NCBI GenBank assembly: GCA_937920635.1
Contig: CAKZUE010000033.1
Span: 62,001-126,000 of the forward strand
Direction of reading: 5' to 3'
Length of the DNA: 64,000 nt
Source of the DNA: an uncultured Bryobacteraceae bacterium
GTDB taxonomy: Bacteria > Acidobacteriota > Terriglobia > Bryobacterales > Bryobacteraceae
Part shown: piece by piece, positions 1 to 64,000 of the stretch
Layout of the letters: every line of letters starts with the position of its first letter
Position numbering within the stretch: the stretch's first letter is position 1
The notes under the pieces: generated by a model
Database searches by the model: none
The model's input: only the letters and a program-made list of their open reading frames with translations
Told to the model about the DNA's origin: nothing
Made by a program: the position numbers and the translations under genes

Positions 1-1121
1 CAGACGGCAGCCTGTGGTTTCCCACAGATCGTGGTTTCATCCAGGTCCGAACCACGTCTCGGCGCCGTCAGCCCGCGCCGCGGGCGGTGGTCGAAGATGT
101 TTGGGCAGACGGCGCACCGCTGGCGATGTCTGGAGAACCACTCCTGCGCGCCGGCGCTCGAAACATCATGATCCGTTTCACGGCGCTCCGCTTCTCGACA
201 GCGGGGAAGGTGTTATTCCGCTACCGGCTGGCCGGCGCCGACCAAGACTGGCTGGAAGCCGGCACGGAAAGGTCAGCGCGCTACAACGAACTCCCTCCGG
301 GAAACCATCTGTTCGAGGTGCAGGCGCGGGATCCGTGGGGCGAGTGGGGAGAGCCGGCTTCCCTCTTGCTGCGCCAGCAGCCACGGTTCTCTCAGACCGG
401 GTGGTTCCTTTTGCTATCAGGCTTGACAGGTGCGTCCATTGTGTTCAGCCTCTACCGCTGGCGGTTGCGGGCAGTCAGAAGCCGTTACGCTGCCATTCTC
501 GAAGAGCGGAACCGGATTGGAAGGGAGTGGCATGACACCCTCGTCGCCGGCTTGTCGGCCATCTCCCTGCAAATTGAGGCAGCGCTTTCCGCCATCGCTT
601 CCAGACCCGAGCGCGCCGCCGATATCTTACAGACGACTCGCAGCATGGTGCACCATTACCGGGCCGAGGCGCGCCGTGTGATCCTCGATCTCCGCGACAG
701 CCGGCCGCTGGGAGAAACGCTCGCCTCGGCGCTGGAAATTGCTCTGCAGCGCGTAGTCGAGCCTCGCGGCATCCGGGGCGCCGTGGCCGTGGATGGCCAG
801 CCCGTAGATCTGCCTCCCGAGTTGCACCATAATGTCCTGCGGATCTGTCAGGAAGCCGTGGCCAACGCCGTGAACCATGCCAACCCGCGTGTTGTCGATG
901 TCCGGTTAGTCTTTCGCCCGGGGAGTCTTCGCGCCATCGTTCAGGACGATGGACACGGGTTCGATCGCGATTGCCCTCAGGGCGAAAGGTTCAACCATTT
1001 CGGGATCACCATCATGCAGGAACGCGCCCGCCGCTGCGGCGGCAGCCTGCGCATTGACAGCAGCCCCGGAAGGGGCACTACCGTTGAGGCGGTCATCCCG
1101 CTTCCCCCCTCTTCCAAATGA
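1..1121 (+). CDS. Two-component sensor histidine kinase, propeller/Y_Y_Y type (5' partial)
   Basis: The reading frame is already open at base 3, where the residues DGSLWFPTDRG resemble the last blade of a two-component-regulator propeller, so the gene begins outside the window. Next come a Y_Y_Y-type Ig-like domain (about nt 170-370), one membrane segment (about nt 400-460), a HisKA_3 dimerisation domain and a HATPase_c domain. The phospho-acceptor His is at nt 531-533 in RIGREWHDT; family members usually have Leu where this has Trp. The N box (EAVANAVNHA) and G box (DDGHGFD) are intact. By family, the periplasmic propeller senses a ligand, often a glycan breakdown product, and the kinase passes phosphate to the regulator encoded next, whose start overlaps this stop by four bases (ATGA). 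The ligand is unknown. Confidence 0.9.
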   Translation, partial: DGSLWFPTDRGFIQVRTTSRRRQPAPRAVVEDVWADGAPLAMSGEPLLRAGARNIMIRFTALRFSTAGKVLFRYRLAGADQDWLEAGTERSARYNELPPGNHLFEVQARDPWGEWGEPASLLLRQQPRFSQTGWFLLLSGLTGASIVFSLYRWRLRAVRSRYAAILEERNRIGREWHDTLVAGLSAISLQIEAALSAIASRPERAADILQTTRSMVHHYRAEARRVILDLRDSRPLGETLASALEIALQRVVEPRGIRGAVAVDGQPVDLPPELHHNVLRICQEAVANAVNHANPRVVDVRLVFRPGSLRAIVQDDGHGFDRDCPQGERFNHFGITIMQERARRCGGSLRIDSSPGRGTTVEAVIPLPPSSK

Positions 1122-1741
1122 GCAACAACCCGATTCGGATTGCTGTTGTCGAGGACCAGTATTTCTTCCGTCTCGCTCTCCGCACTACCATCGACAGCCG
1201 TCCCGATATGCAGATCGTCGCCGAGACTGACAAAGGTTCTGAAGCTCTTTCGATGTGCCGCACTTGCCTGCCGGATGTGGTCATCCTCGATCTGCGGCTG
1301 CCCGACGTTTCCGGCTTTGAGGTCATTCAGCAGATCCACCGAGAGTTGCCGCGCATCGCGATCCTGGTTCTCAGTAACTATGAGGGCAGCGAGGACGTCC
1401 GGCGCGCGCTGGCTGCCGGCGCGCTGGCTTATCTCACGAAAGATGCCGATGCCGAGATGCTCATCCGGGGCATTCTCCAGGTCCACTCGGGCAAGCGTTA
1501 CGTGTCTCCCTCCGTGGGCGCGCTGCTGGCTGAGGAGATCAGCGCCGAAGGGCTCACGGCCCGCGAGCTCGACGTGATTCACCTGATGGCCAAGGGTTGC
1601 AGCAACCGCGAGATCGGCGAACGGCTCGGGATTGCAGAAAACACCGTGCGCGTCCATGTCAGCCGGATTCTGGACAAACTGGGCGTCCATGACCGCACTC
1701 AGGCGGTGATGCGCGCCGTCGAGCGGGGCCTTCTCCATTGA
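1118..1741 (+). CDS. NarL/FixJ-family response regulator
   Basis: This 207-residue protein has an N-terminal receiver domain (about residues 5-120), with acidic residues near VVEDQ, the phospho-acceptor Asp58 in VILDLRLPD and the conserved Lys in YLTKDAD. A C-terminal LuxR-type helix-turn-helix follows (about 140-205; LTARELDVIHLMAKG and NTVRVHVSRILDKLG). It is translationally coupled to the upstream kinase by an ATGA overlap, so it is the cognate regulator. The next gene downstream on the same strand is a TonB-dependent receptor after a 352-base gap; control of that receptor by this regulator is a reasonable inference, not shown. Confidence 0.93.
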   Translation: MSNNPIRIAVVEDQYFFRLALRTTIDSRPDMQIVAETDKGSEALSMCRTCLPDVVILDLRLPDVSGFEVIQQIHRELPRIAILVLSNYEGSEDVRRALAAGALAYLTKDADAEMLIRGILQVHSGKRYVSPSVGALLAEEISAEGLTARELDVIHLMAKGCSNREIGERLGIAENTVRVHVSRILDKLGVHDRTQAVMRAVERGLLH

Positions 1742-2093
1742 GCTAGCGCGCTGCTGCCATGTTTCCGCTGCCGCGCTGCCGGCGCCGCCACTGAGCCCGC
1801 GGAAGCAGACATGCAGGAGCGGAACAACGGCTCGGAGTTCCAGGCTCGTCATCCCGCAAAAAACGCTGCAAACCGCCACCGCGCCAGGGTGGATTTCTGG
1901 GATTCGCCGCGCGCGGCTCAGGTGTCTCGTCCCACCGGCGCTCGTAGCATGCGCGGGAGGAACCGATGGGAGCGCCCTGCCGGGTATCTCCGGGGAGAAT
2001 AGTCTTCCAGGACTACTCAGACATGATCCTTCTGGAAGACGACGCCAGCGGGGCTTCGTGATATCTCTGCCTTAGCCCCCAAAGGAGACTCCG
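1742..2093. other. Non-coding gap before the first TonB receptor
   Basis: I see no gene with support here. A 63-codon open frame at 1811-2002 has a composition unlike its neighbours and no ribosome binding site. The gap holds an inverted repeat (2002-2040, listed separately) and the ribosome binding site of the receptor (AAAGGAGA, about 2081-2088). Confidence 0.6.
2002..2040. promoter_or_regulatory. 9-bp inverted repeat upstream of TonB receptor
   Basis: GTCTTCCAG (2002-2010) and CTGGAAGAC (2032-2040) are perfect inverted repeats separated by 21 bases, about 54 bases before the receptor start. The spacing suits two half-sites for a dimeric regulator such as the NarL-type protein upstream, or an RNA hairpin in the leader. 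The arms are seen; the function is a guess. Confidence 0.35.
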
Positions 2094-5000
2094 ATGACAC
2101 GCCTGTTCCGTGCAGCCGCCCTGATCACCTTCCTGACCGCCTGGGCCTCGGCCCAGGTCGGCCGCGCCGGATTATTTGGAGTCGTTCTGGATTCCAGTGG
2201 CGCGCCAGTAGCCAACGCCAAGGTCCAGATCACCAACACGGAGACCAACATTACGACTACCGCCGTTACCAGCGAAACCGGCTATTACACCGCGCCGGCG
2301 CTGCCCGTAGGCAACTACCGGATTGTGGTGGAGCAGACCGGCTTCAAGAAGGCCATTCGCGAAGGCATCGTGCTACAGGTCGATCAGCGCGCCCAGGTCG
2401 ACATCGAGCTTTCCTTGGGCAGCCTCTCCGAGTCGATCACGGTGACCGGGGAGGCTCCTCTGGTCGACACGGGCTCGAGCACCATCGGCAAGGTGATTGA
2501 AAACAAGCGGATCCAGGAACTCCCGATCAACGGACGCAACGCTCTCTCTCTGACTCTGCTCACTCCGGCCGTCCGCACGACCTTCACCGGCAATCCGAGC
2601 GGCTTCGCCGACCGCGGCATTGCGCTTTCCGGCATCAGCATCAACGGCGGGCCGTCCGCGCTGAACGCCATCGTTATGGATGGAGGCAACAACAACCAGG
2701 GCTTTCTCGCCGACATCAACGTCAACCCGACGGTGGATGCCGTCCAGGAGTTCAAGGTGCAGTCGGCGACGATGTCAGCCGAGTTTGGCTTCACTGCGGG
2801 AGGGGTCATCAACCTCGTCACCAAGAGCGGCACGAACGAGTTCCACGGAACGCTCTACCACTTCCTCCGCAACGACAAGCTCGACGCGCGGAATGCCTTC
2901 GCCGCCGTCCGCGCTCCGTTCCGTTATAACCAATTCGGCGGCGCGCTCGGCGGTCCCGCAACCCTTCCGAAACTGTACGAGGGCAAAAACAGAACCTTCT
3001 TCTTTTACAATTTCGAGGCGTGGTACTACAGGCGCGGCCTGAATCCCATCGGCTCCACTCCGATCGATACCTGGCGGCGCGGGGACTTTTCGAACTTTTT
3101 CAACGCCAGCGGCCAGTTGATCCCGATCTACGACCCCAATACCCTCACCCGTGAGGGCTCGAGGGTCTTCCGCACACAGTTCCCCGGGAATGTGATCCCG
3201 CCCTCCCGGCTCGATCCAACCACGATGGCGTTCCTCCGCTACATGCCGCCGCCCAATCGCGCCCCCGTCAACCCGTACACTCAGCAAAACAATTTCATCT
3301 CCAGTATTTCGGAAGCCCGGGAGATGCAGCAGCACACCGCCAGAATCGATCACCGTTTCAGCGACAGGAATACCATGTATGGGCGCTACACGTACTATCG
3401 CCACTTCACCAACGCCGGCAACCTCCAGTCCCCATGGCCGGATCCCGATGTGCGCGCGCGCCTGGATGACCTGCGCAACAAAAATTTCGTTCTTAATGAC
3501 ACCCATTCTTTCTCTCCGAATATCCTGAACGAATTCCGTATCAGCGTGGCCCGTTCCAGGTTCCCGTTTCAGGCGGCGAGCTATGGGAAAAATTTGCCCA
3601 GGACGCTCGGGCTGCATCCGTCTATTCCGTCCGATACTCTCCCTTTCCTGAATAATTTTGGATATGCCAACTTTGGCGCCTTCACCGTTGGGTTGCGTGG
3701 CAGCACGAACTGGCAGTTCTTTGACATGATTACCTGGATCAAAGGCTCGCACACGCTGAAGCTGGGATACGACCATCGGCTGAACCAGGCCAATAATTAC
3801 CAGCGCGAGACCCCTTCGCATTCCTTTACTTTCGGTCCGGCCTTAACGCAGAATCCCGCCTCGCCCGCCGGCACGGGCGCTGCCTTCGCAACATTTCTGC
3901 TCGGAACTGTCTCCAGCGCCACCGGTTTTGCGTATCTTGGCGAATCGCAGAAGGCGTTCTCTTCGAGCGTGTTCATCCAGGACGACTGGCGGGCGTCCAG
4001 GCGGCTTACGCTGAATCTCGGGCTACGGTGGGATTACCAGCAGTGGCCGCGGGAGAGGAACAATGGAACTTCCAACTTTGACCCGCAGGGCATGATTCCT
4101 AACCTGAATCTCCGCGGCCGGACAGTTTATGCGGGCCTGGATTTCGGGCCGACGCCGTTCGAGCCCGTATGGAACAACTTCGGTCCGCGTGTCGGACTGG
4201 CCTATGATATCAATGGGAAAGGGAACACAGTCATCCGCGCCGGATATTCGATTTATTTCCCGAGCACGTTCTATCGCGACAACTTCGGGGCGACGTCAGG
4301 TTTTGCGGTGACCCAGACGCAGTACATCCCGCCCGGCGGCGACACCAACCTTCCGGCGTTTCTCTTTAAAGAAGGCCTGCCGTTTCCGCCGACCCAGCCG
4401 CTGGGCCCCCGGCTCGGCCCCGGCGGTTTTCTTGGCCAGAGCGTGACATACGACCAGGGCAATCCGCGAGTCCCGATGTCGCAGCAGTGGTCCGCCTCTT
4501 TACAGCAGCAGGCAAAGGGATGGCTGTTCGATGTCAGCTACTCGGCCAATCACGGAACGCATCTGATCGCCGGCGGGTACAATCTGAATGGCGTCCAGCC
4601 GCAGAACTGGGAGTATGGTCTGCGGCTTTCGCAGGAGCGAGTTCCTAACCCATACGCGGGGCTGGTGCCCGGGGCCCTTGGGGGCGGCACGATCACCTTG
4701 CAGCAGTCTCTGGCGGAGTTCCCTTATTACAGCGGCGTCACGGTCCGCAACCCGCACATGGGCAACTCGATTTATCACGCCCTCCTGTTTACGGCTGAAC
4801 GGCGTTTCCAGTACGGGTTTGTCCTCCTGTTTTCATACACGAAAGGGAAGCTCATCAGCGATTCCGTCGTGACGCCGATCAGCTTCGGCCCTGGGCTGGA
4901 GCAGGCAGGCATTGTGGGCTATCAGGATGGGTTGGCGTCACGCAGGCTGGAGCGCGCGATCGACCCGACCGACATTGCGCAGCGCGGCGTGGTCAGTCTG

Positions 5001-5525
5001 GTCTATGAGCTTCCTTTCGGCAGGGGGCGCAGATTCGGCGCCGGCATGAACAGGCTGGCAAACGCGTTTGCCGGCGGCTGGCAGTTGAATTCGATTACCA
5101 CCACGCAGAACGGCGTCCCGGTCGTGATCAGCGGAGCCAACAATTTCCGTGCTTCCCGCCCCAATTCGACGGGGCAGAGCGCGAAGCTGGGGCAAAGGAG
5201 CGCCGCCCGGTGGTTCGACACGGCACAATTCGTGAACCCGCCCAATTTCACGCTCGGCACCATTGGGCGAACTCTGCCGGACGTGCGGGCGCCGGGCATC
5301 TTCAACATGGATCTCTCCGCCATCAAAGACACGCGGTTGACGGAACAGGTCCGGCTGCAATTCCGCGCGGAGGCGTTCAACTGGTTGAATCACGTAAACC
5401 TCGGCTTGCCCAATGGGGGATTCTCGGCCGGGCCGGACGGCCGCAACCAGAGCGCAGCTTTCGGCACGATCGTTTCGGCAAGAGATGCCAGGATCGTGCA
5501 GTTCGGCCTGAAGCTGCTGTTCTAG
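2094..5525 (+). CDS. TonB-dependent receptor, Oar-like with carboxypeptidase-regulatory domain
   Basis: This 1143-residue outer-membrane protein begins with a signal peptide (about residues 1-21, ending ASAQ). An Ig-like carboxypeptidase-regulatory domain follows (about 22-110; GVVLDSSGAPVANAKV, GYYTAPALPVGNYRI), then a plug (about 125-250; ELPINGRNALSL, GGVINLVTKSGTNEFHG) and a long beta-barrel ending in Phe, as BAM substrates do. The family imports large ligands using TonB energy; in acidobacteria it is greatly expanded, with mostly unknown ligands. A strong AAAGGAGA ribosome binding site precedes the ATG. The neighbouring two-component system and exported oxidoreductases suggest a carbohydrate-type ligand, but no SusD-like lipoprotein is present. 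Confidence 0.92.
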   Translation: MTRLFRAAALITFLTAWASAQVGRAGLFGVVLDSSGAPVANAKVQITNTETNITTTAVTSETGYYTAPALPVGNYRIVVEQTGFKKAIREGIVLQVDQRAQVDIELSLGSLSESITVTGEAPLVDTGSSTIGKVIENKRIQELPINGRNALSLTLLTPAVRTTFTGNPSGFADRGIALSGISINGGPSALNAIVMDGGNNNQGFLADINVNPTVDAVQEFKVQSATMSAEFGFTAGGVINLVTKSGTNEFHGTLYHFLRNDKLDARNAFAAVRAPFRYNQFGGALGGPATLPKLYEGKNRTFFFYNFEAWYYRRGLNPIGSTPIDTWRRGDFSNFFNASGQLIPIYDPNTLTREGSRVFRTQFPGNVIPPSRLDPTTMAFLRYMPPPNRAPVNPYTQQNNFISSISEAREMQQHTARIDHRFSDRNTMYGRYTYYRHFTNAGNLQSPWPDPDVRARLDDLRNKNFVLNDTHSFSPNILNEFRISVARSRFPFQAASYGKNLPRTLGLHPSIPSDTLPFLNNFGYANFGAFTVGLRGSTNWQFFDMITWIKGSHTLKLGYDHRLNQANNYQRETPSHSFTFGPALTQNPASPAGTGAAFATFLLGTVSSATGFAYLGESQKAFSSSVFIQDDWRASRRLTLNLGLRWDYQQWPRERNNGTSNFDPQGMIPNLNLRGRTVYAGLDFGPTPFEPVWNNFGPRVGLAYDINGKGNTVIRAGYSIYFPSTFYRDNFGATSGFAVTQTQYIPPGGDTNLPAFLFKEGLPFPPTQPLGPRLGPGGFLGQSVTYDQGNPRVPMSQQWSASLQQQAKGWLFDVSYSANHGTHLIAGGYNLNGVQPQNWEYGLRLSQERVPNPYAGLVPGALGGGTITLQQSLAEFPYYSGVTVRNPHMGNSIYHALLFTAERRFQYGFVLLFSYTKGKLISDSVVTPISFGPGLEQAGIVGYQDGLASRRLERAIDPTDIAQRGVVSLVYELPFGRGRRFGAGMNRLANAFAGGWQLNSITTTQNGVPVVISGANNFRASRPNSTGQSAKLGQRSAARWFDTAQFVNPPNFTLGTIGRTLPDVRAPGIFNMDLSAIKDTRLTEQVRLQFRAEAFNWLNHVNLGLPNGGFSAGPDGRNQSAAFGTIVSARDARIVQFGLKLLF

Positions 5526-5789
5526 GTGCCGCCGTGCTGGTGGAACACAGGCAGCTGCAGAAATCATTGCAGGACCGAATCTCCCAGGCCGCAACATCGA
5601 TCCTGCCCGCTCAGCCCGGCGGCTTGGCGCGCGCTCAGATGCCGGTGTTCTGGGAGGCTGCCCTGGCGGCTTATTCCGGACCCGCGGGCGCGACGGAGCC
5701 GTCGGCATGATGGATATGGCCCCGTGCCGCCGGGCTCGACTGCGGCCTGTCGTCTTCAACCGGCCTTCGGGGCCAGAAAGGTTCAGATC

Positions 5790-7181
5790 ATGATTTCGCG
5801 CAGAACAGCCTTTGCAGTGCTGGCAGGGGGCGCGGCGTCAGCACAGAGTCATCTCCCGGGCATCCCGAACATCGGAGTGAAGGCGGATAGCGGCCCGCTG
5901 CGCTCTGAGTGCGGCGTTGGCGCACTGATGCCATGGGCCGATGCGTTGTGGGCCGTCACCTACAACTCGCACACACCCCGCACCGGAACTGGACTTGGGC
6001 TCTATCGCATCAGCGACCGCCTGGAGCCAACGCTCGTGCATATCCATGACGGCACTCACGCCAACAGGATGATCCATCAGGAGTCGCACCAGGCCTTCCT
6101 CGGGCCCTACGCCATCGACATGAAGGGGAACTGGCGGTTTCTGGAGGAGTTCCGGAATGAGCGGATTACCGCCACGATGCGCCACCTGTCAGACCCGGCC
6201 AATCTCGTTTACCAACTCACGATGGAGGGGCTGCTGTACGAGGTCGACGTGAACAGCCTGAAGCGCAGACTTCTGTTCGATCTTGTCAAAGAACTCAGGC
6301 TGAACCCGCGGCCGCACTTCAAAGGCGGCTACACCGGCCAGGAGCGCGTCGTTGTCGCCGCCAACGGTTTTTATGACTACGGCGATGACGCCGCCGGACT
6401 GCATGAGTGGGATGGCAAACGCTGGAACCGGCTGAGCGGCAAACCCCACATGGAGTGCGCCGGGCGTGAGAACTTGGGCAACGTTATTTTCTGCACCGGC
6501 TGGGACGAATCTTCAGTGCTTTTCTGGGCGCTGGTGAAAGGAAAATGGCAGCGTTACCGCCTGCCAAGACCCACCCAGGTGCACAGCCATGCGTGGCAGA
6601 CGGAATGGATGCGCATCCGTGAGGTCGAGACCGAACACTTCCTCATGGACATTCACGGCATGTTCTATGAACTCCAGCCGGTGGCGTGGGAGGACTCCGT
6701 TTGGGGCGTTGTGCCCGTCTGCCGCCACTTGCGGATGATTCCGGACTACTGCTCGTTCCGTGGACTCCTGGCCTTGGGCGGCAATGAGACCACGCCGAAC
6801 CAGGGCGCCAACCTTTACGTTGGGCAGCCGCAGTCGGGCATCTGGTTTTGCAAGACGGACGACCTCTGGTCGTGGGGGCGGCCCGCGGGCTGGGGAGGCC
6901 CGTGGCGCCGCAAAGCCGTGAAAGCCGGCGAAGCTTCCGAGCCATTTCTGATGACAGGCTTTGATAAGAAGATGGTGCATCTGAAGTCGGACAAGAGCGC
7001 CGCTTTTGTCATCGAAGTGGATTTTCTCGGAAACGGCGAATGGGTGTTTTACGAGAAAATAGCGACCGGCGGCGCATCGAATTATGCCCGGCATATTTTC
7101 CCGGAGGGCTTCTCGGCGCATTGGGTCCGGATCACGCCGGAGACGACTTGCACCGCATCGGCCGAGTTTTTCTACCTGTAA
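5790..7181 (+). CDS. Exported protein of unknown function with Tat-like leader
   Basis: I do not recognise this 463-residue protein. The chosen ATG gives a twin-arginine-like leader (MISRRTAFAVLAGGAASA), which argues against the open but leaderless extension back to 5526. The mature part is rich in Trp, Tyr and Gly, with several blocks of the form 'W-D-(G/E)-x-x-W' (for example HEWDGKRWNRL). That suggests a beta-rich, possibly propeller-like periplasmic fold. It lies between a TonB receptor and an exported FAD oxidoreductase, with nine bases to the next start, so these are probably co-transcribed and act on the same imported compound. No catalytic motif can be named. Confidence 0.75.
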   Translation: MISRRTAFAVLAGGAASAQSHLPGIPNIGVKADSGPLRSECGVGALMPWADALWAVTYNSHTPRTGTGLGLYRISDRLEPTLVHIHDGTHANRMIHQESHQAFLGPYAIDMKGNWRFLEEFRNERITATMRHLSDPANLVYQLTMEGLLYEVDVNSLKRRLLFDLVKELRLNPRPHFKGGYTGQERVVVAANGFYDYGDDAAGLHEWDGKRWNRLSGKPHMECAGRENLGNVIFCTGWDESSVLFWALVKGKWQRYRLPRPTQVHSHAWQTEWMRIREVETEHFLMDIHGMFYELQPVAWEDSVWGVVPVCRHLRMIPDYCSFRGLLALGGNETTPNQGANLYVGQPQSGIWFCKTDDLWSWGRPAGWGGPWRRKAVKAGEASEPFLMTGFDKKMVHLKSDKSAAFVIEVDFLGNGEWVFYEKIATGGASNYARHIFPEGFSAHWVRITPETTCTASAEFFYL

Positions 7182-7190
7182 GGAGCTGCC

Positions 7191-9110
7191 ATGAAACGCC
7201 GCGATCTGCTGGCCAGTTTCCCTTTCACGGGGTATTCGGTCTACGTCTTTGCGGGACAGCAGTCCAGTCCTTCTGCTCCTGCCCCGGATCGCTTTCAGGT
7301 CCTGGCTCCGCCGCAGCGCACGCCTGCTGCGGAGATCCATGAACCCAACATGACGCTCGTCGATCTCGACACGGACGTTCTGGTGGCGGGCGGCGGGCTG
7401 GCGGGCGTCTGCGCGGCGATCGCAGCGGCGCGGCACGGGGCGCGCGTCGTGTTGTTGCAGGACCGCTCGCGGCTCGGCGGCAACTCTTCGAGCGAAGTGA
7501 AGATGCACGTCGTGGGCGCCAACTGCCACAAGGGGCGCCCCGGGTGGCGGGAAGGCGGACTGATCGAGGAGCTGCGGCTCGAGGACGCCGTGCGCAATCC
7601 GCAACGCTCGTGGGAGATGTGGGACCTGCTGCTGTACGACAAGGTGGTCAGCGAACCCAACATCACCCTGCTGCTGGAGACCACGCTGTTCCGGGCGGAA
7701 GTCCTGGACGGGCGCATCCGGAGCGTCCACGCACGCTGCGACAAGACGGAGCACCTCTACCGGATCCGCGCGCCGCTCTTCGTCGATGCCACCGGCGACT
7801 CGCGGCTGGCGCTGGAAGCCGGCGCGGAGTTGCGCACCGGCAGGGAGGCGCGCTCGGAGTTCGGCGAGAGCCTTGCCCCGGAGACGGCTGACACGGAGAC
7901 GCTGGGATCGAGCATCCTTTTCACTTCCCGCGATTATGGCCGGCCCATGCCGTTCACGCCGCCCGCGTGGGCGCGCAAGGTGACGCGAGAACACCTGCGT
8001 TTCCGCAAGATCACAAGCTGGGAGTACGGCTACTGGTGGGTGGAGTGGGGCGGGCACCTGGACACGATCCGCGACAACGAGCGCATCCGGTTCGAACTGC
8101 TGGCCATCGCTTTGGGCGTCTGGGACTACATCAAGAACAGCGGCGACCACCCCTCCTCGGCCAACTGGGCGCTGGACTGGATCGGGATGATGACGGGCAA
8201 GCGGGGCAGCCGGCGCGTTCTGGGCGATCACATCCTCACACAGCATGACCTGATGCGCGGCACGTTCGACGATGCCGTGGCCATCGGCGGCTGGCCCATG
8301 GACGATCATCCGCCCGGCGGGTTCGACCGGCCCGACCTGCCGCCGAACACCGTGCTGCGCCCTCCCGAGGTGTACAACATCCCGCTGCGATCCCTTTACA
8401 GCAGAAACGTGGCGAACCTGATGATGGCCGGCCGCAACATCAGCGCCACGCACGCCGCGTTCACTTCCACACGCGTGATGGCCACCTGTGCCTGCATCGG
8501 CCAGGCTGTGGGAACCGCGGCGGCGCTGTGTCTCCGGGAAAGGCTCGCGCCGCGCGAGCTGGCGCGCGACAGCGGCCGCGTGAAGCGGCTCCAGCAGATT
8601 CTGCTGCGCGACGACCAGACCCTGCGCGGCGTCCGCAATGAGGATGAACTGGATCTGGCGCGCCGCGCGCAAGTCGACGCCTCATCGCAAGAGCCGCATG
8701 CGCCCGCATCCCATGTCATCGACGGCTGGGTGCGCGACATCCCGGGCAGAGAAATCCATCAATGGCAGGGCCGCATGCAGCAGGGCGGGGCGTGGATCGA
8801 GCTTCGCTGGCAGAAGCCCGTGAAGCTCAGCGAAGTCCAGATCACATTCGACACCGGCTTTCAGCGCGAGCTGACGCTTTCTTCCAGCGAGTCGATCCAC
8901 AAAGGCATCATCCGCGCGGCGCAGCCGGAGACCGTGCGCGATTACGTTCTTCTCGCGGGCGAGAAGGAACTCGCGCGTGTCAGCGGCAACTATCAGCGCC
9001 TGCGGCGCCACCGCTTCGAACCGGTGGAAACGGACCGGCTGCGCCTCCGCATCACCGCCACCAACGGCAGCGATCTGGCCCGGGTCTTCGAAATCCGCTG
9101 CTACGCGTGA
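7191..9110 (+). CDS. Exported FAD-dependent oxidoreductase with C-terminal discoidin-like domain
   Basis: The 639-residue protein starts after AAGGAG with a Tat-like leader (MKRRDLLASF). A Rossmann dinucleotide motif follows (VAGGGLAGVCAAIAAARHG, about residues 63-85, ending with ARVVLLQDRSRLGG), and ATGDS marks the second FAD contact. This is the FAD_oxidored (PF12831-like) family, usually annotated only as FAD-dependent oxidoreductase and common in Planctomycetes and Acidobacteria glycan loci. The C-terminal 140 residues (AWIELRWQKPVKLSEVQITFDTG) look like an F5/8-type or galactose-binding beta-sandwich. That pairing suggests oxidation of a bound sugar or glycoside in the periplasm; the substrate is inferred from context only. 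The FAD-binding call is strong. Confidence 0.88.
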   Translation: MKRRDLLASFPFTGYSVYVFAGQQSSPSAPAPDRFQVLAPPQRTPAAEIHEPNMTLVDLDTDVLVAGGGLAGVCAAIAAARHGARVVLLQDRSRLGGNSSSEVKMHVVGANCHKGRPGWREGGLIEELRLEDAVRNPQRSWEMWDLLLYDKVVSEPNITLLLETTLFRAEVLDGRIRSVHARCDKTEHLYRIRAPLFVDATGDSRLALEAGAELRTGREARSEFGESLAPETADTETLGSSILFTSRDYGRPMPFTPPAWARKVTREHLRFRKITSWEYGYWWVEWGGHLDTIRDNERIRFELLAIALGVWDYIKNSGDHPSSANWALDWIGMMTGKRGSRRVLGDHILTQHDLMRGTFDDAVAIGGWPMDDHPPGGFDRPDLPPNTVLRPPEVYNIPLRSLYSRNVANLMMAGRNISATHAAFTSTRVMATCACIGQAVGTAAALCLRERLAPRELARDSGRVKRLQQILLRDDQTLRGVRNEDELDLARRAQVDASSQEPHAPASHVIDGWVRDIPGREIHQWQGRMQQGGAWIELRWQKPVKLSEVQITFDTGFQRELTLSSSESIHKGIIRAAQPETVRDYVLLAGEKELARVSGNYQRLRRHRFEPVETDRLRLRITATNGSDLARVFEIRCYA

Positions 9111-9117
9111 TGCCGGA

Positions 9118-11226
9118 TCAGCGGAAGCCGTCGGCGCGCATCACGTCGGCGTTGGCAGGATCCAGGCGCACCACCAGCATGGAGCGCCGGTCCGGCGCCA
9201 GCGAAAACGGGCCGATGCCGATGGGCAGGATCGGCTCGGGGTAATCGGCCACCAGGCGAGCGGAACGGCTCCTGAAATCCAGATAGAACAGCGACTGCTG
9301 CACCGGCGCTTTGGGGCGGACGCCCAGGTAGTAGATGCCGTGTTCGTCCAGCGCCCAGCAGGACGTGCAGTAGGGCACGAGTCCTGAAAGCACGCGTTCC
9401 ACCTCGCCCGTGCTCGCGTCGGCCCTCGACAGCGTGGTGTCGGCGGGCTCGCGCACAAAGTAGATGTGCCGCCCGTCCGGTGAAACATCCAGAGACAGTC
9501 CCCGCATCGGCGTCACCACCTCCGCCGGGCCGCCGGTGGCGGGGTAGCGCAGGATCGATCCAGCCGCGGCGGCATAGATGAACCGGCCATCGGGGGAAAA
9601 CACCGGATGCACGCCGCGCGCGCCGAAGGGCCGCACGGTCCAGCGTCCGCCGCTCTCTTCGGCAATGAAGATATCCGTTGAAGCGGCGTCATTGAACACG
9701 AGCCGGCGCCCGTCCGGCGACCATCGGGGCACCGACGGGCGGCCCTGGCCCGATGTGACTTGCACGGGATTGCCGCCCTCGGAATCGCACACCCAGATCT
9801 GTTCTTCACCGGTCCGGTCTGAGCGAAACGCAATCCGCTTGCCGTCTGGTGAGTACTGCGGAGAGGCGTCCTGCCCGGAAGAGGCGGCGATGCGCTTCCA
9901 TGTCAGAGGGGAACCGAAATTCAGCCGCCAGATATTCGGGTCGTTCTGGATCAGCGAGTAGACGAGCCGCGCCTCGCGGCGCGAGTAGGAGAACTGGATG
10001 GGGAACTCGCCGTAGATGCCCGTCGGCGAGGGTTCCTTGCCTTGCGCCAACCGCCAGATGCGATACGAGCCGCCGCGGGAGGAGGCGGCCAGCAACCCTT
10101 CCACGGACCAGTCCACGCCGGTGACCATGCGCGAGTCCGACGTCCACTGCCGGGGCGCGCCGCCGGACACGGGCACGGTGAAAACCTCCTGATAGCTGCG
10201 GTGGAAAGCCCGGATGAACGCAACGGTTCTGCCGTCCGGCGAGAACCGCGGCGCCACGTCCCCGATGATCATCTCTTCCGGTTGCGTCAGCCTCCGCTTC
10301 TCGCCGGTGTCGAGGCGCACCAAGAAAATGGAGAGCGGCTGGCTGAGCGAAGGCGTGTCATCCACTGCCAGTGTCGTGCCGTCGGGCGACCAGTCCAGGT
10401 GGCAATAGGCGAGTCCGAAACGGGTTGGCAGGACAGGCGCCACGGCGTGCGGTTTGCCGCCGTCTGCCGGAAGAATCACAAGGTCGCCTGACGAGGCGCC
10501 GAAGCGCAAACAGGCGATCTGCCGCCCGTCGGGCGACCAGGCGGGGCTCGACCAGGAGTAGCCGGGCGTGGAGAGCTGCCTCGGCGTGCTCTCTCCGAAC
10601 CGCTGCACCCAGATGCCCGGCAGCGCGTGCTCGCTCTCCTGCCAGACAAAGGCCACGGCGGAGCCATCGGGCGAAATCGCCGGCTGGAACTCTCTGCCCG
10701 ACAGCCGGGTCACCGGCGTCACTGCCGGCGCGGGTTCCGGCCCCTGGCGCCGAACCACGGCAAGAAGCAGCAGAACCGCGCCCATCAGCAACAAAACGCC
10801 GGTGATGGCGGGCCAAAGGTTTCGCGGCGCCGGAGCCCGGGGTTCCGCTGTTTCAGACACCGGCTCGGCGGCAGCAGGCATCGCAGCGGCCGTCCTCTCC
10901 GGACGCTCCACTGCCACCGGTCCCAAAAGGCGGTAGCCGCGCCCGGGAAAGGTTTCAATGTAAGAGGGGTCGCCGGGAGAGGCGCCAAGCGTTTTCCGGA
11001 TCACCGCAATGTTCTGGGCCAGATTTGCCTCGTCCACCACCCGGTCCGGCCACACCGCCGCCATGATTTCTTCTTTCGTGGCTACTTCGGGAGACCGCGA
11101 GGCAAGGACGATAAGTGTTTCCACGGCCTTCCGGGTCAGGTGCAGCGGTTGCCCGTCCCGGAACAGGACCCTGGCGGCGGCATCCAGCCGGAATGGCCCG
11201 AACCTGTACAGCGGATGGGTTTCCAA
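9118..11226 (-). CDS. ToxR/CadC-type winged-helix regulator fused to a PD40/TolB-like propeller
   Basis: The 702-residue protein has an N-terminal Trans_reg_C winged helix (about residues 5-100; LTRKAVETLIVLA, VWPDRVVDEANLAQNIAVIRK, YIETFPGRGYRL). One transmembrane helix follows (about 135-160, near LWPAITGVLLLMGAVLLLL), then a periplasmic six- or seven-bladed propeller with repeated 'SPDGR' blades (ISPDGSAVAFVW, WSPDGRQIACL and others). This is a membrane-bound transcription factor that can sense outside and bind DNA inside without phosphorylation. The start read here is a TTG giving METHPLYRFG; no better ATG lies upstream. It converges on the FAD oxidoreductase with seven bases between stops and diverges from the GH106 gene, so it may control the glycan cluster on either side. 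Confidence 0.9.
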   Translation of the reverse strand: METHPLYRFGPFRLDAAARVLFRDGQPLHLTRKAVETLIVLASRSPEVATKEEIMAAVWPDRVVDEANLAQNIAVIRKTLGASPGDPSYIETFPGRGYRLLGPVAVERPERTAAAMPAAAEPVSETAEPRAPAPRNLWPAITGVLLLMGAVLLLLAVVRRQGPEPAPAVTPVTRLSGREFQPAISPDGSAVAFVWQESEHALPGIWVQRFGESTPRQLSTPGYSWSSPAWSPDGRQIACLRFGASSGDLVILPADGGKPHAVAPVLPTRFGLAYCHLDWSPDGTTLAVDDTPSLSQPLSIFLVRLDTGEKRRLTQPEEMIIGDVAPRFSPDGRTVAFIRAFHRSYQEVFTVPVSGGAPRQWTSDSRMVTGVDWSVEGLLAASSRGGSYRIWRLAQGKEPSPTGIYGEFPIQFSYSRREARLVYSLIQNDPNIWRLNFGSPLTWKRIAASSGQDASPQYSPDGKRIAFRSDRTGEEQIWVCDSEGGNPVQVTSGQGRPSVPRWSPDGRRLVFNDAASTDIFIAEESGGRWTVRPFGARGVHPVFSPDGRFIYAAAAGSILRYPATGGPAEVVTPMRGLSLDVSPDGRHIYFVREPADTTLSRADASTGEVERVLSGLVPYCTSCWALDEHGIYYLGVRPKAPVQQSLFYLDFRSRSARLVADYPEPILPIGIGPFSLAPDRRSMLVVRLDPANADVMRADGFR

Positions 11227-11279
11227 GACGTTACACCGCGGATTTTAGGAATTTCTTAGAAACTTCTCACTGCCCAATC

Positions 11280-11297
11280 ATTGCACGAAATGGCAAT
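11280..11297. promoter_or_regulatory. Short inverted repeat between divergent ToxR-like and GH106 genes
   Basis: ATTGC-N8-GCAAT is a perfect short palindrome in the 181-base divergent spacer. It could be an operator for the adjacent winged-helix regulator. Five-base arms occur by chance often enough that this is only a candidate. Confidence 0.2.
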
Positions 11298-11407
11298 TCG
11301 GCCGATGTTGGGTTAGTCCTAGTGTAGCGCGCCTGTAAAGCGTGCAGCCAGATACTGATATGTCTGTCGGTGGGTGCTGGTTCTCTCACCACCCGTTGGA
11401 GCCAACG

Positions 11408-14053
<2,646 letters not shown>

Positions 14054-14062
14054 AAGAAAGCT

Positions 14063-17000
14063 ATGAAGTCTCGCATTGTGTGGATCATTTCACTGTGCTT
14101 CCTGCTCGCCCTGGCGGGCATGGCGCAGGATCCGCGCGGCGCCATCACGGGCGTCGTCACTGACCCGTCCGGGGCGGTGGTGCCCAACGCCAGCGTGGAA
14201 GTCATCAACAAGGCCATGGGAACCCGGCAGACCCTGAAGACCAATGATGCCGGCGCGTACAACGCTCTGTACCTGATCCCGGGCCGTTATCAGATCATTG
14301 TCGAGATTCCCGGATTCAAGAAGGCGATCCGGGACGATGTGGAGGTCCGCGTGGACGACCGCATCGCCGTCAACATCCAACTGGAAGTCGGCGGCACAGA
14401 ACAGAGCATTACCGTGACCGGAGAGACTCCGCTGCTGGCCACTGAGAACGCGTCGATGGGCACGGTGGTGGACTCGAAACGGGTGACCGAACTGCCCATC
14501 CCGCACGGCAATCCCTACTTCCTCATTGGCCTGGCGGCGGGCGTGTCCTTCACGCGCGACGCGCGGCTGGACCGTCCGTTCGAACCGACCCACATCGTTG
14601 GCTACGCCATGGACGGCACGCGCGCCAACCGCAGCGATGTCACCATTGACGGCGCGGTGAGCACCGCCACGGCCAACGCGGGCGAAGTCATCGCCTCTTA
14701 TGTGCCTCCTGCCGACATCGTGCAGGAATTCAAGGTGCAGACGGCAACCTTCGACGCGCAGTTCGGCCAGACCGAAGGCGGCGTCACCAACATCAGCATC
14801 AAGTCCGGCAGCAACGAGTTTCACGGCACCGGCTACTACACCAACATGACGCCGTCGCTGTTCGCCAACGATTTCTTCGCCAACCGCAACGGCATTCCGC
14901 TGGCCGACTTTTACTACCACCGCTACGGCAGTTCCTTCGGCGGGCCGGTTCACATTCCGAAGCTGTACAACGGCCGCAACCGCACGTTCTTCCAGTGGGG
15001 CATGGAAGGGATCAAAGAAGGGCGCCCGCGCAACAACGGCACGCCCACGGTGCCGACGGAAGCGATGAAGAACGGCGACTTCTCCGCGCTGCTCAACGTC
15101 AGCAGCAGCTTCCAGATCTACAACCCATGGACGCGCCGTCCTGCCTCCGGCGGGCGTTTCCAGTCCGATCCGTTCCCAGGCAACATCATCCCGCCGTCGC
15201 TGTTCAATTCAATCTCGAAGAAGGTGCTGGACACCTATTATCCAAAGCCACTTCAGGCCGGCAACCCGGACGGCACCAACAACTATCTGCGGCCAGAGCT
15301 GATGGAAACCGCTGATTATCTCTCCAATACCATCCGTGTCGACCACAATCTCACCGACTCGAACCGCATGTACTTCCGCACGAGCTGGTATGACCGCGAC
15401 AGTTGGTACAACGACTACTTCAACAACGCCGCCACCGGCCAGGCGTTCTGGTTTATCTCCCGTTCGGCGGTCGTGGACGACGTGTGGACGCTGAGCCCCA
15501 CCATGGTGCTGAACACGCGCTACGGCTACAACCGGTTCATCCGCCGCCAGGATGGCAACCCTCTCGGCAAGGGGTTCGACCTGACGTCGCTCGGTTTCCC
15601 TGCGTCTTACAACAACGCGCTTTCGCCGGACATCCGCCGCTTTCCGCGGTTCGACATCTCCGGTTATCAGGGCACCGGCTTCAGCGGCGAGAACCGCCCC
15701 AACGACACGCACAACGTCACCGCCGTGCTCACCAAGATGTTCTCCCGCCACTCGGTGAAGACCGGCATGGAGTTCCGCTCCTACCGCGAAACGTCCACCT
15801 TCTTCGGCAACGAGCAGACGGGACGGTTCATTTTTGACGCCACTTACACGCGCGGGCCGTTGGACAATTCCCCGAACGCCCCGAATTCGCTGGGCCAGTC
15901 CGTCGCGGCATTTCTGCTCGGCATCCCGACATCTTCCAGCTATGTCGCGGTCCGCGACAGCTACGCCGAGCAGTCGGTCGCGTGGGGGTGGTTCATCCAG
16001 GACGACTGGAAAGTCAATTCACGCCTGACGCTGAATCTCGGCCTGCGCTGGGAGTACGACGGTCCGCTCACCGAGCGGTTCAACCGCAGCGTGCGCCGGT
16101 TCGACACCAGCTATACGCAGCCGTTTGAGGCCGCCGCGCGCGAAGCGTACGCGAAGAACCCCACGCCGGAAGTGCCGCCGTCGCAGTTCGTCACGCGCGG
16201 CGGTCTCACTTTCGCGGGCGTCAACGGCGAACCGCGGACTCTGTACGAGTCGCCCAAAAACAACTGGATGCCCCGCTTCGGCTTCGCTTACCAGATCGAC
16301 CCGAAGACCGTCATGCGCGGCGGCTACGGCATGTTCTTCGGCTTCCTCGGGCAGCGCCGCGGGGACGTCATCCAGACCGGCTTCAGCCGCAACACGCCGT
16401 TCATTCCCACGCTCGACGGCTACACGTTCATCAACACTCTGTCCAATCCATTCCCCACAGGCATCCTGACGCCGGTGGGAGCCGGGCAGGGGTATCAGAC
16501 TTACGTCGGCAACGCCGTCTCGTTCTTCAACGAGAGGCCGCTGCGGCCTTACATGCAGCGGTGGCAGTTCGGCTTCCAGCGCACGGTTGGAGCCGGCTAT
16601 GTGGCGGAACTCAGTTATGTCGGCAACCGCGGCACGCATGTGGAGATCGGGCAGAACTTCAACGCCACGCCGCTCGAGTACCTCAGCCACAGCCTGCTGC
16701 GCGACAACGCGACAATCAACTACCTCACGCAGAACCTGCCCAACCCGTTCCGCGGCCTGATGCCCGAGGGCGCGACCAGCTCCTTCACCGGCGCCAACAT
16801 GGCCCGGGAACGGCTTCTGCGGCCGTATCCTCACTTCGATTCGGCGAGCGCTTCGCGGTTCGACGGTTACTCGTGGTACCACGCCCTGCAGGCGAGCCTC
16901 GAGAAGCGGTTCTCGAAAGGATACATGGTCGGCGCCAGCTACACGTTCTCGAAGTTCATGCAGGCGACCGAGACCCTGAACACCAACGATCCGCGCCCTG

Positions 17001-17566
17001 TCGAGGTGATCTCCGACCTCGACCGCCCGCACCGCCTGGTGGTCAATGCCATCTGGGAGACGCCGTTCGGCAGAGGACGCCGCTGGGGCTCCTCCCTGCC
17101 GGTTGTGGCGAACCTCTTCCTCGGCGGCTGGCAGCTCTCCGGCGTGTACACGTTCCAGAGCGGCGCGCCGATCAACTTCGGCAACATCATCTTCCTCGGC
17201 AACCTCAAAGACATCGAGCTGCCGCGCGACCAGCGCACCGTCGAGCGCTGGTTCAACACCGACGCCGGCTTCGAGAAGCGCGCCGCCTACCAGCTCGACC
17301 GCAACGTCCGGTGGTTCCCGCCGCGCTTCAGCTTCCTCCGGGCGCACGAGATCAGCAACTTCGATCTCGCGCTCACCAAGAACACCCGGCTGTTCAACGA
17401 GAAGCTGAACGTGCAGTTCAAGGCGGAGTTCCTCAACGCCATGAACCACCCGCTGTTCCCGGCGCCCAACACCACCGTCACTTCGGCGCAGTTCGGCCAG
17501 GCGATCGCCTCGACGCAGGCCAACTATCCCCGCCGCACGCAGTTGACGGCGAAGTTCCTCTTCTGA
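14063..17566 (+). CDS. TonB-dependent receptor, Oar-like, co-transcribed with GH106
   Basis: The 1167-residue receptor has a signal peptide (MKSRIVWIISLCFLLALAGMAQ), a carboxypeptidase-regulatory domain (GAITGVVTDPSGAVVPNASV), a plug (GEVIASYVPPADIVQEFKV, EGGVTNISIKSGSNEFHG) and a C-terminal barrel ending in LF. It starts nine bases after the GH106 stop, with GAGGTGA in the GH106 tail as ribosome binding site. The two therefore form an operon closed by the terminator at 17589. The arrangement points to import of a rhamnose-containing oligosaccharide; the ligand is inferred from the enzyme next door. Confidence 0.92.
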   Translation: MKSRIVWIISLCFLLALAGMAQDPRGAITGVVTDPSGAVVPNASVEVINKAMGTRQTLKTNDAGAYNALYLIPGRYQIIVEIPGFKKAIRDDVEVRVDDRIAVNIQLEVGGTEQSITVTGETPLLATENASMGTVVDSKRVTELPIPHGNPYFLIGLAAGVSFTRDARLDRPFEPTHIVGYAMDGTRANRSDVTIDGAVSTATANAGEVIASYVPPADIVQEFKVQTATFDAQFGQTEGGVTNISIKSGSNEFHGTGYYTNMTPSLFANDFFANRNGIPLADFYYHRYGSSFGGPVHIPKLYNGRNRTFFQWGMEGIKEGRPRNNGTPTVPTEAMKNGDFSALLNVSSSFQIYNPWTRRPASGGRFQSDPFPGNIIPPSLFNSISKKVLDTYYPKPLQAGNPDGTNNYLRPELMETADYLSNTIRVDHNLTDSNRMYFRTSWYDRDSWYNDYFNNAATGQAFWFISRSAVVDDVWTLSPTMVLNTRYGYNRFIRRQDGNPLGKGFDLTSLGFPASYNNALSPDIRRFPRFDISGYQGTGFSGENRPNDTHNVTAVLTKMFSRHSVKTGMEFRSYRETSTFFGNEQTGRFIFDATYTRGPLDNSPNAPNSLGQSVAAFLLGIPTSSSYVAVRDSYAEQSVAWGWFIQDDWKVNSRLTLNLGLRWEYDGPLTERFNRSVRRFDTSYTQPFEAAAREAYAKNPTPEVPPSQFVTRGGLTFAGVNGEPRTLYESPKNNWMPRFGFAYQIDPKTVMRGGYGMFFGFLGQRRGDVIQTGFSRNTPFIPTLDGYTFINTLSNPFPTGILTPVGAGQGYQTYVGNAVSFFNERPLRPYMQRWQFGFQRTVGAGYVAELSYVGNRGTHVEIGQNFNATPLEYLSHSLLRDNATINYLTQNLPNPFRGLMPEGATSSFTGANMARERLLRPYPHFDSASASRFDGYSWYHALQASLEKRFSKGYMVGASYTFSKFMQATETLNTNDPRPVEVISDLDRPHRLVVNAIWETPFGRGRRWGSSLPVVANLFLGGWQLSGVYTFQSGAPINFGNIIFLGNLKDIELPRDQRTVERWFNTDAGFEKRAAYQLDRNVRWFPPRFSFLRAHEISNFDLALTKNTRLFNEKLNVQFKAEFLNAMNHPLFPAPNTTVTSAQFGQAIASTQANYPRRTQLTAKFLF

Positions 17567-17588
17567 CCGCAAGACGACCCTGTGGTTT

Positions 17589-17631
17589 GCCCCGCCCCGG
17601 CAGGAGCCGTCCGGGGCGGGGCGATTTTTTT
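17589..17631 (+). terminator. Strong rho-independent terminator after GH106-receptor operon
   Basis: A perfect 12-bp GC-rich stem (17589-17600 with 17611-17622) has a 10-base loop and is followed by GATTTTTTT. It lies 22 bases after the receptor stop and ends the glycan operon. Confidence 0.93.
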
Positions 17632-17693
17632 AGCGGCCCGAGCCGCTTGCCTGAATCACCCTGCCTGCTGTAAATGGGAGAAGGTACCTGTCC

Positions 17694-18719
17694 GTGCAGC
17701 AGCCGTCTTTTCCGCCCGTTCACGGCCGCCCGTCTCTGGTCTGGGAGACGCAGCCCTCCCCGTGCCTGCTGTGCGCAGAGACCCGGGCCATCGTGGTGGG
17801 CCAGCGTGACCGAAGAGGAAACCCGCTCCGGACGGTTCTCTGTTATCGATGCGGGTTGGTGCGAGTCTGCCCGCCGCCCGAGCTGGGCGAACACAGAGAC
17901 TTCTATAGCGGTTTGTACCGGATCGAGTACCGCGGCGCCTCGACACCATCCCTGCGCCACGTTTTTCGAAACACCCGCGCAGCCTGTGAACGCCTGCCCT
18001 GGCTGAAACGGGCGCTTCCGTCTCCCGCGAAGGTCCTGGACGTGGGTTCCGGAAGCGGAGAGTTCGTGAGCCTGCTCCTGATGCTTGGATATGAAGCAAC
18101 CGGCGTGGAAGCGGATCCTGCATACGCCGAGTTTGCGCGGAGCATGCTGCGGGCGCCGGTGACGACCGGCTTTCTGGAAGACGGACGAGTGCCGGAACGC
18201 CAATTTGATTGTGTGACGGCATTTCATGTGATCGAACACGTGTTCGATCCCGTCCAGTTCCTGGTCATTCTCAGGAGGCTCGTGCGCCCGGGCGGCAAGC
18301 TCCTGCTGGAGGCGCCCGATGTCGAAAGCCCCTTTCCCCGGGGCAACCGACGCTTCCACCGGGCCCACCTGCACTATTTCAGCCTGGAAAGCCTCGCCGC
18401 CTGTGTGGCCGCCGCCGGCTGGAACAAGCTGGAATGCGGCAGGAGCTGGGACGGAGGCAATCTGTTTTTGCTCGCCCAGGAGAGCGGCGCGGCCCGGCAA
18501 CTGCCGGATTCGCCGCAGGGGCCGGCCTCCCTCCAGCGCTTCCGGGATGCCATGCGGGCGGCTGCTTACTACGGTTCGCCGGTGTTGGTCCGCCGTCTGC
18601 AGCGGCAGGTCTTTTCCAGAGCCATGGAGTGGTTTGCGGCGGCCGTCTCCTCCGGACCGGAACAGGTATTTCAGAGAGCGGCCGCGGCCCATTTCCGCCC
18701 GGAGGCCGCCCGCCGCTGA
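17694..18719 (+). CDS. Class I SAM-dependent methyltransferase with N-terminal zinc-ribbon-like CxxC pairs
   Basis: This 341-residue protein starts at a GTG preceded by GGAGAAGG. Two CxxC pairs near the N terminus (CLLC and CYRC) suggest a small zinc knuckle. A Methyltransf_23-type core follows, with motif I VLDVGSGSGEFVSLLL, an acidic residue in TGVEADP, and the post-motif FDCVTAFHVIEHVFDP. This architecture is common among methyltransferases in surface-polysaccharide and nucleotide-sugar clusters. Its position just before asnB and two glycosyltransferases supports a role in glycan modification. The methyl acceptor is unknown. Confidence 0.85.
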   Translation: MQQPSFPPVHGRPSLVWETQPSPCLLCAETRAIVVGQRDRRGNPLRTVLCYRCGLVRVCPPPELGEHRDFYSGLYRIEYRGASTPSLRHVFRNTRAACERLPWLKRALPSPAKVLDVGSGSGEFVSLLLMLGYEATGVEADPAYAEFARSMLRAPVTTGFLEDGRVPERQFDCVTAFHVIEHVFDPVQFLVILRRLVRPGGKLLLEAPDVESPFPRGNRRFHRAHLHYFSLESLAACVAAAGWNKLECGRSWDGGNLFLLAQESGAARQLPDSPQGPASLQRFRDAMRAAAYYGSPVLVRRLQRQVFSRAMEWFAAAVSSGPEQVFQRAAAAHFRPEAARR

Positions 18720-18812
18720 CCTTCCCTCAGACGCGCAGAATCCCCCAAACCAAACGCTTTTCTGGAGTCCGGCGCGGCCGGGGCCGGATGCCGCATGCCC
18801 TCTCCCTGGCAC

Positions 18813-18821
18813 TGCTATTCT
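18813..18821 (+). promoter_or_regulatory. Extended -10 element close to the asnB start
   Basis: TG-C-TATTCT forms an extended -10 ending eight bases before the GTG start, with no Shine-Dalgarno sequence between. If used, transcription would start at or within a base or two of the start codon, giving a leaderless mRNA. Confidence 0.35.
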
Positions 18822-18829
18822 GAGATCTT

Positions 18830-20698
18830 GTGTGCGGCATCGCGGGCTACACCAAGCTCGATCATCCTGTCGAGCCGGGGCGGATCCGTGACATCCTTGG
18901 CCTGATCCGGCACCGCGGACCGGATTCGCTCGGATTTCATGAGTCCGACCTCGTCTCGCTGGGCAACACGCGCCTTTCCATCATCGATCTCGAACACGGC
19001 GATCAGCCCATGTTCAGTGACGACGGCAGCACCGCCGTGGTCCAGAACGGAGAGATCTACAATCACGCCGAACTGCGCGCCGAACTGGAGCGGCGCGGCC
19101 ACCGTTTCCGCACCCGCTCCGACACGGAAGTGATCCTGCACGCGTTCCTCGAGTGGGATGCCGAGTGCTTCCCGCGCCTGCGCGGCATGTTCGCCATCGC
19201 GCTGTGGGACGAGCGCCGGCGGCGCCTGGTTCTGGCGCGGGACCGCATGGGCATCAAGCCCCTCTACATCTTCCACCGCGGACGGGATCTGTACTTCGGA
19301 TCCGAGGTCAAGACGATCGTCCACCACCCTGAGATCACCAGGAAGCTGGACCTCAACGGACTCGGCTACTACCTGTCGCTCAACTACGTCCCTGCGCCTT
19401 ACACGCTGGTCGAAGGCGTCGAAAAGCTGCTGCCAGGCGAAATGCTCGAGTGGGAAAACGGCGCCATCCGGCGGGAGATGTACTGGCATCTGCGCTTCGA
19501 GCCCGATCCGAAAATCACTCTGGAGGACGCCACCGCGGAACTCGACCGGTTGTTGCGGCTGTCGCTCAAGGAGCATCTCATCGCCGACGTCCCCGTCGGC
19601 GTCTGGGCCAGCGGCGGGCTGGACTCTTCCACCGTGCTGCACTATGCCGCGCAGGAAGCCCCCAAGCTCAACACGTTTTCGATCTCTTTCCGGGGCCATT
19701 CACACGACGAGAGCCAGTACTTCCGCACCGTCGCCGCCCATTACGGCACGAATCACAATGAGTTCGACCTGAACCCGGAACAGAATCTGGCGGAGACGAT
19801 CGAACAGCTCAGCTATTATTCCGATGAGCCTTCCGCCGACGCCGGCGCGCTGCCGGTCTGGTATCTGTCGCAGATGACGCGCCGCCATGTGAAGGTGGCC
19901 CTTTCGGGCGAAGGCGCCGACGAACTCTTCGGCGGGTATCTCACCTACCGAGCCGACGCGCTCGCCATCGACGCGCGCCGCTGGCCGCGCTGGATCCGCC
20001 GGCTCTGCGCCGCCTGCACGCGCCTGCTGCCCGTCTCCGATGAAAAGATCGGCTTCGACTACAAGGCCCGCCGGTTTCTGGAAGGCACGCTGCTCCATCC
20101 GCATGACGCGCACTTCTACTGGAACGGTTCTTTCGACGAAGACACGAAGCGCGCATTGTACGATGCGCCGCGCTATCCGCGTCCCGGCGAACTGCTGCAC
20201 ACGCTGCCCACAGAGGCGTTCCGCTGCGGCGAGATCAACAGGTACTTGTGGGCGGACCAGAAATACTATCTGCCGGATGACATCCTCTACAAATGCGACC
20301 GGATGTCGATGGCGCATTCGCTCGAAGTCAGGCCGCCGTTTCTCGACCACCGCATCGTCGAGTTCGCCGCGCGGCTGCCGGAGAGTTTCAAGGTGCGCGG
20401 TCCGGTGCTCAAGTTCCTGCTCCGGGAGCTCATGCGCGGCAAGCTGCCGCCGGCGGTTCTCACACGGCCCAAAGAAGGCTTCGACATCCCCGCGCACCGC
20501 TGGTTCCGCGGCCCTCTGCGGCCAATGGCGGAGGAGGTTTTATCGGCGGACAACGTGCGCGCCACCGGATTATTCCGCGCGGAGATTGTGGAGAAAATCA
20601 AGACGGATCACTTCCGCCGCCGGGCCAATCATGGCTATCAGCTCTGGGGCCTGTTGACGCTCTTTCTCTGGATGAGGCGATGGAACGTCCACGCATGA
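18830..20698 (+). CDS. asnB: Asparagine synthase (glutamine-hydrolysing), AsnB family
   Basis: The 622-residue enzyme starts at a GTG that places the catalytic Cys at position 2 (MCGIAGY), exposed after Met removal, as the GATase type 2 domain requires. RHRGPDS and NGEIYNH follow. The C-terminal ATP-pyrophosphatase domain carries the PP-loop SGGLDSS (about residue 260) and a synthetase motif (SGEGADELFGGY). The reaction moves glutamine amide nitrogen to aspartate or, in surface-glycan clusters, to a sugar or lipid-linked acid. Its neighbours are a methyltransferase and two glycosyltransferases, and the next gene overlaps its 3' end by 19 bases. A glycan-amidating role is therefore as likely as plain asparagine synthesis. 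Confidence 0.93.
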   Translation: MCGIAGYTKLDHPVEPGRIRDILGLIRHRGPDSLGFHESDLVSLGNTRLSIIDLEHGDQPMFSDDGSTAVVQNGEIYNHAELRAELERRGHRFRTRSDTEVILHAFLEWDAECFPRLRGMFAIALWDERRRRLVLARDRMGIKPLYIFHRGRDLYFGSEVKTIVHHPEITRKLDLNGLGYYLSLNYVPAPYTLVEGVEKLLPGEMLEWENGAIRREMYWHLRFEPDPKITLEDATAELDRLLRLSLKEHLIADVPVGVWASGGLDSSTVLHYAAQEAPKLNTFSISFRGHSHDESQYFRTVAAHYGTNHNEFDLNPEQNLAETIEQLSYYSDEPSADAGALPVWYLSQMTRRHVKVALSGEGADELFGGYLTYRADALAIDARRWPRWIRRLCAACTRLLPVSDEKIGFDYKARRFLEGTLLHPHDAHFYWNGSFDEDTKRALYDAPRYPRPGELLHTLPTEAFRCGEINRYLWADQKYYLPDDILYKCDRMSMAHSLEVRPPFLDHRIVEFAARLPESFKVRGPVLKFLLRELMRGKLPPAVLTRPKEGFDIPAHRWFRGPLRPMAEEVLSADNVRATGLFRAEIVEKIKTDHFRRRANHGYQLWGLLTLFLWMRRWNVHA

Positions 20699-22461
20699 AG
20701 CGGCTCGCGCTGGCGCTGGCCTTCACGGCGCTGATCTATGTGCCGGCGATGTTCGCGCCGCCGCACCTGATGGACGATGTCGACGCCGTGCAGGCGCAGA
20801 TCGCGCGCAACATGCTGGAATCGGGCGACTGGGTGACGGCGCGCCTCGACGGCGTCCCTTATCTCGAGAAAGCGCCGCTCAAATACTGGATGATCGCCTG
20901 CTCCTACGCCGTGTTCGGCGTGCACGACTGGGCCGCGCGGCTGCCCATCGTGCTCTCCGTGCTGGCGCTGGCGGCGCTGGTGTACTGGATGGGCTGCTGG
21001 GCGTTCAGCGAGGCCGCGGGCTTCCTGGCGGCGCTCGTCATCGGCACTTCCATCGGCACATTTCTCTTCACGCGCATTCTGATTCCCGATGTCACGCTGA
21101 CCTTCACGATTGCGCTGGCGGTCTTCGGCATGATGCGCGCGCTTGACGATGAGGAGCCGCGCCCGCGCCTGTGGGCGGCCGTGATGGCGCTCTCAATGGG
21201 CGCGGGATTGCTGCTCAAGGGCCTCATCGCGCTGGTGTTCCCGTGCGCGGCGGGTTTTCTCTGGCTCCTCTGGACGCGGCGGCTGTTGGATCTCAACACC
21301 TGGAAGCGGCTGCGGCCCATCTCCGGAACACTGCTCATCCTGCTGGTGGCGGGGCCGTGGCACGTGCTGGCCACGCTGAGCAATCCGCCTTATTTCGACT
21401 TCTCGATGACCTCTGGCCCGGGCCAGTACCGCGGCTTTTTCTGGTTCTATTTCTTCAACGAGCATATCCTGCGCTTCCTCAACCGCCGCTGGCCGCGCGA
21501 TTACAACACCGTGCCGCGCCACCTGTTCTGGCTGTTCCACCTGATCTGGCTGTTCCCCTGGTCGGCATGGCTGCCGGGCGTGGCGCGGTTGCGGATCCAG
21601 GGCGATGCGCGCCGCGGCCGGATGCTGCGCATGCTCGCCTGCTGGGCTGGCTTCGTGATGGTGTTTTTCACGTTCTCGACGACGCAGGAGTATTACTCGA
21701 TGCCCGCTTACCCGGCTTTCGCGCTCGCCCTGGGCCTCGTGATGGCGGAAGCCCAGGGCTGGGTGACGCAGCTCTCGCGCATCGTCAGCGTGGCGGCAGC
21801 CGCCGCTTGCATCGCCGCCGCGGCGATACTGGCGGCGGTCTGGGGCATGCCCGCGCCTGGCGACATCTCGCGGTCCCTCACGCAGAATCCCGAGCTTTAC
21901 ACGCTCTCGTTAGGCCACATGGGCGACCTGACGCTCGCCTCATTCGCCTACCTGAAGCTGCCGCTGGCGCTGGCGGCTCTGGCCTTTGCGGTTGGCGCGG
22001 CTGCATGCTGGCGGTTCCGCCCTACAGCCACGCTGTTGGGAGCGGCGCTGATGATGGTGCTGTTTCTGAACGCCGCGCGGCTCGCCATGCAGGTCTTTGA
22101 CCCTTATCTGAGCAGTTATCCGATCGCGGAAAAGCTCCGCCGCAGCCCGCGCGGCACGGTCATTTTCGGCGATCAATACTACGTGTTCAGCTCCGTGTTC
22201 TTTTACGCGGAACTGGACCGCGCGCTGCTCTGGCGCGGGCGCTATCACAATCTCGAGTACGGCTCCTACGCGCCCGGCGCGCCGGACGTCTTTCTGGAGG
22301 ACGACGAGCTTCGGGCGGAATGGGGAAAGCCGGAACTGGCATGGCTCATTGTAGAAGGGCCGAAGCTCGAGACCGTTGAATCGCTGCTTGGCAAAGACCG
22401 CGTCCACCGCGTGCTGGAAGCCGGTGGCAAGTGGCTGCTCGCCAACCGCAGAATGGAATGA
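20680..22461 (+). CDS. ArnT-like phospholipid-carrier-dependent glycosyltransferase (GT83/PMT type)
   Basis: This is an integral membrane protein of about 593 residues with roughly ten to twelve hydrophobic helices. The first periplasmic loop has the acidic catalytic motif (HLMDDVDAVQAQIARNML) followed by GDWVTARLDGVPYLEKAPLKYW, a signature of ArnT-like GT83 enzymes. These use an undecaprenyl- or polyprenyl-phosphate sugar to glycosylate lipid A, protein or other acceptors on the periplasmic face. The start is either 20680, with GAGG just upstream and overlapping asnB, or the in-frame ATG at 20695. The donor sugar is unknown. Confidence 0.87.
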   Translation: MERPRMKRLALALAFTALIYVPAMFAPPHLMDDVDAVQAQIARNMLESGDWVTARLDGVPYLEKAPLKYWMIACSYAVFGVHDWAARLPIVLSVLALAALVYWMGCWAFSEAAGFLAALVIGTSIGTFLFTRILIPDVTLTFTIALAVFGMMRALDDEEPRPRLWAAVMALSMGAGLLLKGLIALVFPCAAGFLWLLWTRRLLDLNTWKRLRPISGTLLILLVAGPWHVLATLSNPPYFDFSMTSGPGQYRGFFWFYFFNEHILRFLNRRWPRDYNTVPRHLFWLFHLIWLFPWSAWLPGVARLRIQGDARRGRMLRMLACWAGFVMVFFTFSTTQEYYSMPAYPAFALALGLVMAEAQGWVTQLSRIVSVAAAAACIAAAAILAAVWGMPAPGDISRSLTQNPELYTLSLGHMGDLTLASFAYLKLPLALAALAFAVGAAACWRFRPTATLLGAALMMVLFLNAARLAMQVFDPYLSSYPIAEKLRRSPRGTVIFGDQYYVFSSVFFYAELDRALLWRGRYHNLEYGSYAPGAPDVFLEDDELRAEWGKPELAWLIVEGPKLETVESLLGKDRVHRVLEAGGKWLLANRRME

Positions 22462-22468
22462 GCCTCCA

Positions 22469-23563
22469 GTGAGAATCGTCATCGATGCGACGCCCCTGCT
22501 GTTGCGCAGCGCCGGCGTGAAGACGGCGCTGTATCACTGGATTCGCGCGTTGCGGGAAGCGTCCGGTAATGACGAGATCCGGCTGTACCCGCCGCTCACG
22601 AGACTCGGGCGGCTGGTCCACGATTCGAGCGTTTCCGGACGCCTCGCCACATGGGCGGGCCTGTTCATGGCGGTGGCCAACCAGCGCGCCGGCGTTCCCT
22701 TCCCGGACTGGTGCGCCCGCGGCGCGGACGTGTTCCACTGCACCAATCAGGTGCGCACGCCTCCCCGCCGCATACCCTTTACGGCGACGCTGCACGACCT
22801 CACCTGCTGGAAGATGCCCCAACTGCACTCGGAGGCCAACGTGCGCGCCGACCGCGAATTTGCCGAACGCGTGGTCAGCCGCGCCGCCGGCGTGGTCGCC
22901 GTCAGCGAGGCGACGCGGCAGGACGCCATCGACATCCTGAAGTTGCCGCCGGAGAAGATCCGCACCATCCACAACGGCGTGGCCGATGCCTACTTCGAAG
23001 CGCCTCCGCCTCCGCAGCGCCGCAAGCCGTATGCGCTGTTTGTCGGCACCATCGAGCCTCGCAAGAACGTGGACCGCCTGCTCGACGCGTGGGAGTCGCT
23101 GCCCGCAGCCGTGCGCGCCGGATATGACCTGCTGCTGGCAGGCGGCGCGGGCTGGCATTGTGAAGCTACGGTGGCGCGGCTCCGCGCCGCACGCGCCGGG
23201 GTTCACTGGCTCGGCTACTATCCGGAAGCGCTGCTGCCGGAACTGATCCGCGGCGCCACGGTGCTCGTGTATCCCTCACTCTATGAGGGCTTCGGGCTGC
23301 CCGTCGCGCAGGCGATGGCATGCGGCACGGCGTGCGTGACTTCAAACGTCAGCTCTCTGCCCGAGATTGCCGGCGACGCCGCGCTCTTCGTGAATCCGGA
23401 ATCCGTGGAAGAAATCCGCCACGCCATCCTGCGGCTGCTGGAGGATCCCGAAGAGCGGGCGCGCCTCGGCGCCGCAGGCCGGGCGCGCGCCGAACGCATG
23501 TTCCGATGGGAACGCGCCGCGCGCGAATCGTTGCTCTTCTTCCACGAAATCACCGGCCGCTAG
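22469..23563 (+). CDS. GT4-family glycosyltransferase (group 1)
   Basis: This 364-residue cytoplasmic GT-B enzyme starts at a GTG seven bases after the ArnT-like stop. The N-terminal half has a Gly/Ala-rich beginning (RSAGVKTALYHWIRAL) and FTATLHDLTCW. The C-terminal half has the donor-site motifs GTIEPRKNVDRLL and YPSLYEGFGLPVAQAMACG, which contain the EX7E-type pattern of GT4. By family it transfers a nucleotide-activated hexose, often mannose. It is the last gene of the methyltransferase-asnB-GT83-GT4 run and overlaps the opposing gene by 14 bases at its 3' end. Confidence 0.9.
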   Translation: MRIVIDATPLLLRSAGVKTALYHWIRALREASGNDEIRLYPPLTRLGRLVHDSSVSGRLATWAGLFMAVANQRAGVPFPDWCARGADVFHCTNQVRTPPRRIPFTATLHDLTCWKMPQLHSEANVRADREFAERVVSRAAGVVAVSEATRQDAIDILKLPPEKIRTIHNGVADAYFEAPPPPQRRKPYALFVGTIEPRKNVDRLLDAWESLPAAVRAGYDLLLAGGAGWHCEATVARLRAARAGVHWLGYYPEALLPELIRGATVLVYPSLYEGFGLPVAQAMACGTACVTSNVSSLPEIAGDAALFVNPESVEEIRHAILRLLEDPEERARLGAAGRARAERMFRWERAARESLLFFHEITGR

Positions 23564-24347
23564 CCGCCGGCACGACGCGGAAATCCCAGACCAGAATTTC
23601 GCCCGCATCCACGGCTTCGCCCTCCGAGTACTGCACCAGCGCGTACTCGCCCGGCTCGAGCGGCTTCGTGGGCCAGATCTTGAACAGGTCGCTCTTCAGT
23701 TGCTGCCGGAAGATGTCCACGGTGTCGAACTCGAAGTAGGACATCTTCGTCACCGGCTCCGTTTGCAGGATGCCCACGACGCGGCCTTCGCCCTTCTGCT
23801 TGGGCTTGACGCGCGCCAGCACGAACGTCTGCGTCCAGTCGATGCGGAAGTAGAGTTCCGGACGGTCGCCGGAGAGGGCCGCCGCCGCGTTTTTCCCGGG
23901 CAGTTCCAGAAACGCCTTGCCGGGCACGATCGGAACGGGCACCAGGATCTTCAGCGCTGTCCGTTTCCGGCTGGCCACCGATTTGAGCCCGGCGCGCTTG
24001 ATCTCTTTCACCTCGCCGCCCTCGAAGTAGTAAAGCCCCGGATCGACGGGGATGCGCGCGATCTGCCGCGCGATTTCACGCTCGAACGCCTCCTCGGCGT
24101 CGGCGATCTCTGCCTGTTTCTTCTCTTCTTCGATCCGCGCCTTCCGCTCCGCCTCCGTGCGTTTCAGGTCCACCAGATCCAGCGGGATCTCCTCCCAATC
24201 GCTCCGCTCCGTGGAGTAATAGCGCACGCGGTCTTCCACCACTTGGTATTCGCGCACCATGTGCCACCCGCCCTCTTTCAGATACAGGCGGAACTGTTGC
24301 GCCCACAGGCAGGCGCCGAACAGCAGGAATGTGGCCAGCATGCGCAT
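23550..24347 (-). CDS. Secreted protein of unknown function with a charged coiled-coil segment
   Basis: I do not recognise the family. The 265-residue product begins with a signal peptide (MRMLATFLLFGACLWAQ). A short block resembling a SHOCT/YbbR-like 'gwhmVReYQVVeDRVRYYS' opening follows, then a highly charged helix (about residues 65-105, rich in Glu, Lys, Arg and Ala) likely to form a coiled coil. The C-terminal half looks beta-rich and includes PLEPGEYALVQYSEGE, the kind of strand seen in envelope proteins. It converges with the GT4 gene (14-base overlap) and diverges from the aldo/keto reductase gene. Confidence 0.75.
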   Translation of the reverse strand: MRMLATFLLFGACLWAQQFRLYLKEGGWHMVREYQVVEDRVRYYSTERSDWEEIPLDLVDLKRTEAERKARIEEEKKQAEIADAEEAFEREIARQIARIPVDPGLYYFEGGEVKEIKRAGLKSVASRKRTALKILVPVPIVPGKAFLELPGKNAAAALSGDRPELYFRIDWTQTFVLARVKPKQKGEGRVVGILQTEPVTKMSYFEFDTVDIFRQQLKSDLFKIWPTKPLEPGEYALVQYSEGEAVDAGEILVWDFRVVPAASGR

Positions 24348-24360
24348 GGCGGCCCTCTAC

Positions 24361-24366
24361 TATTAT
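24361..24366 (+). promoter_or_regulatory. TATTAT -10-like box six bases before the aldo/keto reductase start
   Basis: TATTAT matches the -10 consensus at five of six positions and is followed by six bases and then the GTG. There is no Shine-Dalgarno sequence and no convincing -35. It supports a leaderless GTG start at 24373. Confidence 0.35.
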
Positions 24367-24372
24367 GGATTC

Positions 24373-25350
24373 GTGATTCACAGACGCACGCTGGGCAGAA
24401 CCGGTTTTCCGATTTCCGAAGTCGGCTTCGGCGCCTGGGGCATCGGCGGCAACCAGTGGCGCGGCCACTCCGAGGACGAAGCCCGCGCCGCCCTGCGCCG
24501 CGCTCTCGAACTCGGCGTCAACTTCATCGATACGGCTCTCGCATACAACGAAGGCCACAGCGAGCGCATCATCGGCGAAACGTTGCGCGAAACCGGCGCG
24601 CAGGCCTATGTCGCCACCAAGGTGCCGCCGAAGAACCGCATTTGGCCCGCTCAGCCGGGCATCGGCATCAAAGAGGTTTTCCCGTACGATTATGTGATCC
24701 GCTGCACCGAGACTTCGCTCGGCAACCTTGGCGTGGAGACGCTCGATTTGCAGCAGTTCCATGTGTGGAATCCGGAGTGGCTGGACCGCGAAGACTGGCG
24801 GCGCGCCATCGAAGACACGAAGAAAGCCGGCAAAGTGCGCTTCTGGGGCATTTCGATCAACGACCATCAGCCGGACTCGGCTCTCGATGCAATCCGCACC
24901 GGACTGATCGACACGGTTCAGGTCATCTACAACATCTTTGATCAGACTCCCGAGCAGCGCCTGTTCCCGCTGTGTCAGGAGCGCAACGTCGGCGTGCTGG
25001 CGCGCTGCCCTCTCGATGAAGGCGCGCTCACCGGGGCCATCACGCCGGAAACCGAGTTCGATCCCGGCGAGTTCCGCGCGTTCTACTTCCGCGGCGACCG
25101 CAAGCGGCAGGTCTTCGAGCGCGTGCAGGCGTTGATCGCCGACCTGGAGGCGGCCGGGCTCGACCGCCCGCTGGCCGAGACCGCCCTGCGCTTCTGCCTG
25201 TCCCACCCCGCCGTCTCCACGGTCATTCCCGGAATGCGGCGAGTGCGAAACGTGGAAAGCAATGCCGCCGTCTCAGACGCAGGGCCGTTGCCCGCCTCTG
25301 TGCTGGAGGTCCTGCGGCGCCATGTCTGGAACAAGAATTTCTACTCTTAG
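24373..25350 (+). CDS. Aldo/keto reductase
   Basis: This is a 325-residue (beta/alpha)8 NAD(P)H oxidoreductase of the AKR superfamily. The catalytic tetrad is visible: Asp in FIDTALAYNEGHSE (with the Tyr of ALAY), Lys in ATKVPPK, and a His in DLQQFHVWN. A C-terminal cofactor segment (STVIPGMRRVRNVESNAA) is present. I start it at the GTG giving V-IHRRTLGRTGF, where family members normally begin; in-frame ATGs at 24340 and 24346 would overlap the opposing gene. The substrate class (aldehyde or ketone, often sugar-derived) is known for the family, not for this member. The next gene overlaps its 3' end by 29 bases. Confidence 0.9.
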   Translation: MIHRRTLGRTGFPISEVGFGAWGIGGNQWRGHSEDEARAALRRALELGVNFIDTALAYNEGHSERIIGETLRETGAQAYVATKVPPKNRIWPAQPGIGIKEVFPYDYVIRCTETSLGNLGVETLDLQQFHVWNPEWLDREDWRRAIEDTKKAGKVRFWGISINDHQPDSALDAIRTGLIDTVQVIYNIFDQTPEQRLFPLCQERNVGVLARCPLDEGALTGAITPETEFDPGEFRAFYFRGDRKRQVFERVQALIADLEAAGLDRPLAETALRFCLSHPAVSTVIPGMRRVRNVESNAAVSDAGPLPASVLEVLRRHVWNKNFYS

Positions 25351-26218
25351 CCTCCTCGCCGCTGCGCTGTCGGCGCAGACGCTGTATCTGCCCCTCGATG
25401 AAGGCAACCTGTGGCTCTACCATGGCGCAGGCGGCCTCCGTGTGGTCGAAGTCAAAGAGTCCAGGGAGTTCGCCGGCAACCGCTACTTCGCCGTCCGGGG
25501 CCTGACCGGAAACGGCGAGGCGTGGATCCGCAACGATGCCGGGGGCCGGCTTCTCGCATGGGACGAGCGCGCCGAACAAGAGCTGGTGCTCCTCGACCCA
25601 ACTGCTCCAGAGGGCTCTTCCTACGACACCGGGATGGATCCGTGCAGCCGCCGGGCCACAGTTGAGTCCCGCAACGCAAACTACTCCGGCCCGGTGGGCG
25701 ATTTCGAAAACGTCCTCCGCGTCGCATACAGCCCGGGGCCGTGCATGGATGCGGGGCTCGCCAGCGAAGACTGGCTGCCCTGGGTCGGCATGCTGCGGCG
25801 TGTGCGCATCACGATCGCCGGACCGCGTGAATACGACCTGATCTACGCCCGGCTCGGCGGCGTCACCTACGTGCGCGCGCCGCAGACAGGGTTCGCGCTT
25901 TCACTGGTTCCGTCCGGAGAAACGCTGCTCGTCAAGATCACACTGCGCCACACGCTCCCCCGGCCTCTCGTTCTGAACTTCTCCAGCAGCCAGCGCTTCG
26001 ACGTGGCCGCCTACGACTCCAATGGGAAGGAGTTCTACCGGTGGTCCCGCGGGCGGGCGTTCCTGACCGTGATGGGGCGCGAGGAGATCCGCGGCGAACA
26101 GACCTGGGTGGCCGAAGTCCCGGTGTCTGAATGGCCGCAGGGCGAGTATGCGATTCTGGCGTGGCTGACGCCGCTGGAAGGGCACGCCTGGAGCGCCTCG
26201 GCTCTGTACAAAAAATAG
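25322..26218 (+). CDS. Secreted protein with C-terminal BsuPI-type domain
   Basis: The protein has 298 residues. It starts at the ATG inside the aldo/keto reductase end, after GGAGGT, which gives a signal peptide (MSGTRISTLSLLAAALSAQ). The first two-thirds is a beta-rich region opening with YLPLDEGNLWLYHGAGG, a pattern I know only from uncharacterised proteins. The last 100 residues match the BsuPI intracellular-proteinase-inhibitor fold (VKITLRHTLPRPLVLNFSSS, QRFDVAAYDSNGKEFYRWS). In secreted proteins that domain is thought to bind other proteins. Role unknown. Confidence 0.7.
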   Translation: MSGTRISTLSLLAAALSAQTLYLPLDEGNLWLYHGAGGLRVVEVKESREFAGNRYFAVRGLTGNGEAWIRNDAGGRLLAWDERAEQELVLLDPTAPEGSSYDTGMDPCSRRATVESRNANYSGPVGDFENVLRVAYSPGPCMDAGLASEDWLPWVGMLRRVRITIAGPREYDLIYARLGGVTYVRAPQTGFALSLVPSGETLLVKITLRHTLPRPLVLNFSSSQRFDVAAYDSNGKEFYRWSRGRAFLTVMGREEIRGEQTWVAEVPVSEWPQGEYAILAWLTPLEGHAWSASALYKK

Positions 26219-26229
26219 GAATCCAGGGA

Positions 26230-26262
26230 TTGCGGCGGGCGAGTATTTCGACTATACTCGAA
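26230..26262 (+). promoter_or_regulatory. arsR promoter with overlapping ArsR operator, abutting the start codon
   Basis: TTGCGG (26230-26235), a 17-base spacer and TATACT (26253-26258) make a near-consensus sigma-70 promoter. The palindrome CGAGTAT-N7-ATACTCG (26240-26260) covers the -10, and a second one, TTCGA-N6-TCGAA (26247-26262), overlaps it; both fit an ArsR dimer site. The ATG is at 26265, seven bases after the -10, so the transcript would start at the ATG: a leaderless message shut off by ArsR occupying the -10. Confidence 0.75.
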
Positions 26263-26264
26263 TC

Positions 26265-26630
26265 ATGAAACAAGCCAGGACGGTCGCCGTCGATCTCGAC
26301 CGTCTGTCCGGAGTGATGGGGGCCATGGGGGCGCCCCAGCGGCTCCGGATTGTCAGGTTGCTGCTGGCGGCCGGCCCGGAAGGGATGCCTGCCGGAGAGA
26401 TTCAGGCGGAACTCGCCGTGCCCGCTTCCACGCTGTCGCACCACCTCGACAGGCTGCGCCAGGCGGGGGTGGTGCATGTCAGGCGTGAAGGGACGTATCT
26501 GTGGTACTCCGCCAACAATGAAGCGCTGGAGGATCTGCTTTCTTTCCTGTACGCCGAGTGTTGCTCCCGGGTGCGTTTGAAAGGGCGGGCGTTGGTGGTG
26601 CAGTGTTCCGGCACAAAACAAAAGAGGTGA
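26265..26630 (+). CDS. arsR: ArsR-family metalloregulatory repressor
   Basis: The 121-residue winged-helix repressor has the recognition helix region LAVPASTLSHHLDRLRQAGVV and the wing HVRREGTYLWYSAN. A C-terminal CysCys pair (AECCSR), with a later Cys in VVQCSG, could be the As(III) site, a placement seen in some ArsR types rather than the ELCVC loop of the E. coli protein. Binding As(III) would release the operator at 26240-26262. It is first in an arsR-arsM-arsC operon, with four bases between its stop and the arsM start. Confidence 0.93.
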   Translation: MKQARTVAVDLDRLSGVMGAMGAPQRLRIVRLLLAAGPEGMPAGEIQAELAVPASTLSHHLDRLRQAGVVHVRREGTYLWYSANNEALEDLLSFLYAECCSRVRLKGRALVVQCSGTKQKR

Positions 26631-26634
26631 ATCC

Positions 26635-27459
26635 ATGAGCGAGAACCAGCCGCTTCAGGAAGCGGTGCGCGAGCGGTACGCGAAGGCGGCTTTGCAGGTC
26701 CTGGGAGGAGCGACGGGCTCCTGCTGCGGGCCGGACACGAGTTGCGGCGCGGGAGGAACCGATCCCATCACCAGCGCCCTGTACGGCGACGGCGAGACGG
26801 CGGCGCTGCCCGAGACTGCCGTGGCGGCATCACTCGGCTGCGGCAATCCCACCATGATGGCTGAACTGAAGCCCGGCGAAACGGTGCTGGACCTGGGCAG
26901 CGGCGGCGGCATCGACGTGCTGCTCTCCGCGCGCCGTGTCGGTCCCACGGGCAAGGCCTACGGGCTGGACATGACCGACGAGATGCTCGCTTTGGCGCGC
27001 GAGAACCAGCGCAAGGCAGGGGTCGAAAACGCCGAATTTCTCAAAGGCGAAATCGAGAACATTCCGCTGCCGGACGCAAGTGTCGATGTCGTGATCTCGA
27101 ACTGCGTGATCAACCTTTCCTCCGACAAAGACCGCGTGCTGCGCGAGGTCTTTCGCGTGCTCAAGCCCGGCGGCCGTTTCGCCGTCGCCGATGTGGTCGT
27201 CCGCGGCGAAGTGCCGCAGGAGATCCGCCGCAGCATCGAGCTCTGGGCCGGATGCATTGCCGGAGCGATGGAAGAAACCGAGTACCAGCGCAAGCTCGCT
27301 GCGGCAGGTTTCGCCGACATCTCCATCGAACCGTACCGCATCTACAACATCGAGGACGCCCGGCAGTTTCTGGCCGATGCGGGCATTGACGTGGAGGCGG
27401 CCGCAGCCGTGGCAAACGGGAAGTTCATGAGCGCATACGTGAAAGCGAGGAAACCGTGA
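26635..27459 (+). CDS. arsM: Arsenite S-adenosylmethionine methyltransferase
   Basis: This 274-residue ArsM has an N-terminal Cys-rich segment (SCCGPDTSCGAG). The SAM site VLDLGSGGGIDVLL and YGLDMTDEML follow, with conserved As(III)-binding cysteines in SLGCGNP, ISNCVINLS and ELWAGCIAG. It methylates As(III) stepwise to mono-, di- and trimethyl forms that are volatile or less harmful. The ribosome binding site AGAGGTGA lies in the end of arsR. The conserved cysteine set makes the arsenic call firm over a generic methyltransferase. Confidence 0.96.
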   Translation: MSENQPLQEAVRERYAKAALQVLGGATGSCCGPDTSCGAGGTDPITSALYGDGETAALPETAVAASLGCGNPTMMAELKPGETVLDLGSGGGIDVLLSARRVGPTGKAYGLDMTDEMLALARENQRKAGVENAEFLKGEIENIPLPDASVDVVISNCVINLSSDKDRVLREVFRVLKPGGRFAVADVVVRGEVPQEIRRSIELWAGCIAGAMEETEYQRKLAAAGFADISIEPYRIYNIEDARQFLADAGIDVEAAAAVANGKFMSAYVKARKP

Positions 27460-27893
27460 TGGAGAAGATTCTGGTCTTGTGCACCGGCAATTCCGCCCGC
27501 AGCCAGATGGCGGAAGGGCTGCTTCGAGCCGCTGTGGGAGACCGCTTTGCAATTCACAGCGCCGGTTCGAAGCCCAGCCATGTGCGCCCCGAGGCGATTG
27601 CCGTGATGCGCGAGATCGGCATCGACATCAGCGGCCATCGCTCCAAGCACCTGGATGAGTTCCTCGGCACGGAATTCCGCTATGTGATCACCGTCTGCGA
27701 CAACGCCGCGGAAACGTGCCCCGTGTTTCCGGGAATCGCCGAACGGATCCACTGGAGCTTTGAAGACCCGGCGGCGGTGGAAGGTGACGAGGAGACGCGC
27801 CTCGGCGCGTTCCGCCGCATCCGCGATCAGATCGCGGAGCGCGTCCGCGCGTTTGCTTCCACGTTCGCCCCTGATGCGGGCCGCAAACATTGA
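27459..27893 (+). CDS. arsC: Thioredoxin-coupled arsenate reductase (low-Mr phosphatase fold)
   Basis: The 144-residue protein has the P-loop CTGNSARSQ with nucleophile Cys8 and the redox pair in VCDNAAETCP, matching the three-cysteine relay (Cys10, Cys82, Cys89) of the Staphylococcus aureus type. It reduces arsenate to arsenite using thioredoxin, supplying ArsM. The start ATG overlaps the arsM stop (TGATG); a GTG three bases earlier is the alternative. It is the last gene of the operon, and no efflux gene (arsB or acr3) follows; the next gene is on the other strand. Confidence 0.94.
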   Translation: MEKILVLCTGNSARSQMAEGLLRAAVGDRFAIHSAGSKPSHVRPEAIAVMREIGIDISGHRSKHLDEFLGTEFRYVITVCDNAAETCPVFPGIAERIHWSFEDPAAVEGDEETRLGAFRRIRDQIAERVRAFASTFAPDAGRKH

Positions 27894-27928
27894 CAGTGCG
27901 GACGGGCGGAAGCTGGCGAAAATCACAA

Positions 27929-29236
27929 TCAGACGAACTTGTATTTGCCCGGCTCCGGCAGCTGCGGCGGCTGGAGTTGCAGCTTGTAGTCGAATGCCTT
28001 GGGCATCAGATCGAGTTGCGAGTTCATGATCATGTCCCAGGTGACCGCGATGCCGGAGTAAGCCGATTCGCGGCCCATGATCGCCGTCATCGTCGATTCG
28101 GCCACCATCATGGCTTCGTTGAAATACGGCCCCGTGCCGCGAATCGAGTTGATGAGATGGATGTGCTCCTGCACATACGGGTTGATGCCTTTGCCGGTGG
28201 CCAGATCCAGCCCGTTGCTGACGCCTTTGGTGCCCACGATCAGATCGCTGACGTCGCGCGCGCAGCCCTGCGGATATTGCCGGCAGTGCGACGAGTAGCG
28301 GATGCCGCCGGGATACTCGAAGTCTGACGCCATGTGGTCGTAGATGTTGCCGTAGAGGTCGTCGCCCTTGCGCCAGGAGATGCCGCCGCTGGCGACCACC
28401 TTCACCGGGTGCGTGCCCATCACCCAGTTGATGAAGTCGATGTTGTGGAAGTGCTGCTCGACGATCTGATCGCCGCAGATCCACACAAAGCTGTACCAGT
28501 TGCGGTGCTGCCACTCGAAGTCCGCCCAGTTGGGGTCGCGCGCCTTCACATGGAACACGGGACCGGACAGGTAATGCGAATAAAGAGAGCGGATGTCGCC
28601 GATGGCGCCGTTCCGGATCCGGTCCACCGTCTCGATGTACTCGCGCTGCGCGTGCCGCTGCGCTCCGCTCACCACGGTCAGTTTCTTCTCTACGGAGAGC
28701 CGGGCGGCGTCCATGAAGCGGCGGCAGCCCACCGGATCCGTAGCCACCGGCTTTTCGGTGAAGACGTGCTTGCCCGCCGCGATGGCCGCTTCGAAATGCA
28801 TGGGCCGGTAGCCCGGCGGCGTGCACAGCATGACGATGTCGACGCCCGAGCCGATCACTTTCTGGAAGGCGTCAAAGCCGACAAAGTGGTTCTCGGGCGG
28901 CACCTGGATGCGCGGCGGGACGTCCTTCATCAGGTCGTCCATGGTCATGGTCTTCGTCTGCCCGCCGCGGGGGACCGGGATGTTCTCGTACCGCTTCAGG
29001 CCGCGGCCTTCGCGGAGGCTGCGGAGCGAGCCTTCGAGCTTGTCCTCGAAGACGTCGGCCATCGCCACCAGCTCCACGTTTTCGTTGCCGACCAGCAGGT
29101 CGGTCACCGCCTGGGTGCCGCGCCCGCCACATCCGACCAGCCCCGCGCGCAGCTTCCCGTCGGAGGCGGCGCGCGCGCCGGGGATGGTCACAGCGGCGGT
29201 TGCCGCCAGCAGATCTCTTCGTGTCAGTTCCGGCAT
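27929..29236 (-). CDS. Exported Gfo/Idh/MocA-family oxidoreductase with Tat leader
   Basis: The 435-residue protein begins with a Tat leader (LTRRDLLAATAAVTIPGARA). The NAD(P)-binding motif GLVGCGGRGTQAVTDLL comes next, with the catalytic-region EKPVATDP (the EKP motif of the family) and a C-terminal substrate domain (DQIVEQHFHNIDFINWVMG). Such Tat-exported members are very numerous in Acidobacteria and Planctomycetes and act on sugars or inositols, some as glycoside-cleaving oxidoreductases. GAGGAG precedes the ATG. It converges on arsC with about 35 bases between stops. Confidence 0.9.
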   Translation of the reverse strand: MPELTRRDLLAATAAVTIPGARAASDGKLRAGLVGCGGRGTQAVTDLLVGNENVELVAMADVFEDKLEGSLRSLREGRGLKRYENIPVPRGGQTKTMTMDDLMKDVPPRIQVPPENHFVGFDAFQKVIGSGVDIVMLCTPPGYRPMHFEAAIAAGKHVFTEKPVATDPVGCRRFMDAARLSVEKKLTVVSGAQRHAQREYIETVDRIRNGAIGDIRSLYSHYLSGPVFHVKARDPNWADFEWQHRNWYSFVWICGDQIVEQHFHNIDFINWVMGTHPVKVVASGGISWRKGDDLYGNIYDHMASDFEYPGGIRYSSHCRQYPQGCARDVSDLIVGTKGVSNGLDLATGKGINPYVQEHIHLINSIRGTGPYFNEAMMVAESTMTAIMGRESAYSGIAVTWDMIMNSQLDLMPKAFDYKLQLQPPQLPEPGKYKFV

Positions 29237-29279
29237 TGCAGTTCAGCTCCTCGTCCGGCACGATATCGAACCTGGCGCG

Positions 29280-29321
29280 GAAAAGACAAGCGCCGCCTCC
29301 CGTGCGGGCGGGAGGCGGCGC
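29280..29321 (-). terminator. Terminator after the beta-helix-like gene
   Basis: A perfect 13-bp stem (29290-29302 with 29309-29321) has a six-base loop. On the minus strand it is followed by TTGTCTTTT. It closes the receptor/beta-helix pair transcribed leftward. Confidence 0.82.
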
Positions 29322-29346
29322 CTGATGCGGAAGAGGTCCGCAAGCC

Positions 29347-31143
29347 TTACTGCTTGATGGCCTTGTCGGTGACGAAGCTGGTCCACTCCTCCCACCACTT
29401 CGTCTCGCCAGCGGCGCCGATGAACCGGGCCGACTGGTCGAAGAAGCCGTCGTCAGGCGGCTGGATCCAGTTGGCGCGGAACACGATCGACCCCGGCATC
29501 GGCCGGAAATCGGGATCGTTCACTTCAAACGGACGCCGCAGCATCGGGTCAGCCACGACAAACTGCCGGCCCTGCCCTCGATTGCCCTGGGCGAACTCGG
29601 CTGTCGCGCCGCTGCGCACCTGTCCGGCGACGGTGGCGGCTCCGCCCGCGGAGAGGTTGTTGTTCCACAGCAGGATGCCATTCATCTTGATGTTGCCGTT
29701 GTCAATCTGACCCTCCGTCGAAGCTCCGTCGATGTGAACCCCGGCGCTGCTGAAGCGGGTGACGATGGCGTTGTTCACAGTGCCGCCGGTGCCACGGCGC
29801 AGGTAGATCCCGGGAGCGTTGGCCTCGTCGAAGCCGGGCTGTCCGGAGCCGACGAAGGTCACGTTGAACACGGTGGGCTTGGACAGTGGGGTGGCGCCTT
29901 GATCGAATTCACTGTTGTCAGCCTCGATGCCGCGGTTGCCGGGGGAGTCCGGGTCCTGGTAGAAGAAGCCGAACTGGATGCGGCCCGTGTAGCCGAGCTG
30001 CCAGTCCAGGTAGTCGTCGGCGGCAAGACCGCCAATGAGATAGCGGGCGTCGTTCGTGCCGCCGAACCACTCGAACGCGTCGTCGAGGCCGTAAATCGTT
30101 TGCAGGTACTCCGACACGGTCTTCCTGCCGCAGCCGCCCCAGGTGATGGAGTTCGCCTCATTGTTCGGCGCAAACGTCGAGCCGGCATATTCCACGCGAA
30201 CGTACCGCAGCACGCCGCAGTCGTGGTCGGGATCGTTGCCCCCGAACTTGGAGTCCTCGTTGGCAGGCAAGCCCTCGATGTAAAACTCGCCCGCCTGGTT
30301 GTCCTTGCCGGCCGTGTTGGCGCCCGTGTTGACGGGGGCGCGGCCCAGGATGATCAGTCCGCCCCAGTCGCCGCGGTTCCTCTCGCCGAAGGGCAGAGCC
30401 GAAGTCATGATAATCGGGCGGCTGCGCGTGCCATTGGCGATGAGCTTGGCGCTGCGGGTAATGACCAGCACGGAGGGCGGCTCCGAGCCGGGCTGCCCGA
30501 GAATCACCGTGCCCGGATCGATGGTCAGCGTGGCATTGCGGACGAACACGGTGCCATTGATCCGGTAAAGCTTGTCGTTGGTCAGCCGGCGGTTTGATTC
30601 AATGCTGCCGGTGATGTCCTCGATGGCATCGACGACCACAAATTTGGCATAGAGCGTCTTCAGGATGCGCAGTCCGTTCCAGTCGCGGAACTCCAGCACC
30701 AGCGTGTGCATTCCGGACTCGGCCGGGGCGTTGATCGCGCCGCCCAGCAGGCCGTCATCGCCGAGCAAGGGCATGCGCTCGCCGTCTTCCACCAGCATCG
30801 GACGGAACTGCCCCACAGGGTTCCCTTTGATATCGGTCACTTCAGCCGTCAGGCCGGGGAAGTACTTTCTATCGCCAGTCTGATTATTCTGCAAATAAGC
30901 GACAATTGTGAACGGGTACCACTCCCCGTAAGTCTTCACCGTCATTCGCGCCTGGATCTGCTTATCCTTGCCATACCAGATGTTGTCGGTCCACATCCAG
31001 GCGGCGATTCCGGTCTCATAGTTCTCCAGAGCCGCTGCCCGCCCGACCAGTCCGGGGTCGGCGCCGCGCCAGCCTTGGCCAGCGTATCCAAAAGAAACAG
31101 CAAGGGTTATCCCGATTGCTGACAAAGACAAAAGGTACCTCAT
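29347..31143 (-). CDS. Secreted beta-helix-like protein paired with a TonB receptor
   Basis: The 598-residue protein has a signal peptide (MRYLLSLSAIGITLAVSFGYAG) and an AAGGAG ribosome binding site. The N-terminal third looks like an Ig-type sandwich. The rest carries LTIDPGTVILGQPGSEPPS, SAKLIANGTRSRPIIMTS and GDWGGLIILGRAPVN, a pattern known from secreted right-handed parallel beta-helix proteins often encoded beside a TonB receptor in Bacteroidetes and Proteobacteria. The role there is not established; a surface-exposed binding or scaffold partner of the receptor is likely. It lies 49 bases downstream of the receptor at 31193-33946, as its operon partner. Confidence 0.78.
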   Translation of the reverse strand: MRYLLSLSAIGITLAVSFGYAGQGWRGADPGLVGRAAALENYETGIAAWMWTDNIWYGKDKQIQARMTVKTYGEWYPFTIVAYLQNNQTGDRKYFPGLTAEVTDIKGNPVGQFRPMLVEDGERMPLLGDDGLLGGAINAPAESGMHTLVLEFRDWNGLRILKTLYAKFVVVDAIEDITGSIESNRRLTNDKLYRINGTVFVRNATLTIDPGTVILGQPGSEPPSVLVITRSAKLIANGTRSRPIIMTSALPFGERNRGDWGGLIILGRAPVNTGANTAGKDNQAGEFYIEGLPANEDSKFGGNDPDHDCGVLRYVRVEYAGSTFAPNNEANSITWGGCGRKTVSEYLQTIYGLDDAFEWFGGTNDARYLIGGLAADDYLDWQLGYTGRIQFGFFYQDPDSPGNRGIEADNSEFDQGATPLSKPTVFNVTFVGSGQPGFDEANAPGIYLRRGTGGTVNNAIVTRFSSAGVHIDGASTEGQIDNGNIKMNGILLWNNNLSAGGAATVAGQVRSGATAEFAQGNRGQGRQFVVADPMLRRPFEVNDPDFRPMPGSIVFRANWIQPPDDGFFDQSARFIGAAGETKWWEEWTSFVTDKAIKQ

Positions 31144-31192
31144 GGAACTCCTTCCTCAGCGTGTTCTGCGCCGGCGCACGCCGGCGGTTGGG

Positions 31193-33946
31193 TTAAAAGA
31201 TGTTGACGGCAAGGCCGACCGTGAAGGTCCGGCCTAAATGGTAGCTGCGCTGGGTGAACTGGCCCTGCGTCCAGTGATAATGATTGTCCGCAAGATTTTC
31301 ACCCGTAAACCGGAGCGAATATTTTCCGGATTCCACCAGATAGAAGCGGTAACTGAAATCCAGCAGAGTCATCGGCTCCTGGTAAATATCGGGCACGCCA
31401 TAGGCGCCGACGTCGGAGACCCTGCGGCCGACGTAAGTGGTGTCGAACCTCGCCTCGGAGCGCCACTTGGGACGGCGCCATTCGGTGAGGAGGTTGAACA
31501 GATGCCGGGAGGTGCCGATAAGGGGCCTGTCGCTTGACGTGAGCAGGGAGGCGTTCTCCGGGCGGATCCGGATGTTGGATTCGACGAAGGTGTAGTTTCC
31601 GCCGACATAAAAGTCCCTGAGCCTTCTGCTGATCGAGGAAAGCAGTATGCGCCCTTCAATCTCAAAGCCGGTGTTGCGAGCGCCCGCGGCGTTGATGAAC
31701 GACTGGCGCAGGTCGTTCACCGGCAGGATGGTCACTTCGATGGGGTTGGTGAAATCCTTATGGAAGAAGCTGGCCGCCAGCAACTGGTTGCCGCCGGGAT
31801 ACCATTCCCAGCGCACGTCGGTGTTCTTGACCTGGGCGCGCAAGAGATTCGGGTTTCCCTGGGTCACAAAGCCCCCGTAGACGTTGTTGAAGTCAAAGGG
31901 CGAGAGCTCGCGGAAATCGGGGCGGGAGACGGTCTGGGAATAGCCTGCACGGAGGTTCTGCCGCGGCGAGAGAGCGTAAGTGACGTTGATGCTCGGCATC
32001 GGATCGCGGTTCACCAGCGAAGCCAGTTGCGGCCTCGCGCCGGGCACCAGAGGGTCGAGCGTGACCACTTCGATGTTGGCGTCTTCGATGCGCACGCCGC
32101 CCGTCAGGCGCAATCTGGCTCCGAGGTTCACGTCAGCCATCGCGTATCCCGCGTAGATGTCCATCCGAGCGTCGTAGCGGTCCGTGGCGCGCGTGTATTC
32201 GAGAATCTGAAAACCGTCGGGGCGGATGTTGGCGGGCGAGAACAATTCATTGGATGGGGCGAACAGATTCAGTGTCGTCGAGCGGATCGGCACAAAGCGG
32301 AAGCGGCGCGCCTGGAAGTTGCGGTCGCGGAAGGTCCCGCGGAAGCCCAATGACCAGGCGCCGGTCAACCATCCACGGAAAAACGGCTTGGAGACTTCTC
32401 CCTGCGGCTCATACAGCCGCTCGCGGAGATCGGAGGAGAACCGCAGCCCGGACGAGGAAAGAGCGGCGAAACGCCAGCGCCCGTCTTCCAGTTGTCCGCG
32501 GATCACTTCGCGCATGTCGGGCTCGTCGCGCCGGGTCTCCGCCGTGGTGAACTGCCAGCGGAAATTCCAGTTGCCATGGTCGACGAGCGTGTGCGTTCCC
32601 TCGATGCTGTTCGATAGCAGCGAGCGCTCCACCCAGCGCAGGCGCTGCGACCACAGCTTGCTGTCGTTGGTGCCGTCGTAGCCGCGAAACTCGCGCGCCT
32701 CCTTGTCGGCATCGCGGGTGAGCGTGTTGCGGAACACGATCTTGTTGTTCGCGCTGAGCTTGAATGCGGCGTTGAGCACGGCGCCGAGGCGGGCTGCTTC
32801 GTTGCCGCTCTGGAAATCCTCGTAATTGGTGAACACGAGCGGCTTGCCGGCGCCCATCCGGATGAAGCGTTGCGCTTCAACCAGATTCTGCGGGCGGTTG
32901 GAGAACGTCACCGCACCCACGATGCCGACGCGCTTGAATGTATTGCCGCCCACCACCGAATAGCTCTGCTGCGGGCGCATCTGTTCGACGAACAGCGGCT
33001 CCCAGTTGTTGGCGAACGCACGCCCTAAAGCCTGCAACTCGGACGCCGTGAACCGCCCCGGGAACAGCCGGTTGTCCTGCGGAATGGAAGAGGGCAGCGC
33101 CCGGGTTCCGTCGTCGAAGCCGAACACGTCATGCCTGCCGCCCGCGTAGCTCATGAAACGCTGCCGGGTGGTGACCGTGTTGTAGCCCGACGTCATCGAC
33201 ACCCGCAACACGGGCTGCGAAGGAAAGTCCACCGTGGACAACTGCACCACGCCGGCGGAAAACTCTCCCGGCAGGTCCGGCGTGTAGCTCTTCACCACGC
33301 GGATACTGTCGATCAGCGCTGCCGGAAACAGGTCCAGCGGCACCACGCGCTTCTCGGGCTCTGTCGTGGGAATCAGCGAGTTGTTCAGCATGGTCGAGCT
33401 GTAGCGCTCCCCCAGCCCGCGCACATACACATATCCGGAATCCACCACGGACACGCCCGTCACCTTCTGCAACGCGCCGGCGGCGTCGGAAGCCACCGTC
33501 TGGCGAATCTCTTCCGCCGACAGCCCGTCGGTCACGGTGGCGGCGAGCTTGCGCTCCACCAGCATGGACTCCGCCGTTGCCGCCACAGGCGTGACGGTCT
33601 CCTGGACGTCGACTTTCGTGATTTGGGCCTTGGTGGCGAGAACAACGGTGCCGTCCGTAGTCTCGCCAGGCCTGACCTCAATGGTCTCAATGGTTGCGTC
33701 CAGGTACTTCTCCGCTGAGACGAAGACCTTGTACCGCCCCGGCGCGAGCTCCACGCGATACTTGCCGTATTCGTCCGACTGGACTCGGACGGGAGGCTCG
33801 GCGCTGATCACAATGCTGGCTTTCGGAATCGGCTGCCCGTTGGCGCCGTCGATCACGTCGCCTGCGACAACCCCTTTAGTCGCTTGCTGGGCACCGCAGA
33901 CACCGAGAACTATCAGAAAAAGAAGTGAAATAAAGAACGGTTTCAT
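31193..33946 (-). CDS. TonB-dependent receptor with carboxypeptidase-regulatory domain and canonical plug
   Basis: The protein has about 917 residues from the ATG preceded by AGGAAG nine bases upstream; a GTG seven codons earlier is open but poorly placed. It has a signal peptide (MKPFFISLLFLIVLGVCGAQ), a carboxypeptidase-regulatory domain (GDVIDGANGQPIPKASIVI, YGKYRVELAPGRYKVFV), a plug with ALQKVTGVSVVDSGYVYVRGLGERYS, and a barrel ending in VNIF. It differs from the other four receptors here: shorter, with the 'VRGLGERY' plug and a classic Oar-distinct barrel. It is co-transcribed with the beta-helix-like gene that follows. Confidence 0.92.
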   Translation of the reverse strand: MKPFFISLLFLIVLGVCGAQQATKGVVAGDVIDGANGQPIPKASIVISAEPPVRVQSDEYGKYRVELAPGRYKVFVSAEKYLDATIETIEVRPGETTDGTVVLATKAQITKVDVQETVTPVAATAESMLVERKLAATVTDGLSAEEIRQTVASDAAGALQKVTGVSVVDSGYVYVRGLGERYSSTMLNNSLIPTTEPEKRVVPLDLFPAALIDSIRVVKSYTPDLPGEFSAGVVQLSTVDFPSQPVLRVSMTSGYNTVTTRQRFMSYAGGRHDVFGFDDGTRALPSSIPQDNRLFPGRFTASELQALGRAFANNWEPLFVEQMRPQQSYSVVGGNTFKRVGIVGAVTFSNRPQNLVEAQRFIRMGAGKPLVFTNYEDFQSGNEAARLGAVLNAAFKLSANNKIVFRNTLTRDADKEAREFRGYDGTNDSKLWSQRLRWVERSLLSNSIEGTHTLVDHGNWNFRWQFTTAETRRDEPDMREVIRGQLEDGRWRFAALSSSGLRFSSDLRERLYEPQGEVSKPFFRGWLTGAWSLGFRGTFRDRNFQARRFRFVPIRSTTLNLFAPSNELFSPANIRPDGFQILEYTRATDRYDARMDIYAGYAMADVNLGARLRLTGGVRIEDANIEVVTLDPLVPGARPQLASLVNRDPMPSINVTYALSPRQNLRAGYSQTVSRPDFRELSPFDFNNVYGGFVTQGNPNLLRAQVKNTDVRWEWYPGGNQLLAASFFHKDFTNPIEVTILPVNDLRQSFINAAGARNTGFEIEGRILLSSISRRLRDFYVGGNYTFVESNIRIRPENASLLTSSDRPLIGTSRHLFNLLTEWRRPKWRSEARFDTTYVGRRVSDVGAYGVPDIYQEPMTLLDFSYRFYLVESGKYSLRFTGENLADNHYHWTQGQFTQRSYHLGRTFTVGLAVNIF

Positions 33947-34090
33947 GACAGACTGCTTCCTGGCCACCCTCCCAAGGAAACCAGCCTGAAGTTAAGAATC
34001 AATGACGGAGCAACGAACTTTCCGTAAATATCAGCGGTCCCGGTGATGGCTCTGCCGCAGGATGAACGCGCGCACCAAAACCGGAGGCAC

Positions 34091-34120
34091 AAAAAAAGGC
34101 GCCGGCGGCGAGCCGGCGCC
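34091..34120 (-). terminator. Terminator after the DUF2911 gene
   Basis: The stem GGCGCCGGC (34098-34106) / GCCGGCGCC (34112-34120) has a five-base loop and, on the minus strand, is followed by seven T residues. It lies 24 bases past the DUF2911 stop. Confidence 0.88.
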
Positions 34121-34144
34121 CGTTTCGGTAAAACTCGACTTGAA

Positions 34145-34675
34145 TCAGTGGACCATGACCGGCACGGAGGCTTCCATGTCCGACCATGCGATCTTCAGCA
34201 CGCCCCGGCTGCCGCCAGTGGATTCGACGGAAATGGTCAACTGCTCGACCGGCGAAGACAGCTTCTTCGCCGTCATCTTGACGCGCCCGAGATCCTTGTT
34301 CTGGTCGTACTTGTAGGCGCCCCACTGGTCCGCCTCCTTGTTCAGGATCAGCGTCCACTCCTGCTCGCCGGGAATGGTGAACAGCGAATACGTGCCCTTC
34401 GGCACGTGCAGCGAGCCGATCATGAGGTCGGCTTCGGTGGTAAGCTTGGTCGCCTCGTCGGCGCCCGTGCGCCAGACCTTGCCGAAAGGCGCCAGCGGCT
34501 CGGCCCAGACGTTGCGCCCCTTGACGTAGGGGCGGCCGTACTCGATGGTGATTTTCTTGCCGGCAATCGTGCCCGACGTGGTTTCGTGCGGGCTGGCGCG
34601 CTGTTTCGGCTGTGCGCCGATGGTCATGACCGAGGCAAGAGCGAAAGACACTCCGAACAGGATCCAGTTTTTCAT
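34145..34675 (-). CDS. Secreted DUF2911 protein
   Basis: The 176-residue protein has a signal peptide (MKNWILFGVSFALASVMTIGA) and the DUF2911 core (ITIEYGRPYVKGRNVWAEPL, FGKVWRTGADEAT, VPKGTYSLFTIPGEQEWTL). The family is widespread in Bacteroidetes and Acidobacteria and its function is unknown. An AGAGGAGC ribosome binding site precedes the start. It diverges from the microcompartment shell cluster across a 172-base spacer and could share a promoter region with it; nothing in the protein suggests a shell role. Confidence 0.9.
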   Translation of the reverse strand: MKNWILFGVSFALASVMTIGAQPKQRASPHETTSGTIAGKKITIEYGRPYVKGRNVWAEPLAPFGKVWRTGADEATKLTTEADLMIGSLHVPKGTYSLFTIPGEQEWTLILNKEADQWGAYKYDQNKDLGRVKMTAKKLSSPVEQLTISVESTGGSRGVLKIAWSDMEASVPVMVH

Positions 34676-34847
34676 GTTGTGGGAAGCTCCTCTGGTCCCG
34701 AGTGTAGCAGACGAGGATGCAATTTCTCTGCACGGCCGGACCGAACATGGGTAAAATCAGAACACGCGCGGCCGCCCGGCGGCCGTGCGGCCAGTTTCCG
34801 TCCGTGCGCTTTGCGCCGGACTCTGGATGAGCAGAGAGGAATTGCCC

Positions 34848-35132
34848 ATGGGTGAAGCGTTGGGAATGGTTGAAACGCGCGGTCTGGTGGCGATGGTCGA
34901 AGCCGCCGACGCAATGGTGAAAGCCGCCAAGGTGACTCTGGTCGGCTGGGAGAAAATCGGCTCGGGTTATGTGACGGCGCTGGTTCGCGGCGATGTGGCC
35001 GCCGTGCGCGCCGCCACCGACGCCGGCGCCGCCGCCGCGCGCCGCGTGGGCGAGCTGGTCGCCGTTCACGTGATTCCGCGCCCGCATCCGAGCCTGGAAG
35101 ACGTCCTGCCGATCGGCAAGTCTTCCAAGTAA
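34848..35132 (+). CDS. BMC-H hexameric microcompartment shell protein
   Basis: This is a 94-residue single-BMC-domain protein of the PduA/EutM/CsoS1 type. It opens with [20 protein letters not shown] and [17 protein letters not shown], the last bases coding the pore loop (K-I-G-S-G), then [20 protein letters not shown] and [19 protein letters not shown]. Hexamers of this family tile the facets of protein-shelled organelles and pass small polar metabolites through the central pore. The start is the ATG seven bases after AGGA. It is first of four shell genes spaced by 21, 14 and -7 bases; only one hexamer gene is present and no trimer (BMC-T) gene. Confidence 0.96.
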
Positions 35133-35153
35133 GCCGCGGGCGGATCCCACACC

Positions 35154-35429
35154 ATGACGCTAGGGCGCGTCGTCGGCACGGTCGTCGCCACGCGGAAGGA
35201 TCCGCGCCTGGAGGGCCACAAGCTTCTCCTGGTGAAGCCGGTCACTCCGGACGGCAAGGAAGAGTCCGGCTATCTCGTCGCCGTCGACACCGTCAGCGCC
35301 GGCTTCCGCGAGCTCGTCATCACCGTTTCCGGCAGCAGCGCGCGCATGGCGGAAGGCTGCAAGGACAAGCCCGTCGATTGCGTCATCGTCGGCATCGTCG
35401 ACGGCGTGTCGCTCGACGAGGCGGGTTAG
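35154..35429 (+). CDS. BMC-P pentameric shell vertex protein, paralog 1 (EutN/CcmL family)
   Basis: The 91-residue protein matches EutN/CcmL from end to end (LGRVVGTVVATRKDPRLEGHKLL, VAVDTVSAGFRELVITVSGSSAR, VDCVIVGIVDGVSL). Pentamers of this family cap the twelve vertices of a microcompartment shell. It follows the hexamer gene by 21 bases in the same direction. A short acidic C terminus is its only distinguishing mark against the two paralogs that follow. Confidence 0.95.
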   Translation: MTLGRVVGTVVATRKDPRLEGHKLLLVKPVTPDGKEESGYLVAVDTVSAGFRELVITVSGSSARMAEGCKDKPVDCVIVGIVDGVSLDEAG

Positions 35430-35443
35430 AAAGGCGGGCGGCC

Positions 35444-35731
35444 GTGCAGTTGGGCAAAGTGATCGGCCGCGTCTGGGCCAGCGTCAAGAACCCGGGGCTC
35501 GAAGGCCAGCGCCTGCTCATCGTGCAGCCCGTACTGCCCGATCTCACTCCCCACGGCAAACCGCTCATCTGCACCGACTCCACCGGCGCCGGCGCGGGCG
35601 AGGTCATTTATTGGGTTCGGGGCAGGGAGGCGTCGTTCCCCTTCCTGCCCGGCGACGTCGCCAGCGATGCCACCATCGTCGGCATTGTGGACGAACTCCA
35701 TCTCGGCAAGAAGCGGGAGCCGTCATGCTGA
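35444..35731 (+). CDS. BMC-P pentameric shell vertex protein, paralog 2 (EutN/CcmL family)
   Basis: The 95-residue protein starts at a GTG after AAAGG (VQLGKVIGRVWASVKNPGLEG) and keeps the family core (LLIVQPVLPDL, STGAGAGEVIYWVRGREAS, ATIVGIVDELHLG). It has a distinct loop, FPFLPGDVASD, where paralog 1 has a shorter turn. Loops there usually face the shell surface or line the narrow pentamer pore. It overlaps the next gene by seven bases, so translation of the two is coupled. Confidence 0.94.
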   Translation: MQLGKVIGRVWASVKNPGLEGQRLLIVQPVLPDLTPHGKPLICTDSTGAGAGEVIYWVRGREASFPFLPGDVASDATIVGIVDELHLGKKREPSC

Positions 35732-36078
35732 TCGCGCGCGTCATCGGCGATCTCACCGCCACGCAGAAACACCCCACGCATGAAGGGCGCAAAATCCTGC
35801 TGGTGCAGCCGCTGAACCTCGACGGCACGGACCGCGGCGCTCCCATGGTAGCGCTGGACAGCGTCGACGCGGGCGTCCACGACAAGGTGCTCGTCACCAC
35901 CGACGGCTACGCCGCCTTCACCGCCGTGGGCCACAAGCTGGCGCCGATCGACGCGGCGGTGGTCGGCGTCATCGATCACGTCGAACTGGACGGGGCCTCT
36001 TCAGGCGCGGGCGCGCCGCCGGCTGCCGCTCCGGGTGTAAAGAAGCAGCACAAGAAGCGCCAGCCCCAGCAAGGCTGA
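35725..36078 (+). CDS. BMC-P pentameric shell vertex protein, paralog 3, with basic C-terminal tail
   Basis: The 117-residue protein has the EutN/CcmL core in the first 90 residues (LIARVIGDLTATQKHPTHEGRKI, VALDSVDAGVHDKVLVTTDG, AAVVGVIDHVEL). About 27 extra residues follow: an Ala/Gly/Pro linker ending in a Lys/Arg/Gln-rich stretch (KKQHKKRQPQQ). The tail is unusual for the family and could contact cargo, membrane or nucleic acid. The stretch coding for it is exactly the part that overlaps the opposing membrane-protein gene (36001-36078). Whether the tail is selected or a by-product of the overlap is open. Confidence 0.93.
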   Translation: MLIARVIGDLTATQKHPTHEGRKILLVQPLNLDGTDRGAPMVALDSVDAGVHDKVLVTTDGYAAFTAVGHKLAPIDAAVVGVIDHVELDGASSGAGAPPAAAPGVKKQHKKRQPQQG

Positions 36079-36606
36079 AGCAATTTCAAACGCGGCGAAC
36101 GAGCCGTGCAGCAACTGGAACCGGCGCCCCGCTTCCACCCAGCCCCCCGCTCGGTAGCGGCGCGAGGCGTCCACAATGGCGGGAATTAGAATCAACCTCT
36201 GAAACAGCGCCAGCACGAGCATCGACGCCGCCAAAATCAGCCTCCACTTCCCCACGTTGGTGAAGAAAAGCAGCACCAGCACCACGGCAGCTCCGTATGC
36301 CACCTGCATCGTGCCCCAGAGCGCGAACACCTGGTTGTTGGCTTCTCCGGCGTGGTAGCGCAGCAGGTCGGCCATCGCGTCCGGCCCAATCCTCTCCAAC
36401 ACGTCCAGATGCGCGGGCAGCGGGTGCCGCAGCACCGCCTCCGCTGCGCCAAACACGGCCGGGGCGCTCAGGGAAACCAGCAGGATCCCGCCCAGCCATG
36501 CCGCCAGAATCACGGCGCAGATGCGGCGCGCGATCCACGAGCCCTCGGGCGTGATGCGGCTGTATTTCGCCTCGGGCGGACTGGAATTTTCCTCGATCAT
36601 GGCCAT
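36001..36606 (-). CDS. Four-helix integral membrane protein (DUF4149-like)
   Basis: The 201-residue protein has four predicted membrane helices (about residues 27-50, 98-120, 122-145 and 170-190) and a basic C terminus (RSGSRRRARA). Its layout resembles the DUF4149 group of unknown function; I cannot be certain. It is 57 bases downstream of potD on the same strand and converges with the last shell gene, overlapping it by 78 bases. Start ATGs at 36606 and 36600 are both possible. Confidence 0.7.
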   Translation of the reverse strand: MAMIEENSSPPEAKYSRITPEGSWIARRICAVILAAWLGGILLVSLSAPAVFGAAEAVLRHPLPAHLDVLERIGPDAMADLLRYHAGEANNQVFALWGTMQVAYGAAVVLVLLFFTNVGKWRLILAASMLVLALFQRLILIPAIVDASRRYRAGGWVEAGRRFQLLHGSFAAFEIASALLGLALLVLLLYTRSGSRRRARA

Positions 36607-36663
36607 CCGATCGCGCCGATCCCCAAGTGTACCGGGATGCCGCCGCCGCTGTCCATCGCCGGT

Positions 36664-37692
36664 TCAGGCGGACTTCAGCTCCGTCCACAGCCGGTCGCGC
36701 AGCCGCTGCGACTGCGGCGGCAGCGGCTCGAACCACTCGCCACGCGCCAGCGTCTCTTCCGGCGGAAACAGCGTCTCCATCGCCAGCACTTCCGCCGGCA
36801 GCCGCGTGCGCGCCGTCCGCACGGCCGTTGCCGTGTATGTGGCCGAGGCCACCTCCGCCGCCACGTCCGCCCGCAGCAGGTAGTTCAGAAAAGCTTGCGC
36901 CAGCTCCTTCCGTTTCGATTCGCGCAACACCACGCCGCAGTCGGCGTACAGGGCGAAGCCCTCTTCGGGATACACGAACCGCAGGTGCGGCGCCGCGCTG
37001 ATGGCCTGCTGCGCCGTGGTCGCCCAGGTCTGGCACGCCGCCAGCTCTCCCGCCGCCATCAGGTCGCGGGCTTCGGCATTCAGATCGGCGCGCAACAGGG
37101 GCTTCTGCCGCAGCGCCTCGGCGTGCGCCTGCCGCAGTTGCTCCGGGCCATGGGCGTTGAGCGGCAGCCGCAGCTTTTTCAGCGCCGCCCCGTAGACTTC
37201 CGGCGGATCGTCGAGCATGGTGATGCGCCGCGCGTAGCGCAATTCCCACAGATCCGCATACCGCTGCGGCATGGGCGCCAGCCGGGGATTTGCCAGTATG
37301 CCGCTCGAGCCCCAATACAAGGGCACGCAGAATTCGAGCCCCGCATCCCAGGCTGGCCGCTGGAAGCGCGGCTCCAGATCCCCCAGCCGGCTCAGCCGCG
37401 CGTGTTCGAGCCTCGCCAGCAACCCCAACTCGCGCATGGGGCCGATGAAGTAATTCGAGGGGAACACCACGTCCCAGCCCGAGTTGCCGCTCAATACGCG
37501 CGCCAGCATCTCTTCGTTCGACTCGTAGGTGGCCAGCCGCACCGGAACGCCGTTCTCCCGCTCAAACCGCGGCAGCGTCTCCGTCGCAATGTAGCTCGAC
37601 CAGTGGAACACATTCAGCCGCTGCCGCCCTGGCCTCAGGCAGCCCGCCAGCCCGCCGAGCGCGGGAAAGAAGACAAGCGAGCGCCGCCTCAT
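36664..37692 (-). CDS. potD: Spermidine/putrescine ABC transporter substrate-binding protein
   Basis: The 342-residue periplasmic binding protein has a lipoprotein-like leader (MRRRSLVFFPALGGLAGC, Cys18 as lipidation site). PotD/PotF-family features follow: LNVFHWSSYIATETLPRFE, GWDVVFPSNYFIGPM, VPLYWGSSGILAN. Its start overlaps the potC stop by four bases (ATGA), making it last of a potA-potB-potC-potD order on the minus strand. Polyamine specificity rests on family resemblance and the PotABC neighbours; the exact polyamine is not readable. Confidence 0.92.
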   Translation of the reverse strand: MRRRSLVFFPALGGLAGCLRPGRQRLNVFHWSSYIATETLPRFERENGVPVRLATYESNEEMLARVLSGNSGWDVVFPSNYFIGPMRELGLLARLEHARLSRLGDLEPRFQRPAWDAGLEFCVPLYWGSSGILANPRLAPMPQRYADLWELRYARRITMLDDPPEVYGAALKKLRLPLNAHGPEQLRQAHAEALRQKPLLRADLNAEARDLMAAGELAACQTWATTAQQAISAAPHLRFVYPEEGFALYADCGVVLRESKRKELAQAFLNYLLRADVAAEVASATYTATAVRTARTRLPAEVLAMETLFPPEETLARGEWFEPLPPQSQRLRDRLWTELKSA

Positions 37693-38450
37693 GGCTTCTT
37701 CCTCAGCCCTTCCGCCAGCAGGATGCCGGCGCCCAGCAACACCACGATCACGGTGGAAATGGCGTTCACCACCGGCGAGCCGCCGCGCCGCGCCATGGCG
37801 TACAGCACCATCGGCAGCGTCTCGGTGTCGACGCCCGCCACCAGCGAGGTGATGACGTAATCGTCGAAAGAAATGGTGAACGCCAGCAGCGCCGCCGAGA
37901 GCACCGCCGGCAGCAGGTTCGGCAGCGTCACGCGGAGAAACGCCTCCCATTCGCGCGCGCCCAGGTCCATCGCCGCCTCTTCGAGCGCCGCGTCCATCGT
38001 CCGCAGCCGCGCCAGCACCACCAGCACCACGAACGCCAGGCAGAAACTGACATGCGCCAGGATCACCGTGTGCAGGCCAAGCTGCAATCCCGCATATCGG
38101 AAAAGCCATTGGAACAGCGCCAGCAGCGCGATGCCCGTGACGATCTCCGGCGTCACCAGAGACACCGAGAGCGCCGTCATCAGCATTCTCGACTCGCGCT
38201 TCCACAGCCCGTAGGCGCACAGCGTGCCAGCCACGGTGGCCAGCAATGTCGCGGTTGCCGCGATCCACAGGCTGTTCGCTGCAGCCTCCACCAGCCGCGC
38301 ATCGCGCCACGCTTCTTCGTACCAGCGCAGCGAAAAGCCCTCCCAGACGGTGAAGCGGCCCTGGTTGAAGCTGAACATCGCCAGCACCAGCAGCGGCGCG
38401 TGGAGAAACGCGTATAGCAGCACGGCGCTGGCTGCCAGGGTGCGCTTCAC
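37689..38450 (-). CDS. potC: Spermidine/putrescine ABC transporter permease
   Basis: The 253-residue inner-membrane permease has six helices and the EAA loop that docks to the ATPase (EEAAMDLGAREWEAFLRVTLP). It starts at a GTG overlapping the potB stop (GTGA), so the two are translationally coupled. FSFNQGRFTVWEGFSLRWY near the first helix is typical of PotC/PotI. Confidence 0.93.
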   Translation of the reverse strand: MKRTLAASAVLLYAFLHAPLLVLAMFSFNQGRFTVWEGFSLRWYEEAWRDARLVEAAANSLWIAATATLLATVAGTLCAYGLWKRESRMLMTALSVSLVTPEIVTGIALLALFQWLFRYAGLQLGLHTVILAHVSFCLAFVVLVVLARLRTMDAALEEAAMDLGAREWEAFLRVTLPNLLPAVLSAALLAFTISFDDYVITSLVAGVDTETLPMVLYAMARRGGSPVVNAISTVIVVLLGAGILLAEGLRKKP

Positions 38451-39280
38451 AGCAGGGGCTCCTCGCGCCGCCGCGCTTCCAGCCACAGCAGCACCAGCAC
38501 GGCGGCCATCAGCGCCAGTGAAACCGCGGCGCCGAAGGGCCAGTCCCGCGCCGCAGTGAACTGATTCTGGATCAGCGTGCCCGCCAGGATTGTCTTGCCG
38601 CCGCCCAGCAGATCGGGGATCAGATACGTGCCCAGGCAGGGAATGAAGACCAGCAGGATGCCGGCGCGGATGCCTGGCGCCGCCAGCGGCAGCGTGATGC
38701 GCCAGAACGCCTGCCAGTCGCGCGCGCCGAGGTCCGCCGCGGCTTCCAGCAGATGCGGCTCCTGCCGTTCCAGCGCGGCGTACAGCGGCAGCACCATGAA
38801 CGGCAGATGCGCGTACACCAAACCCAGCACCACCGCGCCCCAGTTGTACAGCAGCGGCAGCGGCTCGTTGATCAGGCCCGCCTTCAGCAGCAGCGAATTG
38901 ATCAGGCCCGTGTCGCGCAGCAGGAACATCCAGGCGTAGGTGCGGATCAGCAGGCTGGTCCAGAACGGCAGCATCACCAGCGCCAGCAGAAGGTTCTTCC
39001 ACCGTCCCGAGCGCGTGATGGCCATCGCGAGAGGAAAGGCCATCACCAGGCACAGGGCCGTGGAGACGGCCGCTACGAAGAACGACCGCAGCAGGATGCC
39101 CAGATAGAGCGGATCCGCCAGGCGCTGCCAGTTCTCGAGCGTCCACGGCGGCACGACGCCGCCGTACGCGCCGCGGCTCTGGAATGCGTAGGCCGCCAGC
39201 ACGGCGAAGGGAACGCCCACTGTGGCGATCATCAACGCGGCGGCAGGGGCGAGCGCGGCCGCGCGGAGCCGCGTGTTCAT
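38447..39280 (-). CDS. potB: Spermidine/putrescine ABC transporter permease
   Basis: The 277-residue permease has six helices and an EAA loop (LEAAADLGARDWQAFWRITLP). ITRSGRWKNLLLALVMLPFWTS and LIRTYAW are typical PotB/PotH sequence. It overlaps potA by four bases (ATGA). With PotC it forms the membrane channel. Confidence 0.94.
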   Translation of the reverse strand: MNTRLRAAALAPAAALMIATVGVPFAVLAAYAFQSRGAYGGVVPPWTLENWQRLADPLYLGILLRSFFVAAVSTALCLVMAFPLAMAITRSGRWKNLLLALVMLPFWTSLLIRTYAWMFLLRDTGLINSLLLKAGLINEPLPLLYNWGAVVLGLVYAHLPFMVLPLYAALERQEPHLLEAAADLGARDWQAFWRITLPLAAPGIRAGILLVFIPCLGTYLIPDLLGGGKTILAGTLIQNQFTAARDWPFGAAVSLALMAAVLVLLWLEARRREEPLL

Positions 39281-40239
39281 GGCTCGGCGGCCCGGATTTC
39301 GTCTTCCTCGCGCCAGGAGACGTGCACCCGCTCGCCGGGCTGGAAGGTTCCATCGAACGGAGACAGCTCCGCCACAATGCGCGTGCCGCCGTCGAGCTCC
39401 GCCTCCACATGGATGCAGTTGCCGAGGAACAGCGACGCCAGCACTCGGGCGGGCGCCGATTTGCGGCCCGCGCCAGGCGGTGTGCGCGACACGTGCGTGG
39501 CCTCAGGGCGCAGGCCAAACCCCTCCAGCCAGTTCATCGGCCCAAGAAACGACGCCGCGAAACGCGTCCGCGGCCGCAGGTAGAGCTCCTGCGGCGTCCC
39601 AAGCTGCTCGCATCCGCCGTTCTTCAGCAACAGAATGCGGTCCGAAAGCGAGAGGGCCTCCTCCTTGTCGTGCGTCACAAAAACGAAGGTGATGCCCACG
39701 CGGCGCTGAAGCGTGCGCAGCTCCACGCGAACCTGCTTCCGCAGGTTCGGATCCAGCGCCGAGAGCGGCTCGTCCAGCAGCAGCACCGCCGGGCGCAGCA
39801 CCAGCGAACGCGCCAGCGCCACCCTCTGCTTTTCGCCCCCGGAAAGCTGCCGCGGGTAGCGGTTCAGCTTGCCGCCCAGGCCCAGCATTTCGATGCAATC
39901 GTCCACCGCCCGCCGTCCTTCGCCGTTGCGGTAGCGCAAGCCGAATTCGATGTTCTCGCGCACGGTCAGATGCGGGAACAGCGCGTAACTCTGGAACACG
40001 GTGGAGACGTTGCGCTGATACGGCGGCAGCCCGTCGAGCCTCCGCCCTTCCAGCAGAATGCACCCGCGCGTCGGCTGCTCGAAGCCGGCGATCAGCCGCA
40101 GCGTGGTGGTCTTGCCGCAACCGGACGGTCCCAGGAGCCCGAAAAACTCGCCTTGCGCGATTTCCAGCGACACGCCCGCCAGCGCCGTGTGCCCCGGGTA
40201 TTCCTTGGCCAGATCCTGGAGTTCGAGGTGTGCGCCCAT
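39277..40239 (-). CDS. potA: Spermidine/putrescine ABC transporter ATP-binding protein
   Basis: The 320-residue ATPase shows Walker A (LLGPSGCGKTTTLRLIAG), a Q-loop (VFQSYALFPHLTVREN), the ABC signature (LSGGEKQRVALARSLV), Walker B (AVLLLDEPLSALD) and an H-loop (FVTHDKEEAL). A C-terminal TOBE domain follows. It leads the potABCD run and starts 18 bases after the ybjQ-like gene. Confidence 0.96.
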   Translation of the reverse strand: MGAHLELQDLAKEYPGHTALAGVSLEIAQGEFFGLLGPSGCGKTTTLRLIAGFEQPTRGCILLEGRRLDGLPPYQRNVSTVFQSYALFPHLTVRENIEFGLRYRNGEGRRAVDDCIEMLGLGGKLNRYPRQLSGGEKQRVALARSLVLRPAVLLLDEPLSALDPNLRKQVRVELRTLQRRVGITFVFVTHDKEEALSLSDRILLLKNGGCEQLGTPQELYLRPRTRFAASFLGPMNWLEGFGLRPEATHVSRTPPGAGRKSAPARVLASLFLGNCIHVEAELDGGTRIVAELSPFDGTFQPGERVHVSWREEDEIRAAEP

Positions 40240-40257
40240 CAGCGCTTCCCACCGATA

Positions 40258-40605
40258 TTAACGTGATTCCTGGCTGCCGGGTGCAACCGTGACGGCGGTG
40301 CCCGCGGCGGTCACCATCAGCATGCCGCCGCCGTGGGAGCCGGTGATGGTCTCGTAATCGAGATCGACGCCAATGACGGCGTTGGCGCCCATCGCGCGCG
40401 CCTCCTCGCACATTTCGCCGATGGCGAGCTGCTTCGCCTTCCGCAGCTCGTTCTCATAAGCGGCGCTGCGCCCGCCGACGATGTCGCGGATGCCGGCAAA
40501 GAAATCTTTGAAGATATTCGCGCCGAGAATCGCCTCGCCGCTCACCAGCCCGTGATACTGCTGGACCCTCCAGCCCTCCAGCGTGTGTGTGGTTACAACC
40601 AGCAT
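40258..40605 (-). CDS. YbjQ/UPF0145 family protein
   Basis: The 115-residue protein has the full UPF0145/DUF74 pattern ([56 protein letters not shown]). The family forms pentameric beta-barrel-like rings and is sometimes labelled heavy-metal binding without strong proof. It sits between guaD and potA with 12- and 18-base gaps, so it is likely in the same transcript; its role there is unknown. Confidence 0.92.
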
Positions 40606-40617
40606 GGCAGCTCCGGT

Positions 40618-41085
40618 TCAGTAGGGAATGCGATGCGCGCTGGCCAGCCAGGCCTCGAACGGCAGTCCCGCCTCTTCCAGCGGCATTCTTCGGGTGGGCA
40701 GTGCGCGCGCCGTCTCCGGCAGCGCGAATTGCTCGTAGAGAAAACTGTCGTCGAACCCGGCGCGCGCGGCGTCCTCGCGCCCCGCGGCGTAATACAACGC
40801 GTCGAGACGCGCCCAGTAAATGGCGCCCAGGCACATCGGACAGGGTTCGCAGGAGGAATAGAGGGACGCGCCGCGCAGATCGAACCGCCCCAGCCTGCGG
40901 CAGGCGGCGCGGATGGCCACGATCTCGGCGTGCGCCGTCGGGTCGAGTTCGGAGGTGACGTGATTGGCGCCCTCGGCGATCACTTCGCCTCCGAGCACGA
41001 CCACGGCGCCAAAAGGACCGCCGCGCCCCTGCCCGGCGTTGTCGACGGCGAGCCGGATGGCGCGGCGGAGAAATTCCTCGTGCAT
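40618..41085 (-). CDS. guaD: Guanine deaminase (cytidine-deaminase fold)
   Basis: The 155-residue protein matches the Bacillus subtilis GuaD layout closely. The zinc site is HAE (DPTAHAEIVAIRAAC) plus PCxxC (SSCEPCPMCLGAIYWAR). GFDDSFLYEQF comes from the domain-swapped C-terminal segment that separates GuaD from TadA. It converts guanine to xanthine and ammonia, a purine-nitrogen scavenging step. Its C terminus (PFEAWLASAHRIPY) also parallels GuaD. No xanthine dehydrogenase is nearby. Confidence 0.9.
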   Translation of the reverse strand: MHEEFLRRAIRLAVDNAGQGRGGPFGAVVVLGGEVIAEGANHVTSELDPTAHAEIVAIRAACRRLGRFDLRGASLYSSCEPCPMCLGAIYWARLDALYYAAGREDAARAGFDDSFLYEQFALPETARALPTRRMPLEEAGLPFEAWLASAHRIPY

Positions 41086-41133
41086 TTCAGGCAGAGCCAG
41101 TCTCTACCCAATTATGCATGGATCGGGACGCGT

Positions 41134-41775
41134 TTACACCGCGCCGCCGGCGAACTGCTTCGAGTAGTCCTGGAGCCGGAAGCGCTCTTCCGCCTTCTTC
41201 CAGTTGACGACGTTCCACCAGTTGCCCACGTACTCGGCGCGGCGGTTCTGATACTTCAGGTAGTAGGCGTGCTCCCATACGTCCAGGCCGATGACGGGGA
41301 ACTTGCCCTCCATCAGCGGATTGTCCTGGTTCGGCGTGGAGACGATCTCCAGCCCGCTCTGGCCGATGATGAGCCACGCCCAGCCGGAACCGAAGCGGCC
41401 CATGGCGGCGGCGGCGAACTTTTCCTTGAACTGGTTGAAATCGCCGAAGACGCGCTGGATGGCGGCTGCCAGCAGCCCGGTGGGCTCGCCGCCCTGCTTC
41501 GGCCCCATGATCTCCCAGAACAGGGAGTGATTCCAGTGGCCGCCGCCGTTGTTGCGGACAGCCGTGCGGATGGACTCGGGCACGATGGCGAGATTGTTGG
41601 CGAGCAGCTCTTCCAGGCTCCTGTTGGCGAGATCCGGCACGGTGGCCAGCGCCTTGTTGACGTTGTCTACGTAAGCGCCGTGGTGCTTGGTGTGATGGAT
41701 CTCCATCGTCCGCGCGTCGATGTAAGGCTCGAGCGCGTCATAGGCGTACGGAAGCTGTGGCAGGGTGAATGGCAT
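41134..41775 (-). CDS. sodA: Mn/Fe superoxide dismutase
   Basis: The 213-residue enzyme has metal ligands in [18 protein letters not shown] (first His), [17 protein letters not shown] (second) and [17 protein letters not shown] (Asp and His). GGGHWNH and GSGWAWL favour the manganese type, though Fe or cambialistic use cannot be excluded. It lacks a signal peptide, so it is cytoplasmic. GAGGAG precedes the start. It is the first gene of the leftward run leading to guaD and potABCD. Confidence 0.95.
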
Positions 41776-41896
41776 CTTGTTGTGAAACTCCTCTAGCTAT
41801 CCCAGATGAACGAAGCAGCCGTTCGGATGCGGCTTCCTGGCGGCGCGGGCCGCGCGGAAGCCTCTTTTCATTGTAGGGAATGCCCCGGACCCGGGC

Positions 41897-43339
41897 TCAG
41901 AGGCTGGCGCCGCCGGCGCGCTCGAATGCATCGCCGAGGCGGAAGAGCACGGGCTCGCCGAAGTGCGGCCCGATCAGTTGCAGCCCTACCGGCAGGCCTT
42001 CCGCGGTTCTGCCGCATGGCACGCTCAGGCCCGGCAGCCCAGCCAGCGACGCCGTGATCGTGAAGATGTCGGACAGGTACATCTGAAGCGGATCGTCGAG
42101 CTTCTCGCCCAGCCGGAACGCCGGAAACGGGCTCACCGGCGTGGCGATCACGTCCACCTGCTCGAAGGCGGCCAGAAAATCGCGCGTGATCAGCGTGCGC
42201 ACCTTCTGCGCCTTCAGATAGTACGCGTCGTAATAGCCAGCGCTGAGCACGTACGTGCCCAGCATGATGCGCCGCTTGCACTCGGCGCCGAAGCCCTGCC
42301 CGCGCGTCAGCGAGTACATCTCCGCCAGCGTTTCGGCCTGCGGCGCCCGCCAGGTGTAGCGCACGCCGTCATAGCGCGCCAGGTTCGAGCTCGCCTCGGC
42401 CGTGCACACGATGTAGTAACAGGGGATCGCGTAGGAGGTGTGCGGCAGGCTGATCTCGCGCAGTTCGCAGCCGAGCGAGGCCAGCAGCGCCCGCGCCTTC
42501 TCCATCTGAGCGGCCGTGTCCTGCGTCAGCCCCTCGAAATACTCGAGCGGCACGCCTACGCGCAGCCCGCGCGCCTCGCCGGTCATCGCGGCCTGGTAAT
42601 CCGGCACCGGAGCGAAGGCGCTGGTCGAATCGCGCTCGTCGCGCCCGGCCATGGCCTGAAGCACCGCCGCGGCGTCGCGCACGTTGCGCGCCAGCGGCCC
42701 GATCCGGTCCAGCGACGAAGCGAATGCCACCAGCCCGTAGCGCGAAACGCGCCCGTAGGTTGGACTCAGCCCCACCACGCCGCAGAAGCTCGCCGGCTGG
42801 CGGATGCTGCCGCCAGTGTCCGAGCCGAGCGCCGCCACCGCGGTTCCCTGCGCCACCGCCGCCGCCGAGCCGCCCGAACTGCCGCCCGGCACGCGGTCCG
42901 GCGCCGCCGGATTCCGCACCGGGCCGAACGCCGAGTTCTCGTTCGACGAACCCATGGCGAACTCGTCGCAGTTCGTCTTGCCGAGCACGACGGCGCCCGC
43001 GCGCTCCAGCCGCTCCACTGCCGTGGCGTCATACGGCGGCACGAAATTCTCCAGCAGCCGCGAGCCGCAAGTCGTTCGGACGCCCCGCGTGACGATGTTG
43101 TCCTTCACCGCTACGGGCACGCCCGCCAGCGGTCCCGGATCTTGGCCGCGCCCGAGCGCCGCGTCCACGGCTTCCGCCGCCCGCAGCGCGCGCTCCTCGG
43201 CCAGCAGCAGGTAGGCGTTGGTCTTGGGGTTCTCCTCGCGCGCCGTGCGCAGCGCCTCCTGTGCCAGCTCGCGGGCGCTCACCCGCCGGGCGCGCAGCGC
43301 CTCCTGAATGCCTGTGATCGTCAGCTTCCCGATTTCCAT
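41897..43339 (-). CDS. gatA: Asp-tRNA(Asn)/Glu-tRNA(Gln) amidotransferase subunit A
   Basis: The 480-residue amidase has the Ser-cisSer-Lys triad region: Lys in PVAVKDNI, the Gly/Ser-rich [14 protein letters not shown], and [34 protein letters not shown] is typical of GatA. The start is the ATG after GAGG; an upstream in-frame TTG (43360) is also open. It supplies ammonia from glutamine for the GatCAB complex that makes Gln-tRNA and/or Asn-tRNA. gatC lies 10 bases upstream; gatB is not in the window. Confidence 0.96.
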
Positions 43340-43349
43340 CCTGCGCGCC

Positions 43350-43649
43350 TCAGCGTTCAATCACGCGCGGCACCTTGAAATGCCCCGCCCCTGCCGCCGG
43401 CGCGTTGGCCATGGCGTCTTCGTGGCTGAGCGGCTCGCGCGGCTCGTCTTCGCGCAGCGTGCTGTTCTCCGCGCCGGGGAATAGAACCTGCGCCATCGGC
43501 GCCACCGCCTCCGTGTCCAGCTCCCGCAGCTTGTCCATGTGCGCCAGGATCTCGTCCAGGTCGTGCGTCATGCGCTTCAGCTCGTCCCCGGACAACTCGA
43601 GGTGCGCCAGCGCCGCCACATGGCGGACTTCCTGCTCGGTGATCTTCAC
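43350..43649 (-). CDS. gatC: Asp-tRNA(Asn)/Glu-tRNA(Gln) amidotransferase subunit C
   Basis: The 99-residue GatC ([38 protein letters not shown]) wraps around GatA in the complex. It starts at a GTG overlapping the stop of the DciA-like gene (GTGA), and gatA follows closely. The C-terminal [14 protein letters not shown] is the usual GatC end. Confidence 0.95.
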
Positions 43650-44065
43650 GATGCCAGGGCCTTTCGTTTCGAACGGAGATAAATGCGCCGCAAGACGGGG
43701 TCTTCGATCCGCTCCGCGTCCTCTCCAGCGGGCTGCGCCGTCAGCCGGAAGCCCGGATCCAGCGCCTCGCTGCGCGCCGGGCGGCGCGGCACAACCAGCC
43801 GGTATTCGATCCAGCGCGGCGCAGAGGCGCCGAGCATGGAGCGCAGATTGGCCAGGATCTGCCCGCTCAGCAGTTCCAGATTGCGTTGCCAGAGATCGTC
43901 GCCGACTTCCACGACCAGCCGCTGGCCTTCGAGCGCCACGGCTCTGGTGTGGCGCGCCGCCTTCTTTCCCACAGCCGCCGGCCAGGCGGCCAGCGTCAGC
44001 TCCTCCGGTGAGAGATGTCTCCGCGCCGCCTTCGATAGTCCAAGCAGTCGGCCAGCCTGTTCCAT
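43646..44065 (-). CDS. DUF721/DciA-like protein
   Basis: The protein has 139 residues from the ATG giving MEQAGRLLGLSKAARRH, where the family normally starts; an in-frame ATG at 44092 adds nine residues. The core has LAAWPAAVGKKAARHTRAVALEGQRLVVEV and LWQRNLELLSGQIL, the DUF721 KH-like pattern. DciA proteins of this family load the replicative helicase in bacteria that lack DnaC. TACAAT lies 17 bases before the chosen ATG and could be its -10. It is the first gene of a run with gatC and gatA. Confidence 0.82.
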   Translation of the reverse strand: MEQAGRLLGLSKAARRHLSPEELTLAAWPAAVGKKAARHTRAVALEGQRLVVEVGDDLWQRNLELLSGQILANLRSMLGASAPRWIEYRLVVPRRPARSEALDPGFRLTAQPAGEDAERIEDPVLRRIYLRSKRKALAS

Positions 44066-44317
44066 TCGCGTGATTCGATGCGATTGTACCATCGCCCGGA
44101 GAGAGGCACCAGGAACACGGTTGCCCTCTCTTGCGCTGCGAACCGCCGCGCACCGAAGCCGCGATTGGGCGGCTCTCCAGCCGTGAGGACAGCCGCGATG
44201 AGAGCGGGCTGCCGTCTGGATCCGTGCCGCGGCTGGGGGGCGCGAACCGCCCGCAAAAAGCGGTCCCCGCGCAAGCTTCGTTCTGTGGCGCCGCGGCGCG
44301 GCCCCGGCGCCTCATGC

Positions 44318-44323
44318 TAGGCT
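44318..44323 (+). promoter_or_regulatory. TAGGCT extended -10-like box before maf
   Basis: TGC-TAGGCT ends nine bases before the maf ATG, with no Shine-Dalgarno sequence between. It matches the TANNNT pattern of leaderless promoters but is a weak -10 (three of six). Confidence 0.25.
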
Positions 44324-44332
44324 GTGTGTCCG

Positions 44333-44899
44333 ATGATCGTGCTCGCTTCGCAATCGCCGCGCCGCCGCGAACTGTTGGCCAACGCCGGCATCTCCTGCGC
44401 CGTCCGTCCCGCGGGCATCGAGGAGGAGCCACGGGAGGGCGAATCGCCGGAGCAGTATGTGGCGCGGCTGGCGCGCGAGAAGGCTGAAGCCGTCGAGGCA
44501 GGCGAGGAAGAGTTCGTGCTCGCCGCCGACACGACGGTCGTGGTGGACGGGCAGATCCTGGAAAAGCCGCACTCGGCGGAAGAGGCCGCGCGCATGCTTC
44601 GCCTCCTGCACGGGCGCGATCACCTCGTCCTGACCGGCGTCTGCCTGCGCCATCAGGGACGCTTCTGGACCGCCGTCGAATCCACGCGCGTCTGGTTCAT
44701 CCCGCTGCGCGAGGAGGAAATCGCCGCCTACGCCCGTTCCGGCGAGCCGCTCGACAAGGCGGGCGGCTACGCCATCCAGGGACTGGCCTCGCGCTTCGCG
44801 GAAAGGATCGAAGGGTGCTACTTCAATGTGGTGGGTTTGCCGGTTTCGCGCGTCTACCGGATGCTGCGCGCTGCCGGCTACCACTTCAGCGAGGGATAG
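44333..44899 (+). CDS. maf: Maf-family nucleotide pyrophosphatase
   Basis: The 188-residue protein has the Maf signature (LASQSPRRRELLANAGI), catalytic Asp in LAADTTVVVDGQILEKP, and GKD/GGYAIQG-type residues (DKAGGYAIQGLASRF). It hydrolyses dTTP/UTP or modified nucleoside triphosphates to the monophosphate and limits their use in nucleic acids. Its end overlaps the EVE gene on the other strand by 22 bases. Confidence 0.95.
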   Translation: MIVLASQSPRRRELLANAGISCAVRPAGIEEEPREGESPEQYVARLAREKAEAVEAGEEEFVLAADTTVVVDGQILEKPHSAEEAARMLRLLHGRDHLVLTGVCLRHQGRFWTAVESTRVWFIPLREEEIAAYARSGEPLDKAGGYAIQGLASRFAERIEGCYFNVVGLPVSRVYRMLRAAGYHFSEG

Positions 44900-45288
44900 C
44901 GCTCCCGCATCCAGGCGAGGAATTCCTCTGGCACATCCATGGTCGACAGCCGCCCCTGGCGCACCAGCGCCCAGCCGCTGAAACGGCTCTCCGCCTTGAT
45001 CTCCTTCAGTCCAAGGGGCGGTTCGATCCGGCGTACGAACTCCACGTCCACCACCCAGGATTTCGGATTCACGGCATCCGGCCGCGGCGCGGAGACGATT
45101 TTCAAGACTCCCACAATCGCCGATTCGCCGCCGCTGTGATACAGAAACGCCCTGTCGCCGCTCTTCATCTGGCGGATGAAACCCACGGCCTGCGCGTTGG
45201 TGACGCCGTCCCAGACGGTGCGCCGGTCCCGTTCGAGATCTTCCACGGAGTATTCCGAAGGGTCTGTTTTCAGCAGGAAATACCGCAT
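44878..45288 (-). CDS. EVE-domain protein
   Basis: This 136-residue protein is a single EVE domain (MRYFLLKTDPSEYSVEDLE, TVWDGVTNAQAVGFIRQMKSGD, AFLYHSGGESAIVGVLKIV), a PUA-like fold known to read modified DNA or RNA bases. Bacterial stand-alone members are common; the ligand here is unknown. It converges with maf (22-base overlap). Confidence 0.93.
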   Translation of the reverse strand: MRYFLLKTDPSEYSVEDLERDRRTVWDGVTNAQAVGFIRQMKSGDRAFLYHSGGESAIVGVLKIVSAPRPDAVNPKSWVVDVEFVRRIEPPLGLKEIKAESRFSGWALVRQGRLSTMDVPEEFLAWMRERYPSLKW

Positions 45289-45420
45289 ACGCCCTGTTTG
45301 GATGCGCGGGCGGGACTTTCGTTCCAGAACCCCGGTTCCGGCCCGGCGCGGACAGGGTGGAACGGAAGGCATGGGACAAGGCCGCGCCAAATCGATCCCG
45401 GCGGACCGCGTGCTCTCCTG

Positions 45421-45426
45421 TAGAAT
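45421..45426 (+). promoter_or_regulatory. TAGAAT -10-like box upstream of the capsule export operon
   Basis: TAGAATGAA is repeated almost exactly before bamA (49485). The -35 region is weak, so this is a candidate for the promoter of the wza-like gene, whose leader would be about 105 bases. Confidence 0.25.
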
Positions 45427-45538
45427 GAAAATGCTGGTGTCTGGGAACCTGTCTGCTGCCGTGGCTGCTGAGGAGCCCCCTGGCCGTGGAGCCGGAACGG
45501 CGGCAGAGCCCCATGCCAGAGGCCGCGGAGGAACCGTC

Positions 45539-46183
45539 ATGATCACGATCATTTCCAGCCGGAGGTTTGCAGCGGTTTTGGCTGCCCTGTTGTGTTCCTG
45601 CGTTGCGGCTGCGCCGCAGCCCCCTGTGGCGCCTGCCCAGCCGGCAGGCCCTGAAGCGCCCCGCCAGCAGACGCCCGTTGAGACGCCCGCGGACGCCCCT
45701 GCACCGGTCGATCCGAAGACTTACAAGGTGGGCGTGGAGGATGTGCTGAACATTCGGGTCTGGCGCGAGGCCGAGCTCAGCGGCAACGTCGTTGTGCGTC
45801 CCGATGGGCGGATCACGCTCCCTCTGGCCGGCGAAATCGAGGCCGTCGGCTTGACCCCGGAGGCCCTGGGCGTGAAGATCACGGAAGCCCTGAGCAAATT
45901 CCTCACCAGGCCCGAGGTCATTGTCTCCGTGGCCAGCGTCCGCAGCAAGCGTTATTACGTCTCCGGCAACGTGCTCCGTTCAGGTCCGGTGCCTCTTGTT
46001 ACGCCCACCACGGTGCTTCAGGCCCTCAGCAGTGCGGGCCTGGGCCAGTGGGCCAAGCGCAACAAGATCATCATCATGCGCGGCGCCGAGCGGATCAAAT
46101 TCAACTACAACGAAGTGATGAAGGGCAAGAGGCTGGAGCAGAACATCTTCTTGCAGGACGGGGATCACATCTTCGTTCCCTGA
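45539..46183 (+). CDS. Polysaccharide export outer-membrane protein (Wza-like)
   Basis: The 214-residue protein has a signal peptide with a cysteine near its end (MITIISSRRFAAVLAALLCSC), so it may be lipidated. A Pro/Ala-rich linker follows. The Poly_export domain (YKVGVEDVLNIRVWREAELSGN, VRPDGRITLPLAGEIEA) and an SLBB-type domain (RYYVSGNVLRSGPVPL) come next. It forms the outer-membrane exit for capsule or exopolysaccharide. The chosen ATG has GGAGG seven bases upstream. It starts an operon with a GumC-like co-polymerase and a CpsD-like kinase. Confidence 0.92.
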   Translation: MITIISSRRFAAVLAALLCSCVAAAPQPPVAPAQPAGPEAPRQQTPVETPADAPAPVDPKTYKVGVEDVLNIRVWREAELSGNVVVRPDGRITLPLAGEIEAVGLTPEALGVKITEALSKFLTRPEVIVSVASVRSKRYYVSGNVLRSGPVPLVTPTTVLQALSSAGLGQWAKRNKIIIMRGAERIKFNYNEVMKGKRLEQNIFLQDGDHIFVP

Positions 46184-46199
46184 GCCCGGAAAGGTCACC

Positions 46200-47903
46200 A
46201 TGTCCGCAATGCCCCTGCAATCAGCCCCGCTTGCCGGCGATCAGCCCCTGTCGGTTCCGCGCCGGCCGCTGGATCTGGAAGACTACGTCGACGTCGCCCG
46301 CCGCCACCGGGCGTGGATTCTGGGGCCGGCCTTCCTCGGGCTCGTCCTCGGCGTGATCACAGCGTTCCTCTGGGAAGACTCCTACATCGCCAGGGGCAAA
46401 ATCCGCATCACACCGCCGCAGGTGCCTGCGAGGCTGGTGCCCGGCAACGTGGGGGAAGAGCTCACGGCCCGCATCAACGCCATCGCCCAGGAGATCATCA
46501 CGCGGTCGAGCCTCCAGAATCTCATTCAGACCTACAACCTGTACCCGGAAGACCGCAAGCGGCTGCCCATGGAAGACGTCATCGACCGCATGCGCCGCGC
46601 CATCGGCATCGACAACATCGGGTCCTACTCGCGTTCCGGCTCTCCCCGTTACCACGTCTTTACGGTCAGCTTCGTCTATTCCGACCGCCGGCTGGCCCAG
46701 AAGATCTGCTCGGAGCTGATTGACCGCTTCACCAAGCAGAGCATCGAGAGCCGCCTGAACAGTTCCCGCCAGACGACGCTGTTCCTCTCCGACCAGTACG
46801 AATCGGCCAAACGCGAGCTGGATGACATCGACGCCCGCATCGCCGTCTTCCGGTCGAAGTACTTCGGGCAGCTCCCCGAACAGGAACAGATGGTTGTCTC
46901 CCGTCTGTCCTCCATGGAGGCCTCCCTGCAAGCCACCACCGGGCAGCTCAGCCGCGCCCAGCAGGACCGGATCCAGTTGGAAACACAGCTTCGCGAACTT
47001 CGCGAGGAAGCGGCGGCGCTCTCCCAGCAGCCGCCCGCAGCGGATACGGCCGCCATTGCCGCCAGAACCAACCCAAGAATCGGCGAGCTTCAACGGGAGA
47101 TCGAGCGCTCGCGCAACACGCTTCGCGTCCTCCGGGAGTCTTATACCGACACCCACCCCGACGTGCGCCGTCTCGTCGCCTTCATTGAGGGCAGAGAAGC
47201 CCAGCTCAATGAGCTCATCGAAGAAGAGAAGAAGCGTCTGGCCGAAGCTCCGGCTGCCAAGGGCAGCCCGGCGAGGGCCGTCCCCGCAGCCAGCGCGCAG
47301 AAACTCCGCGAAGTTTCCACCGCTATCGCCCGCGTCCAGGCAGCTCTGCAAGCCAAGGACATGGAGATCGAGGAGCACAACCGGCAGATCAATGAACTGA
47401 AGAACCGCATCAAGGCCACCCAGGGCAAGCTGGAGGCGGGAGTCTCCGTCAGCCAGGAGTACCTCCAGCTTGTGCGCGACCGCGAACTCGCCGCGCGCCG
47501 CTATGAAGAGCTTAGCCGCAAGCTCCAGGATTCCAACATGGCCACCGATCTGGTGAGCCGCGGGCAGAGTGAAACGATGGAAGTGCTCGAATCGCCGGTC
47601 ATTCCCGAAGAGCCGATCGCACCCAACCGGCCGCTGATTATTGCAGTGGGTGTCGTGCTGGGCCTGGCCGTCGGCATCGGCCTGGCCAGCGTCCGCGAGA
47701 TCAAGGACTCCTCGCTGAAGAACCTGAAGGATGTCCGGGCCTACACGCGCCTCACCGTGCTGGGCAGCATCCCGCTGCTGGAGAATGACTTCGTTGTCCG
47801 CCGCAGGCGGCGTATCGGATGGCTGGCATGGACGTGCGCCATCCTGGTCGGGCTCCTGCTGATGGCCGGGGCCGTATTCTATTACTACACCCAGAGGGGT
47901 TGA
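46200..47903 (+). CDS. GumC/Wzc-like polysaccharide co-polymerase without kinase domain
   Basis: The 567-residue inner-membrane protein has an N-terminal Wzz domain with its first helix at about residues 38-58 (AWILGPAFLGLVLGVIT). A long periplasmic coiled coil follows (about 190-440), then a second helix near the C terminus (LAWTCAILVGLLLMAGAV). GNVGEELTARINAIAQEI and RRYEELSRKLQDS are typical of GumC/EpsC. It sets chain length and bridges to the Wza-like exit. The tyrosine-kinase domain is separate, encoded by the next gene, as in Gram-positive CapA/CapB systems and many acidobacteria. Confidence 0.92.
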   Translation: MSAMPLQSAPLAGDQPLSVPRRPLDLEDYVDVARRHRAWILGPAFLGLVLGVITAFLWEDSYIARGKIRITPPQVPARLVPGNVGEELTARINAIAQEIITRSSLQNLIQTYNLYPEDRKRLPMEDVIDRMRRAIGIDNIGSYSRSGSPRYHVFTVSFVYSDRRLAQKICSELIDRFTKQSIESRLNSSRQTTLFLSDQYESAKRELDDIDARIAVFRSKYFGQLPEQEQMVVSRLSSMEASLQATTGQLSRAQQDRIQLETQLRELREEAAALSQQPPAADTAAIAARTNPRIGELQREIERSRNTLRVLRESYTDTHPDVRRLVAFIEGREAQLNELIEEEKKRLAEAPAAKGSPARAVPAASAQKLREVSTAIARVQAALQAKDMEIEEHNRQINELKNRIKATQGKLEAGVSVSQEYLQLVRDRELAARRYEELSRKLQDSNMATDLVSRGQSETMEVLESPVIPEEPIAPNRPLIIAVGVVLGLAVGIGLASVREIKDSSLKNLKDVRAYTRLTVLGSIPLLENDFVVRRRRRIGWLAWTCAILVGLLLMAGAVFYYYTQRG

Positions 47904-47950
47904 GCCCGGGCCCGAGGCATGTGCGCTGAGAATCAGACCAGGAGGATCGA

Positions 47951-48814
47951 ATGAGCCGAGTTCACGACGCATTGAGGAAGGCGCAGCCGGCGGCGGCTCC
48001 GCCGCCGCGGGTGCATGGGGACGAACTCCCCGCCGCGCAAGCGGCCCAGACGGCTGAGGCCGCGCCGGTTGTCACGCCTGGGCTCGTCGAGGCCATTGCG
48101 CGTTTCCCGGTCGTTCCGTTCAACCCCTCGCCGGATGCCTCCCTGCTCGATCCCGCCCGTCCCGGAGAGGCGCCCGCCGAAGAATTCCGCAGCCTTCGCA
48201 CGCGGCTCAATCACATCCAGACGCTTCAGCCGATTCACTCCCTGGTGATCACCTCGCCTTCGCCGGCTGAAGGCAAGTCTTTCACCGCGGCCAATCTGGC
48301 CATCGCTCAGGCGCAACTGGAGAACAACTTCACGCTGCTGGCCGATTTTGATTTCCGCCGCCCGGTGATCCACACGCTCTTCCAGTTGCCGCGCTCGCCC
48401 GGCATCACGGATTACTTGCAGGGCAAAGCGAGCCTCGATCAGATCATCCAGCGGCTGGAGGGCACCAACCTGTTTGTCATGACCGCCGGCGAGGCGGTGC
48501 TCAACCCTCTCGAGCTGCTGAATCTGTCGGCCGCAAGGCATATGATCGAGGAGCTGCCCGGACTCTTCAACTGGGTCATCATCGACACTCCGCCCCTGCT
48601 GTTTGCCGCTGACGCCAGTCTTCTGTCCACCATGGCTCACGGCCTGCTGCTGGTGGTCCGGATCGGCTCCACCACCATCGATTCGGTCACACGGGCCATC
48701 GGATCCCTTTGTCAGAACAACATCCTCGGTATCGTGGTGAATGCAGCCCAGAAGAGCGAACTCTACAGCAAGTACACTTACTATCACTCCTACTATTCCG
48801 CTCCTGAGTCTTAA
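47951..48814 (+). CDS. CpsD/CapB-type tyrosine-kinase ATPase
   Basis: The 287-residue BY-kinase has Walker A (SPSPAEGKSFTAANLA), A' (LLADFDFRRPVIH) and B (WVIIDTPPLLFAAD) motifs. A C-terminal tyrosine cluster (YSKYTYYHSYYS) is the expected autophosphorylation site. It follows an AGGAGG. It would phosphorylate its own tail in response to the GumC-like partner and control polysaccharide export. Confidence 0.93.
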   Translation: MSRVHDALRKAQPAAAPPPRVHGDELPAAQAAQTAEAAPVVTPGLVEAIARFPVVPFNPSPDASLLDPARPGEAPAEEFRSLRTRLNHIQTLQPIHSLVITSPSPAEGKSFTAANLAIAQAQLENNFTLLADFDFRRPVIHTLFQLPRSPGITDYLQGKASLDQIIQRLEGTNLFVMTAGEAVLNPLELLNLSAARHMIEELPGLFNWVIIDTPPLLFAADASLLSTMAHGLLLVVRIGSTTIDSVTRAIGSLCQNNILGIVVNAAQKSELYSKYTYYHSYYSAPES

Positions 48815-48840
48815 GGGGCGGTTCCGCCCAGCGGCCTGGT

Positions 48841-49467
48841 ATGACTGAAACTGGCGATCGCCCGGGTGCACCGGAGCCGCCTCCGCCATGGTTTCTGCGT
48901 CTCGCAGCGGGAGTGGAAGCGGCGGCGCCTGCCGCCATCTCGGTATTGGTTTGGTTCGGAATCCACTCCTACCTGGTCCGCGACCCCTGGTGGTCGAAAT
49001 TCAACGTGGCGGCCGCACCGTTCTTCGGCGACCGCGTGTTTTACCTGGGACTCGGGCGCGCCACGCTGGCCGGCGCAGCCCTGCTGCTGCTTCTGTACGG
49101 CGCGCTCGGCATCGCGTTTGCCCTGCTGGCGGGCGGTGGGGGAGCAGGCCGTGCTATTCTGCGGGCGGCTCTCTGGCTCGCCTGCTGGCACTTTTTCTCG
49201 CAGCAATATGTCTGGCCGCGGCTCGACCCTGCCGCGGCGCCTTATTTCCCGTTATCGGCGACGGCGCCAGCGCACGCGGCAGCCGCCATTTTGCTGGCCC
49301 GTTTCCCTGGCGTTTACCGGCGTCTGCGGGCGCTGGCAACGGATCGAAAGGCTGCCGGCGTCCTGTCTCCGGAGCCGGAGGCGCCCGCTCCGCCAGCCGC
49401 CGGTAACGAAAGCGCGGTCCAGGCGCCTGATGGAGGGCCGCCCGCTCCCGCTGAGCCCGATTGTTGA
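48841..49467 (+). CDS. Membrane protein of unknown function
   Basis: The 208-residue protein has four hydrophobic helices (around residues 25-45, 70-95, 105-125 and 140-155) and a Pro/Ala-rich C-terminal tail. I recognise no family. It starts 27 bases after the CpsD-like gene and may be part of that operon. Confidence 0.6.
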   Translation: MTETGDRPGAPEPPPPWFLRLAAGVEAAAPAAISVLVWFGIHSYLVRDPWWSKFNVAAAPFFGDRVFYLGLGRATLAGAALLLLLYGALGIAFALLAGGGGAGRAILRAALWLACWHFFSQQYVWPRLDPAAAPYFPLSATAPAHAAAAILLARFPGVYRRLRALATDRKAAGVLSPEPEAPAPPAAGNESAVQAPDGGPPAPAEPDC

Positions 49468-49490
49468 GGCGCTGGCGTTTTGGCTAGAAT
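49461..49490 (+). promoter_or_regulatory. Candidate bamA promoter
   Basis: TTGTTG (49461-49466), an 18-base spacer and TAGAAT (49485-49490) lie about 100 bases before bamA, at the end of the membrane-protein gene. Confidence 0.4.
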
Positions 49491-49591
49491 GAAGACTTTG
49501 AGCCCCCGAGCTGGGTTCATGGGTGAAACGCCTGTGACCTCCGCTACGTCACTGTCGCAGGCGCGAACAGAAAGGATCACTTCTGCCTAAG

Positions 49592-52500
49592 ATGATCTTC
49601 AGGCGTGGGAGCCTGTCCGTCTTGCTTCTTACCCAGCTCTGCTTCGGATTTGCCGCTCTGCGAGCCGAAGCTGTGCCGGTCGAACAGGATGGCTCCACCA
49701 TTTCCGCCCAGGCGGCTCAGCCGCCGGCGGCTAGGCCGAAGAGCCCTTTTGAATCAGTGCCGCCGGCGGAACAGCAGGAGCCCGCGCCGCCGAAGCCGCC
49801 CGAGGCGAAGAAGCCTGGTCCTTTCGAAACGGTTCCGGAAGTGAAGGAGCCGGAATCTCCCAAGCCTGTCGCTCCCGAGCCGGAAGCCGCCAAACCTGCC
49901 GCACCTGCCGTCGTCCCTGACGTCATCGAATACATCGAGTTCCGCGGCGCCCGGCGCGTTCCGCAGGACACCCTGCGCGCCATGATCTTTTCGCGCAAAG
50001 GCGACCGCTACGACCCCGACGCCATTCACCGCGACTTCATGGCGCTCTGGAACACAGGGCGCTTCGACGACATCACCGTCGAGCGCGAACCCGGCAAGAC
50101 GGGCTGGATCATCCGCTTCCTCCTCACCGAACGCCGCGTCATCCGCACCATCAAGTACGAAGGCGTCAAATCGCTGACCGTCTCTGAAATCCTGGACCGC
50201 TTCAAAGAGCGCCGCGTCGGGCTCGCCGTCGAGCAGCAGTTCGACCAGGGCAAGATCCAGCGCGCCACCAACGTGCTGAAAGAATACCTCGCCGAGCGGG
50301 GGCGCCAGTTCGCCACCGTCACGCCCGTGGTGCGCCAGATCCCGCCCGCCTCCGTGGAACTCACGTTCCGCGTGGAAGAGGGGCCCAAGGTCAAGGTTGG
50401 CAACATCGAAATCCTCAACAACAAGGTCTTCGGCGACCGCGCCGTGCGCCGCGCCATGAAGAACCTCCGCCCGGTCGGCATCCCGTACAGCATCTTTCTG
50501 GAAGGCCTGTTCGCCAAGACCTTCGATCAGGCCAAGCTCGACGAGGACAAGGAGCGCATCCGTTTCTTCTATTCGAATCACGGCTATTTCCTCGCCCGCG
50601 TCACCGACAGCGACGTGAAATTGCGCGACTACCGCGGGCGCCTGTGGATTCCTCCGTTCACTGCCACCAAGCCCGGCAAGAAAGCCGACATCCGCCTCGA
50701 GGTGGAAGAAGGGCTCCAGTACCGCATCCGCAACATCAATTTCGTCGGCGTCAAGGCGCTGAAGACTCCTGAGATCTTCTTCAAGCCGCTGTTCGGTATG
50801 GGAACGGGAGACGTCTTTTCCGTCGAGAAGCTCCAGAAGGGCATCAAGAATTTCCAGAAGTTCTACGGTGAATACGGCTACATCGACGCCGTTCCCGAGC
50901 CCGATTTCAACCCCCTGCCTAGCGGACAGATCGACCTCACCATCAACGTGGACGAGGGCAAGCAGTTCTTCGTCCGCCGCATCGACTTCCAGGGCAACAC
51001 CACCACCCGCGACAAAGTCATCCGCCGCGAGCTGCTGCTCGACGAAGGCGACATGTACAACACCCGGCTGTGGGAGTTGAGCATCCTGCGCCTGAACCAG
51101 CTCGGCTACTTCGAAGCCCTGAAGGAAGAAGAAGCCGCCACCATCACCCGCGACACCCGCAACAGCACCGTCGACATCACCCTGAAAGTCAAGGAGCGCG
51201 GCAAGAACAGCGTCACCCTCAACGGCGGCGTCTCCGGCATCGCCGGCAGCTTCATCGGCTTCGGCTACGCCACCAACAACTTCCTCGGTCTCGGCGAGAC
51301 GCTCTCCATCAGCGCCGAACTCGGCGACCGCCTCCGCAACGTCACCTTCGGCTTCACCGAGCCGTACCTGTTCGACCGCCCCATCTCGGCGGGCTTCACC
51401 GTCTACACCCAGCGCTTCAACTACGATCAGGCGCGCGAAGTATCGCTGTTTTCCGGACGCAACCTGATCCCGTTGTATGAAGCCATCGGCCGCGATAACC
51501 TGTTGAACTACGTCTCCAACGGCTGGGGCGGCACGGTGTTTCTCAGCTATCCTCTGCGCCGCATCTTCGCCCGCCTGAGCCTCACCTACGGCTACGACCG
51601 CTCCAACATCCGGGCTCTCAACACGTCGTCCAACAGCTACTTCCAGTACTCGCAGTTCCTGAACTTCGAAGGGCCCAATTCACTCACCGGCATCGTCACC
51701 AGCCGCGTCATTCCGGCTTACACCTACAATACGGTGGATCATCCGATCACGCCTTCCCGCGGCAAGAGCCTCTTCGCCAGCGTCTCCTTCGCCGGCGGCC
51801 CTCTGGGCGGCAACGTGAACATGATCGAGCCGACCATCTCGGCTACGTACTTCCGGCGCGGCCTGTCGCCCCGCCATGTCATCGGCGGGCGCATCCTCGG
51901 CCGCATCATCACCGGCTACGGGGGCAAAGTGGCCCCGCCGTTCAACCGCGTCTTTATGGGCGGCGAAAACGACGTCCGCGGCTTCGAGATCTGGAGCATC
52001 CTGCCCTTCGTCTACATCCCCAGCGAGGGCGTCATTACGGTGCGCAACCCGGACGGCAGCGCCCGCCAGCAGAAGATCATCGTCGATGGCAAGGTGCAGA
52101 CGGTAGACGTGCTCCAGCAGATCCCCGTTTACCAGCTCGTGCCCACCGGCGGCGACACGCAGGGCGTGGCCAACTTCGAATACCGCATCCCCATCGTCGG
52201 CCCCCTCACCCTGGCCCTGTTCTTCGACGCAGGCGTCAACCGCATCAGCCTTCAGAACCAGCTTCGCCTGAACCCCGGGCGCATCGCCACGCTGAACGGA
52301 ACCTTTCCCCAGGCGGGCTTCGAGAACCGCTCCATCGTGATCGACTCCACCCAGAAGATCCGCACCTCCACGGGCTTCGAGTTCCAGATCATGATGCCGG
52401 TCGTCAATGCGCCGTTCCGCCTGTACTGGGCCTACAACCCGACGGTCGTCCAGCAGTTGTTCATCCCTCCCATTGCTGTCACGCCGTCGATGTTCCCGAA

Positions 52501-52600
52501 CATGGCCACCTTCCAGGCGGCCACATTCAGTTTTGCCAACCCCGCGCCTTATTTCGAGCGGCGCACCATGTTCCGCTTCACCATCAGCCGCACGTTCTGA
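49592..52600 (+). CDS. bamA: Outer-membrane protein assembly factor BamA
   Basis: The 1002-residue protein has a signal peptide (about 1-27) and an 80-residue Pro/Lys/Glu-rich linker with two PFE(S/T)VP repeats. Five POTRA domains follow (from IEYIEFRGARRVPQDTLRAM to VDEGKQFFVRRIDFQG), then a barrel with the conserved VRGF-type loop 6 motif (GGENDVRGFEIWS). It is the core of the BAM complex that inserts beta-barrels such as the receptors in this window. The ATG used here is 15 bases after AAAGGA; a CTG at 49583 (MPKMIF...) would sit better and is an alternative. The Pro-rich linker makes it longer than usual. Confidence 0.96.
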   Translation: MIFRRGSLSVLLLTQLCFGFAALRAEAVPVEQDGSTISAQAAQPPAARPKSPFESVPPAEQQEPAPPKPPEAKKPGPFETVPEVKEPESPKPVAPEPEAAKPAAPAVVPDVIEYIEFRGARRVPQDTLRAMIFSRKGDRYDPDAIHRDFMALWNTGRFDDITVEREPGKTGWIIRFLLTERRVIRTIKYEGVKSLTVSEILDRFKERRVGLAVEQQFDQGKIQRATNVLKEYLAERGRQFATVTPVVRQIPPASVELTFRVEEGPKVKVGNIEILNNKVFGDRAVRRAMKNLRPVGIPYSIFLEGLFAKTFDQAKLDEDKERIRFFYSNHGYFLARVTDSDVKLRDYRGRLWIPPFTATKPGKKADIRLEVEEGLQYRIRNINFVGVKALKTPEIFFKPLFGMGTGDVFSVEKLQKGIKNFQKFYGEYGYIDAVPEPDFNPLPSGQIDLTINVDEGKQFFVRRIDFQGNTTTRDKVIRRELLLDEGDMYNTRLWELSILRLNQLGYFEALKEEEAATITRDTRNSTVDITLKVKERGKNSVTLNGGVSGIAGSFIGFGYATNNFLGLGETLSISAELGDRLRNVTFGFTEPYLFDRPISAGFTVYTQRFNYDQAREVSLFSGRNLIPLYEAIGRDNLLNYVSNGWGGTVFLSYPLRRIFARLSLTYGYDRSNIRALNTSSNSYFQYSQFLNFEGPNSLTGIVTSRVIPAYTYNTVDHPITPSRGKSLFASVSFAGGPLGGNVNMIEPTISATYFRRGLSPRHVIGGRILGRIITGYGGKVAPPFNRVFMGGENDVRGFEIWSILPFVYIPSEGVITVRNPDGSARQQKIIVDGKVQTVDVLQQIPVYQLVPTGGDTQGVANFEYRIPIVGPLTLALFFDAGVNRISLQNQLRLNPGRIATLNGTFPQAGFENRSIVIDSTQKIRTSTGFEFQIMMPVVNAPFRLYWAYNPTVVQQLFIPPIAVTPSMFPNMATFQAATFSFANPAPYFERRTMFRFTISRTF

Positions 52601-52643
52601 CGGGCGCAATGCTACCATGCAAGTTTTGAGGAGCCAGAAAATC

Positions 52644-53264
52644 GTGACATCCGTTTGGAAGACCCTCCGCACGGCAACCCTGGTTGCCTTTGTCCCCGCT
52701 CTCCTTCCGGCGCAGACGCCGACGAAGGTGGCCATCATCAACATCCAGGGCGCCATTGTCGCCACCAAGGACGGAGCCAAAGCCCGCGAATCGATCCAGA
52801 AGAAGTTCGAACCCCGCTTCAAGGACGTGGAGGCTCTGAACAACGAAGTCCAGAAGCTGCGCAACCAGCTTTCCACGCTCGCCAACACCGCTTCGCAGGA
52901 AGTCCGCGACAAGATCAGCCGCGAGATCGATGACAAGCAGAAGAAGCTTCAGTGGGACACGGAAGATCTTCAGAACGATCTCCAGCAGGAGGAAGGCAAG
53001 CTCGTCAACGAGATCGGCCAGCGCATGATGCAGGTCATCGACGAATACGCCAAACAGCAGGGCTTCTCGCTGGTGCTGGACGTCAGCGCGCAGCAGAGCC
53101 CGGTGCTCTGGGCTGCCAATGGCATCGACATCACGCAGCAGATCGTCGAGCTTTACGACAAGCGCTTTGGCGCTATTGAAGCGCCTGCCGCCAGACCCGC
53201 CGCCAGCGCTCCCGCCACGGCGCCCCCTGCCGCTGCGCCCAAGAAACCCGCTGGCGTGAAGTAA
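52644..53264 (+). CDS. skp: OmpH/Skp-like periplasmic chaperone
   Basis: The 206-residue protein from the GTG at 52644, after GAGGAG, has a signal peptide (TSVWKTLRTATLVAFVPALLPAQ). The Skp core opens with KVAIINIQGAIVATKDG and has a long helical hairpin (KFEPRFKDVEALNNEVQKLR to EEGKLVNEIGQRMM). An Ala/Pro tail follows. An ATG at 52617 is an alternative start with a poor ribosome binding site. Skp carries unfolded outer-membrane proteins to BAM; its place 43 bases after bamA is the usual one. Confidence 0.9.
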   Translation: MTSVWKTLRTATLVAFVPALLPAQTPTKVAIINIQGAIVATKDGAKARESIQKKFEPRFKDVEALNNEVQKLRNQLSTLANTASQEVRDKISREIDDKQKKLQWDTEDLQNDLQQEEGKLVNEIGQRMMQVIDEYAKQQGFSLVLDVSAQQSPVLWAANGIDITQQIVELYDKRFGAIEAPAARPAASAPATAPPAAAPKKPAGVK

Positions 53265-53541
53265 CCTCCCGCCACACAATTCGGGACACTCCAGAAGAAC
53301 GAACCCCGGGCCGCGCCGTGGGGCCGCTCGCCTCTGGGGTGCAAGCGCCTTTCCGCCGCGGCTCGACCAGCACATCGCGCCCTCCGTTCGCGGCACGGCA
53401 GCGTGCCGGCGCGGGCGTGCCCGTCTTTTGCGCCGCGAGCGAAGCGGCCCGAGGCCGCGAGAGCGAGTCACCCTGCCCCCGCAGGACATCAGCGTGGATG
53501 AAGACCGGCACGCCCCTGCCACTTTGCTTCATGGAGCCGAA

Positions 53542-53940
53542 TCAACAGCGAGTGTGGTCTTCTCGCGATGGGCTGCCGGGTGATGCCCGCGATAGCGGCT
53601 CCGCCCCCACTCGGCTGTGCGCCTGCAAGATGGCCGGTTTGCCCGCCACCTTCACTTTGACGGGCGGATTCATCATCCACTGCACCGCCTCCAGCAGGCG
53701 CCGCAGCACCGCGAGGGTGGAGAAGCGCATCTACAGCGCCAGTGCCATCACGCAGCAGACGAAAACGCGGGCCGGCAGGTCCCGCTGGCGCACACTGGCG
53801 CGCCCGGCTTCCGCCAGCACCTGGCGGATCGTATCTGGAGGAATGAGCTTCGCAGTCACGCCGAGACTGACGGAGCCGCTGATGCGGCTCCCGGCGGGCA
53901 AGGGTACAAGAGGACGGGCCCTTCCCGGGCCTTCCGCCCC
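53542..53940 (-). pseudogene. Truncated IS4-type transposase N-terminal domain with nonsense codon
   Basis: Read on the minus strand, residues LGVTAKLIPPDTIRQVLAEAG, QRDLPARVFVCCVMALAL, then a TAG stop (53731-53733), then FSTLAVLRRLLEAVQWM, VKVAGKPAILQAHSR, VGAEPLSR match the IS4 N-terminal domain in order. Where the stop sits, relatives have Tyr/Phe. After AEPLSR (about 53586) similarity ends and the frame closes, so the DDE catalytic part is absent. No ATG start or terminal repeats were found. It is a dead remnant of an insertion sequence in the gap between skp and the next receptor; a CGGCACG/CGTGCCG hairpin (53391-53408) lies in the same gap. Confidence 0.78.
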
Positions 53941-54040
53941 ACACAGAATGGCACAGAACTGTCGTCAACTAAACAGCAGTGAGGCCAAGGCCGCCTCCAG
54001 GCGCGGTTCCAGCCGCTGCCGCCGCTTACAGGCGCGGCTT

Positions 54041-54082
54041 CAAAAGCACAGCGCCCGGGGGCTCTTGCGAACCCCCGGGCGC
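54041..54082 (-). terminator. Terminator after the receptor gene at 54110
   Basis: A perfect 11-bp stem (54051-54061 with 54072-54082) has a 10-base loop. On the minus strand TGTGCTTTTG follows. Confidence 0.78.
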
Positions 54083-54109
54083 GTGATCCAGGTCAGCCGT
54101 GAACCGGGC

Positions 54110-57100
54110 TCAGAAGTTGTAGCGGACGGCGAAAATCATGCCGCGACCGCCGACGTCCGTGAAGCCGAGGTTCAGGAACGTGGTGTTGTTGGTGTTGTTG
54201 GACACCGTGTTGGAAGGCAGAGCGTTGAAGTTGCGGTGATTGAAGACGTTGAAGACCTCCCACCGCAGGTCCAGACTCTGCGACTCGCCGAACGTCCGCA
54301 CGCGCTTGCTCAGCGCCGCGTCGGTGTTGTAAGTGTTGCCCACGCGGCGGATGTTGGCGCCGGCGCCGATGAGGCCGGAGTTGTTCGGGTAGGCCATCCA
54401 CATCGGGTTCGAGACCGTGGGGCTGGTGCCCGTGCCAGGCGTGCCGTTGGGGTTGAAGCCGGCGCGCTGGCTGAAGTTGATGGTGGAAATCTGCCCGGGC
54501 AGAATTCCCAGAGGATTGTTGCCGTTGAGGATGCTGTACGGCCAACCCTGCTGCATCGTGGTGATGCCGCTGATCGACCAGCCGTCGACGATGCGGCCCC
54601 ACAGCCCCTTCTGCTTGAAGAACTCGGGGAACTGGTAGATGCCATTGACCACCAGCCGGTGCGGCGTGTCAAAGCCCGAGCGCGCTTTGTCGAGCCGCAT
54701 GTTGAACGGCACCGACGGCAGCGTGCGGTTGGTCTGTCCGCCGAGGATGTCGTCGTTCTCGCTGATGAAGGTCGACCAGGTGTAGTTCGCCTCGAACTGA
54801 TAGCCCTTCGAGAAGCGCTTTTCCACGGTCATCTGCATCGAGTGGAAGTTGGACATGCCGTAGCCGTCGCCGACCAGGATCGAGCCGCGGGTGGGATCCA
54901 CGCGCCAGGCGGCCGCACCGCTTACCGTAGTGGCCTTCATTCCGTAGCTCTGGATCACCGGTTGCAGCAGTTCCGGATTCGCCTTCACGGCGGCGTCGAA
55001 GAAGCCCAGGTTTCGCTCGGCTTCGCGCACCAGGCGCACTCCGCGCGTGCCGACGTAGAAGAGCTTGAACGCGTAATCGGTGGTGAGCTGCCGCTCGATG
55101 CCGAGGCTGACCTGCTGCGAATACGGCTGCTGGATCCGCTTGTCCGGCGAGTAATACCGGTAGGGCAGCAGATTGGGATCGCCCTTGTAATCGCTCGGCT
55201 GCGGCGGCGCCGGGCGCTTGGCCGGATCGAAGATCTGCGTTCCGGTCAGATTGGCGAGCGTCACCGTCACGCCGCGCGGGTAGTTGCGGGCAGTGTTCAG
55301 CAGAATATTCTGGAACACCTGGTCGTAACTGATGGCATAGCCGCCGCGCAGCACGAACTTGCCGCCGCCGCTGAGCCAGCCCAGCAAGCCGTCGGCCGCC
55401 TTCGGGCTCCAGGCGAAGCCCACACGTGGCGCCCAGTTGTTGACGTCCGCCTTGGCGTTCGAGAAATATCCGAACGGCACGGAGGTGTACTCGTACCGGA
55501 TGCCCAGGTTCAGCATGAGGTTGTTGGTGATTCGGTAGTCATCGGCGAAGAAGCCCTGGAATTCATGCGTCTTCGCCGGCACCGAACCAGTGCCCGCGTA
55601 CTGGCTGAACTGCGCATTGCGGTCGAAGAGGAAGTCCGCCAGGCTGGGGTAGCTGATCACGCCGCGGCTGGCGGGAGCAAAGAAAGAGTTGAGCCGGTAC
55701 TGGAGGTAGTTGAAGCCGTAGCGCAACGTGTGTTTCGACTGCATCTGCGACCAGTTGTTGGTCAGCTCATACAGGTTGTCCGTGCGGTATTGCGGGTAAT
55801 TCTGGTTGCCGATGGTGGGCAAACTGGAACCGGAGATGGAGAACTGCGCCGGGAAGTTTTCGGGGAAGGTCGCCTCGCGGCGGGCATAGCTCAGGCGGGT
55901 CTCCATGACCAGCGTCGGGTTCCATACCCGGATGTGGTTGATGGTCGCGTTGTTGTTCACAACGATGGACCCGACCTGGTTCACCGCCAGCGATGCCGGC
56001 GAGCCGGGGTCGGTATTGTCGTCCTTGATCCACCGCATCTGGAGGTTGTCCTTGTCGGTCAGCCGCCAGTCGTAGCGCATCAGGCCGCGGTGAATGTCGC
56101 GCCCGTAGGAAAGCGCCTGCCCCGCGCCGCGGCGGTACTGCTGTACGGGAAGAGCCAGCGTCGGACCGCCCGGGATCGCCACGTTCACCGTGCCCACGGG
56201 GGTCGGATCATTGGCCACCGGGTACCATTGCTTCAGAAAAGCTACCGTACCGGGCGCGAAGCTGTTCTGGTATTGGGTCAGCAGATCCCACGCCTGCTGA
56301 GAGTAAGTTGAGGTGACCGGATTTGCGGTCGACCGCAGCCGGTCCAGGTCGTATCCGCCGAAGAAGAACAGCCTGTTTTTGATGATCGGGCCGCCGACGG
56401 AGCCCAGCACCTGGTTGCGGACAATCACCCCGCGGGCGCGCCGCATGGCGTCATAGTCGCTGGCGCCAGCCGCTTTCTGCGCGTTGAACGTGCGCTGCTG
56501 GCTGGTGCTGAACGCATCCCAGCCGTTGCCCAGCCAGCTCCAGCGGGCGATCCCGTGGAATTCGTTCGTGCCCGACTTGGTCACCTGCATGACCACTGAG
56601 CCGGAGTTGCGGCCGTATTCGGCCGAGAAGGTGTTGGTGATGATGCGGAACTCGCCCAGATACTCGGGGGCAGGGGACTGCCGCGGGATCGACAGCGACT
56701 GGTCATTGTTGTTGGCGCCGTCGAGCATGAAGTTGTTGGAGCGCGTGCGGGCGCCGTTGACCACGAAGCCCGAACCGGGGCGTCCGGCGTTGTTTCCCGT
56801 CACTCCCGGCTGCAACAGCGCGAGGCCCGTCAGCGTGTTCAGGCCGGGCAACTCAAGAATCCGGCGCGACTCGACGCCGCGGCTGATCTGCGCCTTGGTG
56901 GCCTCGATGAGCGGCGCCTCTTCGGTGATCGTGATCACTTCCTGCGTGCCGCTCGGCTTGAGCGTCACGTCCACGGCGCGCTCGACGGAGGATTCCACCG
57001 TCAGCGGCCCGCGGATCACTTTCTCAAACCCCTTCGCAGCCACTTCGAGCTGGTAGCGCCCGATCGGCAGCGACGGGGCTCGCCAGAATCCGGTCTCGTC

Positions 57101-57292
57101 AGTTTTCAGTTCGCGGGTCAAGCCCTGATCCATGGAACGAATGACGACGTCCGCACCCGGCACTACCGCGCCGGAAGCGTCCGTCACCGTACCGGCCAGA
57201 GACCCGTAGATGGTCTGTGCAGCTAGCGGACCGGCCAGCGCTGCTGCCAACAGCAGCGCCAGCGCCCATCGCACGACAGGCTGTTTGCTCAT
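54110..57292 (-). CDS. TonB-dependent receptor, Oar-like
   Basis: The protein has about 1060 residues from the ATG at 57292 (AGGAG nine bases upstream); the ATG at 57301 sits right against that site. It has a signal peptide (RWALALLLAAALAGPLAAQ), a carboxypeptidase-regulatory domain (GSLAGTVTDASGAVVPGADV), a plug (ILELPGLNTLTGLALLQPG, GSVVMQVTKSGTNEFHG), and a barrel ending VRYNF. It is a tandem neighbour of the receptor at 57704; each has its own terminator, so they are separate units. Ligand unknown. Confidence 0.92.
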   Translation of the reverse strand: MSKQPVVRWALALLLAAALAGPLAAQTIYGSLAGTVTDASGAVVPGADVVIRSMDQGLTRELKTDETGFWRAPSLPIGRYQLEVAAKGFEKVIRGPLTVESSVERAVDVTLKPSGTQEVITITEEAPLIEATKAQISRGVESRRILELPGLNTLTGLALLQPGVTGNNAGRPGSGFVVNGARTRSNNFMLDGANNNDQSLSIPRQSPAPEYLGEFRIITNTFSAEYGRNSGSVVMQVTKSGTNEFHGIARWSWLGNGWDAFSTSQQRTFNAQKAAGASDYDAMRRARGVIVRNQVLGSVGGPIIKNRLFFFGGYDLDRLRSTANPVTSTYSQQAWDLLTQYQNSFAPGTVAFLKQWYPVANDPTPVGTVNVAIPGGPTLALPVQQYRRGAGQALSYGRDIHRGLMRYDWRLTDKDNLQMRWIKDDNTDPGSPASLAVNQVGSIVVNNNATINHIRVWNPTLVMETRLSYARREATFPENFPAQFSISGSSLPTIGNQNYPQYRTDNLYELTNNWSQMQSKHTLRYGFNYLQYRLNSFFAPASRGVISYPSLADFLFDRNAQFSQYAGTGSVPAKTHEFQGFFADDYRITNNLMLNLGIRYEYTSVPFGYFSNAKADVNNWAPRVGFAWSPKAADGLLGWLSGGGKFVLRGGYAISYDQVFQNILLNTARNYPRGVTVTLANLTGTQIFDPAKRPAPPQPSDYKGDPNLLPYRYYSPDKRIQQPYSQQVSLGIERQLTTDYAFKLFYVGTRGVRLVREAERNLGFFDAAVKANPELLQPVIQSYGMKATTVSGAAAWRVDPTRGSILVGDGYGMSNFHSMQMTVEKRFSKGYQFEANYTWSTFISENDDILGGQTNRTLPSVPFNMRLDKARSGFDTPHRLVVNGIYQFPEFFKQKGLWGRIVDGWSISGITTMQQGWPYSILNGNNPLGILPGQISTINFSQRAGFNPNGTPGTGTSPTVSNPMWMAYPNNSGLIGAGANIRRVGNTYNTDAALSKRVRTFGESQSLDLRWEVFNVFNHRNFNALPSNTVSNNTNNTTFLNLGFTDVGGRGMIFAVRYNF

Positions 57293-57301
57293 CTTCTTCA
57301 T

Positions 57302-57637
57302 CTCCTGTGCAGACTTGAAAGAACCTGGGCTGGCGGGGACTAGTCAGAGAGAGACACCACAATCCCGTGCCTGCATCCTTTGACAATTCGAAGATCGCGG
57401 GGTCTCGTTGGAGACCAAACCTCACCAAACCCCTCAATAATAGATGTATAGCACGTTTCGAACATGAAAAGAAGTTGAATCGCAGAGCTAGCGCCACTCA
57501 TTCGTGGGTGTTGCCCGGCCCCTTTGGAGAACAGAAGCCGTGGCGGGACGGCGCTTTTGCCTGAAACCAGCTCTCTCCGAGAGGGGAAGCGCGAATGAAG
57601 CGGGCCGGCTCTTGCATTTGGCGCCGAGAATGGAAAA
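57302..57637. other. Non-coding gap between two receptor genes
   Basis: I see no gene here. The stretch around 57440-57470 is AT-rich compared with the surroundings and is the likely promoter region for the receptor reading leftward from 57292. Confidence 0.6.
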
Positions 57638-57674
57638 GCCGCCGGGCTCCCCTGGTGGGGGCCAGCCCGGCGGC
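57628..57674 (-). terminator. Terminator after the receptor gene at 57704
   Basis: The stem GCCGCCGGGCT (57638-57648) / AGCCCGGCGGC (57664-57674) has a 15-base loop and, on the minus strand, TTTTCC after it. Confidence 0.85.
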
Positions 57675-57703
57675 TGATGGTCAGCCCGAACGAAAGCTTC
57701 CGA

Positions 57704-60700
57704 TTACCAGAAGGCCTTGAAGCCGATCTGGACCTGGCGCGGATAGCCGTTGCCGATCCACGCCTGGTGCGGGAAGATCGTGCCGAAGTTCGGGTCGTTG
57801 GGGTTGGTGTTGAAGTGGCTGTCGCGCCCGAAGAAGTAATAGTTGGTAAGGTTGAACGCCTCGCCGCGGATCTGGGCCCGCAGCCGCTCGGTGATGTTGA
57901 TGGTCTTCGAGACGGCCAGATCGATGTTGAACAGTTGCTGCTTGCGGATCTGGCCGCTGCGGAACGGCGTGTAGCGGGGCGCATAGTCGGAGGTCATCAG
58001 CCAGGCATACTGGCTGAAGTCGGTCGCCGAGCAGCCGCGGGAGATCGAGAACGACTGCGGGACGATGCGTCCGTCATTGAACTGGCGCAGCACGCAGGGG
58101 TTCCAGCCCCGGATCTGGTGCGCCTTCCAGTCGACCGTGCCTTTCCAGTCTCCGCCGATCGTGCGGGGATCCTTGAGCATGATCGCGTTGCCGGGCAGGT
58201 TGTTCGGCTCGCCGGAGGCCCATTGGGTGTAAGTGCTGAGCGTCCAGCCGCCGACAAAGGCGTTGGCCAGCTTGCCCATGTCGCCGCCGAACTTCTTGCC
58301 GCGGCCGAAAGGAAGGTCATAGACGGTGTTGAACTTGACATAGTGGGGCCGGTCGTTGAAGTACAGGCCTCGCTGCGGCACGCCATTGTAGGCGTCCGTG
58401 TAACCCCAGCGCTCGATCATCTTGCTCAGCGTGTAGTTCCACATGAGCGTGAGGTCGCGGCCGACGCGGTGGTTGTAGTTGATCTGGAGCGAGTCATACC
58501 AGATCCTGGAGGTGTTCAGTCCCTGCTGCAGCATGTTGCCGCTGAACTGCGGATAGGGCCGGTTCAACTGGAACCGCGTCAACCGGTCGGCCGTGAAATG
58601 CGTGGTTCCGCGGAACGCCTCGATCCCCTTGAACGGGTTGGGAATCGTGGCGTTGCAGTAGTTGGGGTCGCCGCCCTCCAGCAGGTAGCACTGCTTGCGA
58701 AACGCCGCCGATGGGATGTTGAAATCCCGCTCGTCATTGGCGCCCACCGTGCGGCTGCCCACGTAGGAGATGTCCAGCGTCGAGTTGCCGCTCAGCAGGT
58801 ACTGGAAGCCGAAGGAGAACTGGTGCACGTACGGCGTCCAGAAGTCGGGGTTGAACCAGTTGGTGTTGCGCCCGAGAAAGGTGTTGTAACCGCCCGAGGC
58901 GCCGGCGGGGAACTTGATACCGCCAGGATATGGGTTGGTGAGCAGCGTGTTGGAAACGAGGGTGCGCCCGCCGTCCTCGCTGTTGACCATCGGCGTGTTT
59001 TCCGTGAACCCGGCGAACTGGAGGTAATTGTTGTTCGGGTTCATGTAGTACAGCCCGTAGCCGCCGCGCATCACCAGTTTCTGCGCGATCTGATAGGCGA
59101 AGCCGGCACGGGGCTGCCAGTTGTTGAGATCGCGTTTGGCGGCGATCCGAGGATTGCCGCCCGTGCCGACAAATTCAAGCCCGCCCGTGAGGTTGGCCAG
59201 GTTCGGATACAGCGCCAGCATCGCCGCCGGAATCTGCCGTGCGACCGGGCTGGGGGCGTTTGGATTGAAGCCGCGGTTCATGCGGTTCCACTTCTCGTCC
59301 GGCGGCCCGTTGTAGTCATAGCGCAGGCCGAGATTCAGAGTCAGCCGGCGCGTCACCTTCCAGTCGTCCTGGAAGTACGGCGCGAAGTACCACTGCCGGT
59401 TGAACGGATACAGCGGGATGTTCACCGATCCGCCGACGCCGCCGATCAGGAAAGACGCGTAGGCGTCGCCTGCGGTAGGCTCGCCCTGGTTCCAGAGCCG
59501 CTGCGTCCACTGCGTCTGACCCTGGAAATAGAGGATATTGCCGGTGTTCTGCTGGATGAAGTGGATGCGCCGCAGGTCGATGCCCGTCTTCATTGTGTGG
59601 CCGCGCCAGATCTTGGTCAGGTTGCCCATCAAGTTGTAATTATTGGTGATGTTGATGGACTGGTAACGGCCGAGCGAGCTGTATCCCTGGATCTCCCAGC
59701 GCCCGAAGAAGCGCGGCGTGGGAAGCTGGTTGATCAGGGAGGCGGGCAGCCCCAGGCTGGTGAGGTCGAAGTTCTCGTTCGCCCTGCCAAAGCCCTTCTC
59801 AATGAAACGGTTGTGAGAGCCGCGGACGTTCAGCACCGTGGTCGGCGAGGCGGTCCAGACCCAGTCGGCCACGTAGGCGTCGTTGATCCGCTGGAAGGGC
59901 TGCTGGCCGTCGGTGCCCACCTTGTTGTCGAGGTTGTTTACCGCGCGGTCTTCAGTGCGGTCGTTGGAGGCGTGACGGAAGAAGGCGCGGTGATTCTGTC
60001 CGAAATTCCAGTCGAATTTCAGAATCAGATTGTAGAATTTGTCCTTGGCCGCGTATTGGGGATTCAGGTTGTTTACCGTGGAATAGCGGACGCCCGCCGT
60101 CTTGGCGTTGGGCAGGGGCATGAACTTGGTCACCGCCGCGGCAACCGGGGTGATCATGCTCGGCGGAATCATGTTGCCGGGGAACGGCTGACGTTGCGGA
60201 TCGCCCCCCACGAGCGTGTAGGCATAGGGATTGTAAATCGTGATGGGCCGGCCGTCCGCGGCGGTCAGCTTCGAGAAATCTCCCTGCCGCATTTCCGGTT
60301 CAGGATAAGAATTCTGGAGGAATTGCGGCCATTTCTCCCGGTAATTCTCAAAGCTTCCCATGTAGAAAAGCCGGACCGCCCCGTCCTTCTTCAGCAGCTT
60401 CGGCAGGTACACGGGCCCGTCGAGCTGGAAGCCGTACTGGTCGAGCGTGTGGTCGGGGCGCTGCGCTCCGACGGCGTTGTTCTGATAGGTATTCGCATCC
60501 AAGGCCTTGCGCCGCATGAACTCCCATGCGGTTGCGTGGAATTCGTTGGATCCGGACTTCAGCACCACGTTGAAGACGCCGCCGCCCGTCTTGCCGTACT
60601 GGGCGTCGTACGAGTTCTGCTGCACGGAGAACTCCTGCACGGCGTCCACGATGGGCACGTAAGCGATGTTGTTGTTGCCCGCCTGCCCGTTGTTGGGCGC

Positions 60701-61294
60701 GCCGTCCATCAGGAACTCGTTGTTGGACTGCCGGCCGCCGTTCACCGACCACTCGGCGATGGCGCCGTTGTCGAACGGGCGCTGCCAGATGGCCGCGCCG
60801 CGGAACGTCACGCCGCTCATCATCGCGCCCAGCATGAACGGGTTGCGCGAATTGAGCGGCATTTCCGCCACCTGCCGCTGGTTCACGATCGCGGCGCGGC
60901 TGGCGGTCTGCGTTTCGAGCACCGCCGCTTCGGCGGTGACGTTGATGGATTCCGTCACCATGCCGACCTCGAGCGTGACGTCGAGCGGCACGATGCGGCC
61001 GACTTCCAGAACCACGTTCTCGCGGTTGAACTGCTTGAAGCCTTCCGCCTGCACGGTGACTTTGTAGTTGCCGGGACGAAGGAACGGGATGGTGTAGGTG
61101 CCCGTGGAATCCGTCGTCGCCGTCGATGTCTCATTGGTCGCCGTATTGAGAGCGGTGACCTTCGCATTGGGAACCACGCCGCCGGTGGAGTCGAAGACGC
61201 GTCCCGAAATTGTGGCGCGGAACTCCTGCGACATGGCGAATGCCGCCAGAACGCAGAGCAGCGCCCCTGTTCTGGCCAGAGCGAGTCGACTCAT
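57704..61294 (-). CDS. TonB-dependent receptor, Oar-like
   Basis: The 1196-residue receptor has a signal peptide (SRLALARTGALLCVLAAFAMS) and a carboxypeptidase-regulatory domain (SGRVFDSTGGVVPNAKVTAL, TYTIPFLRPGNYKVTVQ). The plug (AEMPLNSRNPFMLGAMM, GGGVFNVVLKSGSNEFHA) and barrel follow, ending IGFKAFW. GGAAGGGGG precedes the ATG. It is the largest of the five receptors here. Its neighbours give no substrate clue. Confidence 0.92.
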   Translation of the reverse strand: MSRLALARTGALLCVLAAFAMSQEFRATISGRVFDSTGGVVPNAKVTALNTATNETSTATTDSTGTYTIPFLRPGNYKVTVQAEGFKQFNRENVVLEVGRIVPLDVTLEVGMVTESINVTAEAAVLETQTASRAAIVNQRQVAEMPLNSRNPFMLGAMMSGVTFRGAAIWQRPFDNGAIAEWSVNGGRQSNNEFLMDGAPNNGQAGNNNIAYVPIVDAVQEFSVQQNSYDAQYGKTGGGVFNVVLKSGSNEFHATAWEFMRRKALDANTYQNNAVGAQRPDHTLDQYGFQLDGPVYLPKLLKKDGAVRLFYMGSFENYREKWPQFLQNSYPEPEMRQGDFSKLTAADGRPITIYNPYAYTLVGGDPQRQPFPGNMIPPSMITPVAAAVTKFMPLPNAKTAGVRYSTVNNLNPQYAAKDKFYNLILKFDWNFGQNHRAFFRHASNDRTEDRAVNNLDNKVGTDGQQPFQRINDAYVADWVWTASPTTVLNVRGSHNRFIEKGFGRANENFDLTSLGLPASLINQLPTPRFFGRWEIQGYSSLGRYQSINITNNYNLMGNLTKIWRGHTMKTGIDLRRIHFIQQNTGNILYFQGQTQWTQRLWNQGEPTAGDAYASFLIGGVGGSVNIPLYPFNRQWYFAPYFQDDWKVTRRLTLNLGLRYDYNGPPDEKWNRMNRGFNPNAPSPVARQIPAAMLALYPNLANLTGGLEFVGTGGNPRIAAKRDLNNWQPRAGFAYQIAQKLVMRGGYGLYYMNPNNNYLQFAGFTENTPMVNSEDGGRTLVSNTLLTNPYPGGIKFPAGASGGYNTFLGRNTNWFNPDFWTPYVHQFSFGFQYLLSGNSTLDISYVGSRTVGANDERDFNIPSAAFRKQCYLLEGGDPNYCNATIPNPFKGIEAFRGTTHFTADRLTRFQLNRPYPQFSGNMLQQGLNTSRIWYDSLQINYNHRVGRDLTLMWNYTLSKMIERWGYTDAYNGVPQRGLYFNDRPHYVKFNTVYDLPFGRGKKFGGDMGKLANAFVGGWTLSTYTQWASGEPNNLPGNAIMLKDPRTIGGDWKGTVDWKAHQIRGWNPCVLRQFNDGRIVPQSFSISRGCSATDFSQYAWLMTSDYAPRYTPFRSGQIRKQQLFNIDLAVSKTINITERLRAQIRGEAFNLTNYYFFGRDSHFNTNPNDPNFGTIFPHQAWIGNGYPRQVQIGFKAFW

Positions 61295-61482
61295 TCGATA
61301 GAACCCCCTTCCGTTGGTGGATCAGACCCCTGCGTTCAGACTCCTGGGGCTTGCAACCCCCGGCTCCTGTGCAGGTGGAAGGATTCTATCAGAGGCCAGT
61401 ACCGGATTCAATGCTCTTTCGCTGAGCGCTTGCACCCGCTTTCTGAGGAGCTTTGTGATGTCCCGCCGGCGGATGAAATCAA

Positions 61483-61510
61483 GGCGGCAGCTCCGCGGGG
61501 GGCTGCCGCC
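61483..61510 (-). terminator. Likely terminator after clpC
   Basis: GGCGGCAGC (61483-61491) pairs with GCTGCCGCC (61502-61510). The minus-strand tail TTGATTTC is only moderately T-rich, so the call is tentative. Confidence 0.5.
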
Positions 61511-61534
61511 TGGGATGGGAATCCTGAGGACTGC

Positions 61535-64000
<2,466 letters not shown>

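Follow-up and report, generated by a model that had tools for sequence, protein, structure and literature searches.

The arsR-arsM-arsC operon of an uncultured Bryobacteraceae bacterium is probably driven by an autoregulated promoter in which ArsR sits over the -10 element and the arsR mRNA is leaderless or nearly so, a reading to which a probability of about 0.82 is assigned on the strength of sequence comparison. The DNA analysed is a stretch of 64,000 nucleotides, herein called the window. In the proposed mechanism, an ArsR dimer would bind an inverted repeat with a TTC-N10-GAA core and the -10 box at its centre, and this occupancy would keep RNA polymerase off the promoter. Arsenic would then bind ArsR and cause it to leave the operator, and transcription would begin at the A of the arsR AUG or no more than a couple of bases from it, so that the arsR mRNA would be leaderless. 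The arsM gene, with a good Shine-Dalgarno (SD) site, and arsC, which overlaps the end of arsM, would be translated conventionally. The expected output would be little repressor and much enzyme, with the translation ratio extrapolated by analogy with AcuR. Both the transcription start at or near 26265 and the binding of ArsR are predictions from the DNA.

Table 1. Features of the arsR promoter region and operon in the window.
Feature	Position	Strand	Remarks
Upstream ORF with BsuPI domain	25262..26218	+	Ends 46 nt before arsR
Putative -35 TTGCGG, weak	26230..26235	+	TTGACA match 3/6; 17 nt from -10
Perfect 7-bp inverted repeat CGAGTAT-N7-ATACTCG	26240..26260		Probably incidental; left arm absent in congeners L011-L014
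Predicted ArsR operator GTATTTC-N10-GAATCAT	26243..26266		Core TTTC 26246-26249 and GAA 26260-26262
Second palindrome TTCGA-N6-TCGAA	26247..26262
-10 element TATACT within operator core	26253..26258	+	Conserved in genus; family consensus TATTAT in same place
Start codon and predicted transcription start (~+1 at 26265)	26265..26267	+	Six bases from -10
arsR, 121 aa, ArsR/SmtB-family metalloregulator	26265..26630	+	NF033788, 71 bits (cut-off 55)
Shine-Dalgarno site of arsM, GAGGTG	26624..26629	+	Overlaps arsR stop
arsM, arsenite methyltransferase	26635..27459	+	NF008823, 361 bits (cut-off 263)
arsC-like low-molecular-weight arsenate reductase	27456..27893	+	GTG start overlaps arsM stop

The features concerned are collected in Table 1. 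The three ars genes are adjacent and on one strand, giving an arsRMC arrangement in which arsC falls below its equivalog cut-off: the match to TIGR02691 has an E value of 5e-39 but reaches only 133 bits against a cut-off of 174, and PF01451 is above its own cut-off. The arsR product belongs to the ArsR/SmtB family, since its winged-helix ArsR domain exceeds the curated cut-offs, with both HTH_20 and HTH_5 (38.6 bits, cut-off 22) above threshold; the nearest solved chain by sequence is 6j05. All five genomes of the genus comparison have an SD-like sequence, judged by eye, ahead of arsM, and no SD site is found in the sequence before the arsR ATG at 26265. This ATG is the sole in-frame start upstream of codon 17, and arsR in the window combines a -10 box 6-9 nt before the AUG with the lack of an SD, the sequence layout expected of AcuR-like leaderless autorepressor operons. 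The coding pattern leaves this start unproven, because codons 2-12 carry no codon-position signal in the genus comparison.

The earlier note had described TTGCGG, a 17-nt spacer and TATACT, followed by only six bases before the ATG, with two nested palindromes over the -10. On re-reading of the sequence, these bases and spacings proved exact, the six bases being CGAATC. The proposed -35 nevertheless fared poorly, being a weak match that goes unreported by a sigma-70 scan (at least 4/6 per hexamer and 9/12 overall) because only three of its six bases agree with TTGACA. Furthermore, comparison of the window genome with its four congeners (L011-L014) gave a pairwise identity of 80% at -20..-1, 33% at -40..-21, where TTGCGG lies, and 51% at -100..-41, where the upstream gene ends; the idea that TTGCGG is a conserved -35 is therefore unsupported. 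The block conserved in the genus is the -10 element plus the operator, ending at the ATG, with TATACT in three of the five genomes and TAAACT or TATTCT in the other two. As for the palindromes, both exist, but only the one with TTC-N10-GAA is conserved: the congeners have lost the perfect repeat CGAGTAT/ATACTCG and kept TTC-N10-GAA, which alone has comparative support, and the perfect palindrome was rejected as the operator for this reason. That perfect repeat occurs once in the window and in none of 100 dinucleotide shuffles; the same holds for the operator-plus-ATG pattern TTTCNNNTANNNTNGAANNATG, which was composed after the relatives had been seen. The right arm of the predicted operator extends into the arsR ATG and is degenerate in the window (GAATCAT) relative to the family consensus ATATTTC-N10-GAAATAT.

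The wider family was sampled from 61 genomes (49 with a match at E 0.001), from 80 named records (the best 80 of at least 545 encoding a relative) and from 237 genomes searched for the family, of which 191 gave a match at E 1e-25. The 201 loci used were reduced to 154 distinct relatives by removing two for short upstream DNA and 45 as duplicates, near-identical relatives being kept. By scoring the 8-base core TTTC-N10-GAAA, which leaves out the AT of the ATG, it was found that 104 of the 154 relatives match at 7 or 8 positions, compared with 10.0 in shuffles (the strict set). At least 6 positions match in 145 relatives (the loose set), a cut-off that is weak on its own because 62.9 of the 154 shuffles attain it. 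Scoring the core jointly with the -10 gave 113 relatives against 2.6 in shuffles, and an earlier count on 108 relatives with the same core had given 80 at 7 or more (6.4 in shuffles) and 101 at 6 or more (40 in shuffles). The column consensus of the 145 relatives, less any lacking a start, reads TTC-N-ATATTTC-N10-GAAATAT-N-GAA, with the -10 as TATTAT inside the N10. In addition, a full TTGACA stands 16-18 nt from the -10 in 30 of the 68 relatives with a 6-9 nt gap, compared with 9 of 770 random positions. In two relatives the operator is intact and the start position is occupied by ATT (L027) or by no usual start triplet (L098), which may reflect a non-canonical start, a sequencing error or a decayed gene. 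Altogether, the comparison of relatives supports the placing of an operator over the -10, as the earlier note had proposed.

The distance from the -10 to the first in-frame start was then compared across the family, in counts that are approximate because automatic site choice misplaces some rows, such as L014. In the strict set the gap is 6 nt in 51 relatives, 7-9 nt in 8, 10-16 nt in 12 and at least 17 nt in 33; in the loose set the corresponding numbers are 58, 10, 30 and 45, with 4 nt in two more, and both sets show the same spacing and frame pattern. The leaderless form is accordingly not obligatory, since 33 of 104 strict relatives have the long gap and 12 the intermediate one. SD-like sequences occur in 20 of the 45 long-gap and 3 of the 30 middle-class relatives of the loose set, and their absence from the 6-9 nt class (0 of 68) follows by construction, only the gap after the -10 having been searched. 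Parsimony on the tree of 154 relatives gave a minimum of 28 changes into or out of the 6-9 nt class, a figure set aside because it has no shuffle comparison and comes from a short protein. Among the 80 named loci, ten are titled as Thermoanaerobaculia or as organisms beyond the usual acidobacterial groups (7 of the long-gap form, 3 of the 6-9 nt form), although titles of assembled genomes are fallible. This count leaves aside the duplicate L040, titled Arcobacter sp., which has the same sequence around arsR as a congener of the window genome and is probably mistitled.

Six bases beyond the -10, 67 of the 145 relatives have the triplet ATG, 25 have ATA and 14 have ATC. If this ATG were operator sequence alone, about one third would be expected in the arsR frame; the observed fraction is 58 of 67 (binomial 2.6e-19, kinship ignored), and 51 of 57 in the strict set. 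Of the 58 in-frame cases, 11 have a complete outer right half-site GAA and 30 a complete left TTC; among the 87 others the numbers are 36 and 36. The right end of the operator is thus relaxed where it must double as codon 2. A tentative extension, which we hold to be possible but somewhat doubtful, is that operator and start codon form one element in this ArsR lineage, with leaderless and leadered forms toggling while the operator stays. The outer right arm (GAAATAT, often then GGAA) would give the AT of the AUG and overlap codon 2, so that the binding site would constrain the first codons of its own repressor, and lineages would switch mostly via the base after that AT or by a frame shift. 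If true, these lineages would possess a defined switch between leaderless and SD-led translation that evolution has used repeatedly. Across the relatives, one repressor with one operator comes with no leader, a short leader or a long one, a large natural series in which the contribution of leaderless translation to an autoregulated switch (a low yield of repressor and a fast reset) could be tested.

In four relatives (L175, L181, L184 and L198), an out-of-frame operator ATG opens an ORF of 3-10 codons with a stop overlapping the arsR start. One-base-shifted overlap with the arsR start was found for 4 of 9 out-of-frame operator ATGs and for 15 of 43 cases of the same register lacking an ATG (Fisher 0.43), and the mini-ORF stop lies 0-8 nt from the arsR start in 7 of 9 versus 16 of 43 in the control (Fisher 0.03). 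The idea of leaderless mini-ORFs coupled to arsR was dropped as unproven, the overlap rate being like that of the control register. In E. coli, upstream AUGs at the 5' terminus have been described that affect the gene following them (PMC4965119).

Other readings of the promoter bear chiefly on where the mRNA and the protein begin. Since the upstream ORF lies on the same strand and ends, at 26218, just 46 nt before arsR, read-through into arsR is conceivable; arsR might then be expressed mainly from upstream or carry a short leader, with ATG 26265 reached without an SD and the -10 at 26253 playing a minor part, and the weak -35, unconserved in the genus, would agree with this. However, the conserved block is precisely the -10 plus operator and stops at the ATG, a longer mRNA would find no SD before that ATG, and the six-base spacing is kept in 51 of 104 relatives, which together make such an arrangement rather unlikely. 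A genuine leader would also arise if translation started further into the gene, from codon 17 (GTG) or codon 18 (ATG). The GGAG just before codon 18 and the poor conservation of codons 2-12 could be cited for this, but the GGAG is only 2 nt from the ATG, codons 13-17 are under protein constraint (no second-position differences in four of the five genus genomes), R13 is nearly invariant in a 15-sequence alignment and each of the five genomes of the genus has an ATG corresponding to 26265. A downstream start is therefore scarcely credible.

A different question is which protein uses the operator. The genome encodes a second ArsR (L002:1383-1836, contig C68), 53% identical and in a different context, which begins 11 nt after a tRNA-Val gene and has GGAG before its ATG; downstream, as judged from the ORFs, lie iron-sulfur and probable molybdenum oxidoreductase genes, and a two-mismatch operator-like site stands between these and the paralogue. 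Both the paralogue and this site could suggest that the operator serves another regulator of the same family, such as the C68 protein, rather than the ArsR of the window. Against this, the strong operator match recurs upstream of the window's own ArsR family in 104 of 154 relatives, whereas no operator was found in front of the C68 gene, and we regard service to another regulator as quite improbable.

Recurrence of the operator in the genome, which has Bryobacteraceae and other Acidobacteriota as its closest named relatives, supplies a predicted arsenic regulon site, shared by arsR-arsM-arsC and acr3. The pattern TTTCNNNTANNNTNGAA has three matches in the 4.15-Mb genome, two of which are the arsR and acr3 promoters; its reversed control has two. 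The acr3 site (L152:2455-2471, G000:C10) has the same operator with a -10 of TAAACT, and about 90 nt separate this -10 from the presumed acr3 start, which has GGAG 14 nt before it. An operator site also precedes acr3 in congeners G002 and G004, no good site was found upstream of acr3 in G003, and G001 gave no acr3 match. The third match of TTTCNNNTANNNTNGAA (L261:1501-1517, G000:C73), where about 7 nt separate the end of the -10 from the start of a ferredoxin-like ORF with ATG as its first codon, may be due to chance because the control pattern also matched.

The preferred leaderless reading of arsR was also set against the host genome, of which 852,970 bases with 420 ATG-start genes were surveyed. 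TANNNT ends 6, 7, 8 and 9 nt before the ATG in 13, 7, 10 and 10 genes, respectively, against a background in the same genome of about 4 per position at 10-19 nt and about 2 at 20-49 nt, pointing to a clear leaderless class. A list of 39 genes of this class, made with a recomputed start model (12 rather than 13 genes at 6 nt, window arsR not included), contains what we take to be mostly housekeeping or secreted-protein genes and one ArsR-family gene; the idea that leaderless genes are mainly regulators was discarded on this basis. The start codon does lie where transcription should begin, at a spacing that recurs in relatives, as the earlier note had predicted. Its description of the switch as unusually compact does not hold, the -10 lying 6-9 nt before the start in 59 of the 104 strict relatives and in about 40 of the 420 host genes. 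A leaderless arsR would be ordinary for this host, given the leaderless class of its own genome and the average of 13.3% leaderless genes in Acidobacteria, where all three genomes listed have them (PMC3160421).

Arsenic is presumed to be the inducer, the exact species being uncertain. A C-terminal CC pair is present in 153 of the 154 relatives, and a stop truncates the remaining one (L039); the next cysteine, counted from the first of the pair, comes 14-16 places later in 91, and 43 have no further cysteine. In the window ArsR it lies 14 residues beyond the pair, at a position that varies even within the genus. AfArsR (PDB 6j05) shares the aligned CC pair and binds arsenic through C95, C96 and C102 (PMC11868830), its third cysteine thus following the pair after six residues rather than 14. 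SpArsR, which lacks that third cysteine, is reported to respond to MAs(III) and not to As(III) (PMC11868830). The ArarsRMC operon of Arsenicibacter rosenii has a different cysteine set, and the available part of the source does not state a leaderless layout (PMC11868830).

Among the literature matches listed, consisting of titles and abstract openings, none describes a leaderless ArsR or an operator overlapping the arsR start except TtSmtB, and none reports an operator arm fused to the start codon and retained in many relatives. TtSmtB of Thermus thermophilus HB27 is an ArsR/SmtB-family arsenic regulator that binds its own promoter, and its own mRNA begins 3 nt ahead of the presumed TTG start codon (PMC5658604). 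It differs in that its own gene has no recognised promoter boxes, the arsenic genes are scattered and the mapped footprint covers the -35 of a different promoter, according to the available part of that report (PMC5658604). Lambda cI and Tn1721 tetR are likewise named as leaderless repressor genes, with unrelated proteins and operators (PMC3017554). The closest parallel is AcuR, encoded in the acuR-acuI-dddL operon of Rhodobacter sphaeroides, where the mRNA was mapped to exactly the repressor AUG (PMC3017554). Like the acuR operon, the operon of the window begins with the gene of an autorepressor, in the window a predicted one, has an inverted repeat, in the window a predicted operator, overlapping the promoter, lacks an SD for the repressor but has SD sites downstream, and has similar operons in other lineages. 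AcuR is a TetR-family protein with acrylate as inducer and experimental proof, whereas the window encodes an ArsR-family protein with presumed arsenic as inducer, predicted from sequence. In the AcuR system, output from the leaderless repressor fusion was about 7.5% of that from the downstream fusion (PMC3017554). AcuR represents this design in a different protein family and is an experimentally mapped precedent for the layout found in the window.
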